From the NCBI RefSeq assembly GCF_001263395.1, contig NZ_CP011786.1, positions 868,001 through 932,000 on the forward strand: a stretch of 64,000 nucleotides of DNA, read 5' to 3'. The notes below the pieces were generated by a model that was not told the origin of the DNA, made no database searches, and saw nothing but the letters and a program-made list of their open reading frames with translations. Positions 1 through 64,000 of the stretch are shown one piece after another. This stretch comes from Bifidobacterium actinocoloniiforme DSM 22766 (GTDB taxonomy: Bacteria > Actinomycetota > Actinomycetes > Actinomycetales > Bifidobacteriaceae). The translations under genes were made by a program, and so were the position numbers. Each line of letters opens with the position of its first letter. Positions within the stretch are counted from its first letter, which is position 1.

Positions 1-72
1 CTCCGGCGGGTCATCGAACTCGTCCGGCGTGTACGGCTGGTAACCGGCGTTCTCGTCGCGTTTGCTTGCCAT
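1..72 (-). CDS. Unidentified protein, N-terminal 24 codons only (truncated by window edge)
   Basis: An ATG on the minus strand at 70-72 is preceded by a strong Shine-Dalgarno sequence (GGAGGAAGG, complement of 80-88) about 7 nt away and opens a frame that runs off the window. The visible product begins MASKRDENAGYQPYTPDEFD and continues with Asp/Pro-rich residues; it is hydrophilic and acidic with no signal peptide in this stretch. I do not recognise the family. It is divergent from ung. Confidence 0.6.
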   Translation of the reverse strand, partial: MASKRDENAGYQPYTPDEFDDPPE

Positions 73-99
73 AGACCGACCTTCCTCCGTCCGTCCGCC

Positions 100-217
100 A
101 TGCACCAAGGCGTGCATCCTCCGGACACGTATAAGGCACAGTCTAATAGTCAGCCCGGTCAGCAGTCCGAAAGGCCCACCCGGCAATCGCTGATTGGACA
201 CATTATAGTTACAGCAT
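100..217. promoter_or_regulatory. Divergent promoter region between the edge gene and ung
   Basis: For the minus-strand gene, a TAGACT -10-like hexamer (complement of 140-145) would give a leader of about 60 nt containing a 6-bp hairpin, ATGCAC/GTGCAT, at 100-117. For ung, TATAGT at 204-209 lies 8 nt before the ATG at 218, with no Shine-Dalgarno before that ATG, which suggests a leaderless transcript starting at or next to the start codon. No convincing -35 box is seen for either direction. Confidence 0.4.
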
Positions 218-1012
218 ATGGAGCCGATGGAACAAGCGGGGCTCTTTAACGAGCCCGAAGACCCGAAGACGCAGGACCAGCAAACCACTGAATCGACGAC
301 GGGAGGTGGCCCGGCAGCCAATCGTAAGCCCCTGTCCGAGCTCATCGAACCAGGCTGGGCGCGGGCGCTCGCCCCCGTTGAGCCTCAGATTCACCGGATG
401 GGGGACTTCCTGCGCTCCGAACTGGCCCAAGGCCACCGCTACCTGCCGGCCTCCAAGAACATCCTTCGGGCCTTCACGATTCCCTTCGACTCGGTCAAGG
501 TCCTGCTCGTGGGCCAGGACCCCTACCCCACCCCCGGCCATCCGGTGGGACTGAGCTTCTGCGTGGAGCCGAATGTGGACCCAGTGCCCGGAAGCCTGCG
601 CAACATCTTCACCGAACTGGTCTCCGACCTCGGCGTAGCCCGTCCCACCAACGGCGATTTGACCCCCTGGACCCACCAGGGCGTCCTCCTGCTCAACCGC
701 TGCCTGACGGTGCGCGTCGGCAAGCCCGCCAGCCACCGAGGCAAGGGCTGGGAGGAAGTCACCGACGCCGCCATCCGGGCCCTGAACGCCCGCAAGGACC
801 CGCATGGCAAGCCCAAACCCCTGGTCGCGATCCTGTGGGGCAGGCAGGCGCAAAGCCTCGAGCCCCTGCTGACCAACGCTTACGTCATCAAATCGCCCCA
901 CCCTTCACCCCTGTCGGCCCGCTATGGCTTTTTCGGCTCCAAGCCTTTCTCACGGACCAACGAAGCCCTGCGCTCGATGGGGGCTGAGCCCGTGGATTGG
1001 CGGCTGCGCTAG
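218..1012 (+). CDS. ung: Uracil-DNA glycosylase, family 1
   Basis: This enzyme removes uracil from DNA as the first step of base-excision repair. The water-activating motif GQDPYP is at residues 99-104 in the actinobacterial form ([10 protein letters not shown] rather than GQDPYH), the DNA-intercalation motif HPSPLS is at 228-233, and the end 'GAEPVDWRL' is typical of high-GC Gram-positive Ung. At 264 residues it is slightly longer than usual because of a low-complexity N-terminal extension of about 35 residues. The start at 218 is supported by the -10-like hexamer 8 nt upstream; a second ATG at 227 is the alternative. It is divergent from the edge gene and 48 nt upstream of the MoxR operon. 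Confidence 0.93.
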
Positions 1013-1047
1013 GAATCGGCGGGGTCCCTTTCGTCAAGAAAGACCGC

Positions 1048-1053
1048 TAGAGT
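1048..1053 (+). promoter_or_regulatory. -10-like TAGAGT for a leaderless moxR operon transcript
   Basis: TAGAGT ends 7 nt before the ATG of the MoxR gene at 1061. There is no purine-rich ribosome binding site in those 7 nt, so transcription probably begins at the ATG itself. No clear -35 element is visible. Confidence 0.4.
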
Positions 1054-1060
1054 ACTGCCT

Positions 1061-2131
1061 ATGGCTTTATTCCCTCCCAGACAAAACACCGGCACTCCCA
1101 CGTCGGCCAGTGCCGCCATGCCTCGAGCAGCGGCCTCGCCCACTCCTTTGAGCCGGGACGACTTAGCAAGGGCCAGCGCGTTAGCCGACCAAATCCGTTC
1201 CCGCTTCGCTTCCACCCTGGTAGGCCAGGACGACCTGCGCGAAGCCTTGTTGGTCACGATGGCCGCCTCCGGCCACATCCTGATTGAATCAGTGCCAGGC
1301 CTGGCCAAAACCACGGCCGCCCAGACCCTGGCCTCCTCCGTCTCGGGCTCCTTCAAGCGGGTGCAGTGCACGCCCGACCTGATGCCATCCGACCTGGTAG
1401 GCACACAGGTCTTCGACTTCTCCAGGCAGACCTTCTCCACCCAGCTAGGGCCCATCCACGCTAATTTCGTGCTCCTGGACGAAATCAACCGTTCCAACGC
1501 CAAGACCCAGTCCGCCATGCTGGAGGCTATGGCCGAGGGGGCCACCACGATCGGCGGCCAGCGCTACCCCCTGCCCCAGCCCTTCATGGTCATCGCCACC
1601 CAGAACCCCATCGAGGAGGAAGGCACCTACAACCTGCCCGAAGCTCAGATGGACCGGTTCATGATGAAAGCGGTCATGACCTATCCGAACGCCGATGAAG
1701 AGACGCGGATGCTGCACATGCTGACCAGCCGAGGCACCGACATGCCCCAGGCGGACCAGCGGAACATGCTGTCCCTGGATGACGTGCTCTTCCTGCGCCA
1801 GGCTGCCCGCCGGGTGCATGTGGCCGAGCCGATCATGAGGTACGCGGTCGACATCGCCGCCACCAGCCGAGGCGCCGGGAGCCGGCCCATCCAGGGCCTG
1901 TCTTCCCGCGTCCGCCTGGGTGCAAGCCCCCGAGCCTCAATCGCCCTGGTCAGGATCGGACAAGCCCACGCCCTGATAAGCGGCCGCGACTACGTCATAC
2001 CCGAGGACCTGAAGGAATTCGCCCACCAAGTCCTGCGCCACCGCATCCTACTGACCTTCGAGGCCATGGCGGATGGGGTGACCAGCGAACAAGTGATTGA
2101 TACGATTCTGGAAACGGTGCCCGCCCCATGA
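1061..2131 (+). CDS. MoxR-family AAA+ ATPase
   Basis: This is a 356-residue MoxR-type AAA+ protein. A Walker A variant (VPGLAKT) lies around residues 78-84 and Walker B (VLLDEIN) at 137-143, followed by the family-typical 'NRSNAKTQSAMLEAM'. MoxR ATPases act as chaperone-like remodelers, often with von Willebrand factor A (VWA) proteins encoded alongside, as here. The first 30 residues are low complexity; an internal Met at residue 20 is an alternative start, but the promoter spacing favours 1061. It is the first gene of an operon in which most neighbours overlap by 4 nt, and it overlaps the DUF58 gene at 2128-2131. Confidence 0.9.
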   Translation: MALFPPRQNTGTPTSASAAMPRAAASPTPLSRDDLARASALADQIRSRFASTLVGQDDLREALLVTMAASGHILIESVPGLAKTTAAQTLASSVSGSFKRVQCTPDLMPSDLVGTQVFDFSRQTFSTQLGPIHANFVLLDEINRSNAKTQSAMLEAMAEGATTIGGQRYPLPQPFMVIATQNPIEEEGTYNLPEAQMDRFMMKAVMTYPNADEETRMLHMLTSRGTDMPQADQRNMLSLDDVLFLRQAARRVHVAEPIMRYAVDIAATSRGAGSRPIQGLSSRVRLGASPRASIALVRIGQAHALISGRDYVIPEDLKEFAHQVLRHRILLTFEAMADGVTSEQVIDTILETVPAP

Positions 2132-3078
2132 TTCGGCCCGCACCCAACCAGGACCCCATCCGCCGCAAGATCGAGGCCCTGAGCACCCAATTGAGCCTCC
2201 CGACCGTGCGACGGGCCTTGGGAATCCTGGAAGGTGAGCATCCTTCGGGCGAGCGTGGCTCCGGCTACGATTACCTGGGCGTGCGGCCCTACGAGCCCGG
2301 GGACGAGTCCCGGCTGATTGATTGGCGCTCCTCCGCCCGCATGGGCCGGCCTATGATCACCGAGCGCGAGCGCCTGACCACCAGCCGCGTGTGGCTCCTG
2401 ATGGACGCTGGCGCGCAAATGGGGGCGACCACCCCCTCCGGAGAGAGCGCGGCGACCGTCGCTGCCAATGCCTTGAGGATGTTCGCCGCCCTCTCCCTGC
2501 GTCGATCGGACGAGGTCTCCTTGGTCATGGCAGACGCCGAATCCATCAGGAGGCTGCCCAGCCGGGGCGGATTCGCCATGTTTGAGCGGACACTCGACCA
2601 AGCCCTATGCAAACCCATGCAGGCCCGACGCAATCTGGACGCCCTCCTCGACTACGCCCTGCGGGTGCGCGACCGGAACGCCCTGGTGGTCCTGGCCACT
2701 GACGAGACGGCGATTGGCGAAGGGCAGATGGACGCCATCCGTTCCCTCGGCCGCACCCATCCGCTCAGCGTGGTCAGCGTCGCCACCGTGAACCCCTTGT
2801 CCCCTGCCTCCGGCTTCCCGCGGGTGGTGGACGCCTCCAGCAGCCGCCAGGTGCCCGCCTTCCTGCGCGGGGCCCGCCAAGGTCAGGATGTGGACACCCA
2901 CCGGCACTACCAGGCGCTGGCACTCAAACGCGACCTGGCCCGGTCGGGCGCCACGCTGATTCGTTCCGGCTCCAGCCAAGGCATGTTCAACCAGTTCGTT
3001 CGCCTCCTGTCCACGGCCCTTGCGGCCTCGGGCCCTTCGGCTGCGCCCAGCTGGCTGACGGCAGGAGGCGCCCTATGA
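2128..3078 (+). CDS. DUF58 domain protein of the MoxR operon
   Basis: The 316-residue product carries the DUF58 core 'YLGVRPYEPGDESRLIDW' at residues 49-66, followed by a VWA-like fold region (VWLLMDAGAQM and VVLATDE segments). DUF58 proteins almost always accompany MoxR ATPases; their molecular role is poorly defined. No signal peptide or clear membrane helix is visible, so it is probably cytoplasmic. Its ATG overlaps the moxR stop (ATGA), and its own stop overlaps the next start, indicating translational coupling. Confidence 0.85.
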   Translation: MIRPAPNQDPIRRKIEALSTQLSLPTVRRALGILEGEHPSGERGSGYDYLGVRPYEPGDESRLIDWRSSARMGRPMITERERLTTSRVWLLMDAGAQMGATTPSGESAATVAANALRMFAALSLRRSDEVSLVMADAESIRRLPSRGGFAMFERTLDQALCKPMQARRNLDALLDYALRVRDRNALVVLATDETAIGEGQMDAIRSLGRTHPLSVVSVATVNPLSPASGFPRVVDASSSRQVPAFLRGARQGQDVDTHRHYQALALKRDLARSGATLIRSGSSQGMFNQFVRLLSTALAASGPSAAPSWLTAGGAL

Positions 3079-3623
3079 CCCCGGCCTTGCTAGCCGCCCA
3101 GGCGGGCCCCTTTACGGCCGCCCTTCCCCAGGGCAAGCCTTTGCCTCCGTTGGACACCTGGCGGCCCTTATTGGTCGCGGGAGGCCTGTGCCTGCTACTG
3201 GCGCTGGGCCTTGCTGCGCTGATTGTCGTCCTTTCCAAGCCGCGCAAGGCCGCGCCCACCCCCCAGGCCAAGCATGTGACAGCCCCAAGCAAGGAACGCT
3301 GGCATACACGCATCGACCAGGTGGTGACCGACCACGCTCAGGGACGCATCGACCAATCCCAAGCCATGAGCCAGCTGGCGGAGATCGTGCGCGCGTTCGC
3401 CTCAGAGGCCAGCGGCCAGGACCTGACCGCCCGGACCCTGGCCGAATTAAGCCGACAGCCCCGCACCCGGAGCAACCGAAGGCAGCTCGACCTCCTGCGG
3501 CAGACGATCGCCGCTCTCTATCCGCCCGAATTCGCCGACCCCAGCGTCAACCGTCAGGCCTATGAGGCCCAGGTGCCCCAGGCCGCCCAGTGGGCTTCGG
3601 CCCTAGTGGAAGGTTGGCGGTGA
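3075..3623 (+). CDS. Single-pass membrane protein of the MoxR/VWA operon
   Basis: The 182-residue product has a short N-terminal segment, one strong transmembrane helix around residues 34-54 and a basic, hydrophilic cytoplasmic domain rich in Gln, Arg and Ala. No named domain is recognised; by position it corresponds to the small membrane component often found between DUF58 and VWA genes. The ATG overlaps the DUF58 stop at 3075-3078 and the stop overlaps the following GTG, so stoichiometric production with its neighbours is likely. Confidence 0.7.
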   Translation: MTPALLAAQAGPFTAALPQGKPLPPLDTWRPLLVAGGLCLLLALGLAALIVVLSKPRKAAPTPQAKHVTAPSKERWHTRIDQVVTDHAQGRIDQSQAMSQLAEIVRAFASEASGQDLTARTLAELSRQPRTRSNRRQLDLLRQTIAALYPPEFADPSVNRQAYEAQVPQAAQWASALVEGWR

Positions 3624-4717
3624 CTGGTATGGCGAACCTGACTTGGCGCTGGCCCTGGCTCATCGCGGCCCTGGGCCTGGCCCTCATCGTGATTGCGTCA
3701 GCCACGCTCCTTCTGACCCGGAGGCGGGGGGCGGCGAGCGCAAAAGACCATCCCAGGCAAGGCACGGCCAGCGTGTGGAGCCTTGACGAGGACCTCAAGA
3801 CCGAAACCGCGGCTAAGGCGGTCCGGCTCTGGCGGAGGATGAACCGTTTAGGCGCGCTCCTGCTCGCCCTGAGCCTGGTCCTTACCACGCTGCTGGCCGC
3901 CCGTCCCTCCGACGTGGACCGGAACAGGGAGACCGGCAGAAGCCGCGACATCGTGCTCTGCCTGGATGTCTCCGGCTCCACCCTGCCCTACGACCGCCAA
4001 GTGATCGAAGCCTACCTGAACCTGGTCAACGACTTCCACGGCGAGCGCATAGCCCTGAGCATCTTCAACTCCACCTCGCGCACGGTCTTCCCGCTGACCG
4101 ACGACTACGACCTGGTGACCCGCCAGCTCAAGCAGGCGGACACCATCCTTAAGGGAGTGCAAAGCCAGGATGACATCGACAAGATGAGCGACAAGCAGTA
4201 CCAGGCCATCTCGGACTGGCTGGAAGGCACGCAGGACCGCAAGGACACCACCTCCCTGATCGGGGATGGCCTGGTCTCCTGCGCGGCCATGCTGCCCGGC
4301 TTCTCCACCAGCGTCAATGGCGCTGGCGCCGCCGCGAAGACCCGCTCGTCCTCGATCGTGCTGGCCACCGACAACGTGGTTTCAGGCAATCCGACCTACA
4401 CGCTCCAGGAGGCCCTGGAGCTCACCCACGCCGCCGGCATCGGAGTGGACGGTCTTTACTCGGGGCCAAAGCAGAGCGAGGGCGACCCCCCCACCCAGCA
4501 GATGCGGGCCTTGATCGAGGGGCAAGGTGGAGTCTTCCTCTTGCAAGGCTCCGCTGATTCGATCGCCTCGCTGGTGGAGCGCATTGAACGTCGGCATGGG
4601 GGCGACCTGCAATCCATCCGACGCTCAAGCCTGGTCGACACCCCGCGCTGGTGGGCCCTGGCCCTGAGCCTGGCCCTGGGCGCCTACCTGATCGCGGTTT
4701 GGAGGCTGAAGCGATGA
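3620..4717 (+). CDS. VWA-domain membrane protein (first of two)
   Basis: A GTG at 3620 overlaps the upstream stop (GTGA) and has GGAAGG 7 nt before it, so I prefer it over ATG 3629. The 365-residue product has two N-terminal membrane helices (about 12-33 and 78-95), a von Willebrand factor A domain whose metal-ion-dependent adhesion site motif DVSGS is at 116-120, and a C-terminal helix ending in a basic tail. The topology resembles BatA/BatB-type proteins that work with MoxR ATPases. Substrates are unknown. It overlaps the next VWA gene by 4 nt. Confidence 0.82.
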   Translation: MTGMANLTWRWPWLIAALGLALIVIASATLLLTRRRGAASAKDHPRQGTASVWSLDEDLKTETAAKAVRLWRRMNRLGALLLALSLVLTTLLAARPSDVDRNRETGRSRDIVLCLDVSGSTLPYDRQVIEAYLNLVNDFHGERIALSIFNSTSRTVFPLTDDYDLVTRQLKQADTILKGVQSQDDIDKMSDKQYQAISDWLEGTQDRKDTTSLIGDGLVSCAAMLPGFSTSVNGAGAAAKTRSSSIVLATDNVVSGNPTYTLQEALELTHAAGIGVDGLYSGPKQSEGDPPTQQMRALIEGQGGVFLLQGSADSIASLVERIERRHGGDLQSIRRSSLVDTPRWWALALSLALGAYLIAVWRLKR

Positions 4718-5745
4718 ACGGATGGACGCTGGCCCCCTCCCTGGGCTGGATCGCCGGCGGCGTGTTGACCGCCCTTTTGCTTGCGGCTGCGGTCTGCGGG
4801 CCCATACTCCGCTATAGGCAGCGCGCCAGCTACGACGCCAGCTGGCTGACTGTGGGCCGGCGCAGCCTGATCGCCCTGGTCATGGCCCTGATCGTACTGA
4901 CGCCGAGCCAGGTCCAAACGACCAGGAACCAGGCCGTTAACGCAACCGACGTCTATGTAGCGGTCGATGTGACTGGTTCAATGGCCGTCCAAGACGCCCA
5001 CTACGGCTCCCAGGACACCATCAGCCGGTTGGACGCCGCGAAGCGGGCCGTTTCCGACATCACCCAGTCCTACCCGGACGCCTCCTTCGCGGCCGTACGC
5101 TTCGGCTCCTCAGGCACCCTGGATCTGCCGCTCACCCCGGACGGCCGCGCCTTGGGCAACTGGGCCAGGAACCTGACGACCGAGCCCACCGACCTGTCGG
5201 CCGGCTCAAGCCTGGATGCGCCGCTCGACCCGCTGGTGCTGAGTCTGAAGGAGACGAAGGACCGTCACCCCGATGACAGAATCGTGCTTTACCTGATCAC
5301 CGATGGAGAGCAGACCTCCGCCAAGAGCCGACGCTCATTCTCCACGCTCCGGGCTTATTTGGATGATGCTTTCACGCTGGGAGTCGGCTCCGCACAGGGT
5401 GGCAAGGTGCCGGTCAGTTCGCGTACGCCCAGGCAGGGGGCCCAGACCGGCGCCCAGGACTGGGTCAAGGACCCAGCCACCGGGCAACCGGGCATCTCGA
5501 AGATGGATGAGGGGCAGCTCAAAGCGATGGCCGACGAGATGAGCGGTCACTACCTGCCGATTGACGCCAGCCATACGCTCAAGGACGGCCCTGCGGTCAA
5601 GACCGCTCAACGCTATCGGGTGCAGGTGACCCACGGCGAGCGAACCCGGGTCACGCCCTGCGTCTGGCCGCTGGCCCTGATTCTCCTGGCCTTGCTGGCC
5701 TGGGAGATGGTCGACTGGATCCGCACGTCGAGGAGGCTCTTATGA
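4714..5745 (+). CDS. VWA-domain membrane protein (second of two)
   Basis: Translation most likely starts at ATG 4714, which overlaps the preceding stop (ATGA). The 343-residue protein has N-terminal membrane helices (about 11-32 and 50-64), the metal-binding motif DVTGS at residues 85-89, and a C-terminal hydrophobic helix before 'DWIRTSRRLL'. Two adjacent VWA proteins downstream of MoxR and DUF58 are characteristic of BatA/BatB-like clusters. The two VWA domains are clearly divergent, so this is not a recent duplication. Confidence 0.82.
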   Translation: MNGWTLAPSLGWIAGGVLTALLLAAAVCGPILRYRQRASYDASWLTVGRRSLIALVMALIVLTPSQVQTTRNQAVNATDVYVAVDVTGSMAVQDAHYGSQDTISRLDAAKRAVSDITQSYPDASFAAVRFGSSGTLDLPLTPDGRALGNWARNLTTEPTDLSAGSSLDAPLDPLVLSLKETKDRHPDDRIVLYLITDGEQTSAKSRRSFSTLRAYLDDAFTLGVGSAQGGKVPVSSRTPRQGAQTGAQDWVKDPATGQPGISKMDEGQLKAMADEMSGHYLPIDASHTLKDGPAVKTAQRYRVQVTHGERTRVTPCVWPLALILLALLAWEMVDWIRTSRRLL

Positions 5746-6323
5746 ACGACGGCCATCAATCCTCACTCCGCGCGATGACCGGGAACGGGCCCGAACCCCG
5801 CGCCACTTTCAGGCTCCGGGTCATCCTCGGCGTCCTAGCCTTGGCCCTGCTGGTCGTCAGCGGGATCGCCCTATGGAACGCTCAGGCCGTCAGCTCCTAC
5901 AACCAGGCGTCCGCAGCCCTGAGCGAAAACCTGAGCCAAGCGGCCAAACCCACCGCCGATGCCAGCAAATTGAAGGTCGCGCAGGGGCAAGTGGACGATC
6001 TCTTCGGCCAGGCAGGACAGGGCCGCGCAATCCTCCTTCCCGGCACCAGGCAGGCCATCGACCGCAACGCCGCTCTCTCCCGTCAGCTGACCGCCGCCTT
6101 GGACCAGCTTGACCAGCAGCAGTCCAACGGCTCGCAGGCCCAGCAGGGACAGAACGCCTCGGGAGCCAAGAGGAAGCAAAGCCAAGAGCAACAGGGACTG
6201 AGCGACGAGCAAAGGCGGAAGGTCGAAGAGATGCTCAAGCGCAACCAGGACCTTCAATCCGCCGCTCCCGCCCCTACGAGCAAGCCCTCCTCCCCTAGCG
6301 GCCAGCAGGCCAAACCCTGGTGA
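5742..6323 (+). CDS. Small membrane-anchored protein with Gln/Lys-rich tail
   Basis: The 193-residue product has one transmembrane helix around residues 27-46, an extracytoplasmic or coiled-coil-like middle region, and a low-complexity tail rich in Gln, Ser, Ala and Pro ending 'QQAKPW'. I do not recognise a characterised family. Its ATG overlaps the stop of the second VWA gene, so it belongs to the same translationally coupled operon. It may be the counterpart of the BatC-type component, but that is inference from position only. Confidence 0.68.
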   Translation: MNDGHQSSLRAMTGNGPEPRATFRLRVILGVLALALLVVSGIALWNAQAVSSYNQASAALSENLSQAAKPTADASKLKVAQGQVDDLFGQAGQGRAILLPGTRQAIDRNAALSRQLTAALDQLDQQQSNGSQAQQGQNASGAKRKQSQEQQGLSDEQRRKVEEMLKRNQDLQSAAPAPTSKPSSPSGQQAKPW

Positions 6324-6434
6324 TTCGCCCCTCCCGCACGTTCGACCACAGGCCCTGAGCGCGCTGACCGCCACATTCGACCACATTGTCCGGGCGAGGT
6401 CGCCCTGCGCCCTCCCGCAGGGTGGAATGGGACC

Positions 6435-6725
6435 ATGAGATTCATAAATCGAACCGGGCCCAACCCCCTTGAGCAGGGCGCAGCCGGTTGCGCCTGCCAC
6501 GGCATCGTGCAGGACAGCCAAGACATCGTGACCCAGACCGTGCGTCGCAGCCAGGAAGCCCTGAACCTGACCGAGACCGCCATAGGTTCAGCCCAGGCGC
6601 TGGACTGGCAGGGGCAGGCGGGCGAAGCCTTCCGAGCCGCGCTGGGGCGAGCGGCCGAATCGGCCCGCGGTCAGGAGGGCTTACTGGAAGGCACGGCCGC
6701 GGCTGCGAGCAGGGCGCGCTCATGA
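6435..6725 (+). CDS. Small helical protein with a WXG-like motif
   Basis: This 96-residue protein is predicted to be mostly helical and has 'LDWQGQAGEAFRAAL' with W58-Q59-G60, which resembles the helix-turn-helix signature of WXG100/ESAT-6-type secreted proteins, including the conserved downstream Phe. The N-terminal 25 residues fall outside that fold. It is separated from the upstream gene by 111 nt but overlaps the next gene by ATGA. The ribosome binding site is weak, so the start is uncertain. No ESX/type VII ATPase gene lies in the window. Confidence 0.6.
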   Translation: MRFINRTGPNPLEQGAAGCACHGIVQDSQDIVTQTVRRSQEALNLTETAIGSAQALDWQGQAGEAFRAALGRAAESARGQEGLLEGTAAAASRARS

Positions 6726-8170
6726 GCAAGTCCATCACGTCCACGATCAGCGGCCATGGCCTGAGCCAAGCCGACCTGGCTGAGTTCTGCGCAGCGGCGA
6801 AAGCCCTGTGCGCCGGCGGCGACGACCTCAAGGCAGCGGCCAGCGCTTGGGGTTCGCTCAGGAGCGAGATGATGACCCAGAGCGGAAGGCTCCTGTCTGC
6901 CCCCTGCCGCATGTTGGCCCCCACTCCCCCCGGCCACGCCGACTTCGATTTCGTCCTCCTCTCCCAGCGCGGCGATGACCACAGCGTCGCCTTCCATCGG
7001 TTGTCGGACCAATTGTCGTCGATCGCGGATGGGCTGATCACGGCTTACTCCCTGTACTCAAGCGCCGAGGATCGGACGAGCTCGCTTATTTCCAAACTTC
7101 TGGACCTGGCCTTCCAAGCCGAACCCCTCGTGTGCGGTTCCTCGGCCGCCGCGATGGCTATCGCTGGATCGGCATACAGCAGCCTGCGCGCAGGAACCGG
7201 GCTCCACATCAACTGGGCCGACGTGTCCCACCGCACCAGAGGCAGCCAGGAGCGCTTCCTGAACGGTCTGGCGGGTTGGCTGAAACATTCCTCGCCCCTT
7301 GGCGTCATCCTCGACGACAAGGATCAAGGGCCGAGGGGGAGCGTAAACGCGATCTCAGGCAAGTTCTCCATCCTGACCTCGGCGCTGACCCGCCTGGTGC
7401 AGGGCGACAAACTGACGGTCACCCAAGTCGAGCCGCAAGGGCGATTCCTGAGTCGGTCCAGCTCAATAAGCGAAGCCCTGTCCAATCTGCAAACGCTTGG
7501 CGACGGCGGCAAAGGCATCGGCTACGGCACGGTCGCGGTCCAAAAGTACCGGCACACGGACGGCAGCATCGGATGGGTGGTCACCATCCCCGGCACCGAC
7601 GGCAAGCCCGACTCGCCGATGGGCTGGGAGCAGAATTTGGAGTTGATGAGCTCCCGGGGTGACCAGCGCGAACGGGCCGCTTCCGCCCGCCTGGTCAGTC
7701 AAGCCCTGGAGCGGGCCGGCGTGGGCAGCAAGGACCAGGTGGCCTTGGTGGGCCACTCCCAGGGAGGGATCGTGGCCGCGGCGGTGGCGTCGGACCTGGG
7801 CGGGCGCTACAACATCAGCCATGTGGTCACCGCCGGCTCGCCGATCGCCAACCACCCGGTGCCCTCCAAGACCTGGGTCACATCCGTGGAGATGGATGAT
7901 GAGCTGGTCTCCAGCCTCGACGGTTCCCGCAACCCCCAACGCGACAGCTGGCTCACCGTGCGCGGCAGCTCCGGTGCCAGCGGCACCCCTGTCCCCCATA
8001 GCGGCACGCAGGCCGAATTAACGCATGGGATGAGCTACCAACGAGCGGCCTGGCAGAATGCCGCAAGCCAAGGCACTCCGGCCTTGAACCGGCATGACCG
8101 CCATTTCAGGCAGATCACCCAAGGCAGTCTTGAGGGCACCATGTACTACCAGGGCCGGATGGGCCATTAA
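6722..8170 (+). CDS. Large alpha/beta-hydrolase with helical N-terminal region (GHSQGG)
   Basis: I set the start at ATG 6722, which overlaps the WXG-like gene's stop, giving 482 residues. Roughly the first 200 residues are helical and lack a known domain. The C-terminal half contains 'VALVGHSQGGIVAAAVASDLGG' with nucleophile Ser346 in GHSQGG (344-349), followed by 'MDDELV' and 'HGMSY' segments that could supply the catalytic Asp and His. This is lipase/esterase-like, but the substrate is unknown. There is no signal peptide. Coupling to a WXG-like partner recalls type VII effector architecture, which is inference. Confidence 0.68.
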   Translation: MSKSITSTISGHGLSQADLAEFCAAAKALCAGGDDLKAAASAWGSLRSEMMTQSGRLLSAPCRMLAPTPPGHADFDFVLLSQRGDDHSVAFHRLSDQLSSIADGLITAYSLYSSAEDRTSSLISKLLDLAFQAEPLVCGSSAAAMAIAGSAYSSLRAGTGLHINWADVSHRTRGSQERFLNGLAGWLKHSSPLGVILDDKDQGPRGSVNAISGKFSILTSALTRLVQGDKLTVTQVEPQGRFLSRSSSISEALSNLQTLGDGGKGIGYGTVAVQKYRHTDGSIGWVVTIPGTDGKPDSPMGWEQNLELMSSRGDQRERAASARLVSQALERAGVGSKDQVALVGHSQGGIVAAAVASDLGGRYNISHVVTAGSPIANHPVPSKTWVTSVEMDDELVSSLDGSRNPQRDSWLTVRGSSGASGTPVPHSGTQAELTHGMSYQRAAWQNAASQGTPALNRHDRHFRQITQGSLEGTMYYQGRMGH

Positions 8171-8230
8171 ACCTCCCGGAAACGGCCAGCCGGGCGCGAC
8201 GTGAGGGTCGCAGCGGTTGAGGCTCTCGCG

Positions 8231-8236
8231 TAGTCT
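8231..8236 (+). promoter_or_regulatory. -10-like TAGTCT for a leaderless purB transcript
   Basis: TAGTCT ends 7 nt before ATG 8244. A G-run lies only one nucleotide from the ATG, too close to work as a normal Shine-Dalgarno, so a leaderless start is the better explanation. Confidence 0.4.
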
Positions 8237-8243
8237 AGGGGGC

Positions 8244-9689
8244 ATGGACTTGACCACCATTGAACCAGCAATCCCCTTGAGCCCGTTGGATGGGCGTTAC
8301 CGTCGGCAGACCGCGCCCCTAGTTGAATTCCTGAGCGAAGCGGCCCTGAACCGGGAGCGGATCAGGGTCGAGGTCGAATGGATGATCCTCCTGGCCTGCG
8401 GTTGCGAGGAGAACGGCTTCCAGCCTGTCCTGCAAGGTCTGGAACCCCTGAGCCCGGCCCAACAGGCCTACCTGCGGTCCATACCGGAGGACTTCGGCGA
8501 GCATGGCATCAAGGCTCTGGCCGGCATCGAAGCCAAGACCCGGCACGATGTCAAGGCGGTCGAATACTACATCGACCTCCAGCTGGACCAGGCCCCGCAG
8601 AGCCTGAAGGGCGGCGAGCGGCTGGGCCGGCTCAAGCCCCTCGTCCACTTCGGCTGCACCAGCGAGGACATCAACAACGTCGCTTACGCCCGTTCGATCA
8701 AAGGCGCTGTGGAGCGGGTATGGACGCCCGCTGCCCAAGGCCTGGTCGACCTTCTGTCCAGCATGGCCCAGCGGCACCGGTCCCTGCCCTTGCTGGCCAT
8801 GACCCACGGCCAGCCGGCCACGCCCACCACCCTGGGCAAGGAGCTGGCTGTCTACGCCCACCGCCTGCACCGGCAGCTCAAGCAAATCCAGAGCCAGGAG
8901 TACTTAGGCAAGTGGAATGGCGCCACCGGCACTTACGGTGCCTTCCAGGCGGCGGCCCCCGAAGTGGACTGGATCGCCCTGTCCCAAGCGTTCGTGACTG
9001 GCCGCATGGGCCTGGTTTGGAACCCATTGACCACCCAAATCGAATCCCATGACTGGCAGTCCGAGCTCTACTCGACCATCAGCCACGCCAACAGAATCCT
9101 GCATGGCCTGGCCGTTGACATGTGGATGTACATTTCGCGGGGGGTCTTCGCCCAGGAGCCAGTGAGGGGGGCCACCGGCTCCTCCACGATGCCCCACAAG
9201 GTCAATCCCATCCGCTTCGAGAACGCGGAGGCCAACCTGGAAGTCTCCTGCGCCCTGCTGGACAGCCTGGCCACCAGCTTGAGCGAGAGCCGCTGGCAGC
9301 GTGACCTGACCGATTCCTCCACCCAACGCAACATCGGCTCGGCCCTGGCACACAGCCTGTTGGCCCTGGACAACATGACCGTCGGCATGGGATCGGTCCA
9401 CCCCAACCAAGAGGCCATGAAGGCCGAGTTGGAGGACAACTGGGAGGTGTTGGGCGAGCCGATTCAGACCGCGATGAGGGCCGCCGCCCTGGAAGGCCGG
9501 CCCGGCATGGACCAGCCCTACGAGCGGGTCAAGGAGCTGATGCGGGGCAAGACTATTGGCAAAGCCCAGGTCGAGGGCTTCATCCGGGCTTTGGGCTTGG
9601 ACTCGCAAGCCCAAGAACGGCTGGCCCAACTGACCCCGGCCACCTACACGGGCCTGGCCGACGAGCTGGTGGATTTCGAGCGCCTATGA
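8244..9689 (+). CDS. purB: Adenylosuccinate lyase
   Basis: PurB catalyses two fumarate-releasing steps of purine synthesis (SAICAR to AICAR, and adenylosuccinate to AMP). The fumarate-lyase signature GSSTMPHKVNP is at residues 312-322, with 'TSEDINNVAYARS' and 'MTHGQPATPTTLGKE' as further active-site regions. The product 'MDLTTIEPAIPLSPLDGRY' is 481 residues long and resembles the E. coli-type enzyme; an upstream in-frame Met would add nine unsupported residues. It overlaps the following membrane-protein gene by 4 nt. Confidence 0.95.
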   Translation: MDLTTIEPAIPLSPLDGRYRRQTAPLVEFLSEAALNRERIRVEVEWMILLACGCEENGFQPVLQGLEPLSPAQQAYLRSIPEDFGEHGIKALAGIEAKTRHDVKAVEYYIDLQLDQAPQSLKGGERLGRLKPLVHFGCTSEDINNVAYARSIKGAVERVWTPAAQGLVDLLSSMAQRHRSLPLLAMTHGQPATPTTLGKELAVYAHRLHRQLKQIQSQEYLGKWNGATGTYGAFQAAAPEVDWIALSQAFVTGRMGLVWNPLTTQIESHDWQSELYSTISHANRILHGLAVDMWMYISRGVFAQEPVRGATGSSTMPHKVNPIRFENAEANLEVSCALLDSLATSLSESRWQRDLTDSSTQRNIGSALAHSLLALDNMTVGMGSVHPNQEAMKAELEDNWEVLGEPIQTAMRAAALEGRPGMDQPYERVKELMRGKTIGKAQVEGFIRALGLDSQAQERLAQLTPATYTGLADELVDFERL

Positions 9690-12124
9690 AGGACAGCCCC
9701 AAAACACGGACCGACCAAGCCCCGCACATAGAGGACACGCCCCCCCGCCGGGTTCACGACCTAGGCGACCTGATCCGGGCCACGGCCGGCTTGGTTTCGA
9801 TTGCCATAATCAGCCTGATTGCGGTCTACCTGCGCGGCGTGGCCTCCGGCGTCGAATCCGACGTGCACAAGGCCGGCTCTCGGATGGACTGGCTGGCCGA
9901 CGTGCCCACCGCCCTGCTCCAGCAGACGGTCACCGTCGCCGTCGTCATCGCCGTGCTGGTCCATCTGCTTTTCAGCCGCGAATGGCTCCAGTCCATCACC
10001 GCCCCGCTGGCCCTCTTCTGCGGTTACGGGATCATCTGGATAGCCTCCACCCTCATCGTCCACTCCACCTCCCTGGAGCTGATCAACGCCTTCAGCTCCC
10101 AGTCGGCGATCGGCTCGCCTGTCCTCCTGCCGGACATGTACGCGGGCCTGGCGGCCTTCCTAAGCGCCGCCGGACCCCAGCGCATGCGCTCATCGGTCAA
10201 GTGGGGCTGGAACGCCCTTTATATCGTCGCCCTGATCATGGTGGTCATCTCAGCCAACTCAATCAGCGCCGTCCTAGTCTCCCTCCTGCTGGGCCGGTCG
10301 GTCGGCATGGTGATCCGCTTCGCCGCCGGTACCCAGAACAAGGGCGTCTGGGGAGCCGATCTGGTCCAGACGCTCAAGTCGATCGGTCTCGAAGTGGTCA
10401 GCCTGACACGCACGGCCTCAGCCAGCGAAGAAGGCAACCTCCTGGAGCCCACCCTTGACGATGACCTGGTGGAGTCTTCACGCATCTATCAAGCGCGCAC
10501 CGTTCAAGGTCAGACGTACACGGTTTCAGTCCTAGACGGGCAACTCCATACCGCCGGATACTTGATGCAGCTGTGGCAGTGGATCAAACTCTCCGGCGTC
10601 TCCATGCGCCGCGACCGCTCGGTACGCGACTCCAACCAGCACCACATGGCCATGCTCCTCGGCCTCCGTGAGCTAGGCCTGCCCGCCATGCACCCCTACG
10701 GCCTAGCCGAGAACGGTGAATCCTCGGTCTTCGTCCTACGCGACGACGAGCGCCTGAATCCGATCGGACCAGGCCAGATGAGCCAGGAAGACGCCCGATC
10801 CCTGATGGACTACCTAGCCCAGGCCCATGCCCGTGGCTACACCCATCGACGCATCACCCCTGACGCCCTGGCCCGCGATCAGGAGGGGCGCGCCCTGCTG
10901 GCCGGCTGGCAGAACGGGGACCCCGCCTCGTCCTCCGCGAACATGGCCTTGGACAAAGTCCAGCTGCTGGCTCTGGCCGCCTCCCGCATCGGCACTGATA
11001 CCGCCATTCAAACCGCCCGGAGCGCTTGGGGGGACAAGACCCTGATCTCTTTGATTCCCTTCATCCAGATGGTGGCTGTGCCCAAGGCCACCCGCGCCCA
11101 GGGCGAGTGGAGCAAGCAGACCCTGACCGGACTCAGGGAGGCGGTGCGCGCCCTGGCCCCGACCGACACCACGGCACAGGATGGGCCGGTGGTCCTCTCC
11201 CGTTTCAGCCTGCGCTCCTTCCTGGCTCTGGTCCTTCTGGTCGTCGCGGTCGTCGTCGTCATCACCCAACTCAACCTCCAGCAGGTCATCGAAGCGGCGC
11301 GCAACGCCGATCCTTGGATGGCGGGCATGGCCTTCGGCTTCGGTTGCCTGACCTGGGTCGGCTGCGCCCTGACCTTGGGCGTCTTCATTGACCGTGACAA
11401 GCGTCACCCGTTGACCATCCTGATCTCGCAGGTGGCCTCCTCGTTCACCTCGGTCTCGATGCCGGCTGGCGTGGGCCCCGCCTTCGTCAACCTCCAATAC
11501 CTGCGCCGCAACGGATACAACAACACCTTGGCCACCGCGATCATGAGCGCTATAGTGGCGGTCCAGTTCGCCACCACCTTCCTGCTTCTGGTCGTAATCG
11601 GCCTGTTCACCGGTCGCAACACCCTTTCTGGCATGATTCCGACCAACACCCTGGTCATCGTGATTGGCGTGGTCGCCATCGTAACCGCCCTGGCCATGGC
11701 CATTCCCTACACCCGCCGGATGATTGTCGAACGACTGCTGCCGATTGTGGCCTCCTACGCCCGGCAGCTGGTTGACGTCCTCACGCAGCCCCGTCGCCTG
11801 GCCCTCGCCGCCCTGGGCGCGGTCATCCAATCCGCCTCCCTGGGTTTGAGCTTCTGGGCCAGCTTGATGGCCTTCGGATGGCATACCAATGTGTTTGAAA
11901 CCACCTTCGTCTTCCTGCTGGCTAACACGCTGGGCTCGGCCGTGCCCACGCCCGGCGGCCTAGGCGCCATTGAGGCGGTCCTGTTCTCGGCCTTCCGCCT
12001 GGCCGGCGTCCCCTCCGCCGTGGCCATTTCCGCCACCCTGGTCTTCCGCCTGGTCACCTATTGGCTGCGCATCCCCCTGGGAGCGACGGCCATGAGTTGG
12101 CTCGGCAAACGAAACCTGATTTGA
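9686..12124 (+). CDS. Flippase-like membrane protein with embedded kinase-like segment
   Basis: This 812-residue protein has three parts. The N-terminal ~225 residues hold several membrane helices. Residues ~265-450 form a soluble segment resembling a degenerate protein kinase: 'HRRITPDAL' around 387 recalls the HRDxxxxN catalytic loop but lacks the Asp, and 'LLAGWQNGD' takes the place of the metal-binding motif. The last ~300 residues form a multi-helix domain like the lysylphosphatidylglycerol-synthase/flippase membrane region (PF03706-type). There is no MprF-type aminoacyl-transfer domain. It may act in lipid or glycan transport regulated by a pseudokinase; that is inference. It is coupled to purB by ATGA overlap. 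Confidence 0.75.
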   Translation: MKDSPKTRTDQAPHIEDTPPRRVHDLGDLIRATAGLVSIAIISLIAVYLRGVASGVESDVHKAGSRMDWLADVPTALLQQTVTVAVVIAVLVHLLFSREWLQSITAPLALFCGYGIIWIASTLIVHSTSLELINAFSSQSAIGSPVLLPDMYAGLAAFLSAAGPQRMRSSVKWGWNALYIVALIMVVISANSISAVLVSLLLGRSVGMVIRFAAGTQNKGVWGADLVQTLKSIGLEVVSLTRTASASEEGNLLEPTLDDDLVESSRIYQARTVQGQTYTVSVLDGQLHTAGYLMQLWQWIKLSGVSMRRDRSVRDSNQHHMAMLLGLRELGLPAMHPYGLAENGESSVFVLRDDERLNPIGPGQMSQEDARSLMDYLAQAHARGYTHRRITPDALARDQEGRALLAGWQNGDPASSSANMALDKVQLLALAASRIGTDTAIQTARSAWGDKTLISLIPFIQMVAVPKATRAQGEWSKQTLTGLREAVRALAPTDTTAQDGPVVLSRFSLRSFLALVLLVVAVVVVITQLNLQQVIEAARNADPWMAGMAFGFGCLTWVGCALTLGVFIDRDKRHPLTILISQVASSFTSVSMPAGVGPAFVNLQYLRRNGYNNTLATAIMSAIVAVQFATTFLLLVVIGLFTGRNTLSGMIPTNTLVIVIGVVAIVTALAMAIPYTRRMIVERLLPIVASYARQLVDVLTQPRRLALAALGAVIQSASLGLSFWASLMAFGWHTNVFETTFVFLLANTLGSAVPTPGGLGAIEAVLFSAFRLAGVPSAVAISATLVFRLVTYWLRIPLGATAMSWLGKRNLI

Positions 12125-12213
12125 TGCGCCTTTTTCCGAGGCCGACTGTGCGCAGCAGTCGTGAAAATACCAGCAAAAACCGCGCAAATACGGCATTCCC
12201 GACCAAACTGCGC

Positions 12214-12219
12214 TAATAT
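12214..12219 (+). promoter_or_regulatory. -10 box TAATAT upstream of hup
   Basis: TAATAT sits in an AT-rich stretch (12160-12220) unlike the surrounding GC-rich DNA. A start near 12226 would give a leader of about 55 nt with a normal ribosome binding site. No good -35 match is seen at 16-18 nt spacing. Confidence 0.4.
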
Positions 12220-12281
12220 CAGACATGAACGTTGGGTTCCCGGTCAAAATTGTGGGGCCCCTGAACAAGAAGGATACTTCT

Positions 12282-12566
12282 ATGGCATACAACAAGTCTG
12301 ATCTGGTCTCCAAGATCGCGCAGAAGTCGAACCTGACCAAGGCTCAGGCGGAGGCCGCCGTCAACGCCTTCCAGGACGTCTTCGTCGAGGCCATGAAGTC
12401 CGGCGAGGGCTTGAAGCTCACCGGTCTCTTCTCCGCTGAGCGCGTCAAGCGCGCCGCCCGCACGGGTCGCAACCCGCGCACCGGCGAGACCATCAAGATC
12501 CCCGCCTCCTATGGCGTGCGCATCTCGGCCGGCTCCCTGCTGAAGAAGGCTGTGTCCAACAAGTAA
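12282..12566 (+). CDS. hup: HU-family histone-like DNA-binding protein
   Basis: HU bends and compacts DNA. The 94-residue product 'MAYNKSDLVSKIAQKSNLTK' shows the HU dimerisation helices, and 'GRNPRTGETIKIPAS' is the classic DNA-binding arm. The start is set by AAGGA 8 nt upstream; the longer in-frame ATG at 12225 adds a non-conserved extension and lies at the probable transcription start. A strong terminator follows, so it is a single-gene transcription unit. Confidence 0.95.
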   Translation: MAYNKSDLVSKIAQKSNLTKAQAEAAVNAFQDVFVEAMKSGEGLKLTGLFSAERVKRAARTGRNPRTGETIKIPASYGVRISAGSLLKKAVSNK

Positions 12567-12582
12567 CCTTCACAGTTCAGCC

Positions 12583-12619
12583 AAAGCGCCCACCCTCCTC
12601 GCGGGGGATGGGCGCTTTT
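12583..12619 (+). terminator. Intrinsic terminator after hup
   Basis: A perfect 10-bp stem, AAAGCGCCCA (12583-12592) with TGGGCGCTTT (12609-12618), ends in TTTT. It lies 17 nt after the hup stop codon. Confidence 0.85.
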
Positions 12620-12698
12620 ACTATGCTCCTGCCGGAAGAGCGGCGCCCACGCCGTCGCCCCTCCCCCTCATCAAGGCCCTCGGTGCGGGCCCTCGCGC

Positions 12699-13529
12699 TC
12701 AGCGCAGGTAGCGCGAGAGCTCGCGGTCAATCAGCCCGTTGGAGGCGACCACATCGTTGTTGTGCTCCCAGGAGACCGGCTGACCGTTCCACTGGCTGAG
12801 CCTGCCCTGGGCCTGCCAGACGACGACCGCACCTGCCGAGACCGCCGGGATGTCCCAAGAGTGGAGCATGGGCTCGAAGTAAGCGTCGTAGGAGCCGTCG
12901 GCCACCCGGCACAGGTCCAGGGAGGTGGGGCCCACGCGCTTGATGTCGGCGGGGCGGCCCGCCATCTGCGCGACCGTTTTCAGGGCGCGCTCGGACTCCT
13001 TGGGAAAATATGACATGCCGAAGCTGACGACCGAGCCTTTAAGCTCACGCTTCGTGGAAGGCATGATCTTCTCGCGCTTGTCACCGACGGCGGTCCTCCG
13101 CACGCGGATGGCCCCCTGGCCCTGCGCCGCCAGATAGGTCAAGCCCAGGACCGGAGCGTGGACCACGCCCAGAATCGGCTTGGCCAGCCCGTCCTCGCCG
13201 ACCTCGAACAGGGAGACCGTGATCGTCCACTCAGCCATGTTGCGCACGTAGTTGATTGAGCCATCGATATGGCCCAAGCACCAGTAACGGCCACCAGGCT
13301 TGCGGTCGCTGCCTTCCTCCTCCCAGAAGCCGTCGCAGGGGTCCGAGGCGACGATTTTGGAGCGGCAATAGCGGATGAGCCGTTCGTCGATCTCCGAGGC
13401 GAAGCGGGAGCCGCCGTCGGCGCCCACAGGATTGCGCAGATCGTGGGGGTTGATCTGGTCTTGGAGGGCATGCCGGCCCGCTTCGATCGCTATGCGCGCG
13501 GTCCGCATGGTCAACTCACGCAATTCCAT
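12699..13529 (-). CDS. Inositol-monophosphatase-family protein with altered metal site
   Basis: The 276-residue protein belongs to the Mg-dependent inositol monophosphatase superfamily. Metal-ligand glutamates (EEE, 70-72) and the second motif 'SWDIPAVSAGAVV' are present. The central motif, normally WxxDPxDGTxNF, reads WCLGHIDGSINYVRN (83-97): the first metal-binding Asp is replaced by Gly86, while Asp89 is retained. It could be a bisphosphate nucleotidase or a specialised phosphatase; the substrate is unknown and activity is uncertain. GAGAGG lies 10 nt before the ATG. It is the last minus-strand gene downstream of fmt. Confidence 0.8.
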   Translation of the reverse strand: MELRELTMRTARIAIEAGRHALQDQINPHDLRNPVGADGGSRFASEIDERLIRYCRSKIVASDPCDGFWEEEGSDRKPGGRYWCLGHIDGSINYVRNMAEWTITVSLFEVGEDGLAKPILGVVHAPVLGLTYLAAQGQGAIRVRRTAVGDKREKIMPSTKRELKGSVVSFGMSYFPKESERALKTVAQMAGRPADIKRVGPTSLDLCRVADGSYDAYFEPMLHSWDIPAVSAGAVVVWQAQGRLSQWNGQPVSWEHNNDVVASNGLIDRELSRYLR

Positions 13530-13656
13530 ATGCTGAAAGCCTCTCTTATTGCCTGCGCCGGCTGGCGTCGCTGGAGGCGGCCTGTCGCGCCAAGGTTGGG
13601 CCTGGGTGATACTTGGAATCCTACTCAGGGCCGGCGAGGCCGCAAGCGCGACTGGT

Positions 13657-14628
13657 TCAGTCGCAGAAAGCCTGACCGCTCAGCCGGGCGCCACGGGCCC
13701 AGTCCGCCGCCTTCATGGCCTTCTTTCCCGCAGCCTTGACTTGTAGCAGCTCCAAGGGTTCGCTCTTGGTGCCCACCCAGACGGCCCTCTTACCCAGCGC
13801 CAACCGGCCGGGCCCGAGACCTTCGGGCGCCCGCTGGTCGGCTTGGGCCGGGCGGGCTTGCAGCACGTGCAGGGTCAGACCTTGGTCGCCCTCCCCCTCG
13901 TGCAGGAGGCACCAGGCGCCGGGCTCGGGCGTGCAGGCACGAATCTGCCGGTCCACGGCGAAAGCGGGCTTGTCGAAACGGATATGCGCGTCCTCGCCAC
14001 TGATCTTGTCAGCCGTCTCGTAGGCTCCCTGGGGCTGTGGCTGGGGCTGCGCGCGGCCCTCGCTGACCGCCTGGAGGCTGGCGGCCAGGAGCTGGGCCCC
14101 ATCTTCGGAAAGCCGCCCCAGGAGTTCCCCGGAAGTCTCCCTGGGGCCAATCTCCAGTGTCGACTGAGCCAGGATCGGCCCCTCGTCCATACCTTTCGTC
14201 AGGCGGAAGACCGTCGCTCCGGTCACCCGGTCACCGGCCCAGAGCGCCCGCTGGACCGGCGCGGCCCCCCGCCACAAGGGCAGGAGGGAGAAGTGCAGGT
14301 TGTACCAGCCATAGTCCAGGGCGTCCAAGACCGGCTGCCGCAGAATCCGCCCGTAAGCCACGACCGCGCCGCAAGTGGCACCGGTCGCTTTGACCTCTTC
14401 GGGGAATGAAGGGTCACGCGGGTTGGACTCCAGCACGGGAATCCCCAGCTCTTGGGCCGCCTGCTTGACGGGGCTAGGCGCCAACCTCCTGCCTCGACCT
14501 TGGGGCGCATCAGGCCGGGTCAGGACAGCAGCCATATGGAAGTGCTCGGGGTCCCCGGCCAGAAGCCGTAGGGCCGGCACCGCCACCTGCGGCGTGCCTG
14601 CGAATAGGATGCTCAAGGGTTCACTCAT
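13657..14628 (-). CDS. fmt: Methionyl-tRNA formyltransferase
   Basis: Fmt formylates Met-tRNAi for translation initiation. The 323-residue product contains the N10-formyl-tetrahydrofolate-binding core with 'NLHFSLLPLWRGAAPVQRAL', in which the SLLPxxRGAAP signature is intact, and the C-terminal tRNA-binding domain. Start 14628 (MSEPLSILFAG) is chosen because GAGAGGGG lies 7 nt upstream; an ATG two codons earlier is too close to that site. A TATACA -10-like element about 20 nt further upstream suggests fmt has its own promoter as well as lying downstream of priA. Confidence 0.93.
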   Translation of the reverse strand: MSEPLSILFAGTPQVAVPALRLLAGDPEHFHMAAVLTRPDAPQGRGRRLAPSPVKQAAQELGIPVLESNPRDPSFPEEVKATGATCGAVVAYGRILRQPVLDALDYGWYNLHFSLLPLWRGAAPVQRALWAGDRVTGATVFRLTKGMDEGPILAQSTLEIGPRETSGELLGRLSEDGAQLLAASLQAVSEGRAQPQPQPQGAYETADKISGEDAHIRFDKPAFAVDRQIRACTPEPGAWCLLHEGEGDQGLTLHVLQARPAQADQRAPEGLGPGRLALGKRAVWVGTKSEPLELLQVKAAGKKAMKAADWARGARLSGQAFCD

Positions 14629-14815
14629 TGCCATACCCCTCTCATGTATAGTTATGCGCCGCTCCGCCCCCTGGGTTTGGCGGCGGCTCATCGGGCCTGC
14701 GGGATGCCCGCGCCCATCTCGATTAGCGCGGTTCTGAACGATGGGGTCCTCGAAGCCGCAATGCCCTCATGCAATCATGCGCCCTCGACGCTTAAGGCCA
14801 TGTGATACGGCAGGC

Positions 14816-17062
14816 TCAGGTCAGATCCTTGGGGTCCATGCGGAAGCGAAGCTCGCCACGCCCCCTGGAAGCCGCGAAAGCGCTGACTGCGGTCCGCAGA
14901 CGCTCTGCCAACTCGTCACGACGCTCGGGCAGCACGCGCACCAGGGCGCGCACCCGGTCGCCCACTCCATCGAGGGCCCGGTCCGTGAGTTTGGACTCGG
15001 CTGGTATCGGGACCGGCCCCATCAGACCGGGAACCTCCTCCTTCCCCACGAGGATCGGAGGCAGGTCACCACCGGCGAGAGCCCCAATCGCGTCCAAGGC
15101 GAACATGACCGGGTCACGACCGCCCCAGACCGTCGCCGTGGCGACTTTAGGCGGAAGTCCAGCCTGGGAGCGGTCATCCAGCTCAGCCGCCGCCAGCAGG
15201 TCCGGCCGCCAAGTGATCAAGGCTTGCGCCAGGGCCGGGTCGCTTTCCCCTAGGATTAAAGCCTGTCCGCCTTCGGCTCGGGGCTTGCAGAGCGCTACCA
15301 CGCGCATCCACGCGGTCAGCGTGTCCAAACGGGCATCAATGCCAAGCGCGTACAGGGAGGTCCAAGCGTCAAGGATCGCGACGGCCTGGTAGCCGACCGA
15401 CCCCGGAATCGAGCCTGGGGCCGTGATGACTGGCTCAGCCCCGGGCGTGGAGATGACCAGCCGGGGGCGCTGGTCGATGGATTCGACGATGCCCCGGGGC
15501 TGGTTGGGCGTGGAGATGACGATGGGAACGCCGCGCAGGAGGAGGCGGAGCTCCGCAGCTGTGCCGGCCGCGCCTACCCGCACGGTCCGCAGCTGTTCGC
15601 AGCCGCAGGTCTTGCAATGCCAGTTCACGGCGGCCTCGCCGCACCAAGAGCAGCGGGGCGCCCGCCCCCGGCCTGCGGCGGACAGGGGTCCCGCGCAGCG
15701 CGGGCAGCGGGCTTGCAGGTGGCAGGAAGCGCAAGAGAGGGACTGGGTCACGCCGTCTTGGGGAATGGAAAGGAGGACGGGACCGAGTTCCAAGGCCTTG
15801 ACGAGCACGGCGACCGCTGTGTGGGGGACGCGGGCGCCGATGGCCGGGTCGGCAAGCCTGGCCAGCTCTTGGCGATTAAGCCAGCGCACCCAGGGCATCC
15901 GCGCGTCGACTGCCCGGCGCTCAGGTTCGATGGCTTGAATGGGACCGGTGACGCCGGATGCGGCCTCCCACGCCTCCGGCGAACACTCCCACTGGGAACG
16001 GGCTGAGCGGGCGTGCCCCAAACTCAGAAAGACGCCCCGATGGGCTTTCGCCCGCAAGCGGAGGACGCCGCGGGCGTTGGCGTAGGGGGTCATCCCGTCG
16101 GCGCTCTGATAGGCCGCATCGTCCAGAATCATGAAGAGGGCCGGGCCTTCGACCGGAGCGTACATGGCGGCCCGCAAGCCGATGATGCAGGGCACCTGCC
16201 CGGTGGCGAGGGCCAGGTAGGAGCGGTAACGCTCCGCCGGAGGCATGGACGAGCCCATCAGGGCGAAGTCTCCCGACCAGCCCCCCTGGCCGTCCGGGTC
16301 TGGGGAGAATGGCTTCAAGCCCAATGATTGCAAGGCTTGAGAGAGGCTTGCCATGTGCCGGGCATCAGGTAAGACGGCCACTGCCTGCCTGCCCGCTCCC
16401 AGAGCCGTGCCCAACGCCCAAGCCATCACTCGCTCCCGGCCTCCGAGGCCAGGCAGGGCGTCTAAGACGAATGACGCGAAACCAGGGAAGCCCAGCGCAT
16501 CGTCCAAACCCGTCAGCCCCGGGTAAGCCTCCTGCAAGCGTCTGCCGAGGGTCTCCAGGCCATCCCCAGGGCGCTGGGTCCGCGCGGGCTTCCCGTCGCC
16601 CGCCGCAAGGGCGAGGGCCTCTTGCTCCTGCTCGATTCGGGCTACCCTGGGCGGCAGCGCCAGACGCAGGATGTTAGCTCTTGTTCCCCCGTAAGCCTTG
16701 GCGATGGCAGCGATGTCCCGGCGCATGGAGGCGGAGACCACCACCTGCTTGGCCACCACCCGCTCGATGAATTTGAGCGCCTCGGTAGGGGCGTCGCTGT
16801 GTTGGGAGCGGGCCCAGATGACACCGTTCACCAGCTGCCTGCCGAAGCGAACGCGGACCAAGACACCAGGCTTGGCGGCCTCGTCGTCCCGCTCATCCAC
16901 CAGGTAGTCGAAGGTCCGCCCCAAGTGGGGTGCCTGCACGTCCAGGACCACCCGGGCGATAGGAAGCCCTGCGGCCGCGTGCGGCACCCTCTTGCGCGAA
17001 GGACGGCGGCGCGGAGGCGCCAGCCCGTCAAGCGCCAGCTGCTCGGCTTGAGGTTGGCTCAA
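14816..17062 (-). CDS. priA: Primosomal protein N' (PriA), actinobacterial helicase-degenerate form
   Basis: PriA restarts stalled replication forks. The 748-residue protein keeps the N-terminal DNA-binding region ('VLDVQAPHLGRTFDYLVDE') and the paired zinc-binding cysteines (CASC, CPRC, CSWC, CKTC). There is no recognisable Walker A motif, and the DEAH box position reads 'LDDAAYQS', so helicase activity is probably lost, as in other actinobacterial PriA proteins. The start is a TTG with AAGGAGG close upstream, 17 nt after the metK stop. The stop is followed by 188 nt before fmt. Confidence 0.88.
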   Translation of the reverse strand: MSQPQAEQLALDGLAPPRRRPSRKRVPHAAAGLPIARVVLDVQAPHLGRTFDYLVDERDDEAAKPGVLVRVRFGRQLVNGVIWARSQHSDAPTEALKFIERVVAKQVVVSASMRRDIAAIAKAYGGTRANILRLALPPRVARIEQEQEALALAAGDGKPARTQRPGDGLETLGRRLQEAYPGLTGLDDALGFPGFASFVLDALPGLGGRERVMAWALGTALGAGRQAVAVLPDARHMASLSQALQSLGLKPFSPDPDGQGGWSGDFALMGSSMPPAERYRSYLALATGQVPCIIGLRAAMYAPVEGPALFMILDDAAYQSADGMTPYANARGVLRLRAKAHRGVFLSLGHARSARSQWECSPEAWEAASGVTGPIQAIEPERRAVDARMPWVRWLNRQELARLADPAIGARVPHTAVAVLVKALELGPVLLSIPQDGVTQSLSCASCHLQARCPRCAGPLSAAGRGRAPRCSWCGEAAVNWHCKTCGCEQLRTVRVGAAGTAAELRLLLRGVPIVISTPNQPRGIVESIDQRPRLVISTPGAEPVITAPGSIPGSVGYQAVAILDAWTSLYALGIDARLDTLTAWMRVVALCKPRAEGGQALILGESDPALAQALITWRPDLLAAAELDDRSQAGLPPKVATATVWGGRDPVMFALDAIGALAGGDLPPILVGKEEVPGLMGPVPIPAESKLTDRALDGVGDRVRALVRVLPERRDELAERLRTAVSAFAASRGRGELRFRMDPKDLT

Positions 17063-17079
17063 GGCCCTCCTTCATAAGA

Positions 17080-18300
17080 TCAGGCGAGCTCGGCCACCGC
17101 TGCTTTCAGCTCGTCCACCTTGTCGGTACGCTCCCAAGTGAAGTCCGGGTCGGTGCGGCCGAAATGTCCGTATGCGGCGGTCTTGGAGTAGATGGGCCTC
17201 AAGAGGTCCAGCTCGTCGATGATGGCCGCCGGGCGCAGGTCGAAGACCTTACGCACCGCTTGCTGAATCTGCTCGCGCGTGACGCCCTGCTCGGTGCCGT
17301 AGGTCTCCACATTGACCGAAACCGGGTCAGCCACGCCAATCGCGTACGCCACCTGCACCTCGACCTTGTGGGCCAGGCCTGCGGCCACGATGTTCTTGGC
17401 CACCCAGCGGGAGGCGTAGGCCGCGGAGCGGTCCACCTTCGTCGGATCCTTGCCGGAGAAGGCGCCGCCGCCATGGTGGGCCGCGCCACCGTAGGTGTCG
17501 ACGATGATCTTGCGCCCCGTCAAACCAGCGTCAGCCGCTGGGCCTCCGAGGACGAACGAACCGGTCGGGTTGACCAGGAGCCTGTAGCTGCCGTGCTCCA
17601 CCGTCCGTCCGCATACTTCATCCAGGACCGGCTGAATGACCTCGCGCCGCAGTTGCTCTTCCAGCCAGTCGCGCTTGACGTCCGGGTCGTGCTGGGTGGA
17701 GATCAGCACGGTCTCCACGCTCACGGGCCGGTCGTTCTCGTCGTATTCAATCGTCACCTGGGTCTTGCCGTCAGGGCGCAGACCGGGGACGATGTTCTCC
17801 TTGCGCACCTGGGCCAGCCGGTATGCCATGCGCTGGGCCAGGTAGATAGGCAGGGGCATCAGCACGTCGGTCTCGTCGCAGGCGTAACCGAACATGACGC
17901 CCTGATCTCCGGCGCCTTGCACCTCGTAGCGCTCCTCGCGGGTGGCGACGCTCTCCTCAGCGCCCTGGAGGCGGGCCACGCCCTGGTTGATCTCGGGGCT
18001 CTGCTCGCTGATCGAGACGGTGACACCGCAGGAGTCGGCATCCAGGCCGATCCGGGAGCTGGTGTATCCGATCCTGCGCAGAACCGAACGGACCTGCTGC
18101 TGGATGTCCGTGTAGCCGGCCGAGCTGACCTCACCAAACACGAAGAAAAGACCGGTCGCTGCGGAGGTCTCGACCGCCACGTGCGAATGCGGGTCTTGGG
18201 CGAGCAGGTCATCCAGAATCGCGTCCGAAACCTGGTCGCAGACCTTGTCCGGGTGGCCTTCGGTCACCGATTCAGCTGTAATCAACCGTCGTTCTGCCAT
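17080..18300 (-). CDS. metK: S-adenosylmethionine synthetase
   Basis: MetK makes S-adenosylmethionine from Met and ATP. The 406-residue protein has both family signatures, '[16 protein letters not shown]' and '[19 protein letters not shown]', and the N-terminal '[13 protein letters not shown]'. AAGGAG lies about 15 nt before the ATG, rather far, with a G-run between. It sits between rpoZ and priA on the same strand with short gaps, consistent with one transcript. No SAM riboswitch is visible in the 81-nt upstream gap. Confidence 0.96.
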
Positions 18301-18381
18301 ATGTGAAACCCCACACTCCTTCTATTGCACATCCCGTCCGCAGGCGTGCCTAACCCGCCTGCCCCCAATGCCTGCCAGGCT

Positions 18382-18669
18382 TTAGTTGCCTTCGGTCAGG
18401 TCATCCTCGCCCAGGGTCTCCTCCAGGAGCCCTTCGTTGATCTCGCGGAAGGCGATGGACAAAGGCTTCTCTTGGTTCTGGTACTCGACCAAGGGACCCA
18501 CGTTCTGCAGGAGGCCCTCGTTGAGCTGGGTGAAGTAGGAGTTGATCTGCCGGGCGCGCTTGGCGGCGAAAATCGAGAGCGCGTACTGGGAGTCGGTGTG
18601 CTCCATCAGCTCGTCGATAGAGGGGTTAGCGAAACCCTGGGGCTGCGGCTCAGTGCCAAAAGATGCCAT
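18382..18669 (-). CDS. rpoZ: RNA polymerase omega subunit
   Basis: The 95-residue product contains '[29 protein letters not shown]', the conserved omega segment including the AxxRAR core, and an acidic C-terminus. Omega helps assemble and stabilise RNA polymerase. AGGAGA is 8 nt before the ATG. Position between gmk and metK matches the standard actinobacterial gmk-rpoZ-metK arrangement. Confidence 0.93.
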
Positions 18670-18765
18670 GAAATGATTCTCCTATGCGGTGGGTGCATGT
18701 CTGTTCAACTTCGACGATTTTACCGCCCCGCCTCGATTTATGCGCAGCTGGTGCGCTCGGCGTAG

Positions 18766-19434
18766 TCAGTCCAGTCCATACTCCCCCGCGATGACCCTCC
18801 ACAGGGCGTCCGCCGCCTGCTCGACCGTGTCATTGACGATGACGACGTCGAACTCGCCCTGACTGGCCATCTCCACCCGGGCGGTCTCCAAACGCTTGCG
18901 CCGCTGTTGGGCGTCCTCGGTTCCGCGCTCGTCCAGGCGCTTGATCAAGTCGTCGAAGGAGGGGGGCGCCAGGAAGACGTAGACCACGTCCAGCCCCAGG
19001 CCTTCCGCGCATTGGCGGACGCGGTGGGCCCCCTGAAGGTCAATCTCCAGAATCGTCGGCACGCCTTGGGCCATGTGATCCAGGACCGGCTGCAAGGGGG
19101 TGCCGTAGTGAGACATGCCGTGGACCAGCGCGGTCTCCAGGAACTCCCCCGCCGCCTGACGACGGGCGAACTCCTGCTCGCTCATGAACCAGTAGTTGAC
19201 GCCGTCACGCTCACCAGGGCGTGGGGCCCGGGTCGTGGCGGACACCGAAACCCAAACCCGCGGATGGACCTGACGCAGGCGGGCCTCAACGGTACCCTTG
19301 CCCACGGCTGTGGGGCCGGTGAGCACGACCAGGCGCCGACGGGCATGAGAGCCCTGCTCGTCCCCCAGGTCTGGGGCCTGCGCCGCCTGATCGCCGCCTG
19401 CCGTCCTCGTCGACACCGTCCTGCCCATCGCCAC
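18766..19434 (-). CDS. gmk: Guanylate kinase
   Basis: Gmk phosphorylates GMP to GDP. The P-loop GPTAVGKGT is near residue 40, followed by 'VSVSATTRAPRPGERDGVNYWF', the GMP-binding segment, and 'LEIDLQGAHRVR'. At 222 residues it carries a non-conserved ~30-residue N-terminal extension. The start is a GTG with GGGGAG 6 nt upstream; a later start nearer the P-loop cannot be excluded. It lies 137 nt after carB; that gap has no gene. Confidence 0.92.
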   Translation of the reverse strand: MAMGRTVSTRTAGGDQAAQAPDLGDEQGSHARRRLVVLTGPTAVGKGTVEARLRQVHPRVWVSVSATTRAPRPGERDGVNYWFMSEQEFARRQAAGEFLETALVHGMSHYGTPLQPVLDHMAQGVPTILEIDLQGAHRVRQCAEGLGLDVVYVFLAPPSFDDLIKRLDERGTEDAQQRRKRLETARVEMASQGEFDVVIVNDTVEQAADALWRVIAGEYGLD

Positions 19435-19571
19435 TGCTCACTCCCCGCCGTATGTGTCTTTGTTTAACGGCCGCAGTGCCACAGCCAGGTTTACAACCCG
19501 ACGGTGGCCCCGCTTGGCCTTACCTCAAGACTACGCTGGGCCAGCGAACCGGCGTGGGGCGGCGCAATCCC

Positions 19572-22500
19572 TTAGCCTTGCTCCTTCTCCAACTCGAAGA
19601 GGAGGCGGGCATGCTCCTGGATGCTCATGACCTGGTAGTCGCCCTGCTTGACCGCCTCAATCGCCATCAAAACGGCCGACAACTGGGTGGCCGTCGTGAA
19701 TTGCGGCAGGTCGGCGGCCACTGCGGCCGCGCGGATCAGGTAGCCGTCGGAGCGGGAGTCCCGGGTCGAAGGCGTGTTCAGCACCATGTCAATCGCGCCC
19801 TGCTCAATCAGCTCCACCGCATTGCTCCCCAGGCGCTTGAGCGAAGGATCCTGGGGCTCGCGGGCCTCGGGGCTGTCGCTGATTTTGCCGACCAAGGCCA
19901 CGTCGATCCCGTATCGGCGCAGGACTGAAGCAGTGCCCTGGGTGGCGCAGATGGAGAAGCCCAGCTCGTGCAGGCGGCTGGCGATCATCGGCAGCTGGCG
20001 TTTGTCGGCGTCGTTGACCGACAGGAAGACCCTGCCGGAGGTCGGCAGCCCTCCCTGGTAGGCGGCCAGCTGGCTCTTGGCGAAGGCGTGGGGAAAGTCC
20101 CGGTCGAAGCCCATGACTTCGCCGGTCGAATGCATCTCCGGCCCCAGCAGCACGTCCACGCTCTTGCCCACCGGCGTGCGGAAGCGCTTGAAGGGCAGGA
20201 CCGCCTCCTTGACCGCCACCGGCTGCCCAGGTCGGCTGGTCCCTCCGTCATTGCTGGGCAGCAGGAGGCCACGGGCGCGCTGGTCAGCAATCGATTCACC
20301 CACCATGATCCGGGCCGCGGCCTTGGCCAGGGCCGTGCCGGTGGCCTTGGAGGCGAACGGCACGGTCCGCGAGGCGCGCGGATTGGCTTCGATCACGTAC
20401 AGGGTGTTGGCCATGAAAGCGAACTGCACGTTGAGCAGGCCCCTCACCCCGCAGCCTTCGGCTATAGCCAGCGTGGCCTCGCGCAGGCGGGTGATCTGCT
20501 TGTCCGAAAGCGTGGAAGGAGGCAAGGTGCAGGAGGCGTCGCCCGAGTGCACGCCGGCCTCCTCCACATGCTCCATGATGCCGCCGATGTAGAGTTCGCG
20601 CCCATCGTAAAGGGCATCCACGTCTATCTCGATGGCGTCTTGCAGGAATTTATCGATCAGCAAGGGCGAAGGCAGCCGGCCGGAGACCACCGTATCCGCC
20701 TGAGCCTGACTCAGGGCGCGCTCCACGTACTTGCCCAGCTGGGCGTCGTCATAGACGATCTCCATACCGCGCCCGCCCAGCACGTAGGAGGGCCGCACCA
20801 GCACCGGGTAGCCAATGGTGTGGGCCGCGTGCTGGGCCTCCACCAGCGACATGGCCGTGCCGTAGCGGGGGGCGTTCAGGCCCTCGCGCTCCAAGACCTG
20901 CCCGAAAAGCTCACGGTTCTCCGCCAGGTCGATCGACTCGGGGCTGGTGCCCAGGATCGGCACGCCAGCCTCCTTGAGCCGGGCCGCCAGGGACAAGGGC
21001 GTCTGCCCGCCCAGCTGCACGATGACCCCCTTGACCGGACCCATTCGCAGCTCGGCCCGGTAGATCTCCAGCACGTCCTCGAAGGTCAGCGGTTCGAAGT
21101 AGAGCCTGTCGGACACATCGTAATCGGTCGAAACGGTCTCGGGATTGCAGTTGACCATAATCGTGTCGTAGTCCCGGCCCAGCTCCTGGACCGCGTGCAC
21201 GCAAGTGTAGTCAAACTCCACCCCTTGCCCGATCCGGTTGGGCCCCGAACCCAGGATGATGACCGCCTCGCGATCGCGGGGCTTCAACTCGCTCTCCTCG
21301 GCATAGGTCGAGTAGTAGTAAGGGGTGGCTGCGTCGAACTCGGCCGCGCACGTGTCCACGGTCTTGTAGACCGGACGGATCCCGTAGTTCCAGCGGAGTT
21401 CACGGATCACCGTCTCGCCCTGCTCGCCCATCCCCCTCAGGCGGGAGATTTGCAAATCGGACAGGCCCGCCCTCTTCGCCCGGCGCATGAAGTCATCGTC
21501 CAGGAAGTCAGCCTCGCGCACCGCCAAAGCCAGCTGGTTGATCTGGCTGATCTGCTCCAGGAACCAAGGGTCGATTTTCGTGGCTTGGAAGACCTCGTCG
21601 ACGCTGGCACCGCCCCAAAAGGCCCTCTGAATATACAGGTAGCGCCGCTCCGTAGGCCTGGCCATGGCTTCCAGGAGCCTGTCGACCTCAGCCCGGTCGG
21701 GTCGTTCGCCCTCCCAGGAGAAGCCCATGTTGCGCTTGTCGACCGAGCGCATGGCCTTGCCCAAGGACTCCTGGAAGGAACCGGCCAGGGCCATGGACTC
21801 GCCCACCGACTTCATCGAGGTGGTCAGCGCGTCATCGGCGCCAGGGAACTTCTCGAAGGCGAAGCGGGGCACCTTGGTGACCACATAGTCGATGGCCGGC
21901 TCGAAGGAGGCGGGGGTGGAGCGGGTGATGTCGTTGGAGATCTCGTCCAGGGTGTAACCCAGGGCCAGCTTGGTGGCGATCTTGGCGATCGGGAAACCGG
22001 TGGCCTTGGAAGCCAGGGCGGATGAACGGGAGACGCGCGGGTTCATCTCGATGACGATGATGCGGCCGTTGCTCGGGTTGAGCGCGAACTGGATGTTGCA
22101 GCCTCCGGTCTCGACGCCCACGCCACGGATGATCGCGATGCCGATGTCCCGCATCCGCTGGTACTCGCGGTCGGTCAGCGTGAAGACCGGGGCCACGGTC
22201 ACGGAGTCGCCGGTGTGCACCCCTACAGGGTCCACGTTCTCGATTGGGCAGACGACGACCACGTTGTCCTTGCGGTCGCGCATGAGCTCAAGCTCGTACT
22301 CCTTCCAGCCTTCGATGCCCTCCTCCAGCAGGACCTCGTTTGTGGGCGAATAGTGGATGCCGGCCCCGGCGATCCGATGAAGCTCCTCATGGTCGTGGGC
22401 TATGCCCGAACCGAGGCCACCCATCGTGAAGGAGGGACGAACCACGAGCGGGAAGCCCAGCTCGGCGGCGGCAGCGTCCGCCTCCTCCAGGCTGTGGGCT

Positions 22501-22943
22501 ATGCGGGACTTGGCTGATTCAGCGCCTGCGGCAGCGACCACCTCCTTGAACATCTGCCGATCTTCGCCTCGGTCGATGGCCTGGAGTGAGGCGCCGATCA
22601 GCTCTACCCCATAGCGCTCCAAGACCCCGGCGCGCCCCAGCTCCTCCGCGGCGTTCAGGGCCGTCTGCCCGCCCAGCGTGGGCAGGAGGGCGTCGGGGCG
22701 CTCCTTGGCGATGATCCGCTCCAGGATGTCGCGGTCGATCGGCTCGATGTAGGTGGCGTCGGCCAGTTCAGGGTCGGTCATGATGGTGGCCGGGTTGGAG
22801 TTGACCAGGATCACCCGGATGCCCTCCTCCTTCAAGACCCGGCAGGCCTGGGTGCCCGAATAATCGAACTCCGCGGCCTGGCCGATGACGATCGGCCCGG
22901 AGCCGATGACCATGACTGAATGGATGTCTTCGCGCTTAGGCAT
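19572..22943 (-). CDS. carB: Carbamoyl-phosphate synthase large chain
   Basis: CarB makes carbamoyl phosphate from bicarbonate, ATP and CarA-derived ammonia for pyrimidine and arginine synthesis. The 1123-residue protein shows two homologous ATP-grasp halves, each with a characteristic GSGPxxIGQ start ('[19 protein letters not shown]' and '[17 protein letters not shown]') and a '[20 protein letters not shown]'-type motif, followed by the C-terminal allosteric domain. Its start overlaps the end of carA by 8 nt, so the subunits are translationally coupled. Confidence 0.97.
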
Positions 22944-24162
22944 GGGCCGCGTCCCCCTTTGAGCTGATCATCAAATCCACGAAACGGTCGAACAGGTAGC
23001 CGGCGTCGTGCGGGCCGGCCGCCGCCTCCGGGTGGTACTGCACGGAGAAGGCCGGTATGTCCAGGCATTCGAGGCCTTCGACCACCTGGTCGTTCAGGTC
23101 CACGTGGGAGACGCGGACCCGTCCGTAGCGGCCGGAATCATACGGGGCCTGGAAGGCCTCGCCAATCGGGGCCCGCACTGCGAACCCGTGGTTGTGGGCC
23201 GTGATCGCCACCTTGCCGGTCTTGAGATCCATGACTGGCTGGTTGACTCCCCGATGCCCGAACTTGAGCTTGTAGGTCCCTAATCCCAGGGCCCGCCCCA
23301 GGAGCTGGTGGCCGAAGCAGATGCCGAAGCAGGGATGGCCTGCGTCCAAGACCTGGCGCAGGAGGGCCGTCTCCCGCTCGGCCGCGCTGGGGTCGCCCGG
23401 ACCGTTGGAGAAGAAGACGCCGTCCGGCTCCAGGGCCTCGATCTCCCCCAGGCTGCTGCTGGCCGGCAGCACGTGCACCCGGCAGCCCCGTTCAGCCAGA
23501 AGCTGGGGCGTCATCGCCTTGATGCCCAGGTCCATGGCCGCCACCGTGCAACGTGGGGACTTTCCTTGCCACTGGCCGCTGGGCTCAATCGTGTAGGCTG
23601 CGGCGGCGCTGACTTCATCGGTCAGGTGGGCGCCGGCCATCTTGGGCGCCCGCCTCACCCGATCCAGGAGTTCGGCGATTGTCAGCGGCCGGCCATCCTC
23701 GGCCAGGAGCGTCGGGCCGGAAAAAATACCGGCCCGCATGGCGCCCGCTGAACGCAGGTGCCGCACGAGCCGGCGCGTATCTATGTGGCTGATGCCCACA
23801 ACCCCTTGGTCGCGTAAATCATCGTCCAAGGAGCCTTCGGATCTCCAATTGCTGACCCTGGGCGAGGGTTCCCTCACCACGTACCCGCAAACCCAGATCC
23901 GGCCGGACTCACCGTCCTGCCCGTTGACCCCGGTATCTCCTATGTGGGGGAAGGTCTGCACCACGATCTGATGGTCGTAGGAGGGGTCCGTCAGCGTTTC
24001 CTGATACCCCGTCATCCCCGTAGTAAACACGATTTCACCGTATGTCTGGCCCAGTGCGCCGTAAGAGTCACCTGCGTACGCTTGACCGTCTTCCAGGAGC
24101 AAGAGGGCCAATTGATTGAGATGACGATCGGCTGCAATGGCTTTGGCATCTTGTAGATTCAC
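22936..24162 (-). CDS. carA: Carbamoyl-phosphate synthase small (glutaminase) chain
   Basis: CarA hydrolyses glutamine to supply ammonia to CarB. The 408-residue protein has the class I amidotransferase nucleophile in '[10 protein letters not shown]' and the His/Glu pair in '[13 protein letters not shown]'. Start is a GTG (24160-24162) with AAGGGG 6 nt upstream. A 14-bp palindrome lies 30 nt before the start (see separate entry). The gene heads carA-carB and is followed at short distance by gmk, rpoZ, metK and priA. Confidence 0.96.
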
Positions 24163-24191
24163 CCAAACCCCTTAATCGCAGCGGATGTTCG

Positions 24192-24205
24192 CAGTAACTT
24201 TACTG
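24192..24205 (-). promoter_or_regulatory. Palindrome overlapping a possible -10 element before carA
   Basis: The sequence CAGTAACTTTACTG is a perfect 6+2+6 inverted repeat centred 36 nt upstream of the carA GTG. Read on the minus strand it includes TAAAGT, a plausible -10 hexamer. A repressor bound here would block carAB transcription. The binding protein is unknown. Confidence 0.35.
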
Positions 24206-24284
24206 TGGGCCCTGGATCAGGCGATGAACGGCCGAATGCCAGGCTTTCGCGCGCATGCGACGAACGCGGAGAGGCAGGCGAGGA

Positions 24285-25313
24285 TCAGTGATTGCCGTTG
24301 AAGTAGAGGTACCTGGTGTCCAGGGTGCCGTTGGCCTTCTGTTCCTCGCCGGTGTTGACGCTGTCGCCGTCCGGCATCCCCGACCAGTTCGCTATGGAAT
24401 TGCCGAAAATCTTGATCGTGTAACCGGTGGGCGGCAGGGTGTGCGACTTCGCCCACACGGTCAGGTCCCGCTCCACCCGGTCCACGCTCGACTGCGGCGG
24501 CAGCTTCTTCGTAGGAGCGTACATCTGGATGGAGGTCTCCATGACCCTGCCCCGCTCCCCCAGGTTGTCGCTCTGCTCGGTGTTGAGGATGTCTTGCTCG
24601 AACATGGGGCGCAGCCTTTGCGCGCTCAGGTTCTCGCCGCTCGTGTACGCGTTGATGATGTCGTCAAAGTCGGGCCCCTCGAACTGCAAATAGAGCCAGG
24701 GCGTCTCGTATCCCGCTGAGCGGGTCTTGGAAATGGCCTCAGGCCGCAGGCCGAGCAGGCCGAGCGCCTTGGCTTCGCCGCCCAGGAAGGCGTTGAACTG
24801 GTCGTACTCCTGCTGCCAGGCCCGGTAGTACAGGCCGCTGATGATGGAGGCCTTGATGTTCTGCCAGAGATCCTCCGGATCGCCTTTGATGTGGCCTTGC
24901 TTGTCCATTTTCACCTGGACCGCCACAGTGAACTGCGGGTCGGCGCAGGACACGTTCACCTGGGCTCCGCTGCTGGTAGGCCACACCGCGTTCACCTTCA
25001 CTTCCGTGTTCCAGTGGTCGTGCATATAGGAGACCACCATCCGCTTGATCTCCTCCTGCTGGTCTTGGACCGGCTGGCGCATGCTATCCGAGTCCTCAGG
25101 CTTGAAGCCCCCACCGGTGTAGTCCTGCACCGGGGTCATGGCCACCTTCTCCGGCAACCGCATGGTGGAGCCGTCGGATGGCTTGGAGCGTCCCATGCGG
25201 ATCTCGATGCCGCCCAGCGAGCAACCGCTCAGCAGCCCCACCACCAGCAGGCAGGACAGCAGGGCGACGCCACGGCGCAGGAGGGGTTTGAAGCCTCGCG
25301 CTGAACCTGTCAT
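24285..25313 (-). CDS. Predicted lipoprotein of unknown function
   Basis: The 342-residue product starts with a basic n-region, a hydrophobic stretch and a lipobox LLSGC with Cys31, so it is expected to be lipidated and surface-anchored. The mature protein is hydrophilic, mixed helix/strand, with no domain I recognise. It lies between nusB and carA on the same strand, 122 nt before carA and 94 nt after nusB, an unusual insertion into a run of housekeeping genes. Confidence 0.8.
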   Translation of the reverse strand: MTGSARGFKPLLRRGVALLSCLLVVGLLSGCSLGGIEIRMGRSKPSDGSTMRLPEKVAMTPVQDYTGGGFKPEDSDSMRQPVQDQQEEIKRMVVSYMHDHWNTEVKVNAVWPTSSGAQVNVSCADPQFTVAVQVKMDKQGHIKGDPEDLWQNIKASIISGLYYRAWQQEYDQFNAFLGGEAKALGLLGLRPEAISKTRSAGYETPWLYLQFEGPDFDDIINAYTSGENLSAQRLRPMFEQDILNTEQSDNLGERGRVMETSIQMYAPTKKLPPQSSVDRVERDLTVWAKSHTLPPTGYTIKIFGNSIANWSGMPDGDSVNTGEEQKANGTLDTRYLYFNGNH

Positions 25314-25407
25314 GACTCGACCATCCCCTATTACGCAGCCAACTCCCGTCGATTCCCAGGCTCGGCCCGGACCAGCAGCTTGGAAGCCCGGGCGGGACGC
25401 TGGGATC

Positions 25408-26115
25408 TCAGCCCAGTTCGGGGGGAAGCTCCAAACTCAGATCATCCAAGGAGGCACCGGGGGAGGCGGCCTCGTCAGGCCGTTCGGCCGGCGCCTCGGC
25501 ATCTTCAGCCTGGCTTGCCGCGGTCTCGCTGGCGGCGGGCCCGGAAGCTTCGGCCTGCGCGCCTTCCGCCCGGCCAGGATCGGAGCCTTCAGTTTCAGAT
25601 TCTGCGGCCTCGGACTGCTTGGCCTCAGCCTGGGCGGCCTCCGCCTCGGCTAAATCGGAGATGCGAGCGGCCTCTTCGGCGCGTTTCCGGGCCGCGTCTG
25701 CATCCTCCTCCAGGGACGGCTGATCGCGCTCGACGGCCGAGAGCAAGCCATGCACAAAGGCCGGCGTATCCGAATCGCAAAGGGTCTTGGCCAGGGTGAG
25801 CGCCTCGTCAATGGCCACCTTGCTGGGTATCTCCGGGTTATAGAGCATCTCCCAGCAGGCGATTCTCAGGATGTTGCGGTCAATCACCGCCATCCGCCGC
25901 ACCGGCCAGGAGGTCGAGCGCTCGTTCAGGATCCGATTGATGTCGTCGAAGTGTTTGGCCACGCCGTGCACGATCTGGATTGCATACTCAGGCAGTGGCG
26001 TCTGGGCCCCGGGGCGCTTGATGCGCTCCTGGAGCAGGGATTCGATGTCCTGCCCTTTCTCATCCGCTTCATACAGTGTGTTCAACGCCCGCTTACGGGC
26101 CGTGGATCGTGCCAT
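25408..26115 (-). CDS. nusB: Transcription antitermination protein NusB with long acidic tail
   Basis: NusB binds NusE/S10 and boxA RNA in rRNA antitermination. Residues 1 to ~140 form the NusB domain ('ARSTARKRALNTLYEADEKG' near the start and 'IDEALTLAKTLCDSDTPAFVHGLL' near its end). The remaining ~90 residues are a low-complexity tail rich in Glu, Ala, Ser and Asp that most NusB proteins (about 140-160 residues) lack. It is 13 nt downstream of efp and probably co-transcribed with it. Confidence 0.92.
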   Translation of the reverse strand: MARSTARKRALNTLYEADEKGQDIESLLQERIKRPGAQTPLPEYAIQIVHGVAKHFDDINRILNERSTSWPVRRMAVIDRNILRIACWEMLYNPEIPSKVAIDEALTLAKTLCDSDTPAFVHGLLSAVERDQPSLEEDADAARKRAEEAARISDLAEAEAAQAEAKQSEAAESETEGSDPGRAEGAQAEASGPAASETAASQAEDAEAPAERPDEAASPGASLDDLSLELPPELG

Positions 26116-26128
26116 CTAAGTTGGGCCC

Positions 26129-26692
26129 TCAGTTCTCGCGGCCCAGGTATGAACCATCCCTGGTATCCACCTTGACCTTCTCGCCCTCGCCCACGAACAG
26201 GGGCACTTGGATCTCGGCGCCGGTCTCGACGGTGGCGGGCTTGGTGCCGGCGTTGGAACGGTTGCCCTGGACGCCGGGCTCGGTCTGGGTGACGGTCAGA
26301 ATCACGGAGGCGGGAAGCTCCACGGACAGCGGGGTGCCGTCATGGAAGGAGATCACGCAGTCGGTGCCCTCCAGCAGGTACCGCTCCTGATCGCCGATCA
26401 GAGCCTCCGGGATGTTCACCTGCTCGTAGGTGGACATGTCCATGAAAACGAAGGCGTCGCCGTCCCGGTAGGAGTACTGCATGGAGCGGTTGTCGACGGT
26501 CTCGAACTCCATCTTCATGCCCGCGTTGAATGTACGGTCCACGATCTTGCCTGAAAGCACGTCTTTGATCGTCGTCCGCACGAAAGCCGGACCCTTGCCG
26601 GGCTTGACGTGCTGGAACTTGATGACGGTCCACAGCTTGCCGTCCAGGTTGATGACCGACCCATTCTTGATGTCATTGGAAGTCTGCGCCAC
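26129..26692 (-). CDS. efp: Translation elongation factor P
   Basis: EF-P relieves ribosome stalling at polyproline. The start is a GTG at 26690-26692 with AAGGTGG 6 nt upstream, giving the standard 187 residues beginning M(V)[15 protein letters not shown]; an upstream in-frame ATG would add a non-conserved extension. The tip loop reads PGKGPAF with Lys33, the residue modified in many bacteria. No EpmA- or YmfI-type modification gene is in the window. It is the first gene of efp-nusB. Confidence 0.95.
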
Positions 26693-26828
26693 TGCTTGCC
26701 ACCTTCTCTTTTCTCGCTTTTGCAACGCTTTTCTGGAAACGCCTCAGGGCCCCGCAGGGCTGCCGGCGCGCATACCTGTTCATTATGCCACGGCAGGTGA
26801 ACACCACTGCGGAGCCGTTCCTCCAAAC

Positions 26829-26868
26829 GAAACAAGGCCCCGGGCGCACTGAGCGCTCCGGGGCCTTG
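26829..26868 (-). terminator. Intrinsic terminator after tuf
   Basis: On the minus strand a long GC-rich hairpin (CAAGGCCCCGG paired with CCGGGGCCTTG, one bulge) ends in TTGTTTCGTTT about 37 nt after the tuf stop. It separates the str operon from efp. Confidence 0.8.
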
Positions 26869-26905
26869 GACGGCCGCTAGGCCGTCAGCCGTTACTGTCC
26901 TGGTA

Positions 26906-28105
26906 CTACTCGATCACCTTGGTGACACGGCCTGAACCGACCGTGTGGCCACCCTCGCGGACTGCGAAGGTCAGGCCTTCCTCCATAGCGACGGGCTGAA
27001 TCAGCTCGACGGTGAAGGTCGCGTGGTCGCCGGGCTGAACCATCTCGACGCCCTCGGGCAGCGTGATGACGCCGGTGACGTCGGTGGTGCGGAAGTAGAA
27101 CTGCGGACGGTAGTTGGAGAAGAACGGCGAGTGACGGCCACCCTCATCCTTGGTCAGCACGTAGACCTCGCCCTCGAACTTGTGGTGGGGGGTCACGGTG
27201 CCGGGAGCGGCCACAACCTGGCCACGCTCGACATCCTCACGGCCAACGCCGCGCAGGAGCAGACCGGTGTTGTCGCCAGCCTCGGCCTCGTCCATCTGCT
27301 TGTGGAAGGTCTCGATCGAGGTGACGGTCGTGGACTGGGTGTCACGGATGCCGACGATCTCCACGTTGGAGTTGACGGGCAGCTTGCCGCGCTCGACACG
27401 ACCGGTCACCACGGTGCCGCGGCCGGAGATGGTGAAGACGTCCTCGATGGGCATCAGGAAGGGCTTGTCCAGATCGTGGACAGGGGTGGGGATGTAATCG
27501 TCGACCGCATCCATCAGATCCTTGATGGTCTGGACCCACTTGTCGTGATCGGGGGCGTCATCGTGCAGGGCGCCGTAGGCGGAGGTACGGATGACGGGGC
27601 AATCGCGGTCGAAGCCGTTCTCGTCCAGGAGATCGCGGACCTCTTCCTCGACCAGCTCAATCAGCTCGTCATCGTCGACCATGTCGCACTTGTTCAGGGC
27701 GACGAGGATCTTCGGCACGCCGACCTGACGGGCGAGCAGGACGTGCTCGCGGGTCTGGGCCATGGGGCCATCGGTGGCGGCGACCACGAGGATGGCGCCA
27801 TCCATCTGAGCGGCACCGGTGATCATGTTCTTCACGAAGTCAGCGTGGCCAGGGCAATCGACGTGCGCATAGTGGCGCTTCTCGGTCTGGTACTCAATGT
27901 GCGCGATGTTAATCGTGATGCCGCGGTTCTTCTCCTCAGGCGCGGCGTCAATCTGATCGAAATCGTACTCGGGGTTGATGTCCGGGTACTCCTCATGCAG
28001 CACCTTGGAGATGGCCGCGGTCAGAGTGGTCTTACCATGATCGACGTGGCCGATGGTGCCGATGTTCACGTGCGGCTTAGTCCGCTCGTACTTTTCCTTT
28101 GCCAT
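26906..28105 (-). CDS. tuf: Translation elongation factor Tu
   Basis: EF-Tu delivers aminoacyl-tRNA to the ribosome. Start 28105 gives the expected 399 residues ('[19 protein letters not shown]') and has CAGGAGGAC about 9 nt upstream; the longer in-frame ATG adds a non-conserved leader. GTPase motifs [15 protein letters not shown] and NKCD are intact. It is the last gene of rpsL-rpsG-fusA-tuf, has its own candidate promoter in the 190-nt gap after fusA, and is followed by a strong terminator. Confidence 0.98.
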
Positions 28106-28170
28106 TGTGTTTTGTCCTCCTGGACGTTTCGTAGTTTGCCTGTGCGAACCACGCACAAGACACTCGCTAC

Positions 28171-28199
28171 ATATTACTGGGTAATTGGGATGTTCGCCA
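28171..28199 (-). promoter_or_regulatory. Candidate tuf promoter
   Basis: On the minus strand TGGCGA (complement of 28194-28199) and TAATAT (complement of 28171-28176) are separated by exactly 17 nt, giving a leader of roughly 60 nt with a good ribosome binding site. The -35 match is weak (3 of 6). Confidence 0.4.
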
Positions 28200-28247
28200 C
28201 TTATGCCCTCCGCCCAGTCAGCGTTACAGAGTATAGCGCCAACCGGT

Positions 28248-28279
28248 GACAGGAGGCGGGTTCAAGCCCGCCCCCTGTC
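28248..28279 (-). promoter_or_regulatory. Hairpin in the fusA-tuf gap
   Basis: A 13-position stem with one mismatch (GACAGGAGGCGGG with CCCGCCCCCTGTC) and a 6-nt loop lies 17 nt after the fusA stop. It has no following T-run, so it may be a partial terminator, a processing site or an mRNA-stabilising structure instead of a full intrinsic terminator. Confidence 0.5.
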
Positions 28280-28295
28280 TGGGCTCAGGCGAGGT

Positions 28296-30422
28296 TCACT
28301 CGCCGCGCTGGGCCTTGATGATCTCATCGGAGACCGTCTTGGGAACCTCTGCGTAGGAGTCCATCTGCATGGTGAACATGGCGCGGCCCTGGGTCTTGGA
28401 CCGCAGGTCGCCGATGTAGCCGAACATCTCGGACAGCGGCACCTTCGCATCAATGACCTTGACACCGGTGGCATCGGTCATGGACTGGATGGAGCCACGA
28501 CGGGAGTTGATGTCGCCCATCACATCGCCCATGTACTCCTCGGGGGTGCGCACCTCAACGGCCATAATCGGCTCCAGGATGACGGGCTTGGCCTTGGGGG
28601 CGGCCTCCTTGAAGCACATGGAGCCAGCGATCTTGAAGGCCATCTCGGAGGAGTCGACCTCGTGGATCTGGCCGTCGGTGACGGTCGCCTTGACGCCCAC
28701 GACCGGGAAGCCGGCCAGGATGCCGGACTCCATGGCCTCGCGCACACCTGCATCGATCGAGGGGATGAACTCCTTGGTGATGTGGCCTCCGGTGACCTTG
28801 TTCTCGAACTCGTAGGTCTCGCCTTCGGCGGTGTCCAGGGGCTCGAAGTTCATGAGGACCTTCGCGAACTGGCCGGAGCCACCCGTCTGCTTCTTGTGGG
28901 TGTACTCCTGGTTCATGACGGCCTTGCGGATGGTCTCGCGGTAAGCCACCTGAGGCTTGCCCACGTTGCAGTCCACGTGGAACTCGCGGCGCATGCGGTC
29001 CACGAGGATGTCGAGCTGGAGCTCGCCCATGCCGGAGATCAGGGTCTGGCCGGACTCTTCGTCGGTCTTGACCTGGAATGTGGGATCCTCCTCCGAAAGC
29101 TTCTGGAGGGCGATGCCCATCTTCTCCTGGTCGGCCTTGGTCTTAGGCTCCACGGCCAGCTGGATCACAGGATCCGGGAAGGTCATGGACTCCAGCGCGA
29201 TCGGGTCCTTCTCGTCGCACAGGGTATCGCCGGTCGTGACGTTCTTCAGGCCGACGAAGGCGTAGATGTTGCCCGCGATGGCCTCGTCGACCGGGTTCTC
29301 CTTGTTGGAGGACATCTGGAAGAGCTTGCCGATGCGCTCCTTCTTGCCCTTGGTGGAGTCCAGGACGGTATCGCCTTGGGCAACCCTGCCGGAGTAGACG
29401 CGCACGTAGATGAGCTTGCCGTAGAAGGGGTGGGTGGCGACCTTGAAGGCCAGGGCGGAGAAGGGCTCGTCCACGGTGGGCTTACGATCGATCTCGACCG
29501 ACTCGTCGCCGACCTTGTAACCCTTGATCGCGGGTACATCCTCGGGGCTGGGCAGGTAATCCACCACAGCGTCGAGCATGGGCTGCACGCCCTTGTCCTT
29601 GAAGGCGGACCCGCAGAAGACTGGGAAGGCCTCCTGGGCGATCGTCATCTTGCGCACGGCCGTGCGGATCTCGGGCTGGCTGATCTCCTCGCCGCCCAGG
29701 TACTTCTCCAGGAGGGCCTCGTCGGACTCGGCGACGGCCTCGATCAGCTGGGTGTGGTATTCCTCGGCGCGATCCTTCAGGTCATCGGGGATGTCGATGG
29801 TCTCGTAGTGGGCGCCCAGATCCTGGCCGTCCTTCCAGTAGTAGGCCACCATGCGCACCAGGTCCACGACGCCGCGGAAGTCGTTCTCCGCGCCGATGGG
29901 CAGCTGCATGACCAGGGGCTTGACGCCCAGCTTCTCCTTGATGGTGTCCACCGAGTAGTAGAAGTCGGCGCCCAGCTTGTCCATCTTGTTGATGAAGCAG
30001 ATGCGGGGCACGCCATACTTATCGGCCTGCCGCCAGACGGTCTCGGACTGGGGCTCCACGCCCTCCTTGCCGTCGAAGACCGCCACAGCGCCATCGAGGA
30101 CGCGCAAAGAGCGCTCCACCTCGGCCGTGAAGTCCACGTGGCCGGGGGTGTCGATGATGTTGATCTGGTAGCGGTTCTCGGGGTCGTGGGACTGCCGGTT
30201 CCAGAAGGCGGTGATGGCGGCGGACGTGATGGTGATGCCGCGCTCTTTCTCCTGGTCCATCCAGTCCATCGTCGAGGCGCCGTCGTGGGTCTCGCCGATC
30301 TTGTAGTTCACGCCCGTGTAGTACAGAATGCGTTCGGTCGTGGTGGTCTTGCCGGCATCGATGTGAGCCATGATGCCGATATTGCGGACCTTCGTGAGGT
30401 CCGTGAGCACGTCTTGTGCCAT
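28296..30422 (-). CDS. fusA: Translation elongation factor G
   Basis: EF-G catalyses translocation. The 708-residue protein has GTPase motifs [21 protein letters not shown] and NKMD, and the C-terminal 'RRGSIQSM' segment. A start at 30422 ('[21 protein letters not shown]') fits family length. It lies 26 nt after rpsG and 190 nt before tuf. No unusual changes are evident. Confidence 0.97.
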
Positions 30423-30448
30423 AATCCTAGTTCTCTCGCTCTCTTGGC

Positions 30449-30919
30449 TTACCAGCGATAGTGGGCGAAGGCCTTGTTCGCCTCAGCCATCTTGTGCGTG
30501 TCCTCACGCCGCTTGACGGAGGCACCCAGGCCGTTGGAGGCGTCCAGGATCTCATTGGCCAGACGCTCGGCCATGGTCTTCTCGCGGCGGGCCCTGCTGA
30601 AGTCAGTCAGCCAGCGCAGGGAGAGCGTATTCGCGCGGTTGGGCTTGACCTCGACAGGCACCTGGTAGGTGGCGCCGCCGACTCGGCGGGAACGAACCTC
30701 CAGGGAGGGACGGATGTTGTCCAGGGCGCGCTTCAACACCGCGACGGGCTCCTGGTCGGTCTTGGCCTTGACTTGCTCCAAAGCCGAGTAGACGATGTCC
30801 TCGGCGATGGACTTCTTGCCATCGAGGAGGATCTTGTTGATCAGCTGCGCGACGACCGTCGAACCATAGATCGGGTCGGGCAGCAGCTGGTGCTTCTTAG
30901 CTGGTCCTTTGCGTGACAT
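30449..30919 (-). CDS. rpsG: 30S ribosomal protein S7
   Basis: The 156-residue protein matches S7: '[20 protein letters not shown]' at the N-terminus, '[19 protein letters not shown]' in the middle and '[14 protein letters not shown]' at the end. S7 nucleates assembly of the 30S head. It follows rpsL by 2 nt, so the two are surely co-translated. Confidence 0.98.
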
Positions 30920-30921
30920 GC

Positions 30922-31293
30922 TTACTTAGCCCTCTTTGCTCCGTACAGGGAACGACCCTGCTTGCGATCCTTGACACCCTGCGTATCGAGCGCTCCGCGC
31001 ACGATGTGGTAGCGCACACCCGGCAGGTCCTTGACACGACCACCGCGCACGAGCACGATGGAGTGCTCCTGCAGGTTGTGGCCTTCGCCGGGGATGTAGG
31101 CGCTGACCTCGACGCCGGAGCTCAGGCGCACACGGGCGACCTTACGCAACGCCGAATTCGGCTTCTTGGGGGTGGTGGTGTACACACGGGTGCAGACGCC
31201 GCGACGCAGCGGGCTGCCCTTCAAGGCCAGAGTCTTTGACTTACTCTTCTTGGCCTTGCGTCCTTTACGGACGAGCTGTTCAATTGTTGGCAA
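30922..31293 (-). CDS. rpsL: 30S ribosomal protein S12
   Basis: The product has the invariant S12 segments '[20 protein letters not shown]' and '[17 protein letters not shown]', including the lysines at the two classical streptomycin-resistance positions, so the allele looks sensitive. The conserved N-terminus (M)[11 protein letters not shown] begins at a TTG (31291-31293) with GGAGAG 7 nt upstream; upstream in-frame ATGs would add a non-conserved 35-residue leader. That gives the usual 123 residues. TTG is an unusual start for so highly expressed a gene. Confidence 0.96.
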
Positions 31294-31838
31294 CTGATTC
31301 TCTCCGATTCCTGGATTTCTTACCTGTTCGCCGTTCGTGAAGCCGCCACCCTGCAGCTCCGACCCAACCGAACCCGTTCGGGGAGTAAAAGCAGCCACAG
31401 TCCACCGGCCCGATGGTCCGCAACCCTCTCGCTGGCCGCATTGCTGCGCGCGATCATACGGATTGGCGGAATATCCCAGCGTCCACCCCTGTCACATAAG
31501 GCATGCCGCTGGCACACACAATATTTAATATAGCACGTCCCCCCACCTACCGCATCCAGCGAGCTCATCGCGCTTATCGGCTCCTTGGAACGGCCGCTGG
31601 CGGGCCAAGCGCGAAGGCATTCTGGGCTTGACCGGAGACGACAGCTCCCGTAGGGGGACCTGGACATCAACCGGGGCGACGACACGATGGCGGCCTTGCA
31701 TCTCCCACCTGGCCCCAGACTCACCCAGGGCGAGCGAGCCCCCATTATGAAGTCATAGAGCGATCCGGCGATCGCGTCACCCGTCCGCCACCGCCGTAAG
31801 ACCCGCCGACGGACGCGAATCAAACCATGGACGGCCCA
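31294..31838 (-). promoter_or_regulatory. 545-nt non-coding stretch: str operon promoter and leader region
   Basis: No convincing gene lies between DUF488 and rpsL. An AT-rich patch around 31521-31534 (TATATT/TAAATAT on the minus strand) and TATGAT nearer rpsL are candidate -10 elements, but no -35 is clear. A small inverted repeat, CCGAAC/GTTCGG, lies about 80 nt before the rpsL start. If the AT-rich patch is the promoter, the rpsL leader is over 200 nt. A minus-strand frame at 31320-31823 has no recognisable protein features. Confidence 0.4.
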
Positions 31839-32198
31839 TCAGCCCAGGCGTCGCTCCAGGTATGCGCGTAGGACGATGGCCTGGTTGAGCTCCTTGTCCT
31901 TGGCCCCATAGAGCAGGGTCAGAGTGGGTTGCGATGAGGCCAGGTCCAGGAGTTGCCCTACGGCCTGGGGGTTGGCGTCCAGCTCTGCCTGGTAGCGCTG
32001 GGCGAACTGGTCGAAGCGCTCCGGGTCATGATGCCACCACCGGCGTAAATCGGCGCTAGGCGCAACCTCCTTGAGCCACAAGTCCAAGCCCGCTTTAGCC
32101 TTGGACAGGCCTCGGGGCCAGAGCCGATCCACCAGCACCCTGAACCCATCCGCCTTGTCCGCGGCCTCATAAACCCGCTTAATCCGTACTTCGCCCAT
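31839..32198 (-). CDS. DUF488 family protein
   Basis: The 119-residue product 'MGEVRIKRVYEAADKADGFR' continues with 'VLVDRLWPRGLSKAKAGLDLW' and 'LTLLYGAKDKELNQAIVLRAYL', the hallmarks of DUF488 (YeaO-like), a small cytosolic family of unknown function. Start 32198 is set by AGGAGG 9 nt upstream; the longer frame lacks conservation. It lies upstream of the rpsL leader on the same strand and back to back with a YwiC-like gene. Confidence 0.88.
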   Translation of the reverse strand: MGEVRIKRVYEAADKADGFRVLVDRLWPRGLSKAKAGLDLWLKEVAPSADLRRWWHHDPERFDQFAQRYQAELDANPQAVGQLLDLASSQPTLTLLYGAKDKELNQAIVLRAYLERRLG

Positions 32199-32298
32199 GT
32201 CAGCCCGCCTCCTACGGCCCATCGTAACGCCCGGGACGGCGCCAGCCAAGAGCCCACCAGCGCCGCGACGCGCCGACCGGGCAGTCATCCCCCACCCC

Positions 32299-32327
32299 TT
32301 GCCAGCTCAATCACGCGAACCTACAGT
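32299..32327 (+). promoter_or_regulatory. Sigma-70-type promoter for the YwiC-like gene
   Basis: TTGCCA (32299-32304) and TACAGT (32322-32327) are separated by exactly 17 nt. Transcription from about 32334 would give a leader of roughly 32 nt including GAGGAGG. This is the best -35/-10 pair in the window. Confidence 0.6.
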
Positions 32328-32365
32328 GTGAAGCAGACCCATCCGCCACACCGCGAGGAGGCAGC

Positions 32366-33265
32366 ATGGTCACTTCATCCCATCAATCGACTTCCGGTCA
32401 GGCGCGGGCGCGGCGCTCCCGCCTGTGGCTGCCCGCCCAACCCGGAGCCTGGGTCATGGCCCTCCTACCGACCCTGGGCGGCTGCCTGATAGCCCGTTTG
32501 AGTTGGCACAGCCTCTTGCTCTTGCTCGCTTGGACCCTGGCTTACTGCACCCAGTTCACCGTCGCCCGCTGGATCGCCTCCCGCCTGGCCCGCCGCTACC
32601 AGGCCCCGGCGCTGACATACGCGGGGGCGACGGCCCTGCTTGGCATCTGTCTGCTGGTGGCGGCCCCCGGTTTATCCCGCTGGATCCCCGTCTACCTGCT
32701 GCTGGCCGTCGTCTCTTTCCTGGCCGCTTACCTGCGTCGGGAGCGTTCCCTATGGAATGACGCGGACGCGGTCATCGCCGCCTCCCTCACCTGTCTGATG
32801 GCTTCATCGCTCACCGACGCCCCGGCCGCCACGCTCCAAGCGAGCGGAAGCGCGGGCCGAACTTACTGGGCCTGCCAGGGCAATCCGGCGGTCTACTGCT
32901 TCGCCGATGGCCCGCTGACCAGGCAGGCGCTGCCGGCCGCAGGCCTGGTTGCCGCCATCGTCTTCGCTCTCGGTGAGTTCGGCTCCGTACTGTTCGTTAA
33001 AACCATGATCCGCGAGCGCGGGAAGCGCACCTACTACCTGGCTTCGGTAGGATGGAATATCCTGTTGGTGGCCGCCAGCCTACCGCTGACGCGGATCCTA
33101 GGACCCTGGCCTCCCCTGGTGGCACTGCTCCTGCTGGCGCGCGCCGCAGCGATACCGCCGCTGGCGCCACAAGGTTGGAAACCGGCTCGAGTAGGGGCCG
33201 TGGAGGCCGTGGCCTCGCTAGTGGTCTTCGCGCTGGCGCTGGCCTTGGCCTCGGCCCTTGCTTGA
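32366..33265 (+). CDS. YwiC-like integral membrane protein
   Basis: The 299-residue protein begins with a basic cytoplasmic segment, then '[17 protein letters not shown]', which matches the 'P-x-x-x-GAW' motif at the start of YwiC-like proteins. About eight hydrophobic helices follow, with 'YLASVGWNILLVAASL' near the C-terminal third. The family's function is unknown. GAGGAGG lies 4 nt before the ATG and a good promoter lies upstream. It converges with the LxxG-repeat protein gene. Confidence 0.83.
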   Translation: MVTSSHQSTSGQARARRSRLWLPAQPGAWVMALLPTLGGCLIARLSWHSLLLLLAWTLAYCTQFTVARWIASRLARRYQAPALTYAGATALLGICLLVAAPGLSRWIPVYLLLAVVSFLAAYLRRERSLWNDADAVIAASLTCLMASSLTDAPAATLQASGSAGRTYWACQGNPAVYCFADGPLTRQALPAAGLVAAIVFALGEFGSVLFVKTMIRERGKRTYYLASVGWNILLVAASLPLTRILGPWPPLVALLLLARAAAIPPLAPQGWKPARVGAVEAVASLVVFALALALASALA

Positions 33266-33282
33266 GCGCGAGCGCCACGCAT

Positions 33283-35436
33283 TCACTTACTGGCGAAGAG
33301 GCCTTTGACCCTGGCCATGAATGACTGCCCATTGGGGTCCTTGGCTGGGCGGGCTTGCTGGTCCTTCCCTTCCTTCGACGCCTGCCGCTCCACACCCTCC
33401 AGTAGGTAGGTGAACTGTACTTTATTCACATTCGTGTTCTCAGGCGCCACGAAGGAGTGGGGCTTGAACCCGACCCCCAGTTTCTTGTCAATCGCCTGTT
33501 GGATGCCGTCCAGGACCTTCCGGTCCATCCCTTGCACCGACTGTGCCAGCTGGGCAGACCCATCGGCCAGAGCCTGCGCGCCAACTCCAGCGGCGCCCAG
33601 AGCCGAATTCAAGGACTTGACACCAGCGTCCACCTGGGCCGCTCCCCCTGCCAGCGACCCAGCCCCGGTTCCCAAGGCATCCATGGGCGCGCCCGAGGCC
33701 TGTCCTAAAGCACCGCTCAAAGCGCCCAGACCCTGGTCGAGTTGGACGGCGCCCGAGGCCAGGCTTCCGGGCCGGCTGGCATCGAACTGCCCGTCCAGAC
33801 GGGCCGAACCCTCAGCAAGCTGCCCCATGCCCCGCGAAAGCGCCTGGGCGCCTTGCGAAGCGGTCGCCGCACCCTGGGCAGCCGACTGGATTCCAGCGTT
33901 CAAAGCTCCTGTGCCTGTGGCCAACGGGCCGTACTGGTTGGATGCCTGAGCGAGCGCCTGGCTGGCTCCCGTGGCCGCGCCCGCCTGCGCCGAAGCGGCG
34001 GAAAGAGCCTGCACCGAAGCGTTGAGCGCGGCCAGCTTTGTCGGATCGCTCGGAGAGGCGGCGAAGGCGGACAAGGCGGTCTGATATGCTCCCTGGGCCG
34101 CAGTCAGCCGAGCGGCGGCGGTTTGGGCAGCGGTCACCTGGGCCTGATGCTCCTGCTGGAGCCCCTGCTGGTACTGCCCACTGCCGGTTGCCAGAGTCCG
34201 CCCGGCCGCAGCGAGGGATGGCTGTCCACTGTTGGGATCGCCCGTGTTCAAACCAGCATTCAAGCGGGCCAGACCTTGGGCCAGTGAGCCTGCTCCGCCC
34301 TGGCTTGCGACGATGCCGGAGCGTAGGCTCCTCCAGCCGTCGCTGAAAGTGGGCGACGCGGGGTTACCGCTCGACATTGACAGCTGTCGGGCCAGGGCCG
34401 ACGAGCCTTCGCTTAGGGCTCCGGCTCCCCGACCCGCGCTCTTGAGGCCGTCGCCCAGGCTGGAGATACCACCTGCCAGCTGCTTCGACCCGGCTCGCAG
34501 AGCTCCGGAACCTTGGGAAAGAGACCCCGCGCCCGATTGGAGGGCCTGAGCGCCCGCCGCCAGGCTGCCGGCGCCACCTGCCAACTGACTGGTCGCCCCC
34601 TCCAGCTGGCCCGTCTGCTCACTAAGCTGGGTCGTGTCCTCATCGCTCACATTCAGGGCCATGTTCAAAGGCATGGCCGAGACCTGCCAACCTGAGTAGT
34701 GGAAATCGTGGGCCTTACCTGAGATGTGGAAAGCCTTGGACTGGCCCGGCAGGACCATCGCCGCCAGAACCGTGTTGCCGCCAGCGTGAGCCAAGGTCGC
34801 ACCACCGTCATCCGTGACCTCGAAGGCGTCCTGGGGGAAGGTCCCCTGGGCTTGCAGGACGTAGCCCGTCGCGAAGTCGGAGACGGGTCCGGCCCCGGTT
34901 TCGCCGCTGACCGTCAACGTCAGGTCCAAGTCGCCATTCACCCCGGCCACCTGACTGGGTTTGAGGACCTTACCGCCCTGCCGAAAGTCCACGCGCAATC
35001 GCCAGGGCAGACGCGTGGAAGCGGGCAGATTCCCCTGGTAGTAGAAGGGCTGATCGGCGGCGGGCGTGAAGGAGACCGCGCCATCGGCTACGGCCAGCCG
35101 CTCGTCGGTGGTCAGGTTGGTGACAGACTGGTAGGAGCCGAGGTCGCTGATTCTCCTGGCCTTGCCGGGCTTGAAGGAGTTGACCACATAGACGCCTTGG
35201 GTCTGGCCTGTGGACGAAGCCTTGACATAGATGACCTCATCCTTGCCACCAGAGCCGCTGGACCGCGTCGCGCCCGCCTCTTGCACAGCTGGTTGCCCCG
35301 CCACTTGCCCCCCGCCGGAGCGGGCCCCTGCGGTCGGCGCCGCCGCGAACAGGGCGGTCGCTAAGGCTAGGCAAGCGGCCAAAGCAGCCACGCCCGCCCG
35401 CCAGGCCCGCCGCACCGAAATGATTGACTTCATCAT
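33283..35436 (-). CDS. Secreted LxxG-heptad-repeat protein (YhgE/Pip-like), partner of MMPL exporter
   Basis: The 717-residue product has a long signal peptide (basic start, hydrophobic stretch to about residue 38). Residues ~250-370 and ~510-650 are dominated by tandem seven-residue units of the xxxLxxG type (for example 'GAGSLSQGSGALRAG'), a pattern known from YhgE/Pip-like and MMPL-associated proteins. Between them is an Ala/Gln-rich helical stretch suggesting an extended coiled coil. There is no lipobox or wall anchor. It overlaps the end of the MMPL gene by 4 nt, pointing to a joint export or envelope function. Confidence 0.8.
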   Translation of the reverse strand: MMKSIISVRRAWRAGVAALAACLALATALFAAAPTAGARSGGGQVAGQPAVQEAGATRSSGSGGKDEVIYVKASSTGQTQGVYVVNSFKPGKARRISDLGSYQSVTNLTTDERLAVADGAVSFTPAADQPFYYQGNLPASTRLPWRLRVDFRQGGKVLKPSQVAGVNGDLDLTLTVSGETGAGPVSDFATGYVLQAQGTFPQDAFEVTDDGGATLAHAGGNTVLAAMVLPGQSKAFHISGKAHDFHYSGWQVSAMPLNMALNVSDEDTTQLSEQTGQLEGATSQLAGGAGSLAAGAQALQSGAGSLSQGSGALRAGSKQLAGGISSLGDGLKSAGRGAGALSEGSSALARQLSMSSGNPASPTFSDGWRSLRSGIVASQGGAGSLAQGLARLNAGLNTGDPNSGQPSLAAAGRTLATGSGQYQQGLQQEHQAQVTAAQTAAARLTAAQGAYQTALSAFAASPSDPTKLAALNASVQALSAASAQAGAATGASQALAQASNQYGPLATGTGALNAGIQSAAQGAATASQGAQALSRGMGQLAEGSARLDGQFDASRPGSLASGAVQLDQGLGALSGALGQASGAPMDALGTGAGSLAGGAAQVDAGVKSLNSALGAAGVGAQALADGSAQLAQSVQGMDRKVLDGIQQAIDKKLGVGFKPHSFVAPENTNVNKVQFTYLLEGVERQASKEGKDQQARPAKDPNGQSFMARVKGLFASK

Positions 35437-37616
35437 CCTTGCCTTCCTTCCTGTGGTACCGCCGCAGCTCCCAGGGTCCCCAGCCGTCCGGGCTCACCAG
35501 GGTCAGGCAGTCGCCCACCCGCCTCGCCGCCCTGCCCGGAGGCCGTCGCGAACCGCAGCCCGATCGAGGTGTGCCGAATAAGTCCGTCGAAAACGCGAAG
35601 CAGGCAGGGCAGGAGGAGGAACATAAGGACCATGGCGAAGAAAGCGCCCCGGGCCAGGAGGGTCCCAAGCTCGGAGATGACGCCGTTCGTGGCGATCAGC
35701 CGGACGGCCACCCCAGCGCACACCAGGATTGACGAGGAGGTCAGTATCGTGATGGCCGAGCCCTGGATGGCTTGGCGGCTGGCGTCCTTGGCGCCGACCT
35801 GGGCCCGGCGCTCCAAGTATTCGCGGGTGTAGATGATCGCGTAATCGACGGCCGCGCCCAACTGGACTGAGTCGATGACCAGGTAGCCGATGTAATTAAT
35901 GGTCTGCCCAGTGAAGTATGGAACCGCCAGGTTCATCCAGATGGAAGCCTCAATGGCCAACAGGACAACCAGGGGTATGGTCAACGAGCGCGTCATGAAC
36001 ATCAGGATCAAAGCGATCGAGCCGATTGAGAAGAGCGAGACTTTCAAGGAATCCTGACGGACCGTATCGCGCAGGTCGTATAAGGAGACGGTCGAGCCGA
36101 TCAGACGGTAGTCGGAGCCGTAGCGGTTGGCCAGCAGGCGGCGGACCGATGAGACCATATCGTAGGCCGTGTCGGAATCGGACTCCACGTCAAGGGAGAC
36201 CACCATGCGCGACCAGCCGTGGTTCATCACCTGCTTGAGCGTGGCCTCAGGCGCTACCTGGACCGGGGTGGCGCGGCCGGCGACCGTGATGTAAGAAGTG
36301 ACCGAGTTGACATGGTTCATGGCTTTCAGGTCGTCCAGCGTGGCTTGCTCCTTCGCCCAATGGCCTTCGGGCACCATGACCACCCAGGTCTCCTCCTGTC
36401 CGAAAACCTGACTGATCCGCGCCGACTCCCGGCCCTGCTGGCTGGCGGGGTTGATGAAGTCCGACGACCCGTAGACGAAATTAGTCCGGCTCTGGGCCAG
36501 GTAGGAGGGCAGGGCCAGGGCCACGACCACCAGGGCGGCGGGAATCATGACCCGCTGGCACAAGCGCGCGAAACCCCCGAAAGAGGGCATCAGATAACGG
36601 TGCTCCAAGGCCTTGAGCGGTTTGAGCATGAGCAGAATCAGGCAGGGCATGAGCAGCATCACCGACAGGAAGCTGAAGACGATGCCCTTGGCCAGGACCA
36701 GGCCCATGTTCACGCCTACGCCAAAGCGCATGACGGTCAGCGAGAGGAATCCGAAGAAGGTGACCGCCGCCGAGGACAGGACCACGGAGAACCCCTTTAC
36801 CATCGCGTAGGCCATCGCCTCCTCCGGGTCGGCGCGTAGGGCCTCCTGCCTTCGGAAGGTGTGCAGGAGCACGATCGCGTAGTCCATCGAAACCGCCAGC
36901 TGGAGGACCGCGCCGCAGATCTGGCTGACGAAGGATATGTCGGGCAGGAGGATGTTCGATCCCATGTTCATGATGATGGCCGCGCCGATGACCAGCAGGA
37001 AGATGACCGGCTCGAACCAGGAGTGGGAGGTGAGCAGGAGAATCAGAATCACGATGGCGATCGCGACCAGCATGATTTGGACCACCTGCTTCGAGGTCGA
37101 GACCTCGGTGTCGGCCGCTGTGGCCACCTCGCCATCCAGGCTGACCTGCTTGGCGCCGGCCTTCCAAGCGACTTGGCGGATGGCGCTGGAGGCGGGCACA
37201 GCGCGAGCCGCGTCCACGGTCAGTTGGTAAAGGTAGCCGTCGCCCCGCTTCCACGGTTTGACCACGCGCGCATCCTGGACTTGGACGGGCTCTTTATTAT
37301 CGACGGCAGACCCCAGCCACATGACCTGGGTGACCCCTTCGACGTCGGCCAAATCCCGCGACAGGCGGTCAGCCTGGTAAGGGTCCAGGCCCTCCGCGTA
37401 GAGCCGCGCGTTGGGGATGCCCGAACCGAAAGCCGAGCGCATGTCTTTGAGCGCCACGACCGAAGGCGCTTGGCTCGGCAGGTAGTCCACCATCGAGTAG
37501 TTGACTTTCACCAGCGGATAACAGAGGGCGCACAGGGCGGTAAAGAGGGCGAAAACGGCCGCAACGGCCTTACGGTGCCGCAGAAACCGTTTGCATAAAT
37601 CCACTGCCCGCAACAT
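35433..37616 (-). CDS. MMPL/RND-family membrane transporter
   Basis: The protein has two copies of the RND membrane module: one helix then a large loop ('VNYSMVDYLPSQAPSV'), five or six helices, and a second similar half. MMPL proteins export lipids or hydrophobic compounds using proton flow. Start 37616 is preferred because GAGGAGG lies just upstream (giving 727 residues); an in-frame ATG at 37643 lies ahead of that site. It is translationally coupled to the LxxG-repeat gene; no regulator gene is adjacent. Confidence 0.9.
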   Translation of the reverse strand: MLRAVDLCKRFLRHRKAVAAVFALFTALCALCYPLVKVNYSMVDYLPSQAPSVVALKDMRSAFGSGIPNARLYAEGLDPYQADRLSRDLADVEGVTQVMWLGSAVDNKEPVQVQDARVVKPWKRGDGYLYQLTVDAARAVPASSAIRQVAWKAGAKQVSLDGEVATAADTEVSTSKQVVQIMLVAIAIVILILLLTSHSWFEPVIFLLVIGAAIIMNMGSNILLPDISFVSQICGAVLQLAVSMDYAIVLLHTFRRQEALRADPEEAMAYAMVKGFSVVLSSAAVTFFGFLSLTVMRFGVGVNMGLVLAKGIVFSFLSVMLLMPCLILLMLKPLKALEHRYLMPSFGGFARLCQRVMIPAALVVVALALPSYLAQSRTNFVYGSSDFINPASQQGRESARISQVFGQEETWVVMVPEGHWAKEQATLDDLKAMNHVNSVTSYITVAGRATPVQVAPEATLKQVMNHGWSRMVVSLDVESDSDTAYDMVSSVRRLLANRYGSDYRLIGSTVSLYDLRDTVRQDSLKVSLFSIGSIALILMFMTRSLTIPLVVLLAIEASIWMNLAVPYFTGQTINYIGYLVIDSVQLGAAVDYAIIYTREYLERRAQVGAKDASRQAIQGSAITILTSSSILVCAGVAVRLIATNGVISELGTLLARGAFFAMVLMFLLLPCLLRVFDGLIRHTSIGLRFATASGQGGEAGGRLPDPGEPGRLGTLGAAAVPQEGRQG

Positions 37617-37811
37617 CCGCCTCCTCGCCCCCAGTGGCAACACAGCTCCCCGGTAATCACGCTAGACGCTTTTTTCGATTCATGAAAGCCGGCACGTTCG
37701 CTGCCCGCGTAAGGCTGTCCGCTCCCAATCGCGACGCTCCGGCGCGCTATGTCAAGCCATCGTGTACAGTAGTTTCTTGTCGCTCGACCGCAGCTAAGCG
37801 TGAGAGCACAT

Positions 37812-37888
37812 GGTGGCTATAGCTCAGTTGGTAGAGCACCTGATTGTGGTTCAGGAGGTCGCGCGTTCGAGCCGCGTTAGCCACCCCA
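37812..37888 (+). tRNA. tRNA-His (anticodon GTG)
   Basis: A complete cloverleaf is visible: acceptor GTGGCTA (37813-37819) with TAGCCAC (37878-37884), the extra G at -1 (37812) opposite discriminator C73 that marks histidine tRNA, an anticodon stem-loop with GTG, and a T arm GTTCGAG. CCA is encoded (37886-37888). It is followed by a terminator, so it is a single tRNA transcription unit. Confidence 0.96.
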
Positions 37889-37892
37889 CCAC

Positions 37893-37932
37893 AAACCCCC
37901 TACTCCCGCAACGGGTTAGGGGGTTTCGCTTT
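37893..37932 (+). terminator. Intrinsic terminator after tRNA-His
   Basis: A 10-bp stem, AAACCCCCTA (37893-37902) with TAGGGGGTTT (37917-37926), contains an inner CCCG/CGGG and is followed by CGCTTTG. It begins five nucleotides after the tRNA. Confidence 0.82.
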
Positions 37933-37961
37933 GCCTATTATCCAGCTTCGGGCACCAACTC

Positions 37962-37983
37962 TTGTGTGCCATTTGTGTGCCAT
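37962..37983. repeat. Perfect tandem 11-bp repeat just downstream of tRNA-His
   Basis: TTGTGTGCCAT occurs twice with no gap (37962-37972 and 37973-37983), about 75 nt past the tRNA. The surrounding sequence to 38039 is less GC-rich and has no gene. Tandem short repeats beside a tRNA 3' end resemble integrase arm sites, but no integrase is present and no second copy of the tRNA end was seen. Confidence 0.7.
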
Positions 37984-38039
37984 AATTTGCAAAACCATAT
38001 TCGCGCGCGCCTAACTTCGCCGCACGTGCTCACGCCGCA

Positions 38040-38603
38040 TCACCCCTGGGTTTCCTGCGCTGCGGCAGAGGGCTGGTCGGGCTGCTCCAGCTGCTTGAGC
38101 AGGAGGGGTTGGGTCGGTTGGAAGAAGTGGCCGTCGGAGCGGAGGATCAAGGTGCCGCCAAGGTGGTCGAACAACAGTTGGCCTTGATGCTCGTCACAGT
38201 CGAATGGGTCATCAAACGAGTTGAAGAGGTAGACCTCGCCGGCATGGTCCTTGATCCTCCTCCAGTCGTAAGAGTCCTTCAAGGTCAGGCATCGGTTTGG
38301 TTTAGGCGTGCAGTACCCAGCGAGCAGATAGGTGGCGCGTACTTGCACATCCGCCTGTTCCAGTATGGAGAAGATACGATTGGTGCCCGCCGAATGCCCG
38401 ATCAGAATGGTGCCGGCGTCGATCCGCAAGTCCATGGTACGAGCAGCGAACAACGTATCCCCCAAAGGCTCCCTGTCCATCATTGGCAAATCCGCAACGA
38501 CCGCATCCATTCCACGCTCCCCCAGCTCACCAGCCAGCCACCAATACCAGTACCTATCGGCGGAGGCATACGGCGTCGATCCGTGGAAGATTATGGCATT
38601 CAC
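38040..38603 (-). CDS. YdeN/RBBP9-type alpha/beta hydrolase
   Basis: The 187-residue protein has 'MNAIIFHGSTPYASADRYWYW' (the family's N-terminal 'HGxxxxxxxxW' region), 'LIGHSAGTNRIF' with the GHSAG nucleophile elbow, 'FNSFDDPFDCDEHQGQLL' and a catalytic 'SDGHFFQ'. This family comprises small serine hydrolases of mostly unknown substrate. Start is a GTG with GAAGGGAG upstream. It sits between tRNA-His and the threonine aldolase gene and reads toward the tRNA; the adjoining non-coding DNA is AT-richer than average. Confidence 0.88.
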   Translation of the reverse strand: MNAIIFHGSTPYASADRYWYWWLAGELGERGMDAVVADLPMMDREPLGDTLFAARTMDLRIDAGTILIGHSAGTNRIFSILEQADVQVRATYLLAGYCTPKPNRCLTLKDSYDWRRIKDHAGEVYLFNSFDDPFDCDEHQGQLLFDHLGGTLILRSDGHFFQPTQPLLLKQLEQPDQPSAAAQETQG

Positions 38604-38787
38604 GCCAAGCTCCCTTCAGATGGGTTGAGGTACGCACGCATTACCAATAGTAGAACAAATTTTCGAACCCATACTGGCTGAAGCCTGTAAGTAGAATGAT
38701 AGGAAGCACAAGCGCGCCCGACCCCTGCGCCGACTGGTCGCAGCGAGCGCCACGCGCCACGCCAGGCGCTGCCGAAAGGACTCAAAA

Positions 38788-39813
38788 ATGCTGAACTTTG
38801 TCAACGATTATTCTGAAGGGGCCTGCCCTGAGGTGCTGCAGCGCCTGGTGGAGACCAACAGGGAGCAGCTGCCTGGCTACGGCAAGGACCGGTACACGGG
38901 CTCGGCCGAGGAGAAAATCGCACGGGCCTGCGGCAGGCCGGACGCCCAGGTCTTCTTCATCTCCGGCGGCACGCAGACCAACCAGATCGTCATCTCGACC
39001 ATGCTCAAGCAGTACGAGGGCGTGGTGGCGGCCTCCACCGGCCATGTGAACGTGCACGAGGCCGGCGCGATCGAGGCCAGCGACCACAAGGTCCTCACCA
39101 TCCCCCAGGTGGACGGCAAGCTGCCGGCCCCGTCCCTGCGTGAGTACCTGGAGACTTTCTGGGCGGACGCCAACCACGAGCAGATGGTCTTCCCCGGCAT
39201 GGTCTACATCTCCTGGCCCACCGAATACGGCACGCTGTACTCCAAGGCGGAGCTGACCGAATTGAGCGACGTCTGCCACGAGTACCGCATCCCCCTCTAC
39301 ATCGACGGCGCCCGGATGGGCTATGGTCTGGTGGCGCCCGGAGCGGACGTGACGCTGGAGGACATCGCCGACCTGGCCGACGTCTTCTACATCGGCGGCA
39401 CCAAGGTTGGGGCCCTGTGCGGCGAGGCGGTGGTCTTCCCCCAGGCCAACGCGCCCGAGTACTTCCAAACCATGATGAAGCGCCGGGGAGGGCTGCTGGC
39501 CAAGGGCCGCCTGCTGGGCGTCCAGTTCGACGCCCTCTTCACCGACGGCCTCTACACCCGCATCTCCCACCAGGCCATCGACACGGCCGAGATCATCCGC
39601 CAGGCTTTGCGCAGCAAGGGTTACGAGCTCTATAACGCCTCCCCCACCAACCAGACGTTCGTGGTCTTGGAAAACTCCAAGATGGAGGAGCTCAGGCACC
39701 AGGTCAATTTCGACTTCTGGGAGCGCCGTGACGCCAACCACACGGTCATACGCTTCGCCACCTCCTGGGCCACCAAGACCGAAGACGCCCAAGCCCTGGC
39801 CGCTCTCCTGTAA
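38788..39813 (+). CDS. Low-specificity L-threonine aldolase-type PLP enzyme
   Basis: The 341-residue protein matches the beta-eliminating lyase/threonine aldolase family: 'NDYSEGACPEVLQRL', 'GYGKDRYTGSAEEKIA', 'FFISGGTQTNQ', substrate region 'IYDGARMGYG' in the form 'YIDGARMGYGL', and PLP lysine in 'FYIGGTKVGAL'. It interconverts threonine or allo-threonine with glycine plus acetaldehyde, although related enzymes act on other beta-hydroxy amino acids. AAAGGA is 7 nt before the ATG. It is a single gene, convergent with the histidine kinase. Confidence 0.9.
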   Translation: MLNFVNDYSEGACPEVLQRLVETNREQLPGYGKDRYTGSAEEKIARACGRPDAQVFFISGGTQTNQIVISTMLKQYEGVVAASTGHVNVHEAGAIEASDHKVLTIPQVDGKLPAPSLREYLETFWADANHEQMVFPGMVYISWPTEYGTLYSKAELTELSDVCHEYRIPLYIDGARMGYGLVAPGADVTLEDIADLADVFYIGGTKVGALCGEAVVFPQANAPEYFQTMMKRRGGLLAKGRLLGVQFDALFTDGLYTRISHQAIDTAEIIRQALRSKGYELYNASPTNQTFVVLENSKMEELRHQVNFDFWERRDANHTVIRFATSWATKTEDAQALAALL

Positions 39814-39870
39814 CCCTCCACCACCGGCGACGCGCCACCAGCCCAGCAGCCGGCACAATCCGGCAAACGC

Positions 39871-40854
39871 CTAATCGCTGGCCTCGGACGCGGTCACGCT
39901 TGGATGCAGCTGGTCAGGCAGGCGGATGGATACGCTGAAGACGCCAGGCTGGGTCTCGACCTCCATCCTACCGCCCACGGTGGCCGCCAGGTCCCGCACG
40001 ATGCTCAGACCCAGGCCGGAACTGTCCTCGCGCAAGCGCCCAGCTTCCGCGGTCCCGAACCGCTTCAGCAGCTGGTTGGCGCCGACATAGGGCTGCTCGC
40101 TCTCGTTCGTCATGCGCAGCAGGATGCACCCGTCCCCCTGCCGGCGCAGGCTCACACTGGCGGTCCTGACCGCGTACTTGAGCCAGTTGCCGATCAGGTT
40201 CTGCATGATGCGGTGGAGAAGGGTCTCGTCGCTGGTGAGCCTGAGCCCAGGTTCGATGTCGGGCTCCACCACGACCCCCCGCCCGGTCAGGTGGTCGAAG
40301 GCGGCGAACAGGTCCTCCTGCACCAGCGAGGACAAATCCACCCGGCTCAGGCTCAGACCCTCGCTCTTCTCCTGGATCAGGTTGAAGTCCATCAAATAAT
40401 GCAGGTAATAGTCCACCGAATCCAGGCTCGACGATGCCTTATGGCAGACATCCGCGACAGCCGCCATGCCAGGGCCCGGGCCTGCGTTCCCACCTGCGCC
40501 GGCGGATGCGCCCACGCTGCGCTCGCCAAGCAGCTGCACGTAGCCCCGGGCCACGGTCAACGGGGTCTTGATGTCGTGGGTCAGGTTGGTCAGCATACGG
40601 CGGATGCGCAACTCCTGGTTGAAACGCTGGTCGTGCAGCCTGCGGGTCTGGGCCAGGTTCGCGTTCACCGCCCCCACCAGCCGCCGGGTCAGCCCAAACC
40701 CCGTGTTGGCGGTGACTGTGGCGTTGGTCGCGGCGCCATTGATGTACTCCAAATCCCGCACAATCCTGCGCAGGTCGCCGACGAGCAGCCCCAGAGCGAC
40801 CGCCAGGGCGACGATGATGACCCCAGCGAACGCCAGCAGCATAGCCTCAATCAC
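39871..40854 (-). CDS. Sensor histidine kinase of an ABC-exporter two-component system
   Basis: A GTG at 40852-40854 with GGGGAGG 6 nt upstream gives 327 residues; the upstream part of the open frame is not conserved-looking. One membrane helix (about 5-26) is followed by an H-box with His93 in 'LTHDIKTPLTV', then an N-box ('QNLIGNWLKYA') and G-box ('DSSGLGLSIVRDLA'). With almost no extracellular domain it resembles kinases that sense through their ABC partner. It lies 99 nt after the response regulator. Confidence 0.9.
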   Translation of the reverse strand: MIEAMLLAFAGVIIVALAVALGLLVGDLRRIVRDLEYINGAATNATVTANTGFGLTRRLVGAVNANLAQTRRLHDQRFNQELRIRRMLTNLTHDIKTPLTVARGYVQLLGERSVGASAGAGGNAGPGPGMAAVADVCHKASSSLDSVDYYLHYLMDFNLIQEKSEGLSLSRVDLSSLVQEDLFAAFDHLTGRGVVVEPDIEPGLRLTSDETLLHRIMQNLIGNWLKYAVRTASVSLRRQGDGCILLRMTNESEQPYVGANQLLKRFGTAEAGRLREDSSGLGLSIVRDLAATVGGRMEVETQPGVFSVSIRLPDQLHPSVTASEASD

Positions 40855-40953
40855 CGTGCGCCTCCCCGCTCCCGGAGCCGACCGAAGCCGATGCCCTCTC
40901 CCCCTCCAGGCGACCAGCGCATCGGATCGAACGCACCATGCGGGCAAAAGTCC

Positions 40954-41628
40954 TCAGACAAGGCGCACCCCTATCCCCCAAACCGAGACGACGAACCTCG
41001 GGCGGCCCGCGGCCTCGTTCAGCTTGGTGCGCAGGTTGCTTAGGTGCACGTTGAGCGTGTTCTCCGCATTGATATACGACCGCTCCCAAACAGCCTCGTA
41101 CAGGCTGGCCTTGTCGAAGACCTGGTGGGGCCGCTTAATCATCAAGGCCAGCAGGGCGAACTCCTTCTTCGGCAGGGGCACGGGCGAATCCCCCAGGTTG
41201 ACCTGGTGGGCGTCCAAGTCCAGGGTGAGGTCCTCGAACGACAGGCACCGCCCCTCCCGCTGCCCCGGATCGGACCTGCCGCGCAGCTGGACCTCGACCC
41301 GCGCCCGCAGCTCGTCGATGTCGAAAGGCTTGGTCAGGTAATCGTTGGCGCCCTTATGGAGCAGGGCCACGGTCCGGCTCTTGTCTTGCACGGCGGTCAG
41401 GACGATGACCGGCACCGCGGACACCTTACGAATCCAGCCCAGGACGCTTTCGCCGGTCACACCGGGCAGCATCAGGTCCAGGAGCACCAGGTCCGGCTCG
41501 TTCTCGCTGAACTTGGCTATGGCCTCCGGCCCGCTCAGGGCTTGGGAGAGCTCATAGTCGGCGCCCAGCACGTCCGCCAGAAGATTTTGGATGTCCCGGT
41601 GATCCTCCACGACCAGAATCCTCGTCAT
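40954..41628 (-). CDS. OmpR/PhoB-family response regulator
   Basis: The 224-residue regulator has a receiver domain with phospho-acceptor Asp51 ('LVLLDLMLPG'), Thr and Lys signalling residues ('VLTAVQ', 'YLTKPFD'), and a C-terminal winged helix ('AENTLNVHLSNLRTKL'). GAAGGAAGG lies 5 nt before the ATG. It is transcribed divergently from a BcrA-like ABC exporter across a 153-nt region with phased repeats, so it most likely controls that exporter. Confidence 0.94.
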   Translation of the reverse strand: MTRILVVEDHRDIQNLLADVLGADYELSQALSGPEAIAKFSENEPDLVLLDLMLPGVTGESVLGWIRKVSAVPVIVLTAVQDKSRTVALLHKGANDYLTKPFDIDELRARVEVQLRGRSDPGQREGRCLSFEDLTLDLDAHQVNLGDSPVPLPKKEFALLALMIKRPHQVFDKASLYEAVWERSYINAENTLNVHLSNLRTKLNEAAGRPRFVVSVWGIGVRLV

Positions 41629-41696
41629 CGGGGCCTTCCTTCCGCTCGTATGGGACTCACGGGCATTCTAACCCGCCGGATGGAGGGTGGCGAAAC

Positions 41697-41751
41697 TTTA
41701 GCTTTCCTTAATGCTTTCTTAGCCAAGCGCTTGAGGAACCGCCCCTAGTCT
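41697..41751 (+). promoter_or_regulatory. Phased TTA repeats and -10 box upstream of the ABC exporter
   Basis: TTA triplets at 41698, 41708 and 41719 recur every 10-11 bp inside similar blocks (TTAGCTTTCC, TTAATGCTTTC, TTAGCC). Direct repeats with helical phasing are typical for OmpR-type regulators. TAGTCT at 41746-41751 is a plausible -10; there is no good -35, which fits an activator-dependent promoter. Transcription from about 41758 leaves a 24-nt leader with GAGAGG. Confidence 0.5.
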
Positions 41752-41781
41752 GGTCCCATAGGCCAAGAGAGAGGACAACGC

Positions 41782-42717
41782 ATGACGCAGACAGCGCTCG
41801 ACATCCACGACGTGGGCAAGAAGTTCGGTCGGTTCACGGCCCTGGACCACGTCAGCCTGAGCGTCCGCAGGGGCGACGTTTACGGGCTCATCGGCGAGAA
41901 CGGCGCAGGCAAGACCACGCTGATGCGGCTGATTTGCGGCCTGAGCCCCATGCAATCCGGCTCAATCAGCCTTTTCGGGGAGAGCGGCGGGGCCAGCCGA
42001 CGCGCCCTGAGCCGGATTGGCGCCGTCATCGAAAGCCCGGCCGCATTCAGCTCCCTGACCGTGGACGAAAACCTCAAAGTCGCCGCCATCCAGCACGGCC
42101 TGCCCGGCTCGGCGGACATCAACGAGGCCATTGAATTCGTAGGGTTGGGCGAAAAACGGAGAACCAAAGCCAAGCACCTCTCCCTAGGTCAGCGTCAGCG
42201 GCTGGGTTTGGCCATGGCCATCCTCCACCACCCTGATTTCCTGATTCTTGACGAGCCCATCAACGGGCTGGACCCCTCGGGCATCATGGAATTTCGCCGG
42301 CTCTTGCAGCGGCTGAACGAAGAGCGGCAGACCACCATCCTTATTTCCAGCCACATCCTCAGCGAGCTCTACCAGGTCTCCACCCGCTTCGGCATCATCC
42401 ACAAGGGCCGTATGGTCAAGGAAATCAGCCGCTCTGAACTGGACGAAGCCAACCAGGCCGGTCTCCTCGTCAGCGTGGACAAGGCGCCCCTGGCGGCGCG
42501 GATTCTAGACACGGCAGGCATCGGCCCCTTCGAAGTGAGCGACGACCACCACCTGTTCATCCGCTCGGACGGGGCCGACCCGGGCCGCATCAACCTCATG
42601 CTGGTGCAGGGGGGCGTCATGGTCGAAGGATTCAGCCGGCGGGAGGGGTCTTTGGAGCAGTATTACCTGAACCTCCTGGCCAAGCAGCGGCAGGCGGACA
42701 AGGAAGGAGCGCAATGA
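41782..42717 (+). CDS. BcrA/LanF-type ABC exporter ATPase
   Basis: The 311-residue ATPase has Walker A GENGAGKTT (about 38-46), signature 'LSLGQRQRLG', and Walker B 'FLILDEPINGLDP'. Its C-terminal region after residue 210 is the extension typical of bacitracin/lantibiotic-type ATPases. It pairs with the membrane protein starting at 42714 (4-nt overlap). Together with the divergent two-component system it forms a self-protection module, probably against peptide antibiotics; the ligand is inferred, not shown. Confidence 0.92.
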   Translation: MTQTALDIHDVGKKFGRFTALDHVSLSVRRGDVYGLIGENGAGKTTLMRLICGLSPMQSGSISLFGESGGASRRALSRIGAVIESPAAFSSLTVDENLKVAAIQHGLPGSADINEAIEFVGLGEKRRTKAKHLSLGQRQRLGLAMAILHHPDFLILDEPINGLDPSGIMEFRRLLQRLNEERQTTILISSHILSELYQVSTRFGIIHKGRMVKEISRSELDEANQAGLLVSVDKAPLAARILDTAGIGPFEVSDDHHLFIRSDGADPGRINLMLVQGGVMVEGFSRREGSLEQYYLNLLAKQRQADKEGAQ

Positions 42718-43493
42718 TGATCAACCAGATGAGAGCGGACTTTTACCGGCAGACGCGCACAATCGGCTGCTACGCGCTGTTGGCCCTGACCATTGGGCTC
42801 AGCCTCCTGCTGACCCTGACCCAGCAGGTGGGCGGCATGATGGTCTCGGATGAATCCAGCGCCCAGCAGATGGAGCAGATCACCCATTCCCACTGGTCGG
42901 CGCTGACCAGCGTCAAAGCGCTGACCATGTCCACCTCTGTCCTGCTCTACGCCTACATCGCCCTCTTCGTGATCGTCATCGGCTACGAGTTCTCCCAGAA
43001 GACCTACAAGAACACCTTGATCTCCGGCATCTCCCGCCTGCAGTTCATCGGGGCCAAGTACACGGTCATGCTCGTCGACATGCTCTGCCTGACCCTGGTC
43101 TACTACTTGACCGGTCTGGTCGCCAGCCTGGCGGCCGGTCGCGGCCTGGGCGAGGGCGCTGGGAGACTGGCCGGCGACATGGCGGTCGTGACCGTTGCCG
43201 TCGTCTTCTTCATCTCGGTTATCTTCAGCCTGGGGATCATCCTCCTGGTGGCAACAGGCTCGACGATCATCCCGGCCATCGTGATCGTCGCCTGGCCGCT
43301 GGCCGTCGCCATGCTGACGGAATTCGCCCACTGGACCTGGCTCAAGTATGTTGATTTCGTCACGGTCGCCACGAACGTGGCTTTGTCCACCATTAAGATA
43401 GGGGATTTGTGGCCCTACATCGGTGTGTCGGTGGGAGTGCTTGCCTTCACGATCATGGGCTCGGCCTTGATTATCCGCGATAAGGAGCTGTGA
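42714..43493 (+). CDS. ABC-2-type permease of the peptide-antibiotic exporter
   Basis: The 259-residue protein has six predicted helices in the ABC-2 arrangement: a first helix after 'MRADFYRQTRTIGCYALLAL', a long loop, 'FVIVIGYEFSQKTYKNTLISG', then helices to 'IMGSALIIRDKEL'. That last segment and 'EFSQKTYKN' are typical of LanE/BcrB-like permeases. It overlaps the ATPase gene and is followed by a bidirectional terminator. Confidence 0.9.
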   Translation: MMINQMRADFYRQTRTIGCYALLALTIGLSLLLTLTQQVGGMMVSDESSAQQMEQITHSHWSALTSVKALTMSTSVLLYAYIALFVIVIGYEFSQKTYKNTLISGISRLQFIGAKYTVMLVDMLCLTLVYYLTGLVASLAAGRGLGEGAGRLAGDMAVVTVAVVFFISVIFSLGIILLVATGSTIIPAIVIVAWPLAVAMLTEFAHWTWLKYVDFVTVATNVALSTIKIGDLWPYIGVSVGVLAFTIMGSALIIRDKEL

Positions 43494-43542
43494 CGGCCTG
43501 GCCCTGCAAACTGCGGGAGCCGCGAGGCGCCGCTTATGCGAC

Positions 43543-43580
43543 GGGCGGGTGCCGACCCCGGCAGCGTCCGGCGCCCGCCC
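43543..43580. terminator. Bidirectional hairpin between the ABC permease and HAD genes
   Basis: GGGCGGGTGCCG (43543-43554) pairs with CGGCGCCCGCCC (43569-43580) over 12 positions with one G-T pair. It lies between two convergent genes. It has no long T-run, so efficiency is uncertain. Confidence 0.55.
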
Positions 43581-43608
43581 TCATCCTTCAGCGGCACGGT
43601 AACGCTTA

Positions 43609-44319
43609 TTACTCGGCCTGCCTCCGAGCCGCATACTCCCCCAAGACCTGCGGCGTAATCCCGGCGTACGAGTCGAAGGAAGCGAACTGGGGACCATCGG
43701 GCGCGCCTCCAGGGCTGGCGCCAGTGAAGGCCAGGGTGGTCGCACCGGACGCAGCGGCCGAATTCAGCCCGGTGATGGAGTCTTCCAAGGCCACGCACTC
43801 CGCCATCCGCCCCGGGTCAATGCCCACCACCTCGGCGGCGTGCAGGTAGGGGGCTGGGTCGGGCTTCATGGGCAGACCGTCATCCCCGCAGGTGAAGCCA
43901 ACGAAAGCGCCAGCCGGCGCCTGCGCGACGACCGCTTCGGCTATGCGTCGGGGCGAGGAGGTGACCAGGACCGAGGGCACGCCAGCCGCGGCCAGGGCCT
44001 TCAACACATCAACCGCCCCGTCTATCCAAGGCATCCGCTCGCGCTCGCGCCGGGCGACGCCTTCTTCGATAAGGGCCTGAATGCGCGGGACCGGTAAATC
44101 CACACCCCGCTCGCGCATGGCCTCCGCCACCTGGACGACGGGCTTGCCCGAGCACCGCCAGCCGTCCTCCTCGCTCCAGTCACCGCCGTGCTCCCGGGCC
44201 AGCTCCTGCTCGCTGGCGTGCCAGTACGGCTCCGAATCAATCAAAGTGCCGTCCATGTCCCAAAAGACGGCTTTGGGTAAGGGGGCCTGCTCTCGCTGCT
44301 GTTCGCTCATATCCTCCAT
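43609..44319 (-). CDS. HAD-superfamily phosphatase/phosphomutase
   Basis: The 236-residue enzyme has the HAD motif I DMDGTLIDSEP (nucleophile Asp21, Asp23), motif II 'VLVTSS', and motif III/IV 'KPDPAPYLHAAE...VALEDSITGL'. Subfamily features resemble beta-phosphoglucomutase or general sugar-phosphate phosphatases. GAGAGG lies 8 nt before the ATG. It lies 34 nt downstream of dnaG on the same strand. Confidence 0.88.
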   Translation of the reverse strand: MEDMSEQQREQAPLPKAVFWDMDGTLIDSEPYWHASEQELAREHGGDWSEEDGWRCSGKPVVQVAEAMRERGVDLPVPRIQALIEEGVARRERERMPWIDGAVDVLKALAAAGVPSVLVTSSPRRIAEAVVAQAPAGAFVGFTCGDDGLPMKPDPAPYLHAAEVVGIDPGRMAECVALEDSITGLNSAAASGATTLAFTGASPGGAPDGPQFASFDSYAGITPQVLGEYAARRQAE

Positions 44320-44353
44320 GGTAAAGGCCTCTCTGGTCCGAAACTAGGGCCCG

Positions 44354-46468
44354 TCATAATGAGTTGTTGTAGATCTGGTCTTGCAGCTCCTTGCGGGCGG
44401 CCTCGAACTGGGTGATTCGTCCAAGCAGCTCAAACTTCTCCTGCCCGTCCGGTAGTTGGTTCATCCGGTGCTTACTGGCCGCGATCCGGCGCATGTAGCC
44501 AGCGTCCAGGAGCCGCACCAGCAGCTCGGTCGCGTATTGCTTCTCCTCCGGGGTGGCGGCGCGCAGCTGGGCCGCAGCCGGGTTGGGAGCCGGTTGGCCC
44601 TCCTGCCTGCCCGGCCCCGGGGCGCCTTGGCCGGATTGGTCGCCACGGGCGCCGAAACCTCCAGAAGGCGCCGGTTCCTGGCCCTCAGCCTGGGGCAGAG
44701 GCAGGGGCATGACCGCCAGTTCGTTGATCGCGGACTGGAGCATGGGGCCGGCGGCCTTGGACAGGTTGTGCATCCATAGGCCCTGGGGCACATCCTCCCC
44801 TGGCAGTCCGCCCGCCGCCTGGATGGCGTGGTAGAGGGAACGGAAGAGGGGCACGTCGAAGTCGTCGTCACCCAGCTTGTCGAAGAAAGCCGGGTCGATC
44901 GCGCGGGGAATCTGGATGAGCAGGCCCATGAACTGCTGCTCGCAGATGAAGACCGAATCGTCCACCCGGTAGTAGTCCTGCCTGGCCGCGTCGCCGCTGA
45001 CCAGGGCATGGCGGGCCGTCGGGTCAGCGTAGGGGTCCGGCTTGGGCCGGTGACGGAGATCCTCCTGATAGTTGCGGCGGCCGGGGGCGTAGGCGTCCTC
45101 GTCACGCACTTGCAGGGTCCGGCGGGCCTGGCGGACCTCGCGGGTGAGCAGGTCCAGGTCCACGCCTATGCGACGGGCGGTCTTACGGGTGTACATGCCG
45201 ACCAGGGAGCGGTCTCGAATCTGGGCGATGACCGGGGCGACGGCCTTAACCGCCCCCATCTGCCCGGTCGTGTACTGGGTGTCGAACATGCTGACCGCCG
45301 CGTTGATCACGAAATCGTACAAGGGAGTGGCGTTCGCCACCAGGGCGCGCACCTCCTCGTCGCCATGCTTGATGCGCAGGTCGCAGGGGTCCAGGTTGTC
45401 GCGGGCTACGGCCACGAAGGTCTGGGTCAGGAATGAGCCGTCCAGGCTGAAGGCGTGCAAGGCGGCCTTCTGCCCGGCCGCGTCCCCGTCGAAAGTGAAG
45501 ATGACGCGGGAGCCTTGGATCGGGCCGACCAACTGGATGCCTCCGAGCGCATCATCGGAAATCAGCCTGCGGATGATCTTGGCGTGCTCCTCACCGAAGG
45601 CCGTGCCGCATGTCGCGACTGCGGTGTCCACTCCGGCCAGGTGGCACGCCATCACGTCCGTATAGCCCTCGACGATGACCACCTGGCGCTTCTTGGCAAT
45701 GGACTTTTTAGCCAGGTCGATCCCGTAGAGCACCTGGTTCTTGTGGTAGAGCTCGGTGTCAGGCGTGTTCAAGTATTTGGCCGATATGTTGTCGTCTTCG
45801 TACAGGCGGCGGGCGCCGAAGCCCAGGGTGCGGCCAGCCGAGTCGCGGATGGGCCAGGTGGCGCGGCCGCGCAGGTAGTCGTAGACCCCTCGCGGGCCCC
45901 GCCGGGCCAAGCCGGCGTCGATCATCTCCTGCTGGGTGAAGCCCTTAGCGGCCAAGTGACGAACCAGGTTGTCCCAACCGCGCGGGGCGTAGCCACAGCC
46001 GAAACGGGCGCTGTCAGCCTGGGAGAAGTTGCGGCCGGCCAGGAGTTTTCGGGCGGCCAGGGCCTCCTTAGTCATGATCTGGGAGACGAAGTAGCGCTGG
46101 GCCTCCTCGTTGGCCTGCAGGAGGCGGGAGCGGGTCGAGCCCTGGTGGCTGGAGGGGCGGGCGTTCTCGTAGTGCAGTTCAATCCGGTACTTGTCGGCCA
46201 GGATCTCGATCGCGTCGCCGAACTGCACGTCTTCGGTCTGCTCGATGTAGTCGAAAACGTCGCCGCCCAGGCCGCAGCCGAAGCAATGCCAGACGCCAAG
46301 GGAGGGCCGCACTGAGAAGGAGGGTGTTTTCTCGTTGTGGAAGGGGCACAAACCCATGTAGGTTCCCGACCCCGAGGCTTTCAGGGTCACGGTCGCCGAT
46401 ACGATCTCGTAAAGGTCCGCGCTGGCGCGCACCTTCTCAATGTCTTCCTTCTTGATGATACCGGCCAT
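44354..46468 (-). CDS. dnaG: DNA primase
   Basis: DnaG makes RNA primers for replication. The 704-residue protein begins 'MAGIIKKEDIEKVRASADLY' and has the zinc finger C-x2-H...C-x2-C ('LCPFHNEKTPSF', 'WHCFGCG'), the TOPRIM domain ('VVIVEGYTDVMA' and 'FTFDGDAAGQ') and a helicase-binding C-terminus with a Gly/Pro/Gln-rich linker. The ATG at 46468 lacks a well-placed Shine-Dalgarno but has TAGGCT 7 nt upstream. It lies 60 nt after dgt. Confidence 0.96.
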   Translation of the reverse strand: MAGIIKKEDIEKVRASADLYEIVSATVTLKASGSGTYMGLCPFHNEKTPSFSVRPSLGVWHCFGCGLGGDVFDYIEQTEDVQFGDAIEILADKYRIELHYENARPSSHQGSTRSRLLQANEEAQRYFVSQIMTKEALAARKLLAGRNFSQADSARFGCGYAPRGWDNLVRHLAAKGFTQQEMIDAGLARRGPRGVYDYLRGRATWPIRDSAGRTLGFGARRLYEDDNISAKYLNTPDTELYHKNQVLYGIDLAKKSIAKKRQVVIVEGYTDVMACHLAGVDTAVATCGTAFGEEHAKIIRRLISDDALGGIQLVGPIQGSRVIFTFDGDAAGQKAALHAFSLDGSFLTQTFVAVARDNLDPCDLRIKHGDEEVRALVANATPLYDFVINAAVSMFDTQYTTGQMGAVKAVAPVIAQIRDRSLVGMYTRKTARRIGVDLDLLTREVRQARRTLQVRDEDAYAPGRRNYQEDLRHRPKPDPYADPTARHALVSGDAARQDYYRVDDSVFICEQQFMGLLIQIPRAIDPAFFDKLGDDDFDVPLFRSLYHAIQAAGGLPGEDVPQGLWMHNLSKAAGPMLQSAINELAVMPLPLPQAEGQEPAPSGGFGARGDQSGQGAPGPGRQEGQPAPNPAAAQLRAATPEEKQYATELLVRLLDAGYMRRIAASKHRMNQLPDGQEKFELLGRITQFEAARKELQDQIYNNSL

Positions 46469-46475
46469 ACGCTCC

Positions 46476-46481
46476 AGCCTA
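46476..46481 (-). promoter_or_regulatory. -10-like TAGGCT for a leaderless dnaG transcript
   Basis: On the minus strand TAGGCT is separated from the dnaG ATG by exactly 7 nt. The intervening GGAG ends 3 nt from the ATG, too near for normal initiation, so a leaderless message is plausible. Confidence 0.35.
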
Positions 46482-46528
46482 CCTGCGAGCGCGGAAGAGC
46501 GTTCCACCGAGCGAGGAAGGTCCGCTCC

Positions 46529-47812
46529 TTAAGCGCAAACCAGGGAGTGGAGGGCCAGTGCGGAGCCGTCGGTCAGGGAGGCTACCTGGTCGATGGCCAC
46601 GCGCAGGCGCTCGTCGTCGTTAGTGGCTTGGACCCAGTCCTCCAGGAAGGAGTTCTCCAGGGCATCCGAAGGGCGGGGTGAGTCGGCCATCATCACATCC
46701 ACCAGGTCGGTGACGATCCGCCGCTGCTCCTCGTCAATGGGCAAGCGCTCACGAGGGGCCATGACGAAGTAGACCGAGATGCCCTTGAGGGCCACGATCT
46801 CGTATGAGGTGGACTCGGGAATGACGACCGTGGCCGAGTACCGGGTCAACGGACCCGGTCCATAGCGCTCGCGGGTGGCGCGCTCCACCGAACTGGCGAA
46901 ACGCCCGATCAGCCAGGAGGTCAGGTTCTTGAGCTGTGCCAGGGCCCGCCTGGAGCCGTTGAAATGGATGGGAAGCTTGGTTTTGAGCCGTTCCAGAGCC
47001 ACCAGCAGCAGGTCAGGGTCCCACTGAGTGCCGTACCAGGAGCGGGCCGATTCGACCACTCCGTCCATAACGCGCGGGTCAGCCAGGGCCAGCGGATTGA
47101 AGGAGCCGCCGACGATCGCGTCTTCCACGTCGTGTACCGAGTAGGCGATATCGTCCGACAAATCCATCACCTGGCACTCCATCGGCGTGACGCCCAGGGG
47201 CGCGCCCTGCTTGAGCCAGCGGAAGACATCCTCGTCGTCCGGATAAACGCAGTATTTGAGGCTCCGCTCCCCTTTGGGGTGTTGGGAGGCCTCGGCTAGG
47301 GTCCAGGGGTACTTGACCGCCGCGTCCAGGGCGGCCCTAGTGAGGTTGACGCCGGCCGGCCGACCATCTGGATGGAAGATCTTGGACTCCAGACGGGTCA
47401 GCAGGCGCATGGTCTGCGCATTGCCCTCGAACCCCCCGATCGATTTGGCAATCTGGGCCAGGGCGCGCTCCCCGTTGTGGCCGAAAGGTGGATGACCCAA
47501 ATCATGAGCTAAGCAAGCGCAGTCCACCACGTCAGGATCGCAGCCCAGCATCTCGCCGATTTGCCGGCCTATCTGGGCCACTTCCAGCGTGTGGGTCAGC
47601 CGCGTGCGGGCGAAATCGTCGGAACCGGCCACCAAAATCTGCGTCTTGGCGCCCAGCCTGCGCAGGGCCGAGGAATGAACCAGACGGGCCCTGTCGCGCT
47701 CGAAGGCTGTGCGGGTCTGTGATTTAGGCGGCTCAGGGGCCCAGCGCTCCTCGTCTTGGGCGCTATAGCCTTCAGCGACCAGCACCTGCTCGCCGTCCTC
47801 GGTGGTAATCAT
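46529..47812 (-). CDS. dgt: dGTP triphosphohydrolase-type HD protein
   Basis: Dgt-type enzymes hydrolyse dGTP (or other dNTPs) to the nucleoside and triphosphate. The HD metal-binding motif is complete: 'RTRLTHTLEVAQIG' and 'ACLAHDLGHPPFGHNGE', with 'DLSDDIAYSVHDVEDA' as the third element. Start at ATG 47812 has AGGAGG 7 nt upstream (427 residues); a GTG two codons earlier is possible. It is upstream of dnaG, a common actinobacterial arrangement. Confidence 0.93.
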   Translation of the reverse strand: MITTEDGEQVLVAEGYSAQDEERWAPEPPKSQTRTAFERDRARLVHSSALRRLGAKTQILVAGSDDFARTRLTHTLEVAQIGRQIGEMLGCDPDVVDCACLAHDLGHPPFGHNGERALAQIAKSIGGFEGNAQTMRLLTRLESKIFHPDGRPAGVNLTRAALDAAVKYPWTLAEASQHPKGERSLKYCVYPDDEDVFRWLKQGAPLGVTPMECQVMDLSDDIAYSVHDVEDAIVGGSFNPLALADPRVMDGVVESARSWYGTQWDPDLLLVALERLKTKLPIHFNGSRRALAQLKNLTSWLIGRFASSVERATRERYGPGPLTRYSATVVIPESTSYEIVALKGISVYFVMAPRERLPIDEEQRRIVTDLVDVMMADSPRPSDALENSFLEDWVQATNDDERLRVAIDQVASLTDGSALALHSLVCA

Positions 47813-47898
47813 CGACACGCCTCCTGCGACTCAGGCCCCTCCAGCGCCACAGCTCCGCCATGGCTTTTACTCCAGCTTAGCGGCGACGGGCCGGCGGG

Positions 47899-48357
47899 TC
47901 AGTCCAGCGAGTCAACAACGACCAGCTCAGTGGGCACGTTGCCCTGGGTGGCCTTGGAGTAGGGGCACAGCTGTTGCGTGCGGTCCACCAGGCGCTCAGC
48001 CAGGTCGCGGTCCACTCCTGGTAGGTTGACTTCGATCTTGGCCTTGATGCCGAAGGACTCGCCCTCATCGCCAAATGAAATCGAGACTCTGACCTTGCTG
48101 CGTGCCAGCTTGGTGGCCGCCACCCGCAGCTCCTTGCCAGCCAGGCCCATAGCGCCCTGGAAGCAGGCGCCCCAGCCGATTGCGAAGAGCTGCTCGGGGT
48201 TGGTGCCCTGGCCCTTGCCGCCCATGGCCACCGGGGTGTCCAGGTCGAGGGAAAGGTCGGGCTCGTGGCTTTCGGCGTGGCCGTTGCGGCCGCCGACCAC
48301 CTCGGCGACGGCGGTGTAGGAGATGGTGCTTAGTTCTTTACCTGTATATGTGCTCAT
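47899..48357 (-). CDS. OsmC/Ohr-family organic hydroperoxide resistance protein
   Basis: The 152-residue protein has the two redox cysteines of the Ohr/OsmC family: one in 'IGWGACFQGAMG' and one in 'QLCPYSKATQGNV'. It reduces organic peroxides using thiols. The start 'MSTYTGKELSTISYTAVAEV' (48357) is chosen by homology; AAGGA is only a few nucleotides from the ATG. It lies between alr and dgt with no regulator such as ohrR adjacent. Confidence 0.9.
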   Translation of the reverse strand: MSTYTGKELSTISYTAVAEVVGGRNGHAESHEPDLSLDLDTPVAMGGKGQGTNPEQLFAIGWGACFQGAMGLAGKELRVAATKLARSKVRVSISFGDEGESFGIKAKIEVNLPGVDRDLAERLVDRTQQLCPYSKATQGNVPTELVVVDSLD

Positions 48358-48450
48358 ATCCTTCAGTCCACCACCTTTCGACCTTGAATGCAAGGGGTCG
48401 GCGGCCGATTACGCCAGCAGGCGCTAAGCGCGCCTCCGGGCTCCAAGCGT

Positions 48451-49818
48451 TCACAGGAGGGCGCGCGGGTCCAGCAGGCGCAGGTCCTCGGCTGGCAGGG
48501 CTTGGGCCGCGTGCAGGTAGAGGCGGGGAATGCGATTGCGCAGGCAGGTGAAAATCTCGTAGCTGATCGTGTCCGCGCTGCGCGCCCAGTCGTCGGCGGT
48601 GGGCTCGACCTGGGCCTCACCGCGGCCCGGACCGAACAAGACGACCGTGTCGCCCTCGGCCACGCCCAAGTCTCGGGCCCGGGATCGCAGGTCGAGCACG
48701 CACTGGTCCATGCAGACGCGGCCACTGACGCGCGCCAATCTGGGCCCCTGCTTGGTCATCAGGCGCACCGGACCGCCCAGGTGCTCACGGCCCATAGCAC
48801 CGGAGCGGTCGAAGCCGGAGGCGGAGCGGTGGATGCCGTCCGCGTAACCCAGGGGCAGGATGGCGGTGGAAGTGGCGCCCTGCGTCAGGTAGGTGCGCCC
48901 GTAGGAAATGCCGTGGCCGGCTGGCAGGTCCTTGACCGTGCCCAGCTGGGCCTGGAGGGTCATAGCCGGCTGGAGCTGGTAGTCACCGGGGACGCCCATC
49001 GAGGGGTCGGGCTCATAGCCGTAGAAGCCGATGCCGGGCCGGGTCAGCTCGTAGTGGATCTCAGGCCGGGACAGGGTGGCGGCCGTGTTCGCCAGATGGC
49101 GCACCCGGGGCTCCAGACCGGCGGCCCGCATCCGATCGTCGAAGTCCTCGAAAGCCTTGACCTGAGCATCGGTGGAAGCGACGAAGCCTGGTACATTCGG
49201 CATGTCGGCCACGGCCAGGTGGCTCCACAGGCCCACAACCTCCAGCTCGCCCCTGCCAGCATGCGTCTTCAGGGCGGTCAGAGCCTCGTCGAACCGGTCG
49301 GGGGCGAAGCCGTTGCGACCGAAACCGGTATCGACCTCCACGTGGACGCGGGCGGGACGACCCAGCTCTTCGGCCGCTTTAGCCACCTGCGCGATACCGG
49401 TCAAGGAGCCCACCGAGATGTCGATGTCGTGCGCAATCAACTCGCCCAGGGGGGCTGTGGTCCCGTTGTACATGAGCACCAGAATCCGGCAGCGCTCGGG
49501 CCCGATGCCCGCGCGACGCACCAGCAGCGCCTCCCGGGGCTGGGCTGATCCCAGCCAGGTGGCTCCTCCCGCCAAGGCCGCCAAGGCCGAGGGAATGAGC
49601 CCGTGCCCATAAGCGTCGGCCTTGATCACGCCCATGACTTGAGCGCCCGAACCTGAAGCGGAGACCCAGCTGACCAGCTTGGCCATGTTCGCCTTGAGGG
49701 CGGAGAGGTCCACGATGGCCTGCCCTGGGTAGGCTTTCAGAGCCCGCTGATAGTTCTCCCTGCCTTCTTCGGATGAAAAATCCCACTGGGGCGCCGCGTT
49801 CAAACTCATGGTTTTCAT
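48451..49818 (-). CDS. alr: Alanine racemase
   Basis: Alr makes D-alanine for peptidoglycan. The 455-residue protein has PLP-lysine Lys66 in 'VMGVIKADAYGHG', catalytic Tyr in 'GHGISYGRTYLTQG', and 'GRVCMDQCVLDL'. It is longer than the usual ~370 because of a ~30-residue N-terminal extension and a C-terminal tail. No clear Shine-Dalgarno or -10 hexamer was found close to the ATG, so the start is less certain than the identity. Confidence 0.94.
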   Translation of the reverse strand: MKTMSLNAAPQWDFSSEEGRENYQRALKAYPGQAIVDLSALKANMAKLVSWVSASGSGAQVMGVIKADAYGHGLIPSALAALAGGATWLGSAQPREALLVRRAGIGPERCRILVLMYNGTTAPLGELIAHDIDISVGSLTGIAQVAKAAEELGRPARVHVEVDTGFGRNGFAPDRFDEALTALKTHAGRGELEVVGLWSHLAVADMPNVPGFVASTDAQVKAFEDFDDRMRAAGLEPRVRHLANTAATLSRPEIHYELTRPGIGFYGYEPDPSMGVPGDYQLQPAMTLQAQLGTVKDLPAGHGISYGRTYLTQGATSTAILPLGYADGIHRSASGFDRSGAMGREHLGGPVRLMTKQGPRLARVSGRVCMDQCVLDLRSRARDLGVAEGDTVVLFGPGRGEAQVEPTADDWARSADTISYEIFTCLRNRIPRLYLHAAQALPAEDLRLLDPRALL

Positions 49819-49889
49819 TGTGCGACAAGCGAGTCGCTGACATGCCGCCGGCCCCTAGACCGTGACGATACCGGCACGTTTGGCCCCGA

Positions 49890-50507
49890 TCAGACCTGCG
49901 CGCCTGGCCTATCGTGGCGCTGGTAGGCTATGCGCGTGTGCTCCGTGCTCGGGTCGCGGCTGTCATGCATGGTGATCAGGCCGCAGCGGGTGAAACCGTT
50001 GGATTCCAGGATGTGCTGCATGGCGTGGTTCTGGAGCCCGGTGTCCACACGCACGTTGCTGTGGTGACGCATGCACCAGGAGAGAATGTCGGCCGCGACG
50101 CCCTTGGCCTCTCCTGAGGAGGCCACCCGGTGGACGGTCATGTAAGGGTCGTCATCGAGCCAACTGCCCTCAATCTGCCCGTAGGCAGGGTCCACACCGT
50201 CGAACAGGGCGAAGACGCCGATCACGCGCTCATGCTCGCCCCGGCGTTCCTCCAACTCGGGGCGCTCGACCGACGCTCCCGGCGCCGCCTGAGCGCCGTC
50301 CGCCATGTCGTCGACCAGAAGCATGGCGTGCCTGCCCGAGATGTCGCCGCTGATCGTGTCCGGATAGGGATACTTGGCCCCCCACTGATTAGGGTTGCCA
50401 GCCTCAACCATAGCCTGACGGGCCCGGGCGAAGACGGATTCGATCGACGCGGTATCATCCATGCCGGCGTGACGCAGCCAACGCTGCGCGGGGTTGAAAA
50501 CCTGCAA
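49890..50507 (-). CDS. GNAT-family N-acetyltransferase
   Basis: This protein has the GNAT core: an N-terminal strand/helix ('DDTASIESVFARARQAMVEAGNPNQWG'), a beta-strand 'VIGVFALF', the acetyl-CoA loop region 'VASSGEAKGVAADILSWC' and 'NVRVDTGLQNHAMQHILESNGFTRCG'. The substrate is unknown. The GNAT fold begins close to the TTG at 50507, which has AGAGGTG a few nucleotides upstream; a longer in-frame ATG at 50579 lies only 3 nt from a TAGACT -10-like element and is less likely. A stretch near residue 90 is an Ala/Pro/Glu-rich insertion. Confidence 0.78.
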   Translation of the reverse strand: MQVFNPAQRWLRHAGMDDTASIESVFARARQAMVEAGNPNQWGAKYPYPDTISGDISGRHAMLLVDDMADGAQAAPGASVERPELEERRGEHERVIGVFALFDGVDPAYGQIEGSWLDDDPYMTVHRVASSGEAKGVAADILSWCMRHHSNVRVDTGLQNHAMQHILESNGFTRCGLITMHDSRDPSTEHTRIAYQRHDRPGAQV

Positions 50508-50680
50508 GGGGCACCTCTTTCTTAATCGTAGAGTCCTGCCGGCGCCGCCCGTCCCTTGTGGTCGGCCCGCGCCGAACATAAAAGTCTAGTGACCGTCATG
50601 GCCTGCCGGTGCCCGTCCGCAGTAAGCGAACCGGGGAATAAATCCCGGTGATCGCACCTAGGATGCCCCCAGAGTATGCG

Positions 50681-50716
50681 AAAGGCGGGCGCCCTGGCTC
50701 GCAGGGGCGCCCGCCT
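50681..50716 (-). terminator. Intrinsic terminator after luxS
   Basis: AGGCGGGCGCCC and GGGCGCCCGCCT form a perfect 12-bp stem (50683-50694 with 50705-50716) and, on the minus strand, are followed by TTTCGC. It starts 13 nt after the luxS stop. Confidence 0.8.
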
Positions 50717-50728
50717 AGCGCAAGAGCC

Positions 50729-51211
50729 TCAGACCACCTTGCGCTCAAAGGGGTCGGAGGAGATGCCGGCATCCACGATGTCGCGGCACCATTGCTTGGC
50801 CGAGAAGAGCGAGTGGTCTCGGTAGTTGCCGCAAGAGGTGATCTCGGTACCCGGCACGTCCTCCCAAGTGGCCTCCGATGCTATGAATTCCAGGGACTCC
50901 TTCAGGGCCTTGGCCACGTCCTCGGTGGAGTGGCGGCCCCAGGCCAGCAGATGGAAACCGGTGCGGCAGCCGAAAGGCGAGCAGTCGATGTAACCGGGGA
51001 TGCGCTCGCGCAGCAAAACAGCGATCGTGTGCTCGATTGTGTGAAGTCCAGCGGTGGGAATCGCGTGCTCATTAGGCTGAACCAGACGCAGGTCGTAGTT
51101 GGAGATGACATCGCCCTTGGGCCCCTCCTCCTCGTCGATTAGGCGCACGTAAGGCGCCTTTACCTTGGTATGATCCAGCTGGAAGCTCTCAACTACCGGT
51201 TTCTCTGCCAT
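50729..51211 (-). CDS. luxS: S-ribosylhomocysteine lyase (AI-2 synthase)
   Basis: LuxS cleaves S-ribosylhomocysteine to homocysteine and the AI-2 precursor, in the activated methyl cycle. The 160-residue protein has the metal site HTIEH (His57, His61) and the third ligand Cys in '[11 protein letters not shown]'. Start 51211 ([10 protein letters not shown]) has AAGGA 7 nt upstream; an upstream ATG gives a non-conserved extension. It has its own TAGTAT -10 candidate (51286-51291) and terminator, so it is monocistronic. metK, another enzyme of the cycle, is elsewhere in the window. Confidence 0.97.
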
Positions 51212-51285
51212 GATGCAGTCCTTTCCGTGCATGTTCTCATCTTCGTTCCCGCCGGCGCCACCTGCTCGCCGGGTTCCCTAACTCC

Positions 51286-51291
51286 ATACTA
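51286..51291 (-). promoter_or_regulatory. -10 box TAGTAT upstream of luxS
   Basis: TAGTAT on the minus strand would start transcription near 51279, giving a leader of about 68 nt. No -35 match was found. Confidence 0.3.
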
Positions 51292-51356
51292 AGCACGCGC
51301 CCCGCCAGCCCTGGACCCACGCCCGGTCCTGCGCCGCCCGCGAGCCCGCGAAACCG

Positions 51357-53276
51357 TCAGGAGAACTCGCGGAGGGCTTGCAGGAATTGCTGTCCGTAGA
51401 GCTCCAGCTTGTGCTCGCCTACGCCGGTGACCTCCAGGAAGGCCTCCTCGCTAACCGGGCGACGCCTGCACATGTCGCGCAGGGTCTTGTCGGAGAAGAC
51501 GATGTAGGGCGGCTTGCCGATTTCGCGGGCTATCCGCGTGCGCACCTGGCGCAGGGCCTGGAAGAGACGCCCCTCCTCCTCGCTAGGCTCCGGTTCCCCT
51601 TCGGCCAGCGCGGTCGTGCGGCCGTACACTGCGCCGGACGCTCTGGCCGCGCCCTTGGGCTCGGCCCGGCGCACCTGCTTGATCTCGTAGTGGAAGTCCG
51701 GGCTCACGGTCTCGCCGGCCTTGGGGCCGAACTGGACCAGGGGCAGGCGGCCTTCGGTGATGGTCAGGTAACCGTCCGAGGCCATCTGGTTGAGCACGTC
51801 TCGGATGCGGGCCGCGCCCACGTTTTCCAAGGCGCCGTAGGAGGGGCAGCGGTCCAGCCCCCGGCTGAGCAGGTCCTGGGACTTGGAACCTGCCAGGACC
51901 TGCACGATTTTGCCTGAGCCGAAGCGCTGGCCCACGTCGTGCACGCAACGGGAGATGGCACGAGCCAGGTCGGACACGTCCACGGTGGAGAAGGTGGACA
52001 GGCAGTTGGAGCAGTTGCCGCAGCCGCTTTTGGCCTGCTCGTCCGCCTGGCTGTTGACCTGCGCCGCGGCTCCATTTTCCATCTCCTCACCGAAGTAGCG
52101 GAGCATGTAGGCGTGCAGGCAATCGGTGGTGCGGCAGTAGCCAATCATGGTGTTGAGCAGACGTCGGCGGCTGGCTCGCACTACCTCGGCCTCCTCGCCG
52201 GTGAGCTGGTCGTTGCCTGAATCCATGTCGAGCAGGCGACGGCGGGTCACGATGTCCGCCTCGTTCCACAAGAGGGTGCAGCGGGCCGGCTCCCCGTCTC
52301 GCCCGGCGCGGCCGGCCTCCTGGTAGTAGGCCTCGATCGACTCGGGCATGTTGTGGTGAATCACATAGCGCACATTGGACTTGTCGATGCCCATGCCGAA
52401 GGCGTTGGTGGCCACCACGACTTGCACTTCGTCGTTGACGAACGCGGCCTGTGCGTCGTCTCGGGCGGCCGGCGCCATGCCGCCGTGGTAGCTGGCGGCA
52501 GGAATTCCGGCTTGATTCAGCTCTGCGGCCAGGGCCTCGGTCTCCTTGCGGGTGGCGCAGTAGACGATGCCTGACTCTTGGCCGTGCTCCTTGGCGTAGG
52601 AGGTCACCCAACGGTCCTTGGCCTTGGTCTCCAGCTTGACCACGTCGAAGAAGAGGTTGGGGCGGTCGAAGCCGGTCACCGCCTGGTAGGGGTCGCGCAA
52701 GTCCAGCATGGAGACGATGTCGCGCCGCACCCGTTCGGTGGCGGTCGCGGTGAAAGCCGCCACGCGGGGCCGGACGGGCAGGCTGGCTATAAAGTCGCCG
52801 ATGCCCAAGTACGCAGGCCGAAAATCCTGCCCCCACTGGGAGACGCAATGGGCTTCGTCGACCGCCAGCAGGTCGATTCTGGCCTGGGCCGCGAAGGCGA
52901 CGAACCGTGGTGCGTTGAGCCGCTCGGGCGCCACGTACAGGAGCTTGCAGCGGCCCTGGGCGGCCTGGGCGAGCGCCTGCGCCTGCTCGTCCGGGGTCTG
53001 TGTGGAGTTGACGAAATGGGCGTGGATGCCAGCGTCCTCCAACCCGTCCACCTGGTCACGCATCAGCGAGACCAGCGGCGAGACGACGATCGTGATGCCA
53101 TCCAACAGGGTGGCGGGAATCTGATAGCAGATGGACTTTCCGGCGCCGGTGGGCATGACGCCCAGGCAGTCACGGCCTTCCAGAATCGCCTTGACCATGC
53201 CCGCTTGGCCCGGTCGGAAGGACTCGTAGCCAAAATACTGCTTGAGCGCAGCGAGAGCCTGATCCATGTCTGTCAT
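51357..53276 (-). CDS. recQ: ATP-dependent DNA helicase RecQ
   Basis: RecQ unwinds DNA during recombination and fork repair. The 639-residue protein has Walker A 'MPTGAGKS', Walker B 'VDEAHCVSQWGQDFRP', helicase motifs through 'GRAGRDG', the zinc-binding cysteines ('CRTTDC', 'CGNCSNC'), winged-helix and a C-terminal HRDC domain ('LFQALRQVRTRIARE...TGVGEHKLE'). The ATG at 53276 lacks a Shine-Dalgarno but has TAGACT (complement of 53285-53290) 8 nt upstream. Confidence 0.95.
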   Translation of the reverse strand: MTDMDQALAALKQYFGYESFRPGQAGMVKAILEGRDCLGVMPTGAGKSICYQIPATLLDGITIVVSPLVSLMRDQVDGLEDAGIHAHFVNSTQTPDEQAQALAQAAQGRCKLLYVAPERLNAPRFVAFAAQARIDLLAVDEAHCVSQWGQDFRPAYLGIGDFIASLPVRPRVAAFTATATERVRRDIVSMLDLRDPYQAVTGFDRPNLFFDVVKLETKAKDRWVTSYAKEHGQESGIVYCATRKETEALAAELNQAGIPAASYHGGMAPAARDDAQAAFVNDEVQVVVATNAFGMGIDKSNVRYVIHHNMPESIEAYYQEAGRAGRDGEPARCTLLWNEADIVTRRRLLDMDSGNDQLTGEEAEVVRASRRRLLNTMIGYCRTTDCLHAYMLRYFGEEMENGAAAQVNSQADEQAKSGCGNCSNCLSTFSTVDVSDLARAISRCVHDVGQRFGSGKIVQVLAGSKSQDLLSRGLDRCPSYGALENVGAARIRDVLNQMASDGYLTITEGRLPLVQFGPKAGETVSPDFHYEIKQVRRAEPKGAARASGAVYGRTTALAEGEPEPSEEEGRLFQALRQVRTRIAREIGKPPYIVFSDKTLRDMCRRRPVSEEAFLEVTGVGEHKLELYGQQFLQALREFS

Positions 53277-53284
53277 ACTTCACG

Positions 53285-53290
53285 AGTCTA
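53285..53290 (-). promoter_or_regulatory. -10-like TAGACT for a leaderless recQ transcript
   Basis: On the minus strand TAGACT is 8 nt before the recQ ATG, the same spacing as for ung, with no ribosome binding site between. Confidence 0.4.
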
Positions 53291-53302
53291 TGACCCTAAC
53301 CA

Positions 53303-53355
53303 CCCAGGCGCGCCCCCAGTCCGCGATGTGCGCAACCATGGGTCCCAGGCGCGCC
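53303..53355. repeat. Two direct copies of CCCAGGCGCGCC upstream of recQ
   Basis: CCCAGGCGCGCC occurs at 53303-53314 and 53344-53355, 41 bp apart (near four helical turns), in the short gap between recQ and the ABC ATPase gene. Its role is unknown. Confidence 0.5.
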
Positions 53356-53399
53356 TGTGGACAAGTCGCATTCACAAGGGGCCGAAGGGCGCGCGATTC

Positions 53400-54224
53400 T
53401 CAAGAGGCCGAACCTGAGGAGCCGGGTGCGGAGGCGGCGGCGATCAGCTCCCTCGTGTAGGCGCATCCGGGCTGGGACAGCACCCGGTCGGCGGGCCCCT
53501 CCTCTTCGACCTGGCCCTGGTGGAGGACCACGATGCGGTCGGCCATATGCTGGACCACGCCCAAGTCGTGCGAGACCATCAGGATGGCCGTCCGTGGCCG
53601 GCGGGCGCGGACCGTCTTGAAGGCCTCCAGAACGCCCAGACGTGCGGAGACGTCCAGGGAGGACATGGGTTCGTCGGCCACGATCAGCTGGGGGTCGGCC
53701 ACCAGGGCGCGGGCTATGGCTATGCGCTGGGCTTGTCCGCCCGAGCAGTCCGCTGGATAGCGCCCGGCGAATTCACCCGGATCCAGGCCGGCGTCCGCCA
53801 AAGCCTGCATGGCCCTGCTGCGGATCGCCGCCCGGCCCAAGCCCAGCTCACGGGCGTGGATGCGCAGAGGTTCGCTGACCGAGCGCAGGGCGTTCCACCG
53901 TGGGTCGAGGGAGGCGAAGGGGTTCTGGAAGATCAGCCCCGACTCCCGCCGCAACGCCTGGTAGCCGCTGCTGCGTGGGCCGTCCACCGGTTGGCCCTGG
54001 TAGGACACGCTCCCGGCATCGCGGCTTTCAAGCCCTAGCAGGATGCGGGTCAGCGTGGATTTGCCCGAGCCTGAGCCTCCGACCAAGGCCAGGCACTCCC
54101 CTTGCCCCAGGCTGACCGATACCTCTTGCAAAGCTTGGCTGCCGCCCTGCCGACCGCCGAAGGTTTTACGGATGCCTTGGCCGGATATGACGATCCGCCG
54201 CTCATGGCCCGTGCCTTGACTCAT
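53400..54224 (-). CDS. Peptide-type ABC importer ATPase (second)
   Basis: The 274-residue ATPase has Walker A 'GGSGSGKSTL', signature 'CSGGQAQRIA' and Walker B 'LIVADEPMSSLD', and resembles DppF/OppF. It is the last gene of a five-gene minus-strand operon with the other ATPase, two permeases and a binding protein. Its ATG overlaps the preceding stop. It lacks the C-terminal oligopeptide-ATPase extension seen in some homologues. Confidence 0.88.
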   Translation of the reverse strand: MSQGTGHERRIVISGQGIRKTFGGRQGGSQALQEVSVSLGQGECLALVGGSGSGKSTLTRILLGLESRDAGSVSYQGQPVDGPRSSGYQALRRESGLIFQNPFASLDPRWNALRSVSEPLRIHARELGLGRAAIRSRAMQALADAGLDPGEFAGRYPADCSGGQAQRIAIARALVADPQLIVADEPMSSLDVSARLGVLEAFKTVRARRPRTAILMVSHDLGVVQHMADRIVVLHQGQVEEEGPADRVLSQPGCAYTRELIAAASAPGSSGSAS

Positions 54225-55090
54225 GGCCTGCCTCCTCGCCCGGCGCTGAACCGCACGGCCATGTCCGCGTCTGCGCCTGAGTTCCCGCCCGCGCCAAAGC
54301 CTCCATCCACTCCCCCGAGAACTGGGTCCAAGCTCAATTGCGCGGCGGCCCGGACCAGGCTGCGGGTGCGTTCGGCTTGCGGATGTGCCAGCAGTCTGCT
54401 GGTAGGACCGTGCTCGACGACCTGCCCCTGGTCGAGCACGTAGGAGGTCCGGCAGGCGCGCGCCAGCACGGAGAAATCGTGGGTGACAAAGAGCATGGAG
54501 GCCCCGCTGGAGTCCACCAGGCGAATCAGCAAGTCGATAATCGCGCGCTGGGTGATCGCATCCAAGGCGGTCGTAGGCTCGTCGGCCACAATCAGCCTAG
54601 GGGCGGTGACCAGGGCCGTGGCGATGGCCACCCGCTGGAGCTGACCGCCGGAGAGCTGGCTGGGGTACTTGCCCGCTATTTCAGGGCCCAAACCCACCCG
54701 TTCCAGCATGTCTTGGACCCTCTGCGCCCGCTCGGCACGGCTCAGCCGATAGTGCAAGCGCAGGGGCAGGGCCACCTGCTGGGCGACGGACAGGACAGGG
54801 TTGAGCGAGGCTGTGGGATTCTGGAAAACCGCGCCTATGTATGCGCCGCGAACCCCAGCCAGGCCCTCGTCGCTGGCGCCCAGAAGCTCCGCGCCACGTA
54901 AGCGAATCGAGCCTGAGACCTGGGCTCCCGGAGGCAGGATGCCCAGGAGGGCTTTCGTGATCATCGATTTGCCTGAACCGGACGGGCCGATCAGCCCCAC
55001 CCGCTCGCCATCGGCCACGCTCAGGCTGGCCTGGCGCACGATTGGACGGCCCCCGATCGAGATGGTCAGGTCTTCTATGCTCAGGCTCAT
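54221..55090 (-). CDS. Peptide-type ABC importer ATPase (first)
   Basis: Start at 55090 (MSLSIEDLTISIGG) overlaps the permease stop (ATGA), giving 289 residues. Walker A 'GPSGSGKSMI', signature 'LSGGQLQRVA' and Walker B 'LIVADEPTTALD' are intact. It resembles DppD/OppD. Two different ATPase subunits are normal for peptide/nickel importers, which work as heterodimers. Confidence 0.88.
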   Translation of the reverse strand: MSLSIEDLTISIGGRPIVRQASLSVADGERVGLIGPSGSGKSMITKALLGILPPGAQVSGSIRLRGAELLGASDEGLAGVRGAYIGAVFQNPTASLNPVLSVAQQVALPLRLHYRLSRAERAQRVQDMLERVGLGPEIAGKYPSQLSGGQLQRVAIATALVTAPRLIVADEPTTALDAITQRAIIDLLIRLVDSSGASMLFVTHDFSVLARACRTSYVLDQGQVVEHGPTSRLLAHPQAERTRSLVRAAAQLSLDPVLGGVDGGFGAGGNSGADADMAVRFSAGRGGRP

Positions 55091-56025
55091 GCCTCCCCCT
55101 TCCGCAGGACGGGGTTGGCAGCGGGGTCTATGGCCTCGCGCAGGACATCGCCGAAAACGTTCAGGGCGACGACTACCAGCGTGACCACCAGCCCCGGCCA
55201 CAGGACCGTCAACGGGTAGACGTTGATGAACTTGACCGAGGTGGTCAGCGAATGCCCCCAGGAGGGCACCCCCGAGGGCACGCCGACCCCCAGGTAGGTG
55301 AGGCCGGATTCAGCCAAGACGGACGTGCCGGCGGACAAGGAGAGCTGGACGGCCATCGGAGGAGCGACGTTGGGCAGGATGTGGCTGGTCAGAATCCGCC
55401 AGCCGGAAGCGCCGGACGCCAGGGCCGACTGAACGTAGTCCGAACCAGCGGCCAGCAGGGCTTGAGGGCGGGCGACCCGGGCCAGGTTGAGCCCGTAACC
55501 CACCCCGCAGGCGACGATGATGACCGCCACGGAAGCTCCCATTGGCACAGCCAGGAGCAGGGCGAGCAGGACGGTGGGGATTGAGATCAGAGCGTCGACC
55601 AGCACAATCGAGCCGGACGACAGGACCTTGGAACGGCTGACCGTAGCGGCCAGGAGCAGGGTGCCCAAGGCCCCGGCGAAGACGACGGCCAGGAGGCAGA
55701 TCAACAGGTTGGTCGCGGACCCGGCCAGGAGCCAGGACAGCACGTCCGCCCCAGTGCCGTCGGTGCCCAGCCAGTGGGCCCGGGAGGGGGACTGCCAGAC
55801 CTGATAGCCGTCAGTGCGCCACAGAGGCCAGGGGGTCCAAACCAGGCAGACCAGGGCCGTCAGGACCCATAAGCCCAGCGTGACCAGGGCGAAACGCCCC
55901 TCCCTCCGGTTCCACATGCTGGCGATCACCGTGCGCAACCAGCGCCAGGGGCGGGCTGACCGGACCGCGTGCCCCGAGCTCCCAGGACCGGGCTCCGCCG
56001 TCCAAGCCGCTTGTTCATCCATCAT
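55087..56025 (-). CDS. Peptide-type ABC importer permease (DppC-like)
   Basis: The 312-residue protein has a cytoplasmic N-terminal segment, six helices and the DppC-type inner-membrane loop 'ALASGASGWRILTSHILPN' (EAA-like motif). It overlaps the upstream permease stop by one nucleotide and is overlapped by the ATPase gene. It forms the channel with the DppB-like subunit. Confidence 0.88.
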   Translation of the reverse strand: MMDEQAAWTAEPGPGSSGHAVRSARPWRWLRTVIASMWNRREGRFALVTLGLWVLTALVCLVWTPWPLWRTDGYQVWQSPSRAHWLGTDGTGADVLSWLLAGSATNLLICLLAVVFAGALGTLLLAATVSRSKVLSSGSIVLVDALISIPTVLLALLLAVPMGASVAVIIVACGVGYGLNLARVARPQALLAAGSDYVQSALASGASGWRILTSHILPNVAPPMAVQLSLSAGTSVLAESGLTYLGVGVPSGVPSWGHSLTTSVKFINVYPLTVLWPGLVVTLVVVALNVFGDVLREAIDPAANPVLRKGEA

Positions 56026-56999
56026 CAGACCCCCTCCCCAATCGAATTAGCCGCTTTCAGGCGCGGGTCCAGGGCCCGGTGGAGGAGGTCGACGACCAGG
56101 CCGACCGCCAGGAAGAAGGCCGCCAGCATGAACAACTCGCTCTGCACCGCGATCAGGTCGCGGTTGCCCAGGTCGGTGACCAAGCCGGAACCCAGCCCCG
56201 GCAGGGCGAACAGGTTCTCCACCACCATCGCGCCGGTGATCATCTCCGCGAAGGTCAGCCCGACGACCGAGACCAGCTGGGGCATGGCCAGGCGCAGTCC
56301 CACCCGGATCAGGGCCTGGGAGCGGGTCATGCCGCAGGCCATGGCCATGTCGATCCAACCGGACGAAGCCAGCTCGGACAATGCGGCACGGGTGTAACGC
56401 ATGAGCCCAGCGCCCACGATGATCCCCAGGGTCAGGGCCGGTAATATCAAGGATTGAAACGCCTGCGCGCCGGAACGCCAGCCCGCCTCGGGGAAGCCTT
56501 GCGAAGGCAGGATGGGCAGCAGCCCGCTGCCCCGCCCGAACAGCACGATCAGCAGCAGCCCGCCCCACAGAGCAGGTATGGAGCCGCCCACGATGGCGAC
56601 GACCTGACACAAGGCGCGCGCACGGGGGCTGCGGGCCAGCAGTGAGTAGCAGCCGAGCGGTATGCCTATGCACAGGGCGACCGCCAGCCCCAACCCAATC
56701 AGAGGGAAGGTCAAAGCGGCCCGGGAGGCCACCTGGCTGGAGATGGAGCGGCCGGTCAGCATGGACACCCCGAAGTCGCCGCGCAGGAGGCCGCCCATCC
56801 ACGAGGCGTACTGCTGGGGCAGCGGCCGGTCCAGGCCCAGCTGCGAGCGCAGGGCCGTTACCCGCTCGGGCGGCGAGTTGATTCCAGCCATGATGGAGGC
56901 CACGTCCCCGGGCAGGATGCGCAGGGCCGCGAACACCAGGAGGGAGAGCGCCAGCAGGGCCACGGCGAAAAGCAGGAGCCGGCGAAGCAGGAATCGCAT
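56025..56999 (-). CDS. Peptide-type ABC importer permease (DppB-like)
   Basis: The 324-residue protein begins 'MRFLLRRLLLFAVALLALSLL', has six helices and the EAA-like loop 'AMACGMTRSQALIRVGLRLA'. The N-terminal extracytoplasmic loop ('RSQLGLDRPLPQQYASWMGGLLRGDFG') is diagnostic for DppB/OppB. It starts 9 nt after the binding-protein gene stops. Confidence 0.9.
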   Translation of the reverse strand: MRFLLRRLLLFAVALLALSLLVFAALRILPGDVASIMAGINSPPERVTALRSQLGLDRPLPQQYASWMGGLLRGDFGVSMLTGRSISSQVASRAALTFPLIGLGLAVALCIGIPLGCYSLLARSPRARALCQVVAIVGGSIPALWGGLLLIVLFGRGSGLLPILPSQGFPEAGWRSGAQAFQSLILPALTLGIIVGAGLMRYTRAALSELASSGWIDMAMACGMTRSQALIRVGLRLAMPQLVSVVGLTFAEMITGAMVVENLFALPGLGSGLVTDLGNRDLIAVQSELFMLAAFFLAVGLVVDLLHRALDPRLKAANSIGEGV

Positions 57000-57008
57000 G
57001 GCCTTCCC

Positions 57009-58676
57009 CTAACGTGCCGCCAGAGCGGAAGAGCCGCTGGCTGCGGCGCCTCCCGGCGTGTAGTAGACCCCAGCCAGGGGCAGGAGGGTCTGGTTCAAGT
57101 TCAGGGGCAGGCCGTGCAGCCCGACGGCCCAAGCGGTGGTAATCCGGTAGTTGAAGAGCCAATCGGCCGGCGCGTCCTGGCTGACCACGCGGGCGGCCTG
57201 GGCCAGGTAGCGCCCGCTCTCCTGCTCGTTGGGCTCGGCCATAGCCTGCCGGTAGAGCTCCTGGACTCTCGGATTGTCGTAGCCGTAGTAGTACTTGGGG
57301 TTGGCCCACTGGTTGAAGTCATGGCTCTCGGAGTGGTCCACCAGGGAGATGTCGTAGTCGCGGTTGGTGTACACGTCCTGCATCCAGGTGGAGAACTCAA
57401 CCACTTGCACGTTCAGGTCGATGCCGACGGGCTTGAGTTGGGAGCGCAGCTGGTCGCCCAGCTCGCTGCCGTAGGTGTTGGCGTAGGTCAGCCGCAGTTT
57501 CAGGGGCCGCTGCGGGCTGTAGCCGACCTGGGCCATGAGCTCGCGCGCCTTGCCTGGGTCATGCGGGTAAAGGCCGGTCAGATCCTGGTAGCCCGGGTCC
57601 AGGATGGGAATCGGCCCGCCCAGCGCTGTGTCGGCCCCGCCCCGTGCGACGATCAGCTGGCGGTGGTCTATGGCGTACCGGATGGCCTGGCGGACGCGCG
57701 GATCGCTGGTTTTGGCGCCCTTGGAGTTGAAGGCCAGGACGAACTTGTCCGTGCCATCCCCAGCCTGCACCTGGTAGTGGTCCGGGTCCTTCCTGAAGGG
57801 CTCGGCCAACGTGGCGGTGATTGGAGCCAGGGCTTGCACGTCGTTGGATTTGAGCGCATTGACCGCCGCGTTGTCGTCCGCGAAGTAGCGCAGGCGCACG
57901 GTCTGTGTCCGGGCTTTGCGCTCGCCCCAGTAGCGGGGGTTGGCGCTCAGGGTCAGCGAGGAGGAAGGTTTGAAGGATGAGACTGTGTAGGGACCGGAGC
58001 CCAGGGCTTGGCTCTTGGGGTCATAGTAAGCGCGCCTGTCGAAGACCAGGCCGGGTCGTCCGGTGAGCGCCCAGAGCAGGCCCGCGTAGGGGGCGGTCAG
58101 CTTGAGCTCCACGGTGCTCGGGTTCAGCGCCTTGACCGATTGGAAGTTGCGCAGCTGGTCGGCGTCATGGTAGCCGCGTTGGACCAGCTCGTTGATTGAC
58201 CAGGCCACATCCTCCGCGTCCAGCCGGTCCCCGTTGGAGAAGGCCATCGCCTCGTGCAGGCGGAAGGTGTAGGTGGTGCCATCCGCGCTCCGGCTCCAGC
58301 TCTTGGCCAGTCCGGGCGTGACTTGGTTGTGGTCGCCGCGGGCCACGAGCCCCTCGTACACGTTGCCGACCAGGGCCTGGTCCAGGGCTGAGCCGGATTG
58401 GTTGCGGATGTCCAGATTGGTCGGCGCCAGTTTGAGGCCAATGGAGATTGAGTCCGCCGTCCGCTCGGCCGCGCCGCCCCCCCTGCTTCGTCCGCCTACC
58501 CACAGCGAAACGACCAGGGCGACCGCCAGCAGCAGGCTCAGCGGCTTCCATCCCCAGCCCGAATGCGCGCGGGCGGGTTTGAGCATGGCATTGAGCACCG
58601 GGTCGGTGCTGGGTCCAGGCCCGGCATCCGGGGTCGCGCCGTCGCTTGCGTGCGCGCCCTCCTGGGAAGAGTTCAT
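57009..58676 (-). CDS. Peptide-type ABC substrate-binding protein with N-terminal membrane anchor
   Basis: The 555-residue protein (start MNSSQEG at 58676, AAGGTGG 8 nt upstream) has a family 5 solute-binding domain: 'NLDIRNQSGSALDQALVGNVYEGLV', 'YTFRLHEAMAFSNGDRLDAEDVAWS' and 'AIDHRQLIVARGG'. Unlike most Gram-positive family members it has no lipobox. Instead a 40-residue cytoplasmic segment is followed by one hydrophobic helix (about 44-62), so it is probably tethered as a signal-anchor protein. The ligand is unknown; peptides are the default guess. It heads the operon. Confidence 0.88.
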   Translation of the reverse strand: MNSSQEGAHASDGATPDAGPGPSTDPVLNAMLKPARAHSGWGWKPLSLLLAVALVVSLWVGGRSRGGGAAERTADSISIGLKLAPTNLDIRNQSGSALDQALVGNVYEGLVARGDHNQVTPGLAKSWSRSADGTTYTFRLHEAMAFSNGDRLDAEDVAWSINELVQRGYHDADQLRNFQSVKALNPSTVELKLTAPYAGLLWALTGRPGLVFDRRAYYDPKSQALGSGPYTVSSFKPSSSLTLSANPRYWGERKARTQTVRLRYFADDNAAVNALKSNDVQALAPITATLAEPFRKDPDHYQVQAGDGTDKFVLAFNSKGAKTSDPRVRQAIRYAIDHRQLIVARGGADTALGGPIPILDPGYQDLTGLYPHDPGKARELMAQVGYSPQRPLKLRLTYANTYGSELGDQLRSQLKPVGIDLNVQVVEFSTWMQDVYTNRDYDISLVDHSESHDFNQWANPKYYYGYDNPRVQELYRQAMAEPNEQESGRYLAQAARVVSQDAPADWLFNYRITTAWAVGLHGLPLNLNQTLLPLAGVYYTPGGAAASGSSALAAR

Positions 58677-58816
58677 CGCGTTACCACCTTGTGTCTGGTT
58701 GGCCGCCATAGGGGTCGACCACCGTCCACCAGTCTAGGACACCGCCCGCCCGGTGGCGCGCAGGGCCGTAGAATGAAGCAGGAAAGCGCTCGTAGCGAGA
58801 CAGCGAGGAGGTCGGC

Positions 58817-59602
58817 ATGCTGCTGGCGGTCGACATTGGCAACACCAACACCGTGATTGGTTTCATGGAGGGCCGGCGGGTCCGCGCCTCCTACCGCATC
58901 GCCACCAGGGCGGGCCGCACCGCTGATGAGTATGGCATGATTTTGACCGATTTCCTCCGCCTGTCGAGCTACGAGCCAGCGGACATGGAGGGCGTCATCA
59001 TCGCCTCGGTGGTCCCCAAAGTCATGCACTCCCTGCCCGCCGCCATCGTCCGCTACCTGTCGGTGGAGCCGCTGGTGGTGGGCCCCGGCGTTAAGACCGG
59101 CGTCAACATCCGCCTGGACGACCCCAAGTCCCTGGGCGCGGACTGCCTGGCCGACTGCGTGGGCGCGCATGAGAGTTACGAAGGCCCGCTCCTGGTGGCC
59201 GATTTCGGCACGGCCACCACCTTCAACTATGTGGACGCCCAGGGCTCCATCCGCTCCGGCCTGATTACCGTGGGCATCGACTCGGGCGCCAAGGCCCTGT
59301 GGTCGCAGACCGCCCAGCTGCCCGAGGTGGAGCTCACCCGCCCCAGCTCCATCCTGACCACCGGCACCAGGGATGCCATGCAGGCAGGCCTCTACTACAA
59401 CTTCCTAGGCGGCCTGGAGCGCATCATCCTCCAGTTCCGCCGCGAGATCGACAACGATTTCCAAGTGATCGCCACCGGCGGCCTGGGCCGCATCTTCGCT
59501 TCCGAAACCGACCTCATCGACCACTACGACCCCGAGCTCATCTTCCGAGGCATGGCCACCATCTACAGCCGCACCATGCAGGCCGCCCCCACCGCGAAAT
59601 AG
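58817..59602 (+). CDS. coaX: Type III pantothenate kinase
   Basis: CoaX phosphorylates pantothenate in coenzyme A synthesis. The 261-residue protein has the ASKHA-fold P-loop 'DIGNTNTVIGF' at the N-terminus and the conserved 'DFGTATTFNYVD'. GAGGAGG lies 6 nt before the ATG. It stands alone, divergent from the ABC importer, with no obvious terminator in the 392 nt that follow. Confidence 0.95.
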   Translation: MLLAVDIGNTNTVIGFMEGRRVRASYRIATRAGRTADEYGMILTDFLRLSSYEPADMEGVIIASVVPKVMHSLPAAIVRYLSVEPLVVGPGVKTGVNIRLDDPKSLGADCLADCVGAHESYEGPLLVADFGTATTFNYVDAQGSIRSGLITVGIDSGAKALWSQTAQLPEVELTRPSSILTTGTRDAMQAGLYYNFLGGLERIILQFRREIDNDFQVIATGGLGRIFASETDLIDHYDPELIFRGMATIYSRTMQAAPTAK

Positions 59603-59994
59603 GACGGCGGCGCAAGACGGGGCAAGGCGGGCGGATGATACGGAAACCGCGAAGTTGCGCCAGCAGCAATCAGACAGCCTAGCCTCCTCCTTCACTCACA
59701 TCCGAGCCGGTCTTCGCCGCCTTATGGCCTTTCCCATTCCCCCCTGGTCCATAGTCACCCGCACTAGCATGAATACACCTCCGACGTAGCCAACCGAATC
59801 CGCCTCATCCTAGGAGAGGTGCGCGCTTGCTGCTGGCGGTGCTAGACTCAGTAACTATAACATGGGGGTTCGCGGCCCTGAACTGGCTGGAGAGTTTTGT
59901 TCTGCCGCGCACCACCCGAATACCAACAACACACTGTTTTCACGGAAGAGCGCGCATCTGTGCGCTCTTCCGCCAGCCTGTTTTGGAGGGGGCA
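59603..59994 (+). promoter_or_regulatory. Non-coding 5' region of the RCC1 surface-protein gene
   Basis: No gene is evident between coaX and the RCC1 start. TAGACT (59843-59848) and an AT-rich TAACTATAAC (59852-59861) are -10 candidates. A perfect 11-bp hairpin, CGGAAGAGCGC/GCGCTCTTCCG, with an 8-nt loop (59943-59972) lies 22 nt before the true start codon and is followed, after a short gap, by GTTTT and the ribosome binding site GGAGGG. The hairpin may be an attenuator or translation control. An open frame from 59862 reads through this region but has no signal peptide and looks spurious upstream of the G-run. Confidence 0.45.
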
Positions 59995-62900
59995 ATGAGT
60001 CGTTTCCGCGCCGCCAGCGCCGCATTCGCGGCCCTGGCCATGATCCTCCTGGGGGGGGGGGTAATTCGGCGGCCCGTCCCGCCCACGCTGAACCCAACCA
60101 CCTGACCCGATCGGGAGCCCCCGCCTCGCAGACCGTGGACGGCTTCACCCTGTCCCCCACCAAAGGCCCCGCCAACCAAGACGCCATGGCCACGCTGACA
60201 CCACCAGCCCCGCCAACCAACGTGCGCTTCACCCGAATCAGCGCAGGCTGGTGGCACAGCCTGGCCATCGGCTCGGACGGCAACGCCTACGCCTGGGGAG
60301 ACAACGACTCCGGCCAGCTGGGCGACGAAACCGGTAGCGGCAGCCGCAGCGGCAAACCGGTGCGCGTGCACGCGCCAACCGGCGTGACCTTCACCCAAAT
60401 CAGCGCAGGCGACGATCACAGCCTGGCCATCGACTCGAACGGCAACACCTACGCCTGGGGATACAACGCGTTCGGCCAGCTGGGCAACGAAACCGGTAGC
60501 GACAGCAACAAACCGGTGCGCGTGCACACACCAACCGGCGTGAGCTTCACCCAAATCAGCGCAGGCCACTGGCACAGCCTGGCCATCGGCTCCGACGGCA
60601 ACACCTACGCATGGGGAAACAACGCGTTCGGCCAGCTGGGCGACGAAACCCCTAGCGACAGCAACAAACCGGTGCGCGTGCACGCGCCAACCGGCGTGAC
60701 CTTCACCCAAATCAGCGCAGGCGACAACCACAGCCTGGCCATCGGCTCCGACGGCAACACCTACGCCTGGGGGCGCAACACCTCCGGCCAGCTGGGCGAC
60801 GAAACCGGTAGCAACAGCAACAAACCGGTGCGCGTGCACACGCCAACCGGCGTGACCTTCACCCAAATCAGCGCAGGCGACGATCACAGCCTGGCCATCG
60901 GCTCCGACGGCAACACCTACGCCTGGGGAGACAACGACTCCGGCAAGCTGGGCGACGAAACCGGTAGCGACAGCAACAAACCGGTGCGCGTGCACGCGCC
61001 AACCGGCGTGACCTTCACCCAAATCAGCGCAGGAAGCTATCACAGCCTGGCCCTCGACTCGAACGGCAACGCCTACGCATGGGGATACAACGGCTACAAC
61101 CAGCTGGGCGACGAAACCGGTAGCAACAGCAACAAACCGGTGCGCGTGCACACGCCAACCGGCGTGCGCTTCACCCAAATCAGCGCAGGCCACTGGCACA
61201 GCCTGGCCATCGGATCGGACGGCAACACCTATGCATGGGGAAGCAACTACTCCAGCCAACTCGGCAACGGCAGAAGCGACTACGGCACCCACAGCAGGCC
61301 CGCGCCGGTGCTCATGCCCCGGTATGTGATCGACGGCGTCACGTTCGACGGGGCAAGCGTCACCCGGAAGACCGTCAACCCCGCCACCGGCGCCTGGGAC
61401 ATGCACGTGCCCACGCATGCCCCGGGCGCCGTCACCGTGACCGTCGCCTACCATCTCGACGGCCTCGACGTGAACGGCAACATCGCCAACCCCAGATACC
61501 AGTCCGGCACGGTCACCCTGCGTTACACGTACGCCACCCCGTACACCGTCAGCTTCCAACTGGGCGGGGCGCCGGGAACCCCGCCCGCCAGCCAGTACTC
61601 GTACCCGGACGACCCGCAGCCCATCAACTGGCCGGTCCCCGACCCGGTTTGGGCGGGCCACTGGTTCGACGGGTGGGCCAAACCCGACGGCAGCCCCTGG
61701 GACTTCACCCAACCCGTCAGAAACGACCTGACCCTGACCGCCACATGGAGGACCCCACGGTTCACCATGACCCCCACCCGGGGCCCGGACACCGGCGGCA
61801 CCACCGTCCACATCACACCACCCGACCCGCCCCAACCCCTCCGCTTCACCCAAATCAGCGCGGGCAGCTTCCACAGCCTCGCCATCGGCACCGACGGCAA
61901 CACCTACGCCTGGGGACGGAACGACTACGGCGAGCTCGGCGACGACACCCGCACCGACCGCAACACGCCCGTGCGGGTGCACACGCCAGCCGGCGTGCGG
62001 TTCACCAGCGTCAGCGCAGGCAACGAGTTCAGCCTGGCCATCGGCAGCGACGGCCACGCCTACAGCTGGGGATACAACGGCTCCGGCCAGCTCGGCAACG
62101 ACACCTCCACCTACCATAGAACACCCGAGCAGGTCCACGCGCCCACCAACGGCGACAACCCCGCCAACACATGGAAAACCATCAGCGCAGGCTACTGGCA
62201 CAGCCTGGCCATCGGCAGCGACGGCCACGCCTACAGCTGGGGAGCCAACGGCTACGGCCAGCTCGGCGACGGCAGCAACGACGTGAGCGACAGGCCCGAG
62301 CAGGTCCACGCGCCCACCAACGGCGGCAACCCCGCCAACACATGGAAAACCATCAGCGCGGGCGACCAGTTCAGCCTGGCCATCGGCAGCGACGGCCACG
62401 CCTACAGCTGGGGAGCCAACGACTACGGCCAGCTCGGCAACGGCACCAACACCAGGAGCAACAGGCCCGAGCAGGTCCACGCGCCCGACAGCGGCAACCC
62501 CGCCAACACATGGAAAACCATCAGCACAGGCGGCTCACGCAGCCTGGCCATCGGCAGCGATGACCACGCCTACAGCTGGGGAGCCAACTACTGTGGCCAG
62601 CTCGGCAACGGCAGCAGCGACGACAACCCCCACAGCACGCCCGAGCAGGTCCACGCGCCCACCAACGGCGACAACCCCGCCAACACATGGAAAACCATCA
62701 GCGCAGGCGGCGATCACAGCCTGGCCATCGGCAGCGACGGCCACGCCTACAGCTGGGGAGCCAACGACTACGGCCAGCTCGGCGACGGCAGCAACACCAG
62801 GAGCAACAGGCCCGAGCAGGTCCACGCGCCCACCAACGGCGGCAACCCCGCCAACACATGGAAAACCATCAGCGCAGGCGGCTACCACAGCCTGGCCACC

Positions 62901-63344
62901 GGCAGCGACGGCCACGCCTACAGCTGGGGATGGAACTGGCACGGCGAGCTCGGCGACGGCAGCATCTACGGCCGCAGCACGCCCGCGCTTATAGGGCACA
63001 AGATCACCGTCACCGGCGCCACCTTCGAGCCCACCAACGCCCCCACACCCACCTGGAACCCCACCACCCACACCTGGGACACCACCAGCCCAACCCACCC
63101 CGAAGGACAAGCCACCGTCACCATCCACTGGACCCTCGACGGCGTCACCCAAACCGACTACCCCATCAACCCCTACGAGTACTACCACCTCTACACCCTG
63201 CCCAAAGCAGGCGGCGCCCCCACCCAACAACTCGCGGGAGCCACCCTCCTCACCCTCACCACCCTCACCGCACTCACCCTCACCAGCCACCACATCACCC
63301 GCAAACACCACCACACCCACCAACCCACCACAACCAGCAAATAA
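59995..63344 (+). CDS. RCC1-repeat LPKAG-anchored surface protein, out of frame at a G-run (phase-OFF)
   Basis: ATG 59995 has GGAGGGGG 3-8 nt upstream and encodes a signal peptide (MSRFRAASAAFAALAMILLG). The following run of 11 G (60051-60061) puts it out of frame with the body: as sequenced, translation ends after 36 residues at 60105. With 9 or 12 G the frame continues through an AHA/E cleavage site into seven RCC1 repeats (60228-61325), an InlB-B/Listeria-Bacteroides-type module ('YTVSFQLGGAPG...FDGWAKPDG'), seven more RCC1 repeats (61845-63000) and a C-terminal sorting signal, LPKAG plus a hydrophobic stretch and basic tail. That would be about 1116 residues. Probably a phase-variable adhesin; a sequencing error is the alternative. 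Confidence 0.72.
60051..60061 (+). repeat. Run of 11 G (slippage site) in the RCC1 gene
   Basis: Eleven consecutive G follow CT in the signal-peptide coding region. Lengths of 9 or 12 keep the surface-protein frame open; 10 gives an immediate TAA; 11 (seen here) gives a stop at 60105. G-runs of this kind are known phase-switch sites in bifidobacterial pilus genes. Confidence 0.85.
60228..63000 (+). repeat. Fourteen RCC1 repeats in two blocks of seven
   Basis: Block 1 (60228-61325) has repeats starting at TTC 60228, 60390, 60546, 60702, 60858, 61014 and 61170: after the first (162 nt) the spacing is exactly 156 nt. Block 2 (61845-63000) starts at 61845 and 62001 and then uses units of about 165-174 nt ending 'PANTWKTISAG'. 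Consensus units contain 'HSLAIGSDGN' and 'GQLG'. Adjacent copies are nearly identical at DNA level. Confidence 0.9.
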
Positions 63345-63364
63345 CCAACCAACCCAAGGCCTGC

Positions 63365-63400
63365 GGTGCGGCCCACCCCAACCCACCCGGGCCGCACCTT
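63365..63400. terminator. Hairpin between the RCC1 gene and the pseudouridine synthase
   Basis: GGTGCGGCCC (63365-63374) and GGGCCGCACC (63389-63398) form a perfect 10-bp stem with a 14-nt loop, followed by TTAAA on the plus strand. It probably ends transcription of the RCC1 gene. Confidence 0.6.
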
Positions 63401-63507
63401 AAACACACGAGCGCCGCACGATACCCCTCGATCCTACCGCTCCGCGGCCCGACACTATCCCCAGTAGACAGGCCGCCAGTCCGCAAGCGCTAGGAAACGG
63501 TCCCAGC

Positions 63508-64000
63508 TCAAAGACAGAGGGGGACTCGTGATTGGAAGCGCATGGGTTGGCCGGTTATGGGATCGGTGAAGGAGAGGGAGCGGGCTACCAGCTGGAGGGG
63601 GTGGCTGAAGTCATCGTAAGGGCGGTTGATGACGATTGGGTAGAGGTCGTCGCCCAGGATAGGCAAGCCCAGGCTGGCCATGTGCACGCGCAGTTGGTGG
63701 GTCTTGCCGGTGTATGGGTGGAGACGGTATGCGCGGTAAGGGGTGGAGGCCCTGCCGGTCGTCCCCTCCCCCGGTAGGCAGCCGCCGGACGAGTCGAGCG
63801 CGAAGGTTGGGCCGGAGGAAGTAGCGTTTCCGCGCCCACCGGCAAGGTTGAAGGCGGGAAGCTCCCCAGCCAGGTCGATCAAGGTGGAGGCATTGGGCTG
63901 GGCGCGCAGCTCCCTGGCCTGCATGTGGCCGGGGTGCTTGTCTATATAGGAACGGCGCAGGAGGGGGAAGGGGGCCGGTGGGGCCAGGCGGGCGATGGTG
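63508..64000 (-). CDS. RluA-family pseudouridine synthase, 3' part (truncated by window edge)
   Basis: The frame is open from the window end to the stop at 63508; an internal Met at 63924 is not the true start, because conserved coding continues upstream (…'LLRRSYIDKHPGHMQAREL'). The visible C-terminal part has the RluA-family segment 'YRLHPYTGKTHQLRVHMASLG' followed by 'PILGDDLYP', 'HPLQLVARSLSFTDPITGQP' and a short end. The catalytic Asp (HRLDxxTSG) would lie beyond the edge. It converges with the RCC1 gene. Confidence 0.85.
   Translation of the reverse strand, partial: TIARLAPPAPFPLLRRSYIDKHPGHMQARELRAQPNASTLIDLAGELPAFNLAGGRGNATSSGPTFALDSSGGCLPGEGTTGRASTPYRAYRLHPYTGKTHQLRVHMASLGLPILGDDLYPIVINRPYDDFSHPLQLVARSLSFTDPITGQPMRFQSRVPLCL

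Follow-up and report, generated by a model that had tools for sequence, protein, structure and literature searches.

Here, we show that a run of 11 G residues (G11) parts the start codon and signal peptide of a large RCC1 surface-protein gene from its main reading frame in Bifidobacterium actinocoloniiforme DSM 22766, which was isolated from the gut of a bumblebee. We put at roughly 0.87 the probability that this run is a contingency switch for an exported, sortase-anchored protein, and bee-associated bifidobacteria more generally most likely flip surface proteins on and off by miscopying such runs. In the mechanism we propose, replication slippage would add or remove Gs in the tract. At lengths of 9 or 12, ribosomes starting at 59995 would read through a Sec signal peptide, likely cleaved after AHA, into the RCC1 protein, which would then be exported, with sortase attaching it to the cell wall at a predicted LPKAG motif. 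At 10 or 11, translation would end 0–14 codons past the tract and no surface protein would be made. Since each sister gene has its own tract, one clone could show many surface-protein combinations.

The window, a 64-kb stretch analysed here, covers positions 868001–932000 of a genome assembled as a single contig of 1,830,060 bases; its features are collected in the table. G11 is the sole G/C run of at least 8 bases in the window. Runs of at least 6 number 24 and runs of at least 7 number four, with none further until 11, a drop of about 4- to 5-fold per extra base that, when extrapolated, predicts about 0.01 runs of 11 or more per 64 kb (a dinucleotide shuffle overestimates long runs in this window). 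The preliminary description held that ATG 59995 is the only start with both a good ribosome-binding site and a signal peptide, and that it is out of frame with the RCC1 body at the G run; the coordinates and frames bear this out. As assembled, translation from 59995 yields MSRFRAASAAFAALAMILLGGGVIRRPVPPTLNPTT. The body frame is also open upstream as far as ATG 59862, and the stretch there encodes no signal peptide. By frame arithmetic, lengths 9 and 12 fuse the signal-peptide frame with the RCC1 frame (ON), while length 10 brings an immediate TAA and length 11, the assembled state, a stop somewhat farther on (both OFF), as had been predicted. The frame of this gene is set by the length of a repeat tract lying within it, and the tract is both far above chance length and retained at the same place in relatives, as in simple-sequence contingency loci. 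Upstream lies coaX (Pan_kinase in Pfam); downstream is a minus-strand ORF that by eye resembles an RluA-type pseudouridine synthase.

Table. Features of the RCC1 gene in the window (window coordinates) and, in the last six rows, other RCC1 genes of the same genome (genome coordinates).
Feature	Position	Strand	Basis or remark
Hairpin of 13 pairs in leader, 12 nt 5′ of Shine-Dalgarno	59943–59972	+	RNA fold
Shine-Dalgarno GGAGG	59985–59989	+	sequence
Short frame as assembled: start, signal-peptide n-/h-region, stop after 36 codons (OFF product)	59995–60105	+	
G11 tract, proposed switch (9/12 ON, 10/11 OFF)	60051–60061	+	
TAA directly 3′ of tract, reached at length 10	60062–60064	+	sequence, wrong-frame stop analysis
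TGA reached at length 11	60103–60105	+	sequence, wrong-frame stop analysis
RCC1 surface-protein body frame, 1,094 codons plus stop; begins with signal-peptide c-region and AHA cleavage site (predicted)	60060–63344	+	
RCC1 propeller 1, seven repeats	60228–61307	+	Pfam, predicted model
RCC1 propeller 2, seven repeats	61842–62990	+	Pfam, predicted model
LPKAG, sortase-type motif	63198–63212	+	sequence; P, A, G columns invariant in 42 relatives
C-terminal hydrophobic helix, then basic tail	63219–63302	+	predicted model, sequence
RCC1 gene, G11, ON (downstream phase differs)	1537		tract 56 nt after ATG with Shine-Dalgarno-like site
RCC1 gene, G11, OFF	57957		tract 56 nt after ATG with Shine-Dalgarno-like site
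RCC1 gene, G12, ON	1078991		tract 56 nt after ATG with Shine-Dalgarno-like site
RCC1 gene, G11, OFF	1191014		tract 56 nt after ATG with Shine-Dalgarno-like site
RCC1 gene, G13, OFF	1762038		tract 56 nt after ATG with Shine-Dalgarno-like site
Seventh RCC1 gene, G6 (GGGGGGC), fixed ON	adjoins 1762038		

The window gene is one of six RCC1 genes in this genome that carry a G11–13 tract at the same codon, two of them ON and four OFF as assembled. Genome-wide there are 45 G runs of at least 9 bases, 22 of which reach 11; six of the 45 are preceded by CT, and these are exactly the RCC1 signal-peptide tracts. Long G runs are hard to size, and for B. breve the published tract lengths differed from deep data (PMC9187656), which raises the question of whether every cell in fact has a window tract of 9 or 12 and simply expresses the gene. 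We consider such an assembly error very unlikely. The published genome is an Illumina assembly from long, 300-base reads (PMC4582582), and the assembly has other family members in the ON state, so that errors would need to strike selected genes. Moreover, the tract and the near wrong-frame stops are retained in many species, beyond the error of one assembly, and being off by one at this single length would leave the design of the switch standing.

The RCC1 body shows no decay, as the preliminary description had noted: its 1,094 codons contain no stop. This bears on the view that a frameshift in the run silenced the gene permanently and left a decaying pseudogene. A first pass over close paralogues gave an overall dN/dS near 1, as that view would have it. 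However, the window gene and the fixed-ON paralogue differ at about 504 sites, where about 14 nonsense changes would be expected if the sequence were unconstrained, and frameshifts are confined to the tract. Relaxed constraint was dropped as the explanation of the ratio once sites were split into a conserved framework and hypervariable positions. In a comparison of five close paralogues, the framework sites of the repeats gave a pN of 0.075 and a pS of 0.214, as against 0.557 and 0.360 at five positions per repeat. Omega at framework sites is about 0.35, and 0.30 between two OFF copies. The repeat frameworks are under purifying selection, and permanent silencing is extremely unlikely. Phase variation, the reading favored in the preliminary description, fits better with paralogues that share the tract, occupy different frame states and keep undecayed bodies when OFF.

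What would this switch control? The RCC1 repeats score 567 and 383 bits (PF00415 and PF13540; cut-offs about 22), and the body runs from fourteen such repeats with a middle beta domain to the LPKAG motif, a hydrophobic helix and a basic tail. In the predicted model (mean pLDDT 87), the repeats form two sets of seven. Its nearest solved structures are plant UVR8 (TM-score 0.94 by target length) and other RCC1-type propellers, and the protein is predicted to adopt the seven-bladed propeller fold in both sets. The repeats are near-identical except at the five hypervariable positions, namely the xx of SAGxxH and the x and xx of WGxNxxG. In the model, each repeat carries these positions in the loops that follow its second and fourth strands (hv22 lies at a strand end in 2 of 14 repeats), and a conserved turn occupies the loop after the third strand. 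From the alternation of the strands, the variable loops probably share one face of the propeller. RCC1 proteins generally vary at these positions, so the excess over synonymous change weighs more than variability itself; recombination between copies could inflate this excess. The pattern of the variable face is that of a binding scaffold, and a putative binding role may be assigned to it.

Comparison with relatives also agrees with the switch. In a coaX tree, the B. actinocoloniiforme genome clusters with genomes G001, G021, G026 and G012 (support 99/98). The first three carry the signal-peptide tract design, with the tract kept at the same signal-peptide codon and undecayed bodies in OFF genes; G012, which has RCC1 genes, contains 16 runs of at least 9 Gs, none of them in an RCC1 signal peptide. 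Among ORFs of more than 180 codons, 40 in G001 bear the tract (one is doubtful, leaving about 39), 9 of them ON and 31 OFF, as do 21 in G021, with 16 ON and 5 OFF; these counts are states of assemblies, not of populations, come from homologous and hence non-independent genes, and rest on public tract lengths that may be off by one. In G026, at least three tract genes have an open RCC1 frame behind the tract, most of them at contig ends. (This genome also has 103 G runs of at least 9 bases, the highest number among the 27 genomes.) The distance from start to tract is 56–57 nt in 63 of 68 tracts. In 27 of 33 OFF family genes, a stop codon interrupts the body frame in the interval from start codon to tract, and therefore no other start can serve there. 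Wrong-frame stops come early in these bumblebee-type genes, at medians of 2 and 10 codons versus 7 and 30 in controls; the farther of the two lies within 20 codons in 89% of genes versus 36% of controls. Frame-state differences are seen only between paralogues and between species, with one genome per species. Several G001/G021 near-orthologues, with 78–90% identity in the tract region, have lengths one G apart and opposite predicted states, which fits slippage and also a systematic difference between two assemblies. The sampled family tracts of G021 are all G10, despite six runs of at least 11 elsewhere in that assembly, and this uniformity may reflect the sequencing method.

The single gene of the preliminary description turns out to be one member of a family-wide system. 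RCC1 motifs are absent from twelve tract-bearing ORFs of G001 and five of G021. All nine of those scanned encode leucine-rich-repeat proteins, eight with Flg_new and one cut by the locus end. Hence, the switchable signal peptide is shared by two classes of repeat protein. Surface proteins that combine leucine-rich repeats with Flg_new, a sortase-type tail and the same G-tract signal peptide are found at loci L214, L221, L239, L244, L249, L253, L255 and L274.

A second design is evident in honeybee-associated bifidobacteria. Here, a G11–15 tract lies just 3′ of the signal peptide and is followed by a conserved tail, TCGTCAGACCCCTCGCGTAGCT(A/G)AGCAAA, which supplies a TAG to one of the wrong frames and a TAA or TGA to the second. 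The only clearly variable base in the first 24 of the tail is the A/G that converts TAA to TGA. Conservation is 93% over 30 nt of tail versus 66% for the 40 nt 5′ of the tract, beyond what the protein needs; the tail might also serve recombination between copies. A search with the tail pattern returned 82 copies in 11 of 27 genomes, at most 16 per genome. Both wrong-frame stops lie 6 and 7 codons 3′ of the tract in 30 of 33 genes, so that here, too, they are nearer than in controls; as assembled, 30 of the 33 are OFF and 3 are ON. DNA-level conservation of the tail can be seen, for example, at loci L047–L086 (in L048, the tract at 4724–4735 and the next 30 nt) and L327–L356. An early scan, which reached no farther than 420 nt 5′ of the first repeat match, had suggested a tract restricted to the bumblebee/carpenter-bee clade. 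That idea was rejected: a wider scan finds G11–15 in about half of the RCC1 genes of the honeybee clade, at a different position. Taken to its full extent, the proposal would be that bee-associated bifidobacteria maintain dozens of repeat-protein binders that can be switched individually, a combinatorial repertoire in which each has a hypervariable face and is tightly silenced by a G tract and stops in both wrong frames, the double stops occurring in two clades at two tract positions. We offer this tentatively, at a little less than even odds.

Previous work has shown that G tracts of the sortase-pilus genes bbr_0113 and bbr_1889 in B. breve UCC2003 switch by DNA slippage (Penno et al. 2022, PMC9187656), and that ON lengths are enriched in mice (PMC9187656). 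The statement in the preliminary description that G-run switching is established for bifidobacterial pili is thus correct. In the window gene, as in the pilus genes, a G tract separates the frame of the signal peptide from that of the sortase motif, the lengths are within 9–13, the first frame has a strong start and the second has none, and ON states would arise by tract indels. Since the anatomy is the same, slippage is the most likely mechanism here as well. Yet no dedicated sortase or pilin genes lie beside the window gene, which works like the pilus switch but belongs to no pilus cluster. B. breve has pilin clusters with their own sortase, usually with one or two tract loci per genome (PMC9187656), whereas the genes described here encode stand-alone RCC1 and leucine-rich-repeat proteins, with as many as about 40 tract genes in a genome, the tract being at a fixed codon in one clade and followed by a conserved double-stop tail in the other.

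It is also conceivable that slippage occurs at the level of RNA, or that frameshifting is programmed, so that a small, steady fraction of the product of an OFF-length gene is full length with no switching of the DNA. An 11-base run can slip during RNA synthesis too, and the wrong-frame stops are compatible with this. However, paralogues hold both in-frame and out-of-frame tracts, near-orthologue lengths differ by one, and the switching in B. breve was shown to arise from slippage of the DNA (PMC9187656). RNA structure 3′ of the tract is ordinary (z −0.9), with no sign of the fold that programmed frameshifting might use. We regard an RNA-level process as an unlikely substitute for DNA switching; alongside it, such a process may make a minor contribution.

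The RCC1 proteins themselves are not new. Passages in two papers on honeybee bifidobacteria describe RCC1 LPxTG surface proteins present in many copies per genome, shaped by duplication and divergence, and report ten RCC1 copies for B. actinocoloniiforme (PMC3447821, PMC4449606). The RCC1 domains, Flg_new domain and sortase motif mark ours as the same family; tracts, frameshifts and phase variation go unmentioned in the searched passages of both papers. Homopolymer switching is also described for surface proteins of Gardnerella, a further member of the Bifidobacteriaceae, in which numerous G/C and A/T tracts accompany LPXTG/InlB B-repeat genes and one tract varied in length between colonies (PMC11287997). 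As described in the passages seen of that paper, these tracts lie mostly upstream of genes and come without RCC1, a fixed codon position or a double-stop tail. We found no report in the open-licence literature that joins RCC1 proteins or bee bifidobacteria with phase variation. To that extent the preliminary description was right to regard an RCC1 protein under G-run control as undescribed, and joining the two known elements, bee-bifidobacterial RCC1 families and G-tract pilus switching, appears to be new. If true, the large RCC1 families of bee gut bifidobacteria, to which no use has been assigned, would form a diversified surface layer of which few members are shown at once, and G-tract switching in bifidobacteria would extend from pili to whole protein families. 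Such a harmless gut symbiont could serve as a system for phage pressure, host immunity and competition as causes of switching.

Several minor observations concern the leader and the other G runs. Across 64 family genes, leader folding is somewhat better than in controls (mean z −1.07 versus −0.30). Several sister-gene leaders that differ in sequence also fold before the Shine-Dalgarno, ending in GTTTTGGAGG; a MAFFT alignment of the leaders gave no consensus fold of a covarying hairpin, and an Rfam search with the leader returned a chance-level match only. No sigma-70-type promoter was found between 59600 and 60200 with a simple consensus. The start of the sequence record cuts through an RCC1 gene (C1:1–1621 and C1:1828985–1830060; L011, L012), and annotation has probably split or missed this gene. 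Finally, G9 and G10 runs lie about 70 nt 5′ of dehydrogenase-like ORFs (C1:424121, L032; C1:426920, L033), and many other G runs of this genome are intergenic, where they could affect promoters.
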